37,930 nt of DNA from Saprospiraceae bacterium (GTDB taxonomy: Bacteria; Bacteroidota; Bacteroidia; Chitinophagales; Saprospiraceae), in the NCBI GenBank assembly GCA_015490715.1, contig WFXH01000027.1:1-37930 (forward strand), given 5' to 3'. The notes beneath the pieces were generated by a model, which saw only the letters and a program-made list of their open reading frames with translations, was not told the DNA's origin and ran no database searches. Position 1 is the first letter of the stretch; each line of letters begins with the position of its first letter. The position numbers and the translations under genes were made by a program. Below are positions 1 through 37,930 of the stretch, piece after piece.

Positions 1-401
1 GCGGAGCTACAGCTCTTCTTCTTCTTGGCACAGCAGGCCTTTTTACCTCCGCCCTTGCAGACTTTCTTCGCCGTGCCCTTGGCATCGATGGTGATGCGCA
101 CTTCTTTGCCCTCCTTGTCGAGGACGGGCACGAACTTCTTGCGCTCGACATCGTAGTTGAGTGGCGTGAGCGTGCCGTCGCCATTTTGACGGTAGTAGCT
201 GAAATTGCCCGTTTCGGCGCAGCGCTTGACGACGATATTGGGATCTTCGGCAGCAGCCTTTTGTTGCGGCGTCAGCTCATCCACTGCGTTGACTGCCTGG
301 ACGTCTTTGTCTTCTTTCATCTGCTTTTGCGCGTCGACCTGCGCCATGGTCATCGCGGCGCCGAAGATCAAGCCAGCCGTGAGGAGAATCCATTTTTTCA
401 T
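1..401 (-). CDS. Secreted protein with Cys/Lys-rich tail (partial)
   Basis: The frame opens at an ATG and runs off the left edge, leaving 133 visible residues. It starts MKKWILLTAGLIFGAAMTMA, a typical signal peptide with probable cleavage just before QVDAQ, so the product should be periplasmic or outside the cell. The mature part is a short acidic/Gln-rich stretch (about residues 20-55), a segment with one Cys (KRCAETGNF), a region with ordinary globular composition (about 65-105), then a tail of alternating Lys and Cys (KVCKGGGKKACCAKKKKSC). Five Cys in the last 22 visible residues suggest metal binding or disulphides; that is inference. It lies 86 bp downstream of argS on the same strand and may be cotranscribed or have its own promoter. 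I do not recognise the family. Confidence 0.7.
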   Translation of the reverse strand, partial: MKKWILLTAGLIFGAAMTMAQVDAQKQMKEDKDVQAVNAVDELTPQQKAAAEDPNIVVKRCAETGNFSYYRQNGDGTLTPLNYDVERKKFVPVLDKEGKEVRITIDAKGTAKKVCKGGGKKACCAKKKKSCSS

Positions 402-487
402 AGGTAGCAAATTTTTGTGACCAAGGTTACTTTTCCAACCAACGGCAAGTATACGCATTTTATTTTTAACTCGACAGACAATTTCTC

Positions 488-2347
488 CTACATACGCTCG
501 GGTACTTCCATGCCGAGCAAGTACATGCCGTCTTTGATGATCCGCGCTGTGGTGCGGCAGAGCTGCCATCGGAAGTGGCGCGCCTCTTCCGTCTCAGCTT
601 GGACAATGGGCTGTTCGTGATAAAATCGATGAAAGCTGCGGGCAAGCTGGTACAGGTAATTGGCCAGCACTGCGGGATTGTACTCTTCGGCGCTCTGTTG
701 GAGTGCTCTGGGGTATTCGAGCAGCTGCTTGATCAGGGCAATCTCCACCTCGACGGGCTCGTAGGTGCTGTCGTTCCCCATGTCTTCGTCTAAGGATACG
801 CCCAGCTTTCTCGCCACCCCGCAGATACGCACATAGGCATTCTGGATATAGGGCCCCGTCTGTCCCTGCAGGTCGATGGACTCTTCGGGGTTGAAGATCA
901 TCTTCTTTTTGGCGCCCACGCGCAGGATGGCGTACTTGAGCGCAGCCATGCCAATCGCTTCGTAGATGTGCTCCTTTTCCTCTTCGGGCAGCCCTTTGAG
1001 CTCGCCACGTCCTTCCGACTCCTGACGTGCAAGGTGCACGACCTCGTCCATCAGGTCGTCGGCATCGACCACAGTGCCTTCGCGCGATTTCATCCGCCCA
1101 TGGGGCAATTCGACCATGCCGTACGAGAGGTGATACAGCCCCTCTGCCGAAGGAAAGCCCAGCAACTTCAGTATGGCAAAGAGCGCCTGAAAGTGGTATT
1201 CCTGCTCATCGGCCACCACGTAAATCATCGCATCGGGCTGAAACTCCTCCTGCCGCAGATACGCGATGCCGATGTCTTGCGTCACGTACAACGAGGTGCC
1301 GTCCTTGCGCAACAAGACGCGCCTATCCAATCCCTGGGCGCTGAGGTCGACCACCACGGCGCCGTCGTCTTGCCGCTCGAAGAGGCCCTCCTTCAACCCC
1401 TGCAATACGTAGGCCTTGCCGAGTTGGTACACTTCCGACTCGTAGTACACCCTGTCGAAGTGGGCGTCGAGGCGTTGAAAGGTCTGCTCGATCCCTTCGA
1501 GGACCCATGCGTTGAGCTTCTGCCACAGGGCGCGCACTCCCAGATCGCCGGCCTCCCAGGCGCGGAGCATCTCCATCGCCTGGCGCGCTAAAGGGCTGTG
1601 TTGTTGGAAGTAGGTGTTTTTATAGCTTCGGAAAAACGCCTTTGGATCCTTGCCCTCACCATGTTGCCGATAGATACGTTGCGCCTCCTCGCTCTGCTGC
1701 CATTGCTCATACTCTTCCTCAAACTTTTGCGAAAACAGCACGTAGAAGTCGCCCACCAGCTTATCGCCCTTGATGGGAGGACGATAGTCGTTGGGGCCCT
1801 TGCCCTGTCCCCACCGCTGCCACGAGAGCATACTCTTGCAGATGGCAATACCGCGATCGTTGACGACCTGGGTAGTGCGCACGCGCCACCCTTGCGATTG
1901 CAAGATGCGGCTGATGGCCACACCCAGCACGATATTGCGTATATGTCCTAAATGAAGGGGCTTGTTGGTGTTGGGACTGGCGTATTCCACCAGGGCGAGT
2001 TTGCCGCTTTCGGGCCGATGGCCGTACTGCGGCGTTTGAGCAATGGTATAAAATTGTGCGCGCCATGCTGCAGGACTGAGGTAAATGTTGAGAAAGCCCT
2101 TGACGGCCTCGTGCCTTTCGATCTCTTCGAAATGGCTGCTGAGGTACTCGCCCAGCGCACGGCCTATGTCCTCTGGCGACTGTCGAAGCACACCCGCCAG
2201 AGGGAACACGTAGACGGTAAAATCGCCCTTGTCGGCCTCGTGATTGAGGGTTATGCGGAGTTTTATTTTGTTCGGATCTGTATGAAATCGTTGTTCGACG
2301 GCACGGTGCACCATTTCATACAGCCAAGCAGGCGCGGATTCTTTCAT
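488..2347 (-). CDS. argS: Arginyl-tRNA synthetase
   Basis: Class I aminoacyl-tRNA synthetase that charges tRNA-Arg with arginine using ATP, in the cytosol. The 619-residue length is close to the usual ArgS size. In order it has the ArgS-type N-terminal tRNA-binding domain (about 1-95), the HIGH signature as HLGH at 132-135 after the conserved ASPNTNKP, a KMSKS-loop equivalent MKSREG at 419-424, and a C-terminal DALR anticodon-binding helical domain (about 490-619). It is third in a same-strand run after rel and the Fur-family gene, 33 bp behind the latter, so cotranscription is likely. The first 70 bases of the gene contain a perfect 11-bp inverted repeat (see the separate entry). Identification is secure. 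Confidence 0.97.
   Translation of the reverse strand: MKESAPAWLYEMVHRAVEQRFHTDPNKIKLRITLNHEADKGDFTVYVFPLAGVLRQSPEDIGRALGEYLSSHFEEIERHEAVKGFLNIYLSPAAWRAQFYTIAQTPQYGHRPESGKLALVEYASPNTNKPLHLGHIRNIVLGVAISRILQSQGWRVRTTQVVNDRGIAICKSMLSWQRWGQGKGPNDYRPPIKGDKLVGDFYVLFSQKFEEEYEQWQQSEEAQRIYRQHGEGKDPKAFFRSYKNTYFQQHSPLARQAMEMLRAWEAGDLGVRALWQKLNAWVLEGIEQTFQRLDAHFDRVYYESEVYQLGKAYVLQGLKEGLFERQDDGAVVVDLSAQGLDRRVLLRKDGTSLYVTQDIGIAYLRQEEFQPDAMIYVVADEQEYHFQALFAILKLLGFPSAEGLYHLSYGMVELPHGRMKSREGTVVDADDLMDEVVHLARQESEGRGELKGLPEEEKEHIYEAIGMAALKYAILRVGAKKKMIFNPEESIDLQGQTGPYIQNAYVRICGVARKLGVSLDEDMGNDSTYEPVEVEIALIKQLLEYPRALQQSAEEYNPAVLANYLYQLARSFHRFYHEQPIVQAETEEARHFRWQLCRTTARIIKDGMYLLGMEVPERM
2278..2323. repeat. 11-bp inverted repeat inside the argS 5' end
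   Basis: CTGTATGAAAT at 2278-2288 and its exact complement ATTTCATACAG at 2313-2323 are separated by 24 bp. Both arms carry the recurring TATGAAATSG word found elsewhere in the window. The repeat lies about 25-70 bases into argS. It could form a hairpin in the argS mRNA or bind a dimeric protein; neither is shown. Confidence 0.6.
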
Positions 2348-2380
2348 GGTCGAATGCGGTTTTTCGATGGAGGGGCAAAG

Positions 2381-2863
2381 TTACGACGCCTGCGTCGATT
2401 GGACGGATGGGCGGTGTGGACAGTGGGACTTTCGGCAACGCACGTAGATGAGTAGGGCGTGGTGGTGCACCTCGAAGTCATAGGCCTCTTCGATGTGGCT
2501 GAAGATCTCCTGCAGGGCGGGATCGCAAAATTCGACGATGCGCCCGCAGTCTTGGCAAAGCATATGGTCGTGTTGGTATCGGCCGAGAGCCTTTTCGTAG
2601 ACGGTCTTGCCCGTGTCGAATCGGTGCGCCAACACCAGACCCGCACGGCTGAGGAGTTCTAAAGTGTTGTAGACGGTGGCGAGGCTGAGTCCGGGATGCC
2701 GCTCCTGGAGCACCTCGTGAAGCTTGGCCGCTTCGATGTGGCCGTTGTGGGCATAGATGGCTTCAAGTACTGCCATGCGCTCGGGCGTCTTCTTGAGCTT
2801 TTGGGCCTTGAGAAAGGCTTCGAAGCGCCGGAGAGCCTGCTGCAGCGTGGATTCGTCGGGCAT
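2381..2863 (-). CDS. Fur-family transcriptional regulator
   Basis: Metal- or peroxide-responsive DNA-binding repressor of the Fur/PerR/Zur family, 160 residues. The N-terminal winged helix (about 10-85) carries the family pattern LSLATVYNTLELLSRAGLV. The dimerisation domain has the metal cluster HDHMLCQDC (98-106) and a second Cys pair, CRKSHC (143-148), giving a CxxC + CxxxxC structural zinc site, with the HHH run at 133-135 as further ligands. The sequence does not show whether it senses iron, zinc or peroxide. It begins 10 bp after the rel stop codon and precedes argS by 33 bp, so it is probably expressed from the rel promoter. That would couple a metal/redox regulator to the stringent-response gene. 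Confidence 0.93.
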   Translation of the reverse strand: MPDESTLQQALRRFEAFLKAQKLKKTPERMAVLEAIYAHNGHIEAAKLHEVLQERHPGLSLATVYNTLELLSRAGLVLAHRFDTGKTVYEKALGRYQHDHMLCQDCGRIVEFCDPALQEIFSHIEEAYDFEVHHHALLIYVRCRKSHCPHRPSVQSTQAS

Positions 2864-2873
2864 GGACGAGGGT

Positions 2874-5105
2874 TTAAATGCGCGTCACGTTGGTCACGCC
2901 CTTGACTTGGGAGAGCTTGCGCATGACGACTTCGAGTTGGTCTTTGTTTTTGACCACTACGCTGAGCTTGCCAGTGAAGTAGCCCTCGCGCCCTTCGATG
3001 TTGAGCGAGCGTATGTTGAGCCCCAGCTCGTTGGATATCGTGTTGGTGATGCGCTGGATGACGCCCGGGCCGTCGTCGATGCCGTTGAGCTGGAGGTCGA
3101 CGACAAACTCGCGATCGAGGACGACGTGCCACTCGGCCTTCAGGGCGCGATAGCCAAACTTGGCGAGCATGTTGGTAGCATTGGGACAGGTATAGCGGTG
3201 GATCTTAAACTCCTTGTTTTTCGTCACGTAGGCAAAGACATTGTCGCCCGGCACGGGATTACAACAGCTGGCTAAGGTGTACTTGTACTTCGAAGCGGGC
3301 TCGCCATCGATGTACAGCGTCTGCGGCATGAGGGCCTCGCCATTCGAACTCAGTGTAACGCGCCTGGCATCTTTCTTCTCGCTGGCAGGACCGCTCGGCT
3401 CCCTGTACTTGAGGCTGCCGTGTTCGATATCGAAGTCCTTGAGTACCTCATTGAGGTCGACCTTTTCCTGTGCCAGTAGGTAGTATAGATCAGCTCTGGA
3501 GCTCAGCTTGAGATGCTTGACCAGGACGTCGACGTTTTCCTCGAAGTCGAGTTTGAGCTTGCGAAACTTCCGGAGGAGTTTTTCCTTGCCGCTTTCGCCG
3601 AGCTTTTTGCGCTCTTCCTTCATGGCGGCGCGTATTTTGGAGCGCGCCTTGCCCGTGATGACCATGTTGAGCCATGATTCGCTCGGCTTTTGGTTGCGAG
3701 AGGTGATGACTTCCACCTGGTCACCACTCTTGAGGCGATAGCCCATGGGCACGATGCGGTTGTTGACCTTGATGGAGTGGGCGTGGTAGCCCACTTCGGA
3801 GTGGATGGCAAAGGCAAAGTCGAGCGCCGTAGCGCCCTTGGGCAGTACGATCATGTCGCCGCGCGGTGTGTAGACGTATACCTCCTCGCGGAACAAGCTC
3901 GTCTTGAAGTCGGTGATAAACTCCAGGGCATTGGAATTGGTGTTTTCGAGCAGCTCACGTATGGAGTCAAACCACTTGTCGAATACGCTGTCGCCGCTGA
4001 CCCCCTTGTACTTCCAGTGTGCAGCAAAGCCCTTCTCTGCAATTTCGTTCATGCGCGTGGTGCGTATCTGCACCTCCACGTATTTGCCCTCCGGGCCGAT
4101 GACCGTGGTGTGGAGCGATTCGTAGCCGTTGGACTTAGGCGTGGTAATCCAATCCTTCAGCCGCTCGGGAATGGGGCGATATACATCGGTGACGATGGAA
4201 TACACCTCCCAGCAGGCGGACTTTTCGCGCTCTCGGGGCACGTCGACGATGATGCGTATGGCAAAGAGATCGTAGATTTCCTCAAAGCTGACCTTCTTGG
4301 TCTTGATCTTATTGAGTATGGAGGAGATAGACTTGGCGCGGCCGAAGATTTCAAACTTCAGTCCCGTCTCCTTGAGCCGCTTCTTAATCGGACGTATGAA
4401 GCGCCGAATGTAGTTTTCGCGCTCGGCTTTGGTCTCGCGCAGCTTGCGCTTGATGAGCTCGTAGTTGTCGGGTTCGGTGATTTTGAGGCAGATGTCTTGC
4501 AGTTCGGTGCGGATGTTGTACAGGCCGAGCCGATGGGCCAACGGGGCGTAGATGAAATTGGTCTCAGCGGCAATCTTGAGTTTTTTGTGCTGGGGCATTA
4601 CATCAATAGTGCGCAGGTTGTGCAGTCGGTCGGCTATTTTGATGAGCACGACGCGCACGTCGTCGAGCAAGGTGCTGAGCACCTTCTTGTAGTTTTCGGC
4701 CTGGGGGCTTTCGACGTTGTACAGGCCGTCGAGTTTGGTCAAGCCGTCGACGATTTTACCTACGCGCGGGCCAAAGAGCTGATGCACTTCTTCCGAAGTC
4801 ACTTCGGTATCTTCGACGATGTCGTGGAGGATGGCTGCCGTGATGGCGGTGGGTCCTAAGCCGATCTCGCGTTTGCAGATGATGGCCACTTCGAGGGGAT
4901 GGGTGACATACGGTTCACCACTTTTGCGCCGCTGGTGGGCGTGCGCATGGTAGGCGAGCTTGTACGCCCGCTTGATCATCTGACGATCCTCCTCATTGAG
5001 CTCGTGATAGCGAATGGCGCGCTTGAGCCGCCGCCAAACCGATTCGATCAGGCGGTGATCCTCCTCCGAATACACGCGTGAAGTCGTCTCCACCGGCAAG
5101 GTCAT
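2874..5105 (-). CDS. rel: Bifunctional (p)ppGpp synthetase/hydrolase (Rel/SpoT)
   Basis: Makes and degrades the alarmone (p)ppGpp in response to starvation. The 743 residues show the full RSH layout: an HD hydrolase domain with HDIVED at 94-99 (intact, so hydrolysis is expected), a synthetase domain (about 250-365) with GRAKSISS, EIYDLFAIRII and the substrate loop TTPKSNGYESLH, a TGS domain (about 408-470), a zinc-finger-like segment with the adjacent Cys pair ASCCNPVPGD (about 615-660), and a C-terminal ACT domain (about 665-743). Because both catalytic domains look intact, I call it a bifunctional Rel rather than a monofunctional RelA. It is first in a minus-strand run with the Fur-family gene and argS. 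A good Bacteroidota promoter lies 84 bp upstream of the start. Confidence 0.97.
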   Translation of the reverse strand: MTLPVETTSRVYSEEDHRLIESVWRRLKRAIRYHELNEEDRQMIKRAYKLAYHAHAHQRRKSGEPYVTHPLEVAIICKREIGLGPTAITAAILHDIVEDTEVTSEEVHQLFGPRVGKIVDGLTKLDGLYNVESPQAENYKKVLSTLLDDVRVVLIKIADRLHNLRTIDVMPQHKKLKIAAETNFIYAPLAHRLGLYNIRTELQDICLKITEPDNYELIKRKLRETKAERENYIRRFIRPIKKRLKETGLKFEIFGRAKSISSILNKIKTKKVSFEEIYDLFAIRIIVDVPREREKSACWEVYSIVTDVYRPIPERLKDWITTPKSNGYESLHTTVIGPEGKYVEVQIRTTRMNEIAEKGFAAHWKYKGVSGDSVFDKWFDSIRELLENTNSNALEFITDFKTSLFREEVYVYTPRGDMIVLPKGATALDFAFAIHSEVGYHAHSIKVNNRIVPMGYRLKSGDQVEVITSRNQKPSESWLNMVITGKARSKIRAAMKEERKKLGESGKEKLLRKFRKLKLDFEENVDVLVKHLKLSSRADLYYLLAQEKVDLNEVLKDFDIEHGSLKYREPSGPASEKKDARRVTLSSNGEALMPQTLYIDGEPASKYKYTLASCCNPVPGDNVFAYVTKNKEFKIHRYTCPNATNMLAKFGYRALKAEWHVVLDREFVVDLQLNGIDDGPGVIQRITNTISNELGLNIRSLNIEGREGYFTGKLSVVVKNKDQLEVVMRKLSQVKGVTNVTRI

Positions 5106-5140
5106 ACCTGCCCAGATTTATTGCGACCTCCTTCCCTGCA

Positions 5141-5170
5141 CCATTTCATCACGAAAAGCACGATTTTATA
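5141..5170 (-). repeat. Tandem copies of the recurring word in the rel leader
   Basis: On the minus strand TATAAAATCG (5161-5170) and GATGAAATGG (5141-5150) lie in the same orientation, 20 bp apart start to start, about two helical turns. Both are followed by TGC. They fall between the predicted rel transcription start (about 5182) and the rel start codon, so they would be in the untranslated leader. Confidence 0.5.
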
Positions 5171-5188
5171 CCCATTTACTCCAAATGA

Positions 5189-5196
5189 CAAATATA
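5189..5196 (-). promoter_or_regulatory. Bacteroidota-type promoter of the rel operon
   Basis: The minus strand reads TATATTTG, a perfect match to the -7 consensus TAnnTTTG. A TTG (-33 element) lies exactly 20 bp upstream at 5217-5219. Predicted start of transcription is about 5182, leaving a leader of about 77 nt before the rel ATG. Confidence 0.7.
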
Positions 5197-5296
5197 CGAA
5201 AATGTTTTTATCGACACAAGCTAAAAGCCCTACAAATTTTATGCAAACGGCCATTACAGAGGTGTCGGAGATAGAAGCACTGTCTTCAGCTATCTG

Positions 5297-5304
5297 TATC
5301 TTTA
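5297..5304 (+). promoter_or_regulatory. Possible promoter of coaX
   Basis: TATCTTTA matches seven of eight positions of the TAnnTTTG -7 element and lies 20 bp before the coaX start codon. No -33 TTG is seen at the right distance, so this is tentative. Confidence 0.35.
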
Positions 5305-5323
5305 TCGCAGCAAAACGAAAGCG

Positions 5324-6130
5324 ATGTCTGTGCACATAGCTGTCGACTTAGGCAACAGTACGTGCGTGCTGGCGAGCTTTGACGCCGTCGGGCAGCGCAA
5401 CATTGTGCACTTTGCCACTTCCGATATCCTAGCGGGCAAGGCCACCTGGGAGAAGATGGTACGCAGCGTGTTGGGCGACCGGACCGCAATGAAGGGCGAT
5501 GTCATCATCAGCTCGGTACACCCCAGGGCACTTGACGTACTCTTATCGCAAATGTATCGGCACGACGTGCAAATCTTCCTGCTCGATAGGCGCACCTACC
5601 CCTGTTTGCCCATCGATGTGCTCAACCCGGAGGAGATCGGTGCTGATTTAGTGGCATCGGCGCTCTATGCCTATGAATTAGAAAAGACGCATTGGCTCAT
5701 CGTCGGCATGGGCACGGCGTTGACCTTTACCCTTCTGGATGCCACAGGAGCCATCCGCGGGGTCAACATTGCGCCGGGCGCCATCCTTTCGCTCGACATT
5801 CTGGCCAACCAAACGGCCCTATTGCCCAAGGTAACACTGGAGGAAACGACTCACCGCTTTGGGCGCCACACTCAGGAGGCCATCATCAACGGGGTGATTG
5901 GAGGCATCATCGGAAGTGTGCACTATCACTACCAACAAGCGAGTGCTGAGCTCGGCACAGCTCCGCAAATGCTCCTCACCGGCGGCTATGCAGACTTTTT
6001 CTCGCCACGCGTTGCCCCGCCTCACCGCATCGAGCAATACGCCGTCATCGGCGGATTGATTCACGCTTACCGATACCTCCGCAGCCGTCCCTGTGAAGCT
6101 AAGCACCGTAGGCTTGAGAAAGCGAAGTGA
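5324..6130 (+). CDS. coaX: Type III pantothenate kinase (divergent)
   Basis: Phosphorylates pantothenate with ATP, the first committed step of coenzyme A synthesis. The 268 residues show the acetate/sugar-kinase-fold signatures of CoaX: phosphate-1 motif DLGNST (8-13), the catalytic-Asp motif as GADLVASA (106-113), the phosphate-2 motif as GMGTALTF (128-135), and [12 protein letters not shown] (146-157). Two residues normally conserved in the family differ: the Arg of GxDR is Leu here, and the Asp before GT (DxGTA) is Gly. The presumed catalytic Asp of the GAD motif is present. Activity or cation dependence may therefore be altered (inference). Its 3' end overlaps convergent prfC by 32 bp. 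Confidence 0.82.
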
Positions 6131-7709
6131 CGTCTTCGTTGACCGTCTTCAGCTGCACCTTAGGGTGCTTTTCCCGTACGACTTTCAGCATCCACGGGCT
6201 TTCGGCCAAAAAGACCGGCTTGCCCTCCATGTCGTATGCAATGTGTCGAGATCGACGTTCGACAAACTCCCGGAGCGCTTCCTCGTCGTCGGCTTCGATC
6301 CACAGCGCCTTATAGGCCTTGAAGGGCTCGTAAGAGCACTGCGCTCCGTATTCGTGCTCGAGGCGATACTTGATGACGTCAAACTGCAAGGTACCCACAG
6401 TACCGATCAGCTTGCGACCGCCGTCTTTGAGCTCAAACAGCTGGGCCAAGCCCTCTTCCATGAGCTGACGCAGGCCCTTTTCGAACTGCTTAAACTTCAT
6501 GGGGTTATCGTTATTGATAAAGCGGAAGACCTCGGGAGAAAACCTCGGTATGCCCGTAAAATGGAGCACCTCCCCTTCGGTCAGGCTGTCGCCAATTTTG
6601 AAATTGCCCGTGTCGTAAAGTCCCACGATATCGCCGGGATAGGCCTCATCGATGACCGACTTTTTGGCGGCCATAAACATGGTGGGGTTGGCAAATTTGA
6701 GCTTGCGATCGCGCTGCACGTGGTAGTAATAGGTGTTGCGGCGAAAGGTGCCGGAGACGACGCGCACAAAGGCGATGCGGTCGCGGTGTTTGGGGTCGAT
6801 GTTGGCGTGGATCTTAAACACAAAGCCCGTAAACTTTTCTTCGTCGGGGTAGACGATGCGCTCGATGGCCGGTCGCGGCCGCGGCGGCGGAGCGTTGTCG
6901 ACGTAGCATTCGAGCAGTTCGCGCACGCCAAAATTGTTGAGCGCACTGCCAAAAAACACGGGAAAGAGCTCCGCCCGGCGATACCGCTCCCGATCGAAGG
7001 GGTCGTACACCCCACGCACCATCTGGAGCTCTTCGAGGAGCTCGTCGGTCGCTTCCCCACCGATGTGGGGCAAGAGTGCTTCCCGGTCGAGACTGCGTAT
7101 TTCGATCACCTTGTCGGTGTTTTTCCCACCGTGGGGCTCAAAGAGCAAGAGGCGCTCTTTGTACAAATCGTACACCCCCTGGAAGCGCTGTCCCATACCG
7201 ATGGGCCACGACAAGGGTACGACCTTGAGTTGGAGTTTTTGCTCGATTTCGTCGAGCAAGTCGAAGGGATCCTTCCCCTCGCGATCGAGCTTGTTGATAA
7301 ACACCATCATCGGAGTAGACCGCATGCGGCACACTTCGACGAGCTTTTCGGTCTGCTCTTCCACGCCCTTGGCCACATCGATGACGACGATGGCGCTGTC
7401 GACAGCAGAGAGCGTCCGGTATGTGTCTTCGGCAAAATCCTTATGGCCAGGCGTGTCGAGGATGTTGATCTTCAAATTGCGGTATTCGAAGGCCATCACC
7501 GACGTCGATACGGAAATGCCCCTCTGGCGTTCGATCTCCATAAAATCGGAGGTGACGTGGCGCTTAATCTTATTGGACTTCACCGCTCCCGCTATTTGGA
7601 TTGCTCCACCAAAGAGGAGGAGCTTTTCGGTCAGCGTCGTCTTGCCCGCATCGGGATGGCTGACGATGCCAAAGGTCCTGCGTCGCATCCATTCACTGTT
7701 GGTCGCCAT
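6099..7709 (-). CDS. prfC: Peptide chain release factor 3
   Basis: Translational GTPase that recycles release factors RF1/RF2 from the ribosome after peptide release. The 536 residues fit RF3. G1 is SHPDAGKT (17-24), switch I/G2 lies around the RGISVSTSV stretch (63-71), G3 is DTPGHKDF (85-92) and G4 is NKLD (139-142). The EF-G-like beta-barrel domains and the RF3 C-terminal domain follow, including [14 protein letters not shown]. The C terminus overlaps the 3' end of coaX by 32 bp on the opposite strand. A copy of the recurring word TATGAAATCG lies 22 bp upstream of the start codon, in sense orientation. A very long antisense reading frame opposite this gene is rejected below. Confidence 0.96.
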
Positions 7710-7808
7710 GATCGTGTTTTCTGTAGTTGGACGATTTCATACACGAAAGAGTATACGCCTGATGCGGAGATATGTTCATCCACGCGTGCGCAGCATCGCA
7801 GTGGCAGG

Positions 7809-8945
7809 TTATCGCTGGATTTGTCTGGAGATGACGAGTTTTTGTATTTCGGAAGTGCCTTCGCCAATGGTGCACAGCTTGGCGTCGCGGTAGAATTTTT
7901 CGACGGGGTATTCGCGGGTATAGCCATAGCCGCCGTGGATTTGGACGGCGTCTTCGGCGATGCGCACGGCCATTTCGGAGGCGAAGTACTTGGCCATTGC
8001 CGAGTGGAGGGTCACGCGTTGGCCAGTGTTTTTGAGATGGGCTGCCTTGCGTATGAGGCCTTCGGCTGCTTCGATGAGGGTGGCCATGCGCGCCAGCTTG
8101 AAGGACACTGCCTGAAAGTCGATGATGGGCTGGCCAAATTGTTCGCGTTCCTGGGCGTACTGCACCGAGGCCTCGTAGGCCCCTTTGGCGATGCCGAGGG
8201 CTAGAGCCGCAATGGAGATACGGCCGCCGTCGAGCACCTTCATCGCCTGAATAAAACCCATCCCCTCTTCGCCGATGCGGTTTTCGACGGGCACCTTACA
8301 GCCTTCGAAGAGCACTTGAGCCGTTTCGCTTGCGCGCATGCCGAGTTTGTCCTCTTTTTTGCCGGGGATGAGCCCAGGCGTGCCCTTCTCGACGATGAAG
8401 GCGCTGATGCCGTGCTTGTCGAGCAGCTCTCCGGTACGGGCCACAACTACGTAGACATCGGCCGAAATGCCGTGCGTGATAAAATTTTTCACCCCGTCGA
8501 TGCGGTAATAATCGCCCTCGCGCACCGCCACACACCGCATGCGCATAGCATCACTGCCCGTGCCGGGTTCGGTAAGTGCCCAAGCGCCGATCCACTTGCC
8601 CGAAGCCAGGCCCGGCAGATAGCGCCGCTTTTGGTCTTCGCTGCCAAATTCGAAAATGTGGTTGGTACACAGTGAGTTGTGCGCGGCAACGGAAAGCCCT
8701 ATGGAAGGATCCGTACGCGAAAGCACATCGATGATGCTGACATACTCCTGATAACCGAGGCCAGCCCCTCCGTACTCCTCGGGTACGAGCACACCCATAA
8801 AGCCGATCTCACCGAGCGCTTCAAAGAGTTCTCTCGGAAAATGCTGTCGCTCGTCCCAATCGCGCACGTGCGGAGCAATGGCTGTACGCGCAAAATCCGC
8901 GGCTGCCTGCTCAATCATTCGCAATTCCTCTACCTGCATGATCAT
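7809..8945 (-). CDS. Acyl-CoA dehydrogenase
   Basis: FAD-dependent dehydrogenase making the alpha-beta double bond in acyl-CoA thioesters, as in fatty-acid or branched-chain amino-acid degradation. The 378 residues have the standard order: N-terminal helical domain (about 1-115), middle beta domain with [12 protein letters not shown] (FAD and substrate contacts), and a C-terminal helical domain with [13 protein letters not shown] and the catalytic Glu in GEGTSEIQ (about residue 362), the position used by short-chain/butyryl-CoA-type enzymes. I chose the ATG at 8945; an in-frame GTG lies one codon upstream and another ATG at 8939. It begins 4 bp after the stop of the pRiA4b-like gene, so the two are probably cotranscribed. 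Chain-length preference cannot be read from sequence. Confidence 0.95.
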
Positions 8946-8949
8946 CACT

Positions 8950-9516
8950 TTACTGCCAATGCGCTATAAAATCCCTTTCCAATTGCCGAAGTCGCTCCTG
9001 TATGCGCGCTCGATCGAACACTACGGGCTGAAAGTCGTTTGCCGACTCTCCCCCACCGCTGCGATGTTGCAGCCATTTCATATAGCCCTCCACCCCACCG
9101 ATCTCTTCGGGCGGACAGTCGCCCTCCCCATCGAGCAATTCCAACATCGAAGACGGACGGTACTCCACATCCTGCACGGTAATGAGGTGCTCCCAGTGGT
9201 CGCCGTAATCGTAGATGTAGCGCAACACCGCCTCGCGCTGGAGAAATTCACGCTTATTGTACAAATTAATAAACAGCTTGTCGATCGGCACCCAATCGGC
9301 CGTCACCGGGGCATCTTCGTCGTTGGGCGAGTTGATGGTAATGAGATCCTCCAAGCTGCGCTCACAAAAGGCGTACAGGTGCCGATTTTCCCAGCCAAAA
9401 GCCGCCTGTAAGACTAAGTGCAGCTCTTCAAAACTCAACTCCGTCGAAACGGAGAGCTTTCGCCATATCCGCAACGGCTCTACACCCACCAGCTCTACCT
9501 CAATGATGAAGTTCAT
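8950..9516 (-). CDS. Plasmid pRiA4b ORF-3-like protein
   Basis: Cytosolic protein of 188 residues. It matches the pRiA4b ORF-3 family (named after an Agrobacterium plasmid gene): an N-terminal [16 protein letters not shown], a central [15 protein letters not shown] (about 105-120) and the acidic signature [17 protein letters not shown] (about 132-150). The family's biochemical role is not established, and although related sequences occur on plasmids and transposons, I see no mobile element here. It has its own perfect promoter (9534-9541) and is followed 4 bp later by the acyl-CoA dehydrogenase. The C-terminal coding part contains a copy of the recurring word TATGAAATGG (9073-9082). Confidence 0.85.
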
Positions 9517-9533
9517 CCCCGACGATTTAACTG

Positions 9534-9541
9534 CAAAAGTA
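9534..9541 (-). promoter_or_regulatory. Promoter of the pRiA4b-like / acyl-CoA dehydrogenase pair
   Basis: The minus strand reads TACTTTTG, a perfect TAnnTTTG -7 element, with predicted transcription start about 9527 and an 11-nt leader. No clear -33 TTG. Confidence 0.5.
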
Positions 9542-9561
9542 GAGTGTTTTTACTTTATGCG

Positions 9562-9569
9562 TATATTTG
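9562..9569 (+). promoter_or_regulatory. Promoter of the glycoside hydrolase gene
   Basis: TATATTTG, a perfect TAnnTTTG -7 element, with predicted transcription start about 9576, roughly 50 nt before the chosen start codon. It is divergent from, and only 20 bp from, the minus-strand -7 element at 9534-9541, so one protein bound here could affect both. Confidence 0.5.
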
Positions 9570-9625
9570 TTTGATTTCAGAACAATCGGCTCTGTATCGA
9601 TTTCTCATCCAAAATGATTATAGGT

Positions 9626-12529
9626 ATGAAATGGTACTACGCCCATACAGCAGTATGGCTTGCCCTTTTTATAGGACACTTACCGTCCGCTGCGCAATCC
9701 TTTTCCGACGGATACTCCTTTGTACTACCGCCATACGATTCGGTTATATCCCCATGGCTGCCCGTGTTTACTGCTGAAGCGGCAGATCGGCCTATTACGG
9801 CCGAAGGGCCCCATTTTCTGCGTGAGGGTCAGCCCTTTCGATTTTGGGGTGTCAACCTGACGACGGGGGCCAATTTCCCACCTAAACAGCTCGCCCCCGC
9901 CATCGCCGCGCGCCTGCAAAAGATGGGCATCAACCTCGTACGCCTCCACCATATGGACAACAATTGGACCTCCAGCCAAGGCAACATCTTCCTGGACCGC
10001 ACGCACAACACCCGCCAGCTCAATCCCCAAATGGTCGACCGGCTGCACTATTTTATCGCCCAGCTCAAGCGCAGGGGCATTTATGTCGACGTCAACCTAC
10101 ACGTGTCGCGCGAGTTTCGCCCCGCCGACGGCATGCCGTACGCCGATTCGCTGCCGGGGCCGAAGTGCTATACCATGTTTGACCCGCGGGCCATCTTCCT
10201 CCAAAAGGAATACGCCCGCAAACTGCTGACCGCCATCAATCCCTACACCGGTTATTCCCTCGCATCCGATCCCTCCGTAGCCATGGTCGAAATCACCAAC
10301 GAAAACTCCATCTACCAATACTGGCGCTACAACGCTCTGCGCCCGATGAGCGAAGGTGGATTTTTGACGCGCTACCACAGCCGCATGCTCGACAGCTTGT
10401 GGAACGCCTATCTCCTCTCCAAATACGGCACCGATGCCGCTCTGCGTGCAGCTTGGCAGGGACAGGGTCCCCGCTGGGGACGCGAACTCCTCACCAACGG
10501 CCGCTTCGAAGCCGCTACCCCCCTCAACGGCTGGGAGCTCGAACAACACAACGGCGCCCGCGCTACGCCCTCCCCCACCCACGCCGCTTACGAAGGCAAC
10601 TACGCCGTCCAACTCCAGATCGACCAAAGCTCCACCGAAGCCTGGCACCTCCAATGGGTCCAATACGAGCTCAGCGTGTCCCGCGATTCGACCTACGTCG
10701 TACAATTTTATGCGCGCTCCGACCGAGATCAGACCATCGAAGTGGCCCTCATGCAAAACCACCCTCCCTACGACTGGTACGGCGGCCGCGTCGTCCAACT
10801 CAGCTCACAGTGGCGACACTATACCTTTCAAGTGCGGCCCTATGAAGACAATCAGGGCGGCGCACGTATCACCTTTAGCTTTGGCAATGCCCACGGCACA
10901 ATATGGATTGACTCCGTGAGCATCCGCGCACGCACCCAAACGGCCCTGCACGACGACGAAAGCCTTGTGGAGCAAAACATCCGACGTATCCGCTACGACG
11001 AACGCCATGCCTACACCGAGGCACGCACCATCGACATGGGAGCCTTCTACCTACAGCTCCAACGGCAGTATTATCAGACAATGTACCACTACCTCAAAGA
11101 CAGCCTCAAAGTACAGGCCCCCATCACGGGCACCAACGGCCTCCATGGCCTGTTTGAAACGTGGAGCCAGCAGGATCTCGACTACATCGACGACCACGCC
11201 TACTGGGACCACCCCGAATTTCCCAATACACCCTGGGATCCCTGGGACTGGCGCATCGACAATCAGCCCATGTACCGCGATAACAGCTACGGCACACTGC
11301 AATACGTCTTCAGCGGACTGGCCATGGCCGACAAGCCCTACACTATCAGCGAGTACAACCACTGTACTCCCAACGTCTATCAAGCCGAAATGCTGCCCCT
11401 CCTCACTGCATACAGCTCCCTCCACGGCGTCGACGGCATCATGTGGTTCGACTACATCGGGGGCGACCCTCCCGACTGGTCTACCGACTTCGTCGATAAT
11501 TGGTTTTCACTACACCGCAATACCGCAGTGATGGCGCAAATGCCCCTCTTCGCCTATGTCTACCGCAATGGCCTCATCGCCGAACATCCTCAAAAACTGC
11601 GCATCCGCTACGACAGCGCCTTCATCTATCGGCTCCCGCTACTCGACGATGCTCCTTCGTGGGAGCTCTACTTGCCCTACGACCGACGCCACGGCAGTCG
11701 ACAGCCCGTCGTCATCGAGCGCTTTGATGCCGATAGCACCTCCATCCCCTCGCACACCGTCCGCAAGGGCGCCTTTTGGGACCACTCCCAACACATCCAC
11801 TGGGACCCCACCGGCGGACACTTTGCCATCGTCACCAAAAGATTTGAAGCCTTTGCCGGCGACCAGCCATGGCACTCGCCCCCAGACAGCGCAGTACTGG
11901 AAATTGTCTCCCTCGACGATTTTGCACTACTCTCCCTCCTCTCCAAAGACGACCAACCCCTAAGCACTACCCACCACGCATTACTGTGCATCACCACCCA
12001 CACCCAAAACACCGACATGCAATGGGACGGAAGCCACACCGTACACACCCACTGGGGGATGCCCCCCACCCTCAACCGCCCCGCACAAGTCCTCCTACGA
12101 CTCCGCATCCAAGCCGATTCGGTAGTGGTGTTTCCCCTCGACACTCACGGATTCCACCTCGACAGCTTTACCTTCTATCCCGAAGACGGAGAAGGTTTCT
12201 ACCTCCTCATCGATCAACGCACCATCCACACACCGTGGTTTGGACTCCGTATCTATCGAACCACTACCACCACACAAGAACCCACATCGCGAACTTCCCT
12301 CCTCAGTTCCATTCAAACGGCGGAATCCATCATCGTCCAGACCCGACAAAGCACAGCCCTACGCTCTTTGCAATTGGTCAATCTATACGGGAAAACGGTT
12401 TATTTCACCCAAGCGCCAATGCATCCCATCCACACAATAGATATCCGACAGCTTCCCTCTGGCGTGTACTTCTTAGTGGGTTATGGATTAGATGGTCAGC
12501 GACACGTCAAGCGTTTTATCGTTAAATAA
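9626..12529 (+). CDS. T9SS-exported glycoside hydrolase with internal carbohydrate-binding module
   Basis: Large secreted enzyme, 967 residues, probably acting on a plant or algal polysaccharide. I chose ATG 9626 because it gives a short normal signal peptide (MKWYYAHTAVWLALFIG..SAAQS); an in-frame ATG lies 12 bp upstream. The catalytic part looks like a clan GH-A (beta/alpha)8 barrel: FWGVNLTTGANFP, MGINLVRLHHMD, the acid/base Glu in VEITNENS (about residue 226), and a probable nucleophile Glu in TISEYNH (about 576). A CBM4/9-like module (about 290-436: NGRFEAATPLNGWELE ... IWIDSVSIR) sits between those two Glu. The last 80 or so residues form a type A T9SS sorting domain (LPSGVYFLVGYG ... 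KRFIVK), so export and surface anchoring by type IX secretion are expected. I cannot assign a GH family number or substrate. Confidence 0.85.
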   Translation: MKWYYAHTAVWLALFIGHLPSAAQSFSDGYSFVLPPYDSVISPWLPVFTAEAADRPITAEGPHFLREGQPFRFWGVNLTTGANFPPKQLAPAIAARLQKMGINLVRLHHMDNNWTSSQGNIFLDRTHNTRQLNPQMVDRLHYFIAQLKRRGIYVDVNLHVSREFRPADGMPYADSLPGPKCYTMFDPRAIFLQKEYARKLLTAINPYTGYSLASDPSVAMVEITNENSIYQYWRYNALRPMSEGGFLTRYHSRMLDSLWNAYLLSKYGTDAALRAAWQGQGPRWGRELLTNGRFEAATPLNGWELEQHNGARATPSPTHAAYEGNYAVQLQIDQSSTEAWHLQWVQYELSVSRDSTYVVQFYARSDRDQTIEVALMQNHPPYDWYGGRVVQLSSQWRHYTFQVRPYEDNQGGARITFSFGNAHGTIWIDSVSIRARTQTALHDDESLVEQNIRRIRYDERHAYTEARTIDMGAFYLQLQRQYYQTMYHYLKDSLKVQAPITGTNGLHGLFETWSQQDLDYIDDHAYWDHPEFPNTPWDPWDWRIDNQPMYRDNSYGTLQYVFSGLAMADKPYTISEYNHCTPNVYQAEMLPLLTAYSSLHGVDGIMWFDYIGGDPPDWSTDFVDNWFSLHRNTAVMAQMPLFAYVYRNGLIAEHPQKLRIRYDSAFIYRLPLLDDAPSWELYLPYDRRHGSRQPVVIERFDADSTSIPSHTVRKGAFWDHSQHIHWDPTGGHFAIVTKRFEAFAGDQPWHSPPDSAVLEIVSLDDFALLSLLSKDDQPLSTTHHALLCITTHTQNTDMQWDGSHTVHTHWGMPPTLNRPAQVLLRLRIQADSVVVFPLDTHGFHLDSFTFYPEDGEGFYLLIDQRTIHTPWFGLRIYRTTTTTQEPTSRTSLLSSIQTAESIIVQTRQSTALRSLQLVNLYGKTVYFTQAPMHPIHTIDIRQLPSGVYFLVGYGLDGQRHVKRFIVK

Positions 12530-12544
12530 TAGTTGTCGCCGCCC

Positions 12545-13486
12545 ATGGCCAAACCTACCCCCGATCGATTGCTCATCGTCCTGGCAGGCCCCACCGCTGT
12601 GGGTAAGACCGACCTCGCCTATCAGCTGGCAAAGCGCTATGACGCGCCCATTCTCTCAGCCGACAGCCGCCAAATCTATCGCCAGATGGATATCGGCACG
12701 GCCAAACCCCCTGCCTACATGCTCCGCGAAGTGCCGCACTATTTTATCAATCATATCGATATCGACACGCCGTACAGCGCCGGTGAGTTTGCTCGTGAAG
12801 CCCAGGACGTCCTCCATCGCATCTTCGAAGAGCGAAACCTCGCGCTCCTGGTCGGCGGCACGGGCCTGTACATCGACGCCCTCTGCCACGGCCTCGACCC
12901 CATGCCCCCAGTGTCTGCAGAGGTGCGCCAGAGTGTCTTAAACGACCTTGCACAATACGGGATCACTTACCTGCTGGAAGAACTGAAAGCAAAAGATCCC
13001 GAATACTACCACCATGTCGACAAACACAATCCCCGTCGCATCAGCCGTGCCCTTGAAGTAATCCGACAGACGGGTATGCCCTTTTCCGCCTTTCGACAAG
13101 GCCACGCCTCTCCACGCCCGTTCCACACCCTCTACATCTTGCTCATGCGCCCCAGAGACGAACTCTACCGTCGCATCAACGCCCGCGTCGACGACATGCT
13201 CGACCACGGATGGCTAGAAGAAGCTCGCTCCCTCTACCCTTATCGCCACCTACCTGCCCTCCAAACCGTGGGATACAGAGAGCTCTTCCACTACCTCGAA
13301 GGAAGCATCGATTGGCCCACGACAGTCGAACAGATCAAAAAACAAACGCGACGCTACGCCAAACGCCAATGGACCTGGTTTTTCCGCCAAAACCACTGGA
13401 GCGTCTTCCATCCACAACACCACTGCCGCATCTTCTCCTACATCGAGCACGTCCATCGGACGATGGCCCACGATTTTAATCGATAA
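12545..13486 (+). CDS. miaA: tRNA dimethylallyltransferase
   Basis: Transfers a dimethylallyl group to N6 of adenosine-37 in tRNAs reading UNN codons, improving decoding. The 313 residues show the P-loop GPTAVGKT near residue 14, the substrate-binding signature SADSRQIYRQMDIGTAKP, LLVGGTGLYIDA, and the C-terminal TVGYRELFHYLEG and TRRYAKRQWTWF motifs. I chose ATG 12545; an in-frame TTG at 12533 would add four residues but begins only 4 bp after the preceding stop. It follows the glycoside hydrolase by 15 bp, which suggests readthrough transcription. Its 3' end overlaps convergent arsC by 11 bp. Confidence 0.96.
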   Translation: MAKPTPDRLLIVLAGPTAVGKTDLAYQLAKRYDAPILSADSRQIYRQMDIGTAKPPAYMLREVPHYFINHIDIDTPYSAGEFAREAQDVLHRIFEERNLALLVGGTGLYIDALCHGLDPMPPVSAEVRQSVLNDLAQYGITYLLEELKAKDPEYYHHVDKHNPRRISRALEVIRQTGMPFSAFRQGHASPRPFHTLYILLMRPRDELYRRINARVDDMLDHGWLEEARSLYPYRHLPALQTVGYRELFHYLEGSIDWPTTVEQIKKQTRRYAKRQWTWFFRQNHWSVFHPQHHCRIFSYIEHVHRTMAHDFNR

Positions 13487-13823
13487 ATTCCCGATAGCGA
13501 TCCGGTGGCCTGCACACAGCCGCATGCGTCTCGCTGACACATATCGGGCGCTCCAAGATCGACGGATACTGCTGAATCGCTTCCAACCACTCCTCGTCCG
13601 AAAGCTCTGCCTCGGCAAACTTCTCCTTGTACACCTTGTCGCGCTTGCGCAATAGGTCTTGAACCCTAAGATTGCCCTTGCGCATGATCTCGCGCAACTC
13701 CTCCGGCGTCGGCGGATGCTTCAGATATTCCACAACTTCGAGCTCCATACCGTGCTCTTGCAAGGCCTTTAACACCTTGCGACTCGTCGCACATCGCGGA
13801 TTGTGGTATATTTTTACGCGCAT
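13476..13823 (-). CDS. arsC: Arsenate reductase (glutaredoxin-dependent ArsC family)
   Basis: Small thioredoxin-fold enzyme reducing arsenate to arsenite with glutathione/glutaredoxin-type reductants. The 115 residues carry IYHNPRCATSRKVL with the active Cys at 11, and Arg at 59 (LLRK), 92 (ERPI) and 105 (CRPP). These match the spacing of Cys12, Arg60, Arg94 and Arg107 of E. coli ArsC, and YLKHPPTPEEL also matches. It is shorter than E. coli ArsC (141 aa) because the C-terminal extension is missing. Related short proteins include Spx/YffB-like members, so arsenate reduction is likely but not certain. No ars operon partner is adjacent; the two ArsR-family genes are 21 kb away. Confidence 0.83.
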   Translation of the reverse strand: MRVKIYHNPRCATSRKVLKALQEHGMELEVVEYLKHPPTPEELREIMRKGNLRVQDLLRKRDKVYKEKFAEAELSDEEWLEAIQQYPSILERPICVSETHAAVCRPPDRYREFID

Positions 13824-13890
13824 AAAACCGTAGATTTATTGACCAGAAATCCAATGACCAACCTTCGTAGAAAATATCTATCTCTCAACA

Positions 13891-13919
13891 GTAACGCTCT
13901 TCACTTTGAGTGTAACGCT
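13891..13919 (+). repeat. GTAACGCT direct repeat upstream of the thioesterase
   Basis: GTAACGCT occurs at 13891-13898 and 13912-13919, the same orientation, 21 bp start to start (two helical turns), 19 bp before the thioesterase start codon. This is typical geometry for an activator or repressor site, but the role is inferred. Confidence 0.35.
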
Positions 13920-13937
13920 TCGTAAAACAGTGCGCGT

Positions 13938-14378
13938 ATGGGTATTTGGAAAACTCCCGTCGATATCGAAATCCTCAATCAGTTGGGGCACGGCACCCTC
14001 GTCGAAGCACTGGGCATTGTCTTTACCGAAGTGGGCGACGATTATCTGGAGGCACGCATGCCGGTTGATCATCGCACGCGTCAGCCGGCGGGCATCTTGC
14101 ACGGCGGCGCTTCGGCAGCCCTCGCCGAAACCATCGGCAGCGTGGCCTCGGTACTGTGCGTCGACGACATGACTCGCCAGCAACCCGTAGGCATCGAGCT
14201 CAACATCAGCCACCTGCGCTCCGTCCGTGCCGGCTGGGTCGTGGGCCGCGCTACGCCCCTGCGCCTCGGCCGCCGCCTCCACCACTGGCACATCGAAATC
14301 CGCGACCACGACGACCGCTCCATCGCCATCGCCCGCCTCACCACCATGATCATCGAACGCCGACAGCAAGGCGTATAA
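13938..14378 (+). CDS. Hotdog-fold acyl-CoA thioesterase (PaaI / MenI-YdiI type)
   Basis: Hydrolyses an aryl- or acyl-CoA thioester in the cytosol. The 146 residues show the hotdog signature AGILHGGASAALAETIGS (51-68), with the HGG helix cap and the catalytic Glu64, closely resembling E. coli YdiI (MenI), which hydrolyses 1,4-dihydroxy-2-naphthoyl-CoA in menaquinone synthesis. Bacteroidota usually use menaquinone, so that role is plausible. No other men gene is in the window and the substrate is not fixed by sequence. It stands alone between divergent arsC and an AT-rich gap. A 21-bp-spaced direct repeat lies just upstream. Confidence 0.88.
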   Translation: MGIWKTPVDIEILNQLGHGTLVEALGIVFTEVGDDYLEARMPVDHRTRQPAGILHGGASAALAETIGSVASVLCVDDMTRQQPVGIELNISHLRSVRAGWVVGRATPLRLGRRLHHWHIEIRDHDDRSIAIARLTTMIIERRQQGV

Positions 14379-14414
14379 ATCCCAACGCCCAGCTACCTGC
14401 CTCCGCTTGCTACT

Positions 14415-14713
14415 GCTACCAATTTATGAATTAAATTTTTTCTTAATATGATCCATATACAATTCATTTTCATTTTATTACACATTTTAAAAATGAGCAT
14501 ATATGTGTAAAACCCTAAAAAAGTTGCGTTTTGTATCAAATTGTACTGCTCATTCGAGCAAACGCAGAAAAAACAATCAAAAACTCCCTATTTTTTTCTG
14601 AATCCTTCAGATATCAAGGGCGATTGTGAAATAATTTACAAAAAATTTGGGCCGAATTTCAAACAACCGCAACCGTATTGCGTTAATGGGGAGGACTTAA
14701 AAAAACTGGTGCC
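14415..14713. other. AT-rich gap before the 33-codon ORF
   Basis: About 300 bp of much more AT-rich sequence than the rest of the window, with runs such as AATTAAATTTTTTCTTAATATG. It holds no ORF with a recognisable family. It contains a small stem TGCTCATTCGAGCA (14548-14561 region) and ends in GGGGAGGA, a possible ribosome-binding site about 19 bp before the ATG at 14714. It could hold the promoter and leader of a small transcript that ends at the terminator at 14825. Confidence 0.5.
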
Positions 14714-14815
14714 ATGATCATCAACCAAAAAATCGCTAAGACCATGCTCAAGCGCAAGTTTCAACGCAGCTTTACGGTACATGCACCCAACGTGCCACTG
14801 ACCAAGAAGTATTAA
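14714..14815 (+). CDS. Possible 33-residue basic peptide
   Basis: Short frame ATG to TAA, MIINQKIAKT...NVPLTKKY, with about 9 Lys/Arg and no signal peptide. In support: a purine-rich GGGGAGGA upstream, an in-frame stop codon at 14684-14686 that limits the start choice, codon choice rich in C-ending codons like its neighbours and unlike the AT-rich sequence before it, and a strong intrinsic terminator beginning 9 bp after its stop. I do not recognise a family. Alternatives are a leader peptide or a non-coding small RNA that ends at the same terminator. Confidence 0.45.
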   Translation: MIINQKIAKTMLKRKFQRSFTVHAPNVPLTKKY

Positions 14816-14824
14816 TCCCACAGA

Positions 14825-14852
14825 CCCCGTCGCCTCTGCGACGGGGTTTTTT
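14825..14852 (+). terminator. Strong intrinsic terminator
   Basis: Stem CCCCGTCGC / GCGACGGGG (9 bp, perfect) with loop CTCT, followed by six T. It ends the transcript carrying the 33-codon ORF and lies 1 bp before the next promoter's -7 element. Confidence 0.9.
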
Positions 14853-14853
14853 G

Positions 14854-14861
14854 TATCTTTG
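14854..14861 (+). promoter_or_regulatory. Promoter of the putative lipoprotein gene
   Basis: TATCTTTG, a perfect TAnnTTTG -7 element directly after the terminator's T-run. Predicted transcription start is about 14868, a 23-nt leader before the ATG at 14891. The -33 region would fall inside the terminator stem and has no TTG. Confidence 0.55.
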
Positions 14862-14890
14862 CCCACCGCTTCGACAATCCCGAGTGTAAT

Positions 14891-15418
14891 ATGCTTGCAC
14901 AACGCATCTTCCTCTTGTGGATGGCCGGCACCGCCATGATGTGGAGCTGTCGCGACAATCGCGGCTTTTACGTCATGGGCGAATCCGACTCCCAGGTCGT
15001 CAAGGTCGATCCCGACAACATCATCATCGAAGGGCTCATCTGGTACGCCAATGCCAGCAACAAGTCCGGCAAGCACATCGGCCACGACATGATCCTCTAC
15101 GTCAACGACGACTCCATCACTAACGTCAACATGGGCTATAAATTTACCACCACCTTCGGCCCGTACAAAAAATTTGAAGTGCCCTACGTCGCCTTCCTCA
15201 ATACGCGGCACTTTTTCAAAGACGTGCGCGTACGCAACCTCCTCCTCAACCGAAAGTACAACGACACCTTCCACCTGCGCGGCAAAGGCGTAGGGCTGGT
15301 CATCTGGGACGGCTCCGACCAGATTGACTCCTTCCCCTTTACCTTCGAAAAGACTATTGAGATTTATCCCGACCTGCCCCTTGGAGAATACGTGCCAGAT
15401 TCGCTGGGCGGTAATTGA
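14891..15418 (+). CDS. Putative lipoprotein, unknown function
   Basis: 175 residues. The N terminus has a short charged start, a hydrophobic stretch and MMWSC, which would make Cys20 the lipidated residue; Trp at -2 is unusual, so lipidation is likely but not certain. The rest is rich in aromatic and beta-forming residues (IIIEGLIWYANASN, ILYVNDDSI, GVGLVIWDGSDQ), suggesting a beta-sandwich. I recognise no family. It has its own promoter and sits just after a strong terminator. Its last 65 bp overlap the 3' end of the convergent MazG-like gene, the longest overlap in the window. Confidence 0.75.
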   Translation: MLAQRIFLLWMAGTAMMWSCRDNRGFYVMGESDSQVVKVDPDNIIIEGLIWYANASNKSGKHIGHDMILYVNDDSITNVNMGYKFTTTFGPYKKFEVPYVAFLNTRHFFKDVRVRNLLLNRKYNDTFHLRGKGVGLVIWDGSDQIDSFPFTFEKTIEIYPDLPLGEYVPDSLGGN

Positions 15419-15872
15419 CCGATTTCAACACCTTGTGGTCGCTCTTTCGATAGACGAGAAACTGCCCGTCCACCTCGCGGATGATGGCCTCTACTCCGCG
15501 CTCCTTGCGATAGTGCTCCACGGTAGCTTGTGCCTCTTCGAGGGTGCTACAGGCCTTGCTCATATTCGAATGCTGTACTTCGTCGAAGAGCTTCTTAAAC
15601 AGCCCGCCTAAACCAAATTCCAGCACCGCTCCGCTCAACACGTATTGCAAATCGCATAGCGCATCGGCAATGCCCACCAGATCCCGCGCTTCGATGGCGC
15701 GTTTGAGTTCTTCAAGCTCCTCTTCCAACAGCGCCACCCGTAGCGCACAGCGCTCCGAAGAGGGTATCGTCGGCTGTTCCAACACCGGCATGCGAAAGAG
15801 CCGATGAAACGCGCGCACCGCGTTGAGATCCTGCGGTTCCTCTAATCGAGTTTCCACCATTTTATCCCTCAT
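15354..15872 (-). CDS. MazG-like nucleotide pyrophosphohydrolase
   Basis: All-alpha NTP pyrophosphohydrolase family protein, expected to hydrolyse (often non-canonical) nucleoside triphosphates to NMP and pyrophosphate with Mg2+. The 172 residues show the metal-binding helix pattern [17 protein letters not shown] followed by [14 protein letters not shown], and the downstream [11 protein letters not shown] typical of this subfamily. I chose ATG 15872 because it forms an ATGA overlap with the msrB stop codon (15869-15872), a sign of translational coupling; the frame is open further upstream to 15935 inside msrB. It is third in rimO - msrB - MazG-like. Its 3' end overlaps the convergent lipoprotein gene by 65 bp. 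The exact substrate is unknown. Confidence 0.85.
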
Positions 15873-16462
15873 GGTCCTTGTTTCTTTTGCCGTCTTTCCC
15901 TGGGTACAAACCGCAGCGAGATGGAGTTGACGCAATAGCGCAAGCCCGTCGGCGGAGGCCCGTCTTCAAACACATGTCCTAAATGCCCTCCACAACGCGC
16001 ACAGTGTATTTCCGTTCGCACCATCCCATAGGAAGTATCCCGCTCCGTACCCACGTAATCTTCCCGCACTGGACGCGTAAAACTCGGCCAGCCCGTACCC
16101 GAATCAAACTTGTCTACGGAGCTGAAGAGCGGCAATCCGCAAGCGGCACAGACGTACCAACCGTCTGCGTGATGATTCCAATACTGCCCCGTAAACGCGC
16201 GCTCCGTCCCCTTCCGACGCATCACATAGTACCGAAATTCCCCCAACAGCTCCTTCCATTCTTCTTCACTCTTCTGGATCGGCTCTACCGTATCGGGAAA
16301 CTCCAGCACATCCTTTTTCGTGTGATCCCTATCCATAGTTTGCACCATTTCATACGTAGCATGCTCTACCCTCCGCTGCTGACACGAGGCAATCCCTAAG
16401 CTCAATAACACACACAGGGCAACCCACGACCAGGCATCTCTAAATGCATGCATCTCACTCAC
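15869..16462 (-). CDS. msrB: Peptide methionine (R)-S-oxide reductase, lipoprotein form
   Basis: Repairs oxidised methionine (R-sulfoxide) in proteins. The 197 residues start with a lipoprotein signal (hydrophobic core then GIASC, lipidated Cys27), so the enzyme should be anchored to a membrane outside the cytoplasm rather than be cytosolic. The MsrB domain (about 65-190) has the zinc sites CAAC (105-108) and CARC (154-157), the signature SGTGWPSF (121-128) and the catalytic Cys177 in [11 protein letters not shown]. It overlaps rimO upstream and the MazG-like gene downstream by ATGA, so all three should be translated together. No msrA is adjacent. Electron donor for a periplasmic MsrB is not visible in the window. 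Confidence 0.94.
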
Positions 16463-17805
16463 AGCGCTTCACTTTTTGGACGTGCCAACACAGCATCTAA
16501 CGCGAAATAATCGGCACTTACTATTTCGACCTCGTAAAATTGGCCAACGTTGAGGGGCTCGTCTGCATGGACGTAGACTACGACATCGATTTCAGGAGAC
16601 GCACCCTCGTGATGACCGTAATAGACATCCCCCTCCACGCCGTCGATGAGTACCCGCATGCGCTGCCCAATACGCTGTATGCAGTTTTCGTGCGAAATTT
16701 CCGCCTGTAGGGCATGCAGGGCGTTGTAACGCTCCACCTTGACCTCGGGGGGCACATCGTCCTCGTAGTCGTACGCCGCTGTCCCCTCCTCATGCGAATA
16801 GGTAAAAATGCCGAGCGCATCAAATCGCCACTGTCGGACGAATTCCAACAGGGTATGAAATTGTTGGTCGGTCTCGCCGGGAAATCCCACGATAAATCCA
16901 CTGCGCAAGGCAATGTGAGGCATCAATTCCCGCGCCCGTTGCAAAATCCGCTCCATCTCCGCCCTCGTCGTACGACGCTGCATCCGACGCAACATCCCAT
17001 CGTCGGCATGCTGAAACGGTATGTCTAAATAAGCACACAATTTCGGCTCCTGTGCCATTAAGTCTAATATCTCCATCGGAAAACGCGATGGATACAGATA
17101 GTGCATGCGTATCCACTCCAGCCCGTCGATCGCCACCAGCTGCTCCAGGAGTTCCTTCAACGCTCGGCGTCGGTACAAATCCACGCCGTAATAGGTCAAC
17201 TCCTGTGAAATAAGGATGACCTCTCGCGTACCCGAAGCGACGAGCGCTTCGACTTCTGCACAAATCGCTTCCATCGGACGCGATACGTGCCTGCCGCGTA
17301 TCTGGGGAATGGCACAAAAGGCACAGCTGCGACTGCAGCCCTCGGCAATCTTCACATAGGCATAATGCCGCGGATTGAGTAAATGGCGCTCGCCAATCAA
17401 TTCGACCTTCGGATCAACGCCAAAGCGCTCCAACAACTCCCCCTTCGAATCATAGAATCCATCCACTTCGGGTATTTCCTCCCGCAATTGATCCCGATAG
17501 CGGTTGACCAAACACCCGGTGACATAAATCTCCTCGTACTTGCCCGCTCGCTTATCCTCCACCGCCTCCAGAATCACCTCGATCGACTCCTCCTTGGCCC
17601 GATCAATAAACCCACAGGTGTTGATGATAGCCGCATGCGCCTCTTCCGTACCGTCCCCCACTTCCAACTCATAGCCCGCCTTGCCCAGCTGCGTCACTAG
17701 CCACTCCGAATCCACCTGATTTTTGGCACACCCAAGAGTAATGAGGTGAACCTTGCGTGACCTCTTATCTGTACCACTCCCGCTATGTCTTTTTTCATTT
17801 CCCAT
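16459..17805 (-). CDS. rimO: Ribosomal protein S12 methylthiotransferase
   Basis: Radical-SAM enzyme adding a methylthio group to a conserved Asp of ribosomal protein S12. The 448 residues have the N-terminal MTTase domain, with iron-sulfur Cys at 26 ([11 protein letters not shown]), 64 (NTCGFI) and 98 (TGCL), the radical-SAM cluster CSRSCAFC (Cys157, 161, 164), and a C-terminal TRAM domain (about 375-445). [15 protein letters not shown] distinguishes RimO from the tRNA enzyme MiaB. It heads the rimO - msrB - MazG-like operon and is divergent from the OmpA-family gene across a 150-bp AT-rich gap. Confidence 0.96.
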
Positions 17806-17925
17806 CCTCTATGTATTGGTATCATCAACGGTGGAGCAGCTCATCCATTTATATTACAATTTGGCTTCATACGTTAGTTTGCTTTTATAAATCGCTTAAA
17901 CATAGAAAAAATGTGAAATGCGTAT

Positions 17926-17933
17926 TAAATTTG
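17926..17933 (+). promoter_or_regulatory. Promoter of the OmpA-family gene
   Basis: TAAATTTG, a perfect TAnnTTTG -7 element, predicted start of transcription about 17940, a leader of about 16 nt. No -33 TTG at the usual spacing. The divergent rimO promoter should lie in the same 150-bp AT-rich gap, but I see no perfect element for it. Confidence 0.5.
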
Positions 17934-17955
17934 CCCCAAAATACGTATAATTATC

Positions 17956-19542
17956 ATGACACGGCTGCTGAGCAATCCATCACTTAAGAAAAACGCCTCC
18001 GGCCAACAAGTGTTAGCGCTGGTGTGGCTTTTTTTCATCTTTCCTTTATTTTTTGCATCGCTACTTGCGCAATACAATCCCATACAAAAGAGCATCTTTG
18101 TCTCCCGCACCTTTGACGATTACTATGCGTTACAGGGACAGGGGCTCTTTCGGCACAAGGATTATCGCGCGGGCTGGGAGGCCGGCTATGTGCATCCGCT
18201 TCATGCGCGATTTGGCCTCCATGGGGCTTTTCGCTTAGGCGTGGCCCCTATCGACAGTGCGCTCTTAGTCAACACCTCTTTTGTAGGGCTCGATGTGATG
18301 GCCCAATACTTGTTTGTGCCCGCCACCCAGGTGATACTGCCTTACGCTACTGCCGGTCTTGGCTTTCAACTGGGCAGAAATCCGTACAACAACTTGAGCA
18401 TACCCGTCGGTGTGGGTCTCTATATCCGACTCTATCCGGGAGCGTATTTCAATGGTCGCGCTACACTGCGCTACGGTACGTATCACAGCAGTCTTCAGTA
18501 CTCCCTGGGATTGACCTTCTCCTTAGCCCGGCTGCAACAAATCCTCCAAAAGCCCGAAGACAGCTCAAAAGACAGCGACGGCGACGGCATCCCCGATGCC
18601 GTTGATCTCTGTCCCAACCAAAAAGGCGAAAAAGAACACGCCGGCTGTCCCGACACCGATATGGATGGCATACCCGACCACAAAGACGACTGCCCAGAAC
18701 TGCCGGGCCCATCCATCCACAAGGGATGTCCCGATAGCGATGGCGATGGCGTGCGCGATATCGACGACAAGTGTCCCAACCTCAAAGGCGATCCCGAGCG
18801 TCAGGGATGCCCCGAGCTCGATACCGATGGCGACGGCATCGTCGACTCCAAGGACAAGTGTCCGCATCAAAAAGGCCCCCAGACTACGCAAGGGTGTCCC
18901 GACAGCGATGGCGACGGCATCGTCGATGCCGACGACGACTGTCCCGAGCAAAAAGGCCCAGCATCCAACAAGGGCTGCCCGCAGCCTCCTAAACCTGCAG
19001 CAAGCGATCGCGACGGCGACGGCATCGTCGATGCGCAGGATAAGTGCCCCGACCAAGCCGGCTTGGCCCGCTTCGGCGGATGCCCCGATACCGACGGCGA
19101 CGGCGTACCCGACAACGAAGACTACTGCCCTAGACAGGCCGGCGTAGCCTCCAATCGCGGATGCCCCGAAATCAAACGCGAAGACCAGGCCTTGCTCGAC
19201 CGCGCCATGCGCGCCGTCCAATTCAAGGTCGGAAAAGCTACCCTCTTGCCCTCCTCCTTCCCCATACTCGACCAGATCGCCGAAATCATGAAAAAATACC
19301 CCAACTATCGACTCATCATCCTCGGCCACACCGACGCCACCGGTAGCGCCGTGATGAACCAGCGGCTGTCCGAACGCCGCGCCAAAGCGTGCTACGAATA
19401 CCTCATCAGCCGCGGCATCCCACCGTCCCGCATGCGCTACGCCGGCTATGGCGAAACACGGCCCATCGCCGACAACGATACCCCTGAAGGAAGAGCCCTC
19501 AATCGACGCGTCGAATTCAAACTCGTGCCCATAAAACAGTAA
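17956..19542 (+). CDS. OmpA-family outer-membrane protein with TSP3 calcium repeats
   Basis: Cell-envelope protein, 528 residues, thought to link the outer membrane to peptidoglycan. Layout: an unusually long pre-hydrophobic N terminus then a signal-like segment (about 19-39), a beta-rich domain of about 165 residues that resembles a small barrel, seven thrombospondin type-3 repeats (about 207-390, each a DxDGDGIxD calcium loop followed by a CP.. and GCP cysteine pair), and a C-terminal OmpA peptidoglycan-binding domain (about 405-528) with ILGHTDATGS, LSERRAKACYEYL and NRRVEF. Such proteins are common in Bacteroidota. It is monocistronic, and tmRNA begins 83 bp downstream. Confidence 0.95.
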   Translation: MTRLLSNPSLKKNASGQQVLALVWLFFIFPLFFASLLAQYNPIQKSIFVSRTFDDYYALQGQGLFRHKDYRAGWEAGYVHPLHARFGLHGAFRLGVAPIDSALLVNTSFVGLDVMAQYLFVPATQVILPYATAGLGFQLGRNPYNNLSIPVGVGLYIRLYPGAYFNGRATLRYGTYHSSLQYSLGLTFSLARLQQILQKPEDSSKDSDGDGIPDAVDLCPNQKGEKEHAGCPDTDMDGIPDHKDDCPELPGPSIHKGCPDSDGDGVRDIDDKCPNLKGDPERQGCPELDTDGDGIVDSKDKCPHQKGPQTTQGCPDSDGDGIVDADDDCPEQKGPASNKGCPQPPKPAASDRDGDGIVDAQDKCPDQAGLARFGGCPDTDGDGVPDNEDYCPRQAGVASNRGCPEIKREDQALLDRAMRAVQFKVGKATLLPSSFPILDQIAEIMKKYPNYRLIILGHTDATGSAVMNQRLSERRAKACYEYLISRGIPPSRMRYAGYGETRPIADNDTPEGRALNRRVEFKLVPIKQ

Positions 19543-19610
19543 ATGTCCCCAGCGCAAATTTTGCCCCACGGCCGCAACCAAATGCACCCCTCAAGTGTTG
19601 TACATTATGC

Positions 19611-19618
19611 GATCTTTG
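19611..19618 (+). promoter_or_regulatory. Possible promoter of ssrA
   Basis: GATCTTTG matches seven of eight positions of TAnnTTTG and ends 7 bp before the first base of mature tmRNA, the right distance for a -7 element. Confidence 0.45.
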
Positions 19619-19625
19619 AAAAGAT

Positions 19626-19993
19626 GGGGCTGACTGGCTTCGACAGGGAAGTCGGTGTGTTAGTAAGCATGCCGCAGTATGGTAGCACACTGCGTTATCA
19701 AACGCTACCGACGCGATAAGTGGCAACACGAACGTTGCTCTGGCTGCCTAATCCAGTAGACTAAGGCGCCAGTGCGCGATCAGGTTGACGCCCGATACAT
19801 ACCTGACGCGCATCGGTCTCGTTCGGGCTGGCCGGAAAGCTGCCTCGACTTTCCGGTGAGATACAAGAGGCTCGGCATTTCCCAACGCCGTTGCCGTGCC
19901 GCGGGAAATGCGACTCACACCGAACGGCAACTAAGCATGTAGAAAGCTAACGCACGCTTGCCCTGGACCGGGGTTCGACTCCCCGCAGCTCCA
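19626..19993 (+). ncRNA. ssrA: Transfer-messenger RNA (tmRNA)
   Basis: Rescues stalled ribosomes and tags the incomplete protein for degradation. The 5' end GGGGCTGACTGGCTTCGACAGG is the standard tmRNA start, and the 3' end has the T-arm GGTTCGACTCC and CAGCTCC, which pairs with GGGGCTG over seven positions (one G-U) to form the Ala acceptor stem. The discriminator A at 19993 is followed by CTA, so CCA must be added after transcription. The tag frame at 19722-19751 reads GNTNVALAA then TAA; with the Ala carried by the RNA the tag is A-GNTNVALAA. It lies between the OmpA-family gene and the GlmU-like gene. Confidence 0.95.
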
Positions 19994-20047
19994 CTACTCC
20001 TCTCTACCGCCTTTTTCGTATATTGCCCTCCAACCAGTACCTCTACC

Positions 20048-21274
20048 ATGATTCCAACCTTCCTCTTCGATCTCCGCGAAGATTGGATGCGCTTTTTGCC
20101 CCTAAGCTATACTCGCTCCATCGCCGACATGCTCATGGGATGTATGCCCCTCCACCAAAGATGGGCACATGCCATGGGCCTTCCCAAAATTCACCGCCTG
20201 AGTATCCCTTATTTACGTGCATACTATCCCCTCCCACCTCCTCCCGGCGATGCCCTCTTCATTCGCTCCACCCTGTGGCCCAACCTCTCAACCGTCCAAC
20301 TCCTCCAACAACTCCCTCCCAACACCGCCCTGCTCATCACCGACACACAACTCCTCGCCCTCCGCACCAAGGCCTCGCACTTTTTCGCCGCCTATCAGAA
20401 GCACCAAAACTCGACAGAACTCCTCGCAGCCCTCTCTCCAAGCGCAACACAACAATCCCACCAACTCCCCATCCTCCTCCGCAATCCTGTCGACCTCTTT
20501 CGCCTCAATGCACAGGCCTTTGAGTACGATTGCTCCTCGCTGGTCTCTTCGGAAATTCCATCCCATATCCACCGCGACAACCGCATTTTCGGCGACCAAC
20601 TCTACCTGCTGGGACAGGCCGATATTAAGGGCGCCATCATCGACGCCACCCAACCCGTGGTTATCGACCATGGCGCAGTGATCATGCCCGGGGCCATGCT
20701 CAAAGGGCCGATCTACATTGGTCCACGCACCATCATCAAAATGGGTGCCCGCATCTACGGCCCTACTTCCTTCGGGCCCTACTGCAAAATAGGCGGCGAA
20801 GTCAACAACTCCGTCGTCATCGGATACTCCAATAAGGCCCACGACGGCTACCTCGGCAACTCCGTCCTCGGCAGCTGGTGCAATATCGGTGCCGACACCA
20901 ATACGTCCAACCTCAAAAACAACTACAGCGAAGTGCGCATCTGGAGCTATGCAGAGCGCAGGTTCGTCCCCTCGGGTACCATCTTTTGCGGACTCATCAT
21001 GGGCGATCATTCCAAAAGCGGTATCAACGTCATGTTCAACACCGGCACGACCGTGGGCGTCAGCTGCAACATCTACGGCACCGGCTACCCCCGCACTTTC
21101 ATTCCCTCTTTCAGCTGGGGCGGCCCCCAGGGATTGCGCACCTACAAGCTCGACAAAGCCCTCCACACCGCATCCATCGTCATGCAACGCCGCAACCAAT
21201 CCCTCTCTACCGCCGACGTTCAAATCTTGCAAAAGGTCTTCCAACTCAGCGCAGCTTATCGCAACGACGACTGA
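20048..21274 (+). CDS. GlmU-like putative sugar nucleotidyltransferase (NTP_transf_4 type)
   Basis: 408 residues. The N-terminal half matches the Bacteroidota GlmU-like family: FDLREDWMRFLPLSYTRSIADMLMGCMPL corresponds to the family's start pattern of an Arg, LPLTxTRP and an xxGxxTIxEKW-like segment. The C-terminal half (about 190-380) is a left-handed beta-helix of hexapeptide repeats (VVIDHGAVIMPGAMLKGPIYIG), typical of acyltransferases. It therefore probably makes or modifies a sugar nucleotide, but the classical pyrophosphorylase motif GxGxRM is absent, so activity is uncertain. I chose ATG 20048; the frame stays open upstream into ssrA, where it cannot be used. The spermidine-synthase-like gene follows 18 bp later. 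Confidence 0.85.
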   Translation: MIPTFLFDLREDWMRFLPLSYTRSIADMLMGCMPLHQRWAHAMGLPKIHRLSIPYLRAYYPLPPPPGDALFIRSTLWPNLSTVQLLQQLPPNTALLITDTQLLALRTKASHFFAAYQKHQNSTELLAALSPSATQQSHQLPILLRNPVDLFRLNAQAFEYDCSSLVSSEIPSHIHRDNRIFGDQLYLLGQADIKGAIIDATQPVVIDHGAVIMPGAMLKGPIYIGPRTIIKMGARIYGPTSFGPYCKIGGEVNNSVVIGYSNKAHDGYLGNSVLGSWCNIGADTNTSNLKNNYSEVRIWSYAERRFVPSGTIFCGLIMGDHSKSGINVMFNTGTTVGVSCNIYGTGYPRTFIPSFSWGGPQGLRTYKLDKALHTASIVMQRRNQSLSTADVQILQKVFQLSAAYRNDD

Positions 21275-21292
21275 GGCCTCAAGTGCTTGGGT

Positions 21293-21961
21293 ATGAAATG
21301 GTGGAAGTATATCCTCAGCTACCTTACCCCCCTCCGATTGGAAGCCCTGCGCGGCCAGTACGGCATGCCCCTCTTTCTGGACATACACCGGGGCCAATTG
21401 CAACTCTCCACACCCAACGCCATCTACTCCTACGGCCTGCGCTACCGAAACTTTGCCCAACTCTTCGAACTCTTTCAGTGGGAAAAACTCCACCTTCAAC
21501 ACGCCCTCATCCTCGGCATGGGACTCTGCAGCATCCCCATCCTGCTCGAAAAGCGCCACGGCCGACAACTCCGCTACACAGCTATCGAGTACGATCAAGC
21601 TGTTATCGATCTGGCTTCACGCTGGGTCTTGCCTCACCTACAGTCCCCCATCGACATCATCCACGCCGATGCCTACCACTGGATACGTGCCACCGAGCAG
21701 CGCTACGGCCTCATCTGTATGGACATCTTCGTAGACGACCGTATCCCCGATAAATTTCTGCGCAAGGAATACCTCCTCCAGCTCCGCCGCATCCTCCAAC
21801 CCCACGGATTGCTCGTCTTCAATACGCTCTACCGAGATGAAGCATCACAACAGCACACAAAGCGCTTCTTCAATGAAATATTTAAAGACGTGTTCCCCCG
21901 CGGACAAATGCGCATCGTTCACCGCAATGCACTCTTACTCTCTCGCCCCCTTCCGCTGTAA
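21293..21961 (+). CDS. Spermidine-synthase-like SAM-binding protein
   Basis: 222 residues with a class I methyltransferase fold of the polyamine-synthase (PABS) type: an N-terminal beta-rich strand region, glycine loop HALILGMGLCSIP (about 67-79), acidic residue after beta-2 in AIEYDQAVIDLA, and YGLICMDIFVDD with a PABS-like Asp pattern. It lacks an obvious complete set of polyamine-site residues, so it may be a methyltransferase-like relative rather than a true spermidine synthase. I chose ATG 21293 over a TTG at 21287. The start codon lies inside a copy of the recurring word TATGAAATGG. It is 18 bp after the GlmU-like gene. Its end overlaps the convergent nnr by 27 bp. Confidence 0.75.
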   Translation: MKWWKYILSYLTPLRLEALRGQYGMPLFLDIHRGQLQLSTPNAIYSYGLRYRNFAQLFELFQWEKLHLQHALILGMGLCSIPILLEKRHGRQLRYTAIEYDQAVIDLASRWVLPHLQSPIDIIHADAYHWIRATEQRYGLICMDIFVDDRIPDKFLRKEYLLQLRRILQPHGLLVFNTLYRDEASQQHTKRFFNEIFKDVFPRGQMRIVHRNALLLSRPLPL

Positions 21962-23470
21962 ATGTAAAAATGCCTGTCCCAAATGCTCTGCAATATCCCG
22001 TGCAATGAGCGCATGCGCCCCTCTCTCTCGAGCCGCTAAATCGCCTGCAAGGCCGTGCACGAACATCCCCAACACACTGGCCTCGTGCGGAGAATATCCC
22101 TGGGCAAGAAGGCCGACGATGATTCCCGTCAGCACATCGCCACTCCCCGCAGTCGCCATGCCCTCATTGCCCGTACTGTTGAAATACACCTCCCCTTGGG
22201 GCGTACTCACGCGCGAATAATGCCCCTTGTAGAGAATGTAACACCCCAAAGTTGCACTGAGGCGTCGCTGTAGCTCCAATCGCGCAAAGGGATCTTCTTC
22301 CCAGCCCGCCCACCGTCGAAATTCGCCCGGATGGGGGGTACACACCACTTCCCGAAGCCATTCGCGTTCAATGCGTTCCTCCTCAGCCACTATATTAATG
22401 GCATCGGCATCTAAGACGACCCCTCGCCCATTCCCTCGATGGATCTGCATATTGCGAAGGGTCGCCAACAATGCCCGCTTCGTCTCTTCATGCGTGCCTA
22501 TACCTGGCCCAATGCCCACCGCACGGTATCGCCGCGTATCGACCGGTGCCGACCAGTGCGTCGCCTGACCATCGGCATCGACCATAGCCTCAGGCACCCA
22601 CGCATGCAAGGGAGTCACTCCACAAGTAGGCACGCGTACGGTCAGCAAGCCCACTCCAGAACGCAAACAAGCTAGCGCCGCTAATGCCGCCGCCCCAACC
22701 TTGCCATAACTCCCCGCCACGAGCAGCGCATGACCAAAATGCCCCTTATGCCCCTCCACAGGCCGACCCTTCAACATCGCAGCGGCTTCCGCTTCCGTAA
22801 GATAAGAGTAAGGGCTTTCCAACCGATCGATAAACGCGCGGTCCAAGCCGATGTCAATACACTCCCACATGCCGACATACTGGACCATTTCATCCATCAA
22901 CAAACTCAACTTCGGCACTTGGAAGGTCAACGTACGCTCACAGCGCAACACAGCCCCTTCGGGCATCCGATCGGCAGGCAATCCCGACGGCATATCCACT
23001 GCAACGCGTATCTCGGCATGCGTATTGACGTATTCCACCAGCTCAGCAAGCCAGCCCGTTATGCCGCGTTTCAACCCCGCTCCAAAGAGCGCATCGATGA
23101 AATAGTGCTCCCCTCGTAACGGCGGAAAGTCCTCCCCCTCAGAAAATCGCCGAATTACAATACCCTGACGCTGCGGCAATCGCTGCAAATTGTGTTCGAA
23201 CTCCTCGGTAGTGCGCGCACCCCACTGCGGCAGCCATAGCTCCACCTCATACCCTCTATTGGCCAGGATGCGCGCAATCACCAACCCATCGCCCCCATTA
23301 TTGCCTGGGCCGCATAGGATGTACGTCCGCTTTGGCTCGCTATACCGCTCCATAAACCGACGCGCCCAGCGCGTAGCCGCACGCTCCATCAGGTCTAAGG
23401 AAGAGATGGGCTCGTGCTCGATCGTGTAGCGATCGGCTGCCCGTATCTGCTCCGCATTGAGTACCTTCAT
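21935..23470 (-). CDS. nnr: Bifunctional NAD(P)HX epimerase / ADP-dependent dehydratase
   Basis: Metabolite-repair enzyme: it epimerises damaged NAD(P)H hydrates and dehydrates the S form with ADP. The 511 residues join an N-terminal YjeF_N epimerase domain (about 1-215), with the signature CGPGNNGGDGLVIAR and ALFGAGLKR, to a C-terminal ribokinase-like carbohydrate-kinase domain (about 225-500). The latter has KGHFGHALLVAGS, the dehydratase motif TPHPGEFRR and the nucleotide-site motif MATAGSGDVLTGIIVGLLAQG. The arrangement is the common bacterial fused form. It overlaps the 3' end of the convergent spermidine-synthase-like gene by 27 bp and diverges from ychF across a 92-bp gap. Confidence 0.96.
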   Translation of the reverse strand: MKVLNAEQIRAADRYTIEHEPISSLDLMERAATRWARRFMERYSEPKRTYILCGPGNNGGDGLVIARILANRGYEVELWLPQWGARTTEEFEHNLQRLPQRQGIVIRRFSEGEDFPPLRGEHYFIDALFGAGLKRGITGWLAELVEYVNTHAEIRVAVDMPSGLPADRMPEGAVLRCERTLTFQVPKLSLLMDEMVQYVGMWECIDIGLDRAFIDRLESPYSYLTEAEAAAMLKGRPVEGHKGHFGHALLVAGSYGKVGAAALAALACLRSGVGLLTVRVPTCGVTPLHAWVPEAMVDADGQATHWSAPVDTRRYRAVGIGPGIGTHEETKRALLATLRNMQIHRGNGRGVVLDADAINIVAEEERIEREWLREVVCTPHPGEFRRWAGWEEDPFARLELQRRLSATLGCYILYKGHYSRVSTPQGEVYFNSTGNEGMATAGSGDVLTGIIVGLLAQGYSPHEASVLGMFVHGLAGDLAARERGAHALIARDIAEHLGQAFLHLQRKGARE

Positions 23471-23528
23471 GACCGAGAGCTTTTCAAAGCCTGAATTTAG
23501 AACAAATCTGCCGACTAAAATCTTCTAT

Positions 23529-23536
23529 TATTTTTG
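23529..23536 (+). promoter_or_regulatory. Promoter of the ychF - arginine deiminase operon
   Basis: TATTTTTG, a perfect TAnnTTTG -7 element; predicted start of transcription is about 23543, a 20-nt leader before ychF. Confidence 0.55.
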
Positions 23537-23562
23537 CGCCGTTTTAAAATCGTACACCTCTT

Positions 23563-24663
23563 ATGCCTTTAAAATGTGGAATCGTCGGCCTCCCCAATGT
23601 GGGTAAATCGACCCTCTTCAACGCACTGACCAACGCCGGGGCCCTGATGGCCAATTACCCCTTTGCCACTAAAGACCCCAACGTGGGCGTCATCGCTGTA
23701 CCCGACCCACGCCTCGACGAGCTGGCTCGACTCGTCCAACCCCAAAAGGTCGTACCCACCTCTGTGCACATCGTCGACATCGCCGGACTCATCAAAGGTG
23801 CCTCAAAAGGCGAAGGCCTCGGCAATCAATTCCTCTCTCACATCCGCGAAGTCGACGCCATCCTCCACGTCGTCCGCTGCTTCGACGATCCCAACATCAC
23901 CCACGTCGAAGGAAGCGTCGACCCCGTCCGCGATGTCGAAATCATCGACTTCGAACTCCTCATGAAAGACATCGAGACCGTCAGTCGACGCATCGAAAAA
24001 CTCCGCAAATCCGCCAAAAGCGGCGACAAAACCGAAAAACAAAAGCTCCAAATCGCTCAGCAACTCCTCGAACACCTCAACCGCGGCAACAAAGCGTACA
24101 GCTTCCCGCGCACCACAGAGCTCGCCACTATTCTCCTAAAAGAAATGTCCCTCCTCACCGACAAAAAGGTGCTCTACGTCTGCAACGTCGACGAAAATTC
24201 CGTCACCACGGGCAACGCCTACACCCGCGCACTGCAAGCATACATCCAATCCCAAGATGCCGAAATGGTCATCTTAGCTGGCGAGATCGAAGCCGAACTC
24301 GCCGCCCTCGACAATGCCGACGACAAACGCGCCTTCCTCGAAGAAATGGGCCTCTCCGAACCCGGTGTCTACCAGCTCATCCGTAAAGCCTACCACCTGC
24401 TCGACCTGTTGACCTTCTTCACCGCAGGCGAAAAAGAAGTGCGCGCATGGACCGTCCCACGTGGCGCCACCGCCTACGATGCCGCCGGCGTCATCCACTC
24501 CGACTTCCAACGCGGTTTCATCCGGGCCGAAGTCATTTCCTACAGCGATTTTATATCTTACGGATCCGAACACGCCGTGCGTCAGGCCGGCAAACTGCGT
24601 TCCGAAGGCCGTGATTACGTCGTCCAAGACGGCGATATCATCCACTTTTTGTTTAATGTATAA
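23563..24663 (+). CDS. ychF: Redox-regulated ATPase YchF (Obg-like)
   Basis: OLA1/YchF-family P-loop NTPase that associates with ribosomes and prefers ATP to GTP. The 366 residues show G1 GLPNVGKST (8-16), G3 [20 protein letters not shown], the NVDE nucleotide-specificity motif, which replaces NKxD and matches the ATP preference, an internal coiled coil and a C-terminal TGS domain. It leads a likely operon with arginine deiminase (20 bp downstream) and a secreted protein. Two copies of the recurring word TATAAAATCG lie at its 3' end, one inside the last 120 bp and one spanning its stop codon. Confidence 0.97.
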
Positions 24664-24683
24664 AATCGTAAAACCATCCCATC

Positions 24684-25955
24684 ATGATTTACGTCGATTC
24701 AGAAATCAACCCCCTGCGCAAAGTCATTATCCACCGACCTGAGCAGGGCATCGAACGCATCTCTCCACAGGATAGCGAAAAACTCCTCTTCGACGATATC
24801 GTCTACCTGCCGCAAATGCAACGCGAACACGAAGTTTTCGCCGACGTGATGCGGCAATTTACCACCGACGATGGCGTCATCGAAGTCGAACAACTCCTCG
24901 TCGAAACCTTCGACGCCACCGATGAAGGCAAAGAGGAAATCCTTCAGCTCATCCTGCAATTTGAAGAACTCCCCGCTTCGTGGATCGAAAAACTGCGGCC
25001 GCTCTCCCATCGCGAACTCGTCCGCACGCTCCTCAGCGGATACCTCGCCACCGAAGACCGCTATCTCTTCAGTCCCATACCCAATTTCGTCTTTACGCGC
25101 GACATAGCTGTCGTCGTCAAAGACCATGTCTTCATCACCAAGGCCAGCCGCGCTGTGCGCCAACGCGAAAATCTCCTGACGCGATTCTTCTTCCGCTATC
25201 ACCCATCGTTTCAAGACATGATTCGCGAAGACCACATGGTCAACTTCAACAACATCGAAAAATACCCACCCTCCCGCACCGGCCAGCCCGTCGCCCTCGA
25301 AGGAGGCGATATCATGATCTTGTACGAAGATTACCTCATCGTCGGCATCAGCGAACGCACCAACCTCCACGGATTCGAAACCCTCAAGCGAGAAGTGTTC
25401 GACCGCCAGCTCGTCGAATACGTCGTCAAAGTAGCCATACCCCCGCAGCGCAGCTACATGCATTTCGACACTACCCTCACCCAGATTGACGAAAAGCGCT
25501 TTGTCGGCTACAAACCCATCGTCATCGAAGGCCTCGGCTCCAATATCGTCGTCTACGGCAAAAAAGGCACCCAGCGCAACTACGGTTCCTTCAAGGAGTT
25601 TCTCCACGGCGAAATCGACCCACAGATCGAAATCCTGCGCGTGGGACGCGGCATCTCGCCCTTCCAAGAACGCGAGCAGTGGACTGATGCCGCCAATGTC
25701 TTCGCCCTTGCCCCCGGCGTCATCCTCGCCTACGACCGCAATCCTCATACCCTCCAACTCTTCGAAGAAAACGGATTCCAGCTCTTGGGCGCCGAGCAAT
25801 TTCTTCAGCGCACCGCCATGGGCGAGCTCAATCCAGCTTCTCTTCGCAATACCGTCATCAGCCTACCCTCCAGCGAACTGTCGCGCGCACGCGGTGGCCC
25901 ACATTGCATGACGCTGCCCCTCTGGCGAACATCGAAATCCAATCATTGCACATGA
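24684..25955 (+). CDS. arcA: Arginine deiminase family protein
   Basis: Hydrolyses arginine to citrulline and ammonia, the first step of the arginine deiminase pathway. The 423 residues show the amidinotransferase-superfamily catalytic elements: FTRD (137-140), EGGD (206-209), ISERT (222-226), the His/Asp motif MHFDT (259-263) and the nucleophile Cys408 in GGPHCMTLP, all in the order of ArcA. It sits 20 bp after ychF and has an ATGA overlap (25952-25955) with the following secreted-protein gene. No ornithine carbamoyltransferase or carbamate kinase is nearby, so it may serve nitrogen supply or acid resistance rather than the full energy-yielding pathway. A second, distinct superfamily member (CtlX-like) lies 4.7 kb downstream. 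Confidence 0.93.
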   Translation: MIYVDSEINPLRKVIIHRPEQGIERISPQDSEKLLFDDIVYLPQMQREHEVFADVMRQFTTDDGVIEVEQLLVETFDATDEGKEEILQLILQFEELPASWIEKLRPLSHRELVRTLLSGYLATEDRYLFSPIPNFVFTRDIAVVVKDHVFITKASRAVRQRENLLTRFFFRYHPSFQDMIREDHMVNFNNIEKYPPSRTGQPVALEGGDIMILYEDYLIVGISERTNLHGFETLKREVFDRQLVEYVVKVAIPPQRSYMHFDTTLTQIDEKRFVGYKPIVIEGLGSNIVVYGKKGTQRNYGSFKEFLHGEIDPQIEILRVGRGISPFQEREQWTDAANVFALAPGVILAYDRNPHTLQLFEENGFQLLGAEQFLQRTAMGELNPASLRNTVISLPSSELSRARGGPHCMTLPLWRTSKSNHCT

Positions 25956-26524
25956 AACATTTTACACTCCTCATAGCAATCCTCTCTATCGCCCCACACC
26001 TCGGCGCCCAAACGCCTACTTTCCCCACACCCTTTGCCCCACCCTGTCGGTGGACCAACGACCTGCCCACCATCGAACACGCCCTCGCCTTCGATACCCT
26101 TCTAAAATACCGTCCTGCGGAGCTCCAACCTTGGATGCGTGCCACACCACTACTCACCATCTCGGCACGTCTCTACCTACACCAAGCAAAGACCTATCTG
26201 CAGCTGCGATTCTCTTTTTCCGTGCCCCAGGCGCAGACCTACTACGGCCGCATTATGACGGATTACCTCGTGCGCATCATCCTCCTCAATGGCGATAAAA
26301 TCTACCTGCCCGTAGTGCGCAACTACCCACCTTCGACCCTGGGGTCATCGGCACAATACCAAATCGACCTCCAAGTAAAAGACAACGCGCTCAATGCCCT
26401 GCGCCAACACGGTATCGACAAAATCGGGCTGTTCTGGGAAACGGGATACGAAGAATACGACATTCGCTACGTCGACGTATTGCGCAACCAGGCGCGATGT
26501 CTTCAGTTCGTATCCCAAAAATGA
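25952..26524 (+). CDS. Secreted protein, unknown function
   Basis: 190 residues. ATG 25952 is chosen because it overlaps the arginine deiminase stop as ATGA and gives a clean signal peptide, MKHFTLLIAILSIAPHLGAQ, so the product should be periplasmic or outer-membrane associated. An in-frame ATG 48 bp upstream inside arcA would bury the signal peptide. The mature part is aromatic and Tyr-rich with alternating hydrophobic residues (LTISARLYLHQAKTYLQLRFSF, KIYLPVVRNYPP), suggesting beta-sheet. No family recognised. Convergent with the acyltransferase gene, with 48 bp between stops. Confidence 0.75.
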   Translation: MKHFTLLIAILSIAPHLGAQTPTFPTPFAPPCRWTNDLPTIEHALAFDTLLKYRPAELQPWMRATPLLTISARLYLHQAKTYLQLRFSFSVPQAQTYYGRIMTDYLVRIILLNGDKIYLPVVRNYPPSTLGSSAQYQIDLQVKDNALNALRQHGIDKIGLFWETGYEEYDIRYVDVLRNQARCLQFVSQK

Positions 26525-26572
26525 TTTCAGCGATTGGGGCATCCCAGCCTGGGCACCAACCCTTTTATACCT

Positions 26573-27367
26573 CTAAGAGGGAAAATATCGATCGGGATCG
26601 TGATGCATTTCGCGTATTTTTTGATCGATGATGCGCTTGGCACTTGTACGCAACAGCTGCGCATCCTCGCTTTCAAGGGGCTCGCCGATCCACATAGCAC
26701 AGGGGTTACGCCACTTGCCACACTGTAAGACAAACTGCTTCCACAGGGGACGTACGTCCCAGTAATTGGCATGGCGATCGCGGTATTCGATCACCATTGG
26801 ACAGACCTTTCCCCCCGCTCGAGCTGCCTCTTCAAATGCACCTTTTTTAAATGTACGCGTCAACTCCCCGGTATACGTCGTCCCTTCAGGGAAGAGCAAG
26901 ATGCTTCCACCTTTCCGCAGATACTCGTAAATCGAATGGCGCACCTCCTTGAGTGAGGCCACCACTCGCCGACGCAAGTAGAGAATGCCCGCAAACTCCA
27001 TGCCCTTGCCGATGACCGGATAGTCCCGCACCTCCGCCTTGCTCACCGGGATGGCATTCAGGTAAATTAACGCAATCATCGGATCCGACCAGCTGCGGTG
27101 ATTGCACACAAACAAGGCCCCCTCCAAGCTATTGGCCTGAGCCACCGACATGCCGCTCCGACGCACCCGAAAGCCCAAAATCCACATCCCATAGCGCAGA
27201 CATAACCTCCGCATTCGTATGCGCTGACGTATCGACAGTGGGCGCAGCTGATGCCATAGATACGTCGGATAAAAGATCACGGCAATCCACCCATAAAATA
27301 GGAGCAACCGCACTACGGCCAAGGGAAAGCCGTACACCCAAAACCATTCCACTTTTTTCAAACCCAT
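26573..27367 (-). CDS. PlsC-type lysophospholipid acyltransferase
   Basis: Membrane enzyme transferring an acyl chain to a lysophospholipid or 1-acylglycerol-3-phosphate. 264 residues from ATG 27367; upstream codons to 27442 would put an implausible stretch before the first membrane segment. There is a membrane helix at about 9-35 (WVYGFPLAVVRLLLFYGWIA), then the acyltransferase block with NHRSWSD (HxxxxD, catalytic His), the YLRRR pocket segment and FPEGTTYTG. Similar proteins in Bacteroidota serve phospholipid or ornithine-lipid synthesis; which applies is not clear. It is convergent with the secreted-protein gene and faces the small lipoprotein across about 100 bp. Confidence 0.87.
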   Translation of the reverse strand: MGLKKVEWFWVYGFPLAVVRLLLFYGWIAVIFYPTYLWHQLRPLSIRQRIRMRRLCLRYGMWILGFRVRRSGMSVAQANSLEGALFVCNHRSWSDPMIALIYLNAIPVSKAEVRDYPVIGKGMEFAGILYLRRRVVASLKEVRHSIYEYLRKGGSILLFPEGTTYTGELTRTFKKGAFEEAARAGGKVCPMVIEYRDRHANYWDVRPLWKQFVLQCGKWRNPCAMWIGEPLESEDAQLLRTSAKRIIDQKIREMHHDPDRYFPS

Positions 27368-27470
27368 GGGCAAAAAATATGAGCACAAATTTGGCCAATA
27401 ATCCAGAAAGTACGAACTTTGTATACAGCAATATGCCGACATATCGTTGAAATATTAAATCAATTGACCT

Positions 27471-27608
27471 ATGAAAAAGCGAATGTGGATGCGTATAGCC
27501 ATGCTTGCAGTGGTCATTGTTCTCCTCTCTGCATGCAACCGCGGCGTGGGATGCCCAAGTGATTTTTCAGTACACGTCGATGGCCTGCATGCCGTATTGC
27601 CATTTTAA
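27471..27608 (+). CDS. 45-residue small lipoprotein
   Basis: A short frame with a clear lipoprotein signal: MKKRMWMRIAMLAVV then VLLSAC, predicted lipidated Cys22, leaving a mature peptide of about 24 residues (CNRGVGCPSDFS...). A basic N terminus, hydrophobic core, a good lipobox and a second Cys six residues later make it a credible real gene. It is flanked by the divergent acyltransferase gene and a non-coding stretch before the TonB receptor. No family recognised. Confidence 0.65.
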   Translation: MKKRMWMRIAMLAVVIVLLSACNRGVGCPSDFSVHVDGLHAVLPF

Positions 27609-27831
27609 GGACCACCGCATTTTTTATTTCCCCCCTACGTGTGGACACTCTTCTTCCTTTAATGCGTTATCCCTCGCCGGGAAATATGTATCCTCATAGA
27701 CCATCAGAACATCCTCTATTGTAGGCGATATACCCGTTTACCCTGCCTACCATTTCACACACAATAGCCATCTACACTGCTCGGTAACCTTATTCACAGG
27801 GGCATCTATGAGCATGGGCTCCGCAGACATG

Positions 27832-27857
27832 AGAAATTTTTTATATAAAATATTTCT
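27832..27857. promoter_or_regulatory. 26-bp near-perfect palindrome, candidate operator
   Basis: The left half is AGAAATTTTTTAT and the right half is its reverse complement at 12 of 13 positions (one mismatched pair, position 7). It ends 20 bp before the likely -7 element of the TonB receptor, so it covers the expected -33 region and the sequence just upstream. A dimeric regulator could bind there. It is a different motif from a canonical Fur box. Confidence 0.55.
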
Positions 27858-27877
27858 ACATATATGAAAAACTACGT

Positions 27878-27884
27878 TATTTTG
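27878..27884 (+). promoter_or_regulatory. Possible -7 element of the TonB receptor gene
   Basis: TATTTTG, one T short of TAnnTTTG, about 53 bp before the ATG. The position relative to the palindrome supports it, but the match is imperfect. Confidence 0.4.
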
Positions 27885-27936
27885 CCCCCGATAACTCAGG
27901 GTCTTAGACGAACCAACTAACCAAAATATCCAAATT

Positions 27937-30531
27937 ATGAAGAGACTAACGACAGCGTTTATCGCACTGGTCTGCAGCACAGGGCTCCTCATGGGCCAAG
28001 CTACCCTCAAGGGTAAAGTAGTGAGTGCTACCTCCGACGAACCTCTGATCGGTGCTTCGGTCTTATTGGCCGGCACCAATAAGGGTACAGTGACCGACGT
28101 AGACGGCATGTTTAGCTTAAAAGACGTCCCGAGCGGAACGCAAACCCTTGAAATTTCCTACCTCGGATACCAGACGCGGACCATTCAAGTCGATGTGCCG
28201 TCGAGTGGAATGGTCGACCTCGGCACCATCGAGCTGGAAGAAGGCGGTGTAGGCCTCAAAGAAGTCGTCGTCACCGGCGTGATGGACATCGTACGAGATC
28301 GACGTACCCCTGTGGCCGTATCGACCATCACCGCTCAAGAAATCCAATTAAAGAGCGTGGGCAATGTCGAATTTCCCGAAGTGATGAAAAACACGCCTTC
28401 GGTATACGTATCCCACCAGACGGGCTTTGGCGATTCGCGCATGTACCTGCGCGGCTTTGACCAGGTCAATACGGCCTTCCTGCTCAACGGCCAACCCATC
28501 AACGGCATGGAAGACGGCAAGATGTACTGGTCGAACTGGGCAGGAATGTCCGATATCGCCACGCTCGTCCAAGTGCAACGCGGCCTCGGAAGCTCCAAAC
28601 TCGCCATCTCCTCCGTAGGCGGTACCGTCAACATCGTCACCAAGACCATCGAAAACAAAAAAGGCGGCTTCGTCCGCTTCATGCTCGGCAACGACAACTA
28701 CATCAAGGGAACCGTGGCCTACAACACAGGACTGATTAACAACAAATGGGCCGTGTCTTTCCTCTTAGACCACTGGCAAGGCGACCGCAAATGGCCCGAT
28801 GGCACCTGGGGTAGCGGACAAAATTACTTCTTCAGCGTCGGCTATAAACCCGCCGCCAATCACTCCGTCAACTTCCTCATCACCGGCGCTCCACAGTACC
28901 ACGGGCAGCGATGGTCCCAAAAGGAATCCACCATCCGCGAAAACCCGCGCTTTAACCAACACTGGGGCTACGACTATGTCGACGGCGACTCCATACTCAT
29001 GACTGAGCGCCTCAACTTCTACCACAAACCCATCATCAACCTGAGCTGGGATTGGGACATCGACGAAATTTCCAAGCTCTCTTCCGTACTCTATGCATCC
29101 TTCGGCCGCGGTGGCGGTACAGGCCCCTACGGAAGAAAGCGCGTCCGCACCGCAGATGGACAGGTCGACTTTGCCGCAATCCGCAAAAACAACGAACAGG
29201 ATAGCGACGGCATAGGCAAGTACCGCGAAAACTACGCCCTGCGCGCCTCTATGAACAACCACCAGTGGTACGGCAACGTCACCAACTACGAACGTCAACT
29301 TAACGACAACATCAGCTTGAGCCTCGGCTGGGATTTCCGCTGGTATACCGGCGACCACTTCCGTCAGCTCGTCAACCTCCTCGGATTACAAGGCTGGAAC
29401 GACGCCTACCGCCATCACAGCCGTCCCTCCGACTACGTCGTCACAGCAACCTTCGATCCCAACCCCTGGACCACCGTCTTCAAATACGCCAAACCCGAAG
29501 AACGCATCGCCTACGACTACTCCGAGACCATCAATTACCAGGGCGTCTTCGGTCAAGTAGAATACGTCCAAGGCCCCTTTACCACCTTCGTCCAGGGCGC
29601 ACTGTCCAATCAAACCTATCAACGCCAGGGCCGCTGGACCTCTAACGAAAAGTCCAAAAAGGTCAACCGCCCCGGCTTCAACATCAAAACCGGCGCCTCG
29701 TACACCGTGATGGACAACCACACTGTGTTCTTCAACACGGGATACTACTCACGCCAGCCGTTTTCGGACAATATCTACAAAGACGTGCGCTATTCCAACG
29801 AGCACCTGCCCACTGTGGCCAACGAAGAAATCCTTGGCTTCGAAGCAGGGTATAAGTTCCGCATGGGCTCGTTCCTCCGTGCCAACCTCAACTTCTACTC
29901 CACCCGATGGGGCAACCGCACCTACATCCGCATCTTCACCAACGACAACGGCACGCCCGACGACGAGTCCGACGACTTTACCCAACGCAACGTCGAAACG
30001 GGCATCGGCCAACACCACAAAGGCGTCGAATTCGACATCGCTCTCAAGACCGATATGCTGACGTGGAGAGCCTACACCTCTATCGGCGATTGGCGCTATC
30101 TCAAAATCCGCAAAGTGACCGCCTACAACGACGACACCGGTGAAGTCATCGCCGAAGACGAAGGCGCCGACCTGACCAACGTCCACGTGCCCAATGCACC
30201 ACAACAACAATTCGGTAGCTCCATCCGCATCGAGCCCATCCAAAACCTCATGTTCGACCTCGACTTCAACTACTACGCCAAAATCTACCGCAGAGACGGC
30301 GCATCCAGCCGAGACATCATCATCCGCGAAGACCTCGGCGTACTCGATCCCTACTACATGATCGATGCCGGCCTGGGTTACAAAATGCAGTTCGGCCAAT
30401 ATCCCATCACCTTCCGACTCAACGTCTACAACGTCGAAAACAAGCAAACCGTCATCGTCCAAACCGATCCCTACGGCGTCATCAACCACAACGGATTGAC
30501 CTGGAATGCCTTCGTACGAGTAGACTTCTAA
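27937..30531 (+). CDS. TonB-dependent outer-membrane receptor
   Basis: Outer-membrane active transporter of 864 residues. Signal peptide MKRLTTAFIALVCSTGLLMG, then a carboxypeptidase-regulatory-like beta-sandwich (about 22-105: LKGKVVSATSDEPLIGASV ... VDGMFSLKDVPSG), the TonB plug (about 108-235, with VVVTGVMD near its start), and a 22-strand-type barrel ending in an aromatic residue (FVRVDF). The substrate is unknown. No SusD-type lipoprotein follows, so it is not a SusCD pair; it is shorter than typical SusC proteins of about 1000 residues. It may import iron, cobalamin or a small oligosaccharide. A 26-bp palindrome upstream suggests regulated expression. A strong terminator follows 54 bp after the stop. 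Confidence 0.95.
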   Translation: MKRLTTAFIALVCSTGLLMGQATLKGKVVSATSDEPLIGASVLLAGTNKGTVTDVDGMFSLKDVPSGTQTLEISYLGYQTRTIQVDVPSSGMVDLGTIELEEGGVGLKEVVVTGVMDIVRDRRTPVAVSTITAQEIQLKSVGNVEFPEVMKNTPSVYVSHQTGFGDSRMYLRGFDQVNTAFLLNGQPINGMEDGKMYWSNWAGMSDIATLVQVQRGLGSSKLAISSVGGTVNIVTKTIENKKGGFVRFMLGNDNYIKGTVAYNTGLINNKWAVSFLLDHWQGDRKWPDGTWGSGQNYFFSVGYKPAANHSVNFLITGAPQYHGQRWSQKESTIRENPRFNQHWGYDYVDGDSILMTERLNFYHKPIINLSWDWDIDEISKLSSVLYASFGRGGGTGPYGRKRVRTADGQVDFAAIRKNNEQDSDGIGKYRENYALRASMNNHQWYGNVTNYERQLNDNISLSLGWDFRWYTGDHFRQLVNLLGLQGWNDAYRHHSRPSDYVVTATFDPNPWTTVFKYAKPEERIAYDYSETINYQGVFGQVEYVQGPFTTFVQGALSNQTYQRQGRWTSNEKSKKVNRPGFNIKTGASYTVMDNHTVFFNTGYYSRQPFSDNIYKDVRYSNEHLPTVANEEILGFEAGYKFRMGSFLRANLNFYSTRWGNRTYIRIFTNDNGTPDDESDDFTQRNVETGIGQHHKGVEFDIALKTDMLTWRAYTSIGDWRYLKIRKVTAYNDDTGEVIAEDEGADLTNVHVPNAPQQQFGSSIRIEPIQNLMFDLDFNYYAKIYRRDGASSRDIIIREDLGVLDPYYMIDAGLGYKMQFGQYPITFRLNVYNVENKQTVIVQTDPYGVINHNGLTWNAFVRVDF

Positions 30532-30584
30532 GAGTTAACGGGAGCTATTTTCTATTTTTTTGTTTAGGACAACATAACTATTGT

Positions 30585-30620
30585 GCCCACACCTGCTTTG
30601 CAGGTGTGGGCATTTTTTTT
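30585..30620 (+). terminator. Strong intrinsic terminator of the TonB receptor gene
   Basis: Perfect 12-bp stem GCCCACACCTGC / GCAGGTGTGGGC with a TTT loop, then A and eight T. It ends 20 bp before the stop of the convergent CtlX-like gene. Confidence 0.93.
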
Positions 30621-30640
30621 GGGCTTACCGAAATTGGGTA

Positions 30641-31582
30641 TTAAATCGTTGGCGGGCAGAAGATTTCCGCGATCATGCAGCGTGCACTGCCACCACCTAA
30701 AGCCTCAATCGTGCCAATGTCGACGGGTAAGAGCTGTCGTCCACCGCGCTCGAACACCTCCCGCTGGGCGGGTTTTAAATGTCGCAGTGCCGTCTGAGAC
30801 AACACCAAATAGTGCGTTCCATCGCTCGATCGCAACTCAATGACATTACCCACAAAGTGCTCAAGCTGGTCAAAATCGATATCGACGATCTCTCTGCCCG
30901 TCTGTTCGATACGGGTCAGGATGCGCTTGCGCTCTTGACGATCAACAATGCACTGGCTACAAACCACGACGAAGTCCGACCCTACGGCCATCAAGACATT
31001 GGTGTGATAGATCGGTCGACCTTGCCGATCTTGTACTCGAAAGAGCTGCACTTCATAGCCCATGATTTCGGCAAAGTACCGCAACACATCGGGATGCGTG
31101 CGCCTGCTGAGGGAGGCAAAGGCGATTTTATTGGTCCGATCTAAGACCATGCTGCCCGTACCCTCGAGGTACTTTTCCGCCCGCTCAAAGTGCTCTAAGT
31201 GGATCGTACGCCGAATGTCGTAGCGCTCCTTTAACCGTTGAAGGATATCTGCACGGCGCTCCCGACGACGGATGGGCGACATCATCGGATACAGTACTAC
31301 GGTACCATCGGCATGAAAGCTCACCCAATTGTTGGGGAACACCGCATCGGGCGAACCGGCACCATCGACATCTTCAAACACTTCGACATGTATACCGCGC
31401 TCCCTCAACGTCCGCACCATCCGATAAAATTCGTCTGCTGCGCGCTCGTGCACCGCCTCCGTCTGATCCATAGCGGAGTGAATGAAGGCATTGTCTTCAA
31501 GTGTATCGGCATTGATGCCAAAGCGCGCAGGCTTGACCATGAGGATGTGCGCCGTCGGTAGAACAATGTGCTTTGCCTCCAT
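30641..31582 (-). CDS. ctlX: CtlX-type citrulline/arginine-modifying hydrolase
   Basis: Amidinotransferase/arginine-deiminase superfamily member, 313 residues from ATG 31582 (an in-frame TTG precedes it). It resembles CtlX: MVKPARFGINADTLEDNAF, PDAVFPNNWVSFH (the Asp and Asn-Trp signature), LYPMMSPIRRRER, the catalytic His in YHTNVLMAVGSDFVVVC, and the Cys nucleophile in GGGSARCMIAEIF (Cys302). CtlX of Francisella is described as a citrulline ureidase; whether this protein takes citrulline or another guanidino/ureido compound is not certain. It is unlike the arginine deiminase at 24.7 kb in length and motif detail. A -7-like TATCTTCG lies on the minus strand at 31603-31610. Confidence 0.85.
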   Translation of the reverse strand: MEAKHIVLPTAHILMVKPARFGINADTLEDNAFIHSAMDQTEAVHERAADEFYRMVRTLRERGIHVEVFEDVDGAGSPDAVFPNNWVSFHADGTVVLYPMMSPIRRRERRADILQRLKERYDIRRTIHLEHFERAEKYLEGTGSMVLDRTNKIAFASLSRRTHPDVLRYFAEIMGYEVQLFRVQDRQGRPIYHTNVLMAVGSDFVVVCSQCIVDRQERKRILTRIEQTGREIVDIDFDQLEHFVGNVIELRSSDGTHYLVLSQTALRHLKPAQREVFERGGRQLLPVDIGTIEALGGGSARCMIAEIFCPPTI

Positions 31583-31696
31583 CAATGGTGGTTTTCCGCA
31601 CGCGAAGATAGACCAATATGCACAGAGTGCGATAATCAGTCCGCTACAGTTGTCACAAAGGTAGCCTTCTGTCGCTCCAAGTACGGTGCAATGGAC

Positions 31697-31704
31697 TAAT
31701 TTTG
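31697..31704 (+). promoter_or_regulatory. Promoter of the nucleotidyltransferase gene
   Basis: TAATTTTG, a perfect TAnnTTTG -7 element. Predicted transcription start is about 31711. This excludes an in-frame TTG at 31702 as start and favours ATG 31723 (12-nt leader). Confidence 0.55.
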
Positions 31705-31722
31705 CAGCAAATTGGATGGAAC

Positions 31723-32637
31723 ATGCAGGACCCTTCTCTCGTCGTACTCGCCGCCGGCATGGGCTCGCGCTATAAGGGACTCAAACAAATGGACGATATC
31801 GGCCCCAACGGCGAAACCCTCATCGATTACGCCCTCTACGATGCGCTACAGGCCGGATTTAAAAAAATCGTCTTCATCATCCGCGAGGATTTTCACGCGG
31901 CCTTTCAGGAGCACTTCGACGGCAAACTCTCCAGACACATCGTCACTCATTACGTCGACCAACGCCTCGACGACCTCCCCGATGGTTTTATCCCCCCACC
32001 CGACCGACAAAAGCCGTGGGGGACCGCCCATGCAGTGTGGAGCGTGCGCCACGTGGTACACGAACCCTTCGCCGTCATCAACGCCGACGATTACTACGGC
32101 AGGGAAGCCTTCGTGTTGATGTACGACTATCTGACACACCTGCCCATCGACCAATACCGCTACGGTACCGTGGTTTATCCCCTCCAACACACCCTCTCAT
32201 CCCACGGTACCGTCAACAGGGGAATCTGCCAAATCAATGCCCAAGACCAGCTGCTCAGCGTGACCGAGTGCAAAAATATCGAGCGACAGCCCGACGGTAC
32301 CATACGCGGCATCGTCGACGGCAAGCACACCATCGAAATTGACGAAGACACTTATACCTCCATGAACTTCTGGGGATTGAGCCCTTCGATCTTTCCGCCC
32401 TTGAGGGAGTATCTGGTGGATTTCCTGCGCCGACACGCCGACGACGCCAAAGCCGAAATCTACATCCCCGACGTGATCATGCGCCTCATCCGCGAAAGAG
32501 GGGCCGTAGTCGATGTATTGCGCTCCCCACAAGCCGAATGGTTTGGCGTGACCTACCGCGAAGACAAACCACATGTGCTCCAGCGCATACGCGCCCTCAT
32601 CGACGCTGGCGTCTATCCAGAAAAGCTGTGGTCCTGA
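31723..32637 (+). CDS. Sugar-phosphate nucleotidyltransferase-like protein
   Basis: Cytosolic NTP-transferase-fold protein, 304 residues. The glycine-rich nucleotide loop is LAAGMGSRYKGLKQM (about residues 8-22), followed by IGPNGETLIDYALYDALQAGFKKIVFIIR, PWGTAHAVWSV, and the metal-binding Asp pair in VINADDYYG. This pattern matches the NTP_transferase family (such as glucose-1-phosphate thymidylyl- or uridylyltransferases) but not a specific one; the Bacteroidota members of this type are mostly unassigned. The start was set at ATG 31723 because the promoter overlaps the earlier in-frame codons. It is monocistronic and followed by a gap with two hairpins. Confidence 0.88.
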   Translation: MQDPSLVVLAAGMGSRYKGLKQMDDIGPNGETLIDYALYDALQAGFKKIVFIIREDFHAAFQEHFDGKLSRHIVTHYVDQRLDDLPDGFIPPPDRQKPWGTAHAVWSVRHVVHEPFAVINADDYYGREAFVLMYDYLTHLPIDQYRYGTVVYPLQHTLSSHGTVNRGICQINAQDQLLSVTECKNIERQPDGTIRGIVDGKHTIEIDEDTYTSMNFWGLSPSIFPPLREYLVDFLRRHADDAKAEIYIPDVIMRLIRERGAVVDVLRSPQAEWFGVTYREDKPHVLQRIRALIDAGVYPEKLWS

Positions 32638-32644
32638 TATACGG

Positions 32645-32701
32645 AGCACCAGCTATGGGTATCCCTTTCCCTATGGGATGACGGAGGGCATGAGCTGTGC
32701 T
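32645..32701 (+). other. Imperfect long hairpin after the nucleotidyltransferase gene
   Basis: Arms AGCACCAGCT and AGCTGTGCT pair with one bulged C, enclosing an inner ATCCC/GGGAT stem. It begins 7 bp after the stop codon. There is no T-run, so it is not a canonical intrinsic terminator; it may protect the mRNA 3' end. Confidence 0.45.
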
Positions 32702-32748
32702 GAATGAGTCACACCACTAAAGATCCTGTCGCTGCAGGCAAGCATCGA

Positions 32749-32807
32749 CCATTTCATACAAAGGATAATAGCACTTAGATGTATAAAATCGTTGAAAAGG
32801 TGCTATT
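32749..32807. repeat. Hairpin and two copies of the recurring word
   Basis: AATAGCAC (32767-32774) and GTGCTATT (32800-32807) form an 8-bp stem, extendable by TT/AA past one bulged base. The loop holds TATAAAATCG (32782-32791), and the outer flank holds CCATTTCATA (32749-32758), the same word family on the other strand. The stretch lies between convergent stop codons and encodes no protein I can support. Confidence 0.5.
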
Positions 32808-32818
32808 CGCACACCGCG

Positions 32819-33304
32819 TTACCAGGTCATATCCTCTTCTTCCTCCTCGCTGTGTTCGGTGGTTTGTTCATCCGACTCGTTCCCCTGTTCGGAAGATGCC
32901 TCCTCCTCGGCGGACGCTTCGTCGGCAGGGGAGTCTTCCAGGTCAAGGTCTAAGGGCTTGGTGTAATCGGTCACATCGAACGGTCCTTCTTCAATCGCTT
33001 TGAGGCGTCGGAGCCGACGCTCCTCTTCGATTCGGTCGAAGCGCTCAAAGTCGTAGTCGGGCATGAGATCGTCTTTGAGCTTGTCATAAGCCCTTTGAAG
33101 CCCTTTGATAAAGCGGGAGATATCCTCCTTATAGATATTGATGCGATGTCGCCGCCCACTGCGCGCCAAGCGCTGTGAGGACTCATTGATGCTCACGTAG
33201 TACTCTCCCGTTTGGGATTCTACGATATCGATAAAATAGGTCCGCTTCGGTCCCGCATGCACGCGCACAGTAAACACCACTTTCCTCTGTCTTCGCTCAG
33301 TCAT
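32819..33304 (-). CDS. DUF3276 / PUR-alpha-like nucleic-acid-binding protein
   Basis: 161 residues with a PUR-like single-stranded nucleic-acid-binding domain typical of Bacteroidota: VVFTVRVHAGPKRTYFIDIVESQTGEYYVSINES (about 8-42) and NIYKEDISRFIKGLQRAYD. The last 50 residues are an acidic, Glu/Ser-rich disordered tail, unusually long for the family as I know it. I chose ATG 33304 because the perfect -7 element at 33345-33352 predicts transcription starting near 33338, which would make the upstream in-frame ATG (33337) leaderless, and because GAGGAAG precedes 33304. The biological role of the family is not established; nucleic-acid binding is inferred. Confidence 0.87.
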   Translation of the reverse strand: MTERRQRKVVFTVRVHAGPKRTYFIDIVESQTGEYYVSINESSQRLARSGRRHRINIYKEDISRFIKGLQRAYDKLKDDLMPDYDFERFDRIEEERRLRRLKAIEEGPFDVTDYTKPLDLDLEDSPADEASAEEEASSEQGNESDEQTTEHSEEEEEDMTW

Positions 33305-33344
33305 ATCTTCCTCATTCAATTTGTCTTCGCTCACCATATTACAG

Positions 33345-33352
33345 CAAAGATA
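33345..33352 (-). promoter_or_regulatory. Promoter of the DUF3276 gene
   Basis: The minus strand reads TATCTTTG, a perfect TAnnTTTG -7 element; predicted transcription start is about 33338. Confidence 0.55.
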
Positions 33353-33406
33353 CAGTTTTTGATGAAATCTTTGAAGTTGATGGTCAAAATTGAGAAAAAA
33401 TCGCTA

Positions 33407-35050
33407 TCAAGTTTGCAGAACCCCCGTTGAAAATCGTTCGATGGGGCGGTGGTTGGCCATTTCAATAGCCATGGAGATGCACTGGCGTGTCAGGCGCGGA
33501 TCGATGATTTCGTCGACCCACAGTCGGGCGGCGGCGTAATAGGGTGAGGTTTGTTTTTCGTAACGCTGGGCAATATCTTCGAAGATTTGCTGTTGTTGGC
33601 GTTCGTCGGGCTGGATGCCCTGTTTTTGGAGGTTTTGAATTTGAATTTGGGTGAGCACTTTAGCGGCTTGTTCTCCGCCCATGACTGCAATGCGAGCGGT
33701 AGGCCAGGCCAGCATGAGCCGTGGGTCGTAGGCGCGTCCACACATGGCGTAGTTGCCCGCACCGTACGAGCTGCCTACCACGATGCTGATCTTTGGCACG
33801 GTGGAATTGGCCACGGCATTGACGAGCTTGGCGCCGTCCTTGATGATGCCGCCGTGTTCGGAATCCTTGCCCACCATAAAACCCGTCACGTCGTGGAAAA
33901 AGACCAAGGGGATGCGCTTTTGGTTGCACAACAGGACGAAGCGCGCCGCCTTATCGGCCGAATCGGAATAGATCACGCCGCCCACTTGGAGCTTGCCCTT
34001 GGCCGTTTTGACCACGCGGCGATCGTTGGCCACAATGCCCACTGCCCAGCCATCGATTCGCGCAAAAGCACATAGTATCGTCTTGCCGTAATCCGCCTTG
34101 TAGGGTATCCATTCCGAGTCGTCGACGATGCACTCCAGCACCTCTGCCATCGAATAGGGTATGATGCGACTGACCGGGAAGCGGCGCAAGATTTCATCTG
34201 CCCCCACACGCGGTGGCCTGGGCTCGATACGATCGATGCCCGCCAGCGTGGGATGTCCCAACTGCGACACGAGTTTTTTGATCAGGTCGAGTGCCTCCCT
34301 ATCGCTCTTCACGCGGTAGTCTACAATGCCTGAAATGGCCGTTTGGGTATACGCTCCGCCGAGCGTCTCTTTGTCGACCACTTCGCCTATGGCGGCGCGC
34401 ACCAGATGGGGACCGGCGAGAAAGATTGACCCCGTACCTTCGACGATGAGGGATTCGTCGGACATGATGGGAAGGTAGGCTCCCCCGGCCACACAACTGC
34501 CCATGATGGCTGCAATCTGGGGTATGCCCCGGGCCGACATCACGGCATTGTTGCGAAAGATGCGTCCGAAATGCTCCTTGTCGGGAAACACTTCATCTTG
34601 CAGGGGGAGAAAGACCCCGGCACTGTCGACGAGGTAGATGATGGGAATGTGGTTTTCCATGGCGATCTCCTGAGCGCGCAGGTTTTTTTTGGCCGTGATG
34701 GGAAACCACGCTCCCGCCTTGACCGTCGCATCATTGGCTACGACGATCACCAGCCTGCCGGCGATATAGCCGAGTTTGACGACAACTCCTCCCGCAGGGC
34801 AGCCCCCATACTCCTCATACATTTCATACCCAGCAAAGGTCCCCAACTCCAATTGCGGCGCATCGGCATCAAGGAGATAATCGATGCGCTCCCGAGCCGT
34901 CATCTTGCCCGCCTCGTGGAGCTTAGCAATGCGCTTAGAGCCTCCGCCCTGTTCGATCTGCTCAGCAAGGCGATTGCGCTGGGAGATGAGCAAGCGCATT
35001 TCATCTTCGTTTCGATCGGGATTCCATCCCCCTTGCTTTCTGTTGCTCAT
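33407..35050 (-). CDS. Acyl-CoA carboxylase beta subunit (MccB type)
   Basis: Carboxyltransferase subunit of a biotin-dependent acyl-CoA carboxylase, 547 residues. It shows the crotonase-fold halves: N-terminal CT domain with AGGVVVKLGYIAGRLVIVVANDATVKAG and GSCVAGGAYLPIMSDESLIV, and the C-terminal domain with GFMVGKDSEHGGIIKDGAKLVNAVAN and SYGAGNYAMCGRAYDPRLMLAWP. The motifs favour methylcrotonyl-CoA carboxylase (leucine degradation) over propionyl-CoA carboxylase. I chose ATG 35050 because the perfect -7 element at 35079-35086 lies inside the 57-bp extension to 35107. No biotin-carboxylase or carrier subunit gene is adjacent. Confidence 0.93.
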   Translation of the reverse strand: MSNRKQGGWNPDRNEDEMRLLISQRNRLAEQIEQGGGSKRIAKLHEAGKMTARERIDYLLDADAPQLELGTFAGYEMYEEYGGCPAGGVVVKLGYIAGRLVIVVANDATVKAGAWFPITAKKNLRAQEIAMENHIPIIYLVDSAGVFLPLQDEVFPDKEHFGRIFRNNAVMSARGIPQIAAIMGSCVAGGAYLPIMSDESLIVEGTGSIFLAGPHLVRAAIGEVVDKETLGGAYTQTAISGIVDYRVKSDREALDLIKKLVSQLGHPTLAGIDRIEPRPPRVGADEILRRFPVSRIIPYSMAEVLECIVDDSEWIPYKADYGKTILCAFARIDGWAVGIVANDRRVVKTAKGKLQVGGVIYSDSADKAARFVLLCNQKRIPLVFFHDVTGFMVGKDSEHGGIIKDGAKLVNAVANSTVPKISIVVGSSYGAGNYAMCGRAYDPRLMLAWPTARIAVMGGEQAAKVLTQIQIQNLQKQGIQPDERQQQQIFEDIAQRYEKQTSPYYAAARLWVDEIIDPRLTRQCISMAIEMANHRPIERFSTGVLQT

Positions 35051-35078
35051 GCCCTTGTGATTTTCCCGCTGCTTTGGC

Positions 35079-35086
35079 CAAAGATA
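35079..35086 (-). promoter_or_regulatory. Promoter of the acyl-CoA carboxylase gene
   Basis: The minus strand reads TATCTTTG, a perfect TAnnTTTG -7 element, predicted transcription start about 35073, a leader of about 23 nt before ATG 35050. Confidence 0.55.
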
Positions 35087-35179
35087 TCCCATTTCGCTCG
35101 ATTGCATCGACGAGCTCTATGCGAATACGCCACCTCAGGGTGTTCGCCTGAGAGGAAGGGAGATACCTGGATTCGGCGG

Positions 35180-35533
35180 TTATAAATCTTCCTGTGAGAA
35201 TTGCTGGCTTTTCATCCACTTTTCCTCGCGTTCGACAAACTCGTCGACGGCGAGGACAGCGCGCTCGATCAAATCGTAATTGACCGAATAGTATTTAAAC
35301 TTGCCCTCCTTTCTGCAATGTAAAAGGCCGACTTTTCGCATGATGGCGAGATGCTGTGAGGTAATGGATTGTTCGAGATCGAGTGTTCGGTATATCTTTT
35401 GAACGTGTGTTTGACCCTCTTTATGAATGAATTCGAGAATTTGGATCCGCAACCGATGTGCCAATGCCCGCATCAATGCCTCCGCATATTCGAGCTTTGC
35501 CAGCCTCTGTGCAACCGTAGTCTTCGTGCTCAT
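35180..35533 (-). CDS. ArsR-family winged-helix regulator A
   Basis: 117-residue dimeric DNA-binding repressor of the ArsR/SmtB fold. The recognition helix lies in QSITSQHLAIMRKVGLL and the wing in CRKEGKFKYYSVN. The ELCVCDL metal site of classical ArsR is replaced by HVQKIYRTLDL, with a single Cys (in LLHCRKEGK), so arsenite/cadmium sensing at that site is unlikely. It has a promoter with both elements (TTTG, 21 bp, TATCTTTG) and two palindromes at the predicted transcription start, consistent with autoregulation. It is the same length as the second ArsR gene 199 bp upstream on the same strand and similar over most of it, so they are probable paralogues. Confidence 0.92.
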   Translation of the reverse strand: MSTKTTVAQRLAKLEYAEALMRALAHRLRIQILEFIHKEGQTHVQKIYRTLDLEQSITSQHLAIMRKVGLLHCRKEGKFKYYSVNYDLIERAVLAVDEFVEREEKWMKSQQFSQEDL

Positions 35534-35550
35534 ACAGTTTTCTTATTTTG

Positions 35551-35580
35551 AGAACCCGTTCTAAAACCGCGACCTCGGTT
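35551..35580. promoter_or_regulatory. Two adjacent palindromes at the start of ArsR gene A
   Basis: AGAAC-CC-GTTCT (35551-35562) and AACCG-CGACCT-CGGTT (35565-35580) are both perfect and 2 bp apart. They straddle the predicted transcription start (about 35575) in the leader of ArsR gene A. Position and symmetry fit an autoregulatory operator of a dimeric winged-helix protein. Confidence 0.55.
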
Positions 35581-35581
35581 G

Positions 35582-35589
35582 CAAAGATA
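35582..35589 (-). promoter_or_regulatory. Promoter of ArsR gene A
   Basis: The minus strand reads TATCTTTG (-7) with TTTG (-33) at 35611-35614, 21 bp between. Both elements fit the Bacteroidota consensus. One of the best promoters in the window. Confidence 0.7.
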
Positions 35590-35732
35590 CGCGGACTTCC
35601 AGAGTGCGACCAAATGATGTATTCGATATTTTTATAATGTGAGGAGGAAAAACGGGTAAAATTGCACAGTCGTCCTATGGTTTATCAGCGAATAGTTTAA
35701 ATTCGTTAACAAATAATTGCACTTTCCCGAGC

Positions 35733-36086
35733 TCATTCTTCCTCGTCTTCCCCGGCCAATCGAGCTACCAGATCGGCGATTTGCTCGATGCGCTCGCGAT
35801 TGAGGGAATAGTAGATGTACTTGCCCTGGCGTTTGGTATTGACGACTTTGACCCGTCGAATAATGGCGAGATGTTGGGAGGCGACGGACTGTTCCAATCG
35901 CAGCTTGATGTAAATATCGGTCACCGTTAAAGGTCCTTCGCTTTCGAGGAGCTCGATGATACGACGACGAAGCTTATGATTGAGTGCGCGCAATACCAGA
36001 GCTGCTTTGCGTAGCTTTTGATAGTCTAATGGCAATGTCTGTCCCCCCCTTTTCAAGAATACGGTCTCGTTCTTTTTTCTTTTCAT
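35733..36086 (-). CDS. ArsR-family winged-helix regulator B
   Basis: 117 residues from ATG 36086, which gives the same length as its neighbour; an in-frame ATG 30 bp upstream (36116) would add ten residues. The helix-turn-helix is EQSVASQHLAIIRRVKVV and the wing NTKRQGKYIYYSLN; the alpha-3 region VTDIYIKLRL lacks the metal-binding Cys pair. It shares about half its residues with regulator A by eye (for example SQHLAI and the RQGKY/KEGKF wing), suggesting gene duplication. No perfect promoter is seen. The signal sensed is unknown. Confidence 0.9.
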   Translation of the reverse strand: MKRKKNETVFLKRGGQTLPLDYQKLRKAALVLRALNHKLRRRIIELLESEGPLTVTDIYIKLRLEQSVASQHLAIIRRVKVVNTKRQGKYIYYSLNRERIEQIADLVARLAGEDEEE

Positions 36087-36224
36087 ATGCCAGTCATTTG
36101 AATTCCCGAAGTACATCCCTTTTTAATCCAAAAGCATACCAGATTGGGGTTTCGGGGAGGACTGAGGCGAAATTTTTTTCACTTATGCCTTTTCCTAATG
36201 TATAAGGCTTTGATTTGCATTCTA

Positions 36225-36917
36225 TTAAAGGATAAACTTTTTTGGACGGGTAATGTTCGGCGGCTTCAAATAGCGCGGCTCAAATCGGGGTAAGTCCTCA
36301 AAATGCGCGGCCTGAAATCGGTCATGCGCCCTCGCCAACATATGGCGCGCCGACACTTCGATATCCGGAAAGACAAAAGCGGTGTGGTCCCCCAGATGCT
36401 TCCGAAATTTTTCCGCACCCGTACCGACGACGGCAATGGTCGCTCCCCCCTCTGTCAGCGCTCGATAGCTATCCGCATGAAGCTCCTCCGCCCGAAAAGA
36501 GCGCACCATCCTGCCTTCGCGATCGACTAGGCAGCTGTAGACTTCCATGCGACGCGCATCCAGCATGGGCAGGTAATAATCGGACTCAACAGCGGAACGA
36601 GCAGCATCGGCCAGAGCAAGGAGTGTGCTGACCTCAAGCAAGGGAATCCCAGCCACGTGACAGAGCCCCTTAGCCATGGCCACACCTACGCGCAAGCCGG
36701 TATAACTGCCCGGCCCCCCTGCCACACACACTGCCCCGAGTTGATTTATGGAGAGGTGCTGACTATTGAGTACCTCTTGAATCAGCCGGGGCAGATACCG
36801 TGCATGTACCCTCGCTTCATGCAAGTCCCTGTATTCCAGCAGCTGAGCTCCGCGTCCCAGTGCTACACTGCACACATCCGTCGCCGTATCAATACAGAGG
36901 AGGAAGGGAGGGTTCAT
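36225..36917 (-). CDS. tsaB: tRNA threonylcarbamoyladenosine complex subunit TsaB
   Basis: Dimerisation partner of TsaD in making N6-threonylcarbamoyladenosine (t6A) at position 37 of ANN-decoding tRNAs. 230 residues of the ASKHA fold without a full active site: LLCIDTATDVCSVAL at the start, then VCVAGGPGSYTGLRVGVAMAKGL, the best family signature. I chose ATG 36917 because it overlaps the upstream S41 protease stop as ATGA; the frame is open further into that gene. Coupled to the protease gene upstream. Confidence 0.95.
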   Translation of the reverse strand: MNPPFLLCIDTATDVCSVALGRGAQLLEYRDLHEARVHARYLPRLIQEVLNSQHLSINQLGAVCVAGGPGSYTGLRVGVAMAKGLCHVAGIPLLEVSTLLALADAARSAVESDYYLPMLDARRMEVYSCLVDREGRMVRSFRAEELHADSYRALTEGGATIAVVGTGAEKFRKHLGDHTAFVFPDIEVSARHMLARAHDRFQAAHFEDLPRFEPRYLKPPNITRPKKFIL

Positions 36918-37930
36918 CGATGTGCCCTTGGCAAAATATCCGAGGTCAATTGGTGTCGCAGCAGGGCCTTGTTTCGCACAATGTGAACTGCGGTGTCGAT
37001 CCAAGGGTCGAAGTGGAGGTTGTAGCGCTTCTCGCCCGACTGATGCCACTTTCGCCGTACGATTTCACGCCCGATCAAAAAAACCAGGGTATCGCGCGCG
37101 CGCTCCAGTTGCCCCCATTGCGCATCTACCACCGTCGAACGCCAGCGCTGTAGTGGGTCTTCCTTTCCATTGATCCAACCTTCGCGCTTGAGGTAGTATT
37201 GCGCCGAGTCCAAAAAGGCCATACTCCTGCCTGCAAATTGATAGTAATGCTCGCGTAGGTACTTTATAAAATGCCTATACAATGCCGTATCGCAAGAGAG
37301 TGAGTCGCAAAGCGGATGTACCGCCTCCCACTCTTCGGTGACAAATCGGAAGATCCAATGGCGGTCCAAGAGATCGCGAAGCACAGCGGAGTACTTCGGT
37401 TTGTGCAACACGATATCGGGGTAGATGCCCCCACCCCCTAGGACTTTCCTACCGCCACGGGTCGTGTACACCTGCTTGAGCGAATCGGGGTTTTCATGTC
37501 GAGTGCCGTGTTCGTACCATGCACTCTGAATACATCGCCCACTGGGAATGTAATACTTGGCCGTCGTAATTTTGATCTTTGAGTTGTAGCCTACGTCGAA
37601 GGTGTTTTGGACGAGCCCCTTGCCGTAGGTCCGCGTACCGATGACGATGCCGCGATCTAAGTCTTGCACTACGCCGCTGACGATTTCGGAAGCCGAAGCA
37701 GTCGCCTGATCGACGAGGATGGCCAAGGGAATAGCTGTGTCGATGGGTGCTTTACGCGTCTTGTACTCGCGATAGGAGTTGGGCAGCTTTCCTTTTGTGT
37801 AGACGACGAGCTCGCCCTTGTCGATAAAGGTGTTGACGACATTGACGGCTTCGAGTAGTAGGCCGCCGCCGTTGTGTCGTAGATCGAGGATGAGCCCTTT
37901 AGCCCCTTCACGAAGGAGCTGCCTTGCAGC
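36914..37930 (-). CDS. S41 family carboxyl-terminal processing protease (partial)
   Basis: Serine protease of the CtpA/Tsp family, exported to the periplasm; the N terminus is beyond the right edge (338 residues visible). Visible: the LILDLRHNGGG strand-loop, the nucleophile Ser in VDQATASASEIVSG, and the Lys of RTYGKGLVQ, which together make the Ser-Lys dyad, then FDVGYNSKIKITTAKYYIPSGR and a 150-residue C-terminal region typical of Bacteroidota homologues. The PDZ domain should lie upstream, outside the window. It overlaps tsaB by ATGA, an unusual partner, but this looks like simple compaction. Confidence 0.93.
   Translation of the reverse strand, partial: AARQLLREGAKGLILDLRHNGGGLLLEAVNVVNTFIDKGELVVYTKGKLPNSYREYKTRKAPIDTAIPLAILVDQATASASEIVSGVVQDLDRGIVIGTRTYGKGLVQNTFDVGYNSKIKITTAKYYIPSGRCIQSAWYEHGTRHENPDSLKQVYTTRGGRKVLGGGGIYPDIVLHKPKYSAVLRDLLDRHWIFRFVTEEWEAVHPLCDSLSCDTALYRHFIKYLREHYYQFAGRSMAFLDSAQYYLKREGWINGKEDPLQRWRSTVVDAQWGQLERARDTLVFLIGREIVRRKWHQSGEKRYNLHFDPWIDTAVHIVRNKALLRHQLTSDILPRAHR

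Follow-up and report, generated by a model that had tools for sequence, protein, structure and literature searches.

What does a near-perfect palindrome do in front of a gene for a TonB-dependent receptor? The question is raised by a stretch of 37,930 nucleotides (hereafter the window) from a Saprospiraceae genome, G000, of 2,454,194 bases in 115 contigs, in which an AT-rich dyad lies just ahead of such a gene. The first-pass annotation had read this dyad as a candidate operator, tied to the nutrient imported by the receptor, where a repressor would block the -33 region of the promoter. We compare the site here with the rest of its own genome, with the sister species G069, and with the upstream regions of homologous receptor genes outside the genus.

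The palindrome and the receptor promoter

The features on which the argument turns are the following.

27823-27928, plus strand: 106-bp block identical in G000 and G069, spanning the dyad, the promoter and the larger part of the 5' leader
27832-27857, no strand: AT-rich 26-bp dyad, AGAAATTTTTTAT followed by ATAAAATATTTCT, 12 of 13 pairs symmetric
27834-27850, plus strand: UP-element-like stretch AAATTTTTTATATAAAA, within the dyad, with 13 of 14 consensus letters
27853-27857, plus strand: putative place of the -33 element (TTTCT), from spacing alone, under the right arm of the dyad
27877-27884, plus strand: likely -7 element TTATTTTG, with one departure from TAnnTTTG, at the second letter
27885-27936, plus strand: putative 5' leader, 50 of 52 bases the same in the sister species
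27937-30531, plus strand: TonB-dependent receptor, 864 aa, with CarbopepD_reg_2 and Plug domains

The palindrome had been described as a near-perfect one of 26 bp with 12 of 13 pairs, and both its sequence and its coordinates are right: the two arms, 27832-27844 and 27845-27857, disagree in a single pair. The likely -7 element that had been placed about 20 bp past it is TTATTTTG, with 19 bases in between. Promoters of the Bacteroidota follow a -7/-33 scheme in which the -7 consensus is TAnnTTTG, and the ATG of the receptor lies 52 bases past the -7 element. From the position of this element, transcription would start at about 27888, and relative to this start the dyad would run from about -56 to about -31 and be centred near -43.5, the palindrome itself being left untranscribed. 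A terminator scan of 27450-28000 found none, the predicted fold of the leader is no better than that of shuffled sequences, and no Rfam family reaches its gathering score at the palindrome, which accordingly has the marks of neither a terminator nor an RNA leader element. The one Rfam family that reaches its gathering score in the window is tmRNA, with a gene at 19626-19996.

The symmetry is more than the base composition would give. The window has 55% G+C, and among all its 26-bp dyads the palindrome ranks first, the runner-up elsewhere reaching 10/13. Of 2000 first-order Markov resamples of the local 105 bp, none came to 12/13, nor did any of 40 resamples of the whole window; under a harsher null, confined to the AT-rich 54 bp, 23 of 20,000 resamples did, as did 84 of 200,000 shuffles of the palindrome's own 26-mer. 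The palindrome exceeds its local AT-rich composition about a thousandfold, yet not astronomically, and thus has the dyad symmetry beyond composition that the operator of a dimeric regulator should have. Among 184 sampled upstream regions of G000, two hold a 12/13 dyad, the palindrome included; the other one, together with the 11/13 dyad of this sample, resembles a terminator hairpin.

The receptor gene and its neighbours

Against NCBIfam, the receptor yields only matches below the cut-offs, and its matches by sequence in the PDB span just a short N-terminal or C-terminal part. The adjoining genes code for an acyltransferase and for CtlX, neither of which is a regulator. The gene of the CtlX-type citrulline hydrolase (30641-31585) and an arginine-deiminase-like gene (24684-25955) lie near the receptor gene, and several other Saprospiraceae have CtlX and a Vut_1 transporter directly upstream of the receptor and an LTD/DUF5689-type protein downstream of it, which in one instance bears a T9SS tail. 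Taken over the relatives, the neighbours of the receptor are CtlX, the Vut_1 transporter, LTD/DUF5689 secreted proteins, the endonuclease-family PF19580 and a phosphoribosyltransferase, which may hint at an uptake tied to nucleic acids or amino acids, but the lineages disagree. Between the receptor and CtlX genes, a strong hairpin (TGCCCACACCTGC...GCAGGTGTGGGCA, followed by a T run, 30584-30612) is probably a terminator common to the two. Upstream of the receptor, a small plus-strand ORF (27471-27608) encodes a 45-aa lipoprotein-like peptide (MKKRMWMRIAMLAVVIVLLSACNRG...), and the stretch 27443-27606 is 79% identical to the sister species.

Several regulators are encoded in the window or elsewhere in the two genomes of the genus. 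G000 and G069 have one Fur-family protein each, that of G000 being encoded in the window (2381-2863, minus strand) and giving its best scores with Fur models, below their cut-offs. Two tandem ArsR-family regulators are found on the minus strand at 35180-35533 and 35733-36116; at locus L090, homologues of this ArsR pair and of their TsaD-domain neighbour occur near the receptor gene, one gene apart. Both G000 and G069 have two OmpR-type DNA-binding domains, and neither has a PhoU match, which is also absent from G004.

Conservation in the sister species

Our comparison within the genus involves two genomes, that of the window (G000) and that of the sister species (G069), and the conservation of the dyad rests on one comparison because the genus is represented by these two only. 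The receptor is 97% identical between them, and 81 of 394 fourfold-degenerate sites in its gene differ. Immediately upstream of the identical block, 206 bp (27611-27816) do not align between the species, although the flanks of this stretch do, with 86% and 89% identity; the G069 counterpart of the non-aligning stretch is likewise 206 bp long. Eight other intergenic stretches of the same contig show 54-91% identity to G069, and the last 110 bp of the other sampled upstream regions have a median identity of 0.89. The longest exact runs in 33 orthologous upstream regions measure 138, 106 (the palindrome block), 98 and 68 bp, where the 33 are those out of 180 asked for which an orthologue was found among the fetched stretches, some of them being the two sides of one gap. 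Identical runs of 107 and 90 bp are also present in the coding sequence of the receptor. The promoter block ranks with the most conserved stretches without being the only one. The 138-bp run lies upstream of a 4.2-kb frame on the minus strand (1262-5473) of locus L204.

A finer comparison is provided by places where an A3T6 tract is followed by a -7 element. Five such places other than the receptor promoter are common to both species, and there 28 of 160 positions differ in the stretch from the tract to the -7 element; at the receptor, 0 of 34 differ, with a chance of about 0.0014. When the one place lacking a downstream gene is left out, 19 of 129 positions differ and the chance is 0.0044. 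The right arm of the palindrome is thus kept between the species, not merely the A/T tract. In this one species pair the site is, as an operator should be, kept by selection.

Search for further copies

A search for the palindrome ahead of other transporters had been proposed as a check, and it returned no second site in G000 and none before the plug-domain genes examined. With up to 3 mismatches allowed, the palindrome itself is the sole match to its pattern in the whole of G000. This genome has 17 plug-domain genes, for 16 of which an upstream region was called, and the 15 others have no such dyad, with the proviso that some of the called starts are wrong. Allowing degenerate arms and up to 2 mismatches yields 19 sites in G000, where the reversed pattern has 5, and 16 against 9 in G069. 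The excess in G000 most likely reflects coding bias, since 17 of the 18 other sites fall within open stretches 100 codons or more in length; their dyad pairs come to at most 9/13. The same site is thus found in G000 neither at further targets nor at a regulator's own promoter, and because there is no second site, no regulon backs the reading as an operator.

The first-pass annotation would have given up its idea if no similar palindrome preceded homologous receptors in relatives. The sister species has the palindrome, so that the idea survives within the genus; outside it, the 75 other receptor upstream regions contain no such dyad, the best being 11/13, a score reached in 4 of the 75 with no evident enrichment. 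These 75 regions consist of 74 of 79 loci (five with late or missing starts omitted) plus three, minus one too short and minus the sister, and a few of them may repeat the same genome. By blastn against 398 genomes of the family, the block finds matches in 13, its own and the sister included; the 11 remaining matches are short and AT-rich (24-56 bp), with no evident downstream gene in common. Across the order, 9 of 396 genomes match the pattern, eight of them at 3 mismatches only, and the reversed control finds matches in 12 genomes, so these eight are at control level. None of the eight precedes an evident receptor gene, judging by the opening 70 residues of the frames nearby, and one order-wide match falls within a frame that, in its visible beginning, resembles a receptor. 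The palindrome is not general for the receptor family and is therefore a genus-level feature: a real, conserved, genus-specific promoter element.

A repeat box before orthologous receptors

The upstream regions of the orthologous receptors carry a motif of their own. TTAAC-N6-TTAAC, with at most one mismatch, occurs in 47 of 77 receptor upstream regions against 3.6 expected, the 77 including the window and the sister, both of which are negative. The other spacings of the TTAAC repeats that were tried are found in 12 regions at most, and TTAAC-N6-TTAAC itself in 5 of the 184 sampled upstream regions of G000. The repeats lie about 50-75 bp before the ATG (for example at L100, L109, L123 and L099). 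In the 23 regions that have a -7 element within 40 bp, the distance from the end of the repeat to this element is 20-21 bp in 10, 31-32 bp in 6, 9-10 bp in 3 and 0-1 bp in 4. A phasing of 11 bp is typical of OmpR/PhoB-family boxes, and on their sequence the orthologue repeats may be treated as a candidate for a box of this type, from which the promoters of the window and the sister depart by 3 mismatches at best. Read as GTTAA-N6-GTTAA, the motif is just as frequent, with 21 matches and similar phasing; because GTTAAC is its own complement, a one-way direct repeat is unproven in the orthologues. The repeats often end 20-21 bp before the -7 element, so the place of the palindrome in the promoter would be a regulator slot in the relatives, and the regulator that occupies it there is probably an activator.

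The candidate that comes to mind for such a box is a PhoB-like regulator. One is present in G043 (best model NF053854, below cut-off), and proteins of G032 and G004 are 57-58% identical to it; no such regulator was seen among the PF00486 proteins of the genus, two in G000 and two in G069, in a comparison that left out one G069 protein as well as seven proteins of other genomes for which there was no locus. G032 combines the regulator with the box, G004 and G043 carry the regulator but lack a box at 1 mismatch, and G019 (89% complete) has the box and no clear PhoB. The box combined with a -7 element is found at 8 sites in four genomes against 3 in the control, and at 1 against 3 in Flavobacterium. 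The genes after these 8 sites are the receptor, another outer-membrane receptor, a phosphodiesterase and two thioredoxin-like genes (one below cut-off); two further sites are followed by genes with no Pfam match, and one has no gene just downstream. That the TTAAC box is a Pho box is not established, its distribution not tracking the PhoB-like regulator. Pho control of the receptor family is possible rather than demonstrated, on the strength of phosphate-induced TonB receptors and LTD-domain nucleases reported for Flavobacterium johnsoniae (PMC8115612).

A proposed site for a dimeric regulator

We regard the palindrome as the predicted site of a dimeric regulator, an activator rather than a repressor, with a probability of about one half, a figure within which the repressor version is counted. 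A symmetric dimeric regulator would occupy the palindrome, which in this genus would be dedicated to the receptor promoter. Bound near -43.5, an activator would touch RNA polymerase beside the -33 region and would assist a promoter with a weak -7 element. The centre at -43.5 and the orthologue repeats near the same place are no less compatible with an activator than with a repressor.

Activators of the class II type have dimer sites centred near -41.5. Like the activator site of this type that is used by Mor at Mu Pm, the palindrome is a dyad, has its centre at about -43.5 and overlaps the upstream promoter element; unlike the Mor site, it is 26 bp long, AT-rich and without a known protein. 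For Mor of phage Mu, a dyad centred at -43.5 is reported as an activator site (PMC4390567). With the OmpR/PhoB-type box of the orthologues, which often ends about 20 bp before the -7 element, the palindrome shares the approximate slot and the receptor family; unlike that box, it has no repeats with an 11-bp period. Among 14 regulator boxes compared (Fur, Zur, ArgR and others), none fits the palindrome with P below 0.1. A tentative and somewhat unlikely history would connect the two kinds of site: the genus may have rewired its promoter, losing the box with the 11-bp period, and a dyad grown from a UP-like tract may have taken the slot for another regulator.

A possible UP-like element

The alternative that survives best, and that we consider a real possibility if not the probable one, is that the A/T tracts at about -57 to -40 form a predicted UP-like element, bound by the alpha C-terminal domains of RNA polymerase. 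The promoter would then be a strong one without a regulator, and the dyad a by-product of A tracts opposite T tracts. The UP-element consensus of E. coli, reportedly due to Estrem and colleagues in 1998, has its place at about -59 to -38; AAATTTTTTATATAAAA agrees with this E. coli consensus in 13 of 14 letters (P = 0.015, uncorrected for 15 other motifs tried) and, on the predicted start, matches its place to about 3 bp, so that an A/T-tract consensus is found at the right distance. The left half of the dyad, AAATTTTTT, also recurs 25-45 bp before TWNNTTTG, at 11 sites in G000, counting that of the window, where the reversed pattern has 2, and at 8 sites in G069, where the reversed pattern has 1. 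All 11 sites of G000 are outside called frames and 9 have a gene start within 250 bp downstream; of the 8 in G069, 7 lie outside frames and 7 are followed by a gene; in 7 of the 11, AAATTTTTT starts 40-45 bp before the -7 element (P about 0.016 if positions were uniform, for a range chosen post hoc). Two other outer-membrane receptor genes of G000 (L183 and L191) are among those preceded by these sites. The tract (27834-27884 in the window; L173-L191) recurs in other promoters of G000 without the dyad. A strong promoter free of a regulator would also be in keeping with the absence of the orthologues' repeats from this one.

Against this stands the symmetry itself, since UP elements need no perfect 6-bp outer arms (AGAAAT/ATTTCT), and a dyad that is roughly a one-in-a-thousand event for its composition is contrary to its being a by-product of the tracts. 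The stretch outside A3T6 is moreover invariant at the receptor and variable in the five other shared places. Among 32 sampled TAnnTTTG promoters, a general A/T peak at the UP distance is not evident, and a limited literature search found no use of UP elements in the Bacteroidota. The palindrome is thus like an UP element in its A/T tracts and in their distance from the predicted start, and unlike one in that its symmetry is nearly perfect, its outer arms contain G/C and its right arm is invariant between the species.

Repression and chance

That the palindrome is the operator of a nutrient-bound repressor blocking the -33 region we consider unlikely. It is true that the -33 element would fall under the right arm of the dyad, that repression is common for receptors of iron, zinc or cobalamin, and that the window encodes the single Fur-family protein of G000 as well as two ArsR-family proteins. 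The dyad, however, ends at about -31 and leaves the -7 element and the start free, the orthologues have other repeats near that place, and the dyad is absent before the 15 other plug-domain genes with a called upstream region, although some of the starts called for them are wrong. The Fur box is a 19-bp GATAATGATAATCATTATC-like repeat and the Zur box a GAAATGTTATANTATAACATTTC-like dyad. The palindrome fits the former in 10 of 19 positions at best (null P 0.92), which bears out the earlier remark that it is AT-rich and not a canonical Fur box; it fits the Zur box in 14 of 22 (null P 0.10), resembling that of E. coli in the outer arms GAAAT...ATTTC and differing in its inner part and arm spacing; and it fits the SmtB-type core in 6 of 8 (P 0.40). 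The proposal of the first-pass annotation thus stands as to a real dyad in a strongly conserved TonB-receptor promoter and falls short as to the repressor, since an activator fits at least as well and the left half of the dyad is a recurrent UP-like promoter part.

More improbable still is that the symmetry arose by chance in an AT-rich promoter and owes its conservation to that of the entire promoter: many positions were open to the eye, 11/13 dyads occur in 4 of 75 AT-rich orthologue regions, and the two species share exact runs of 138 and 98 bp in two other sampled upstream regions, but AT-rich resampling reaches 12/13 in just 23 of 20,000. The probability left over by the dimeric regulator and the UP-like element belongs to chance or other readings.

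Meaning of the site

The palindrome is probably a switch or a booster of one receptor gene, and as such an ordinary kind of control element. A limited literature search found no description of the palindrome site or of the TTAAC box. Taken alone, the palindrome amounts to a single candidate control site, for one gene of an uncultured lineage; set beside the comparison of orthologues, it becomes a testable case of a control slot changing hands in a conserved nutrient-receptor promoter. The repeat box of the orthologues, which precedes a widespread receptor family of the Bacteroidota, is the more interesting by-product of this analysis.
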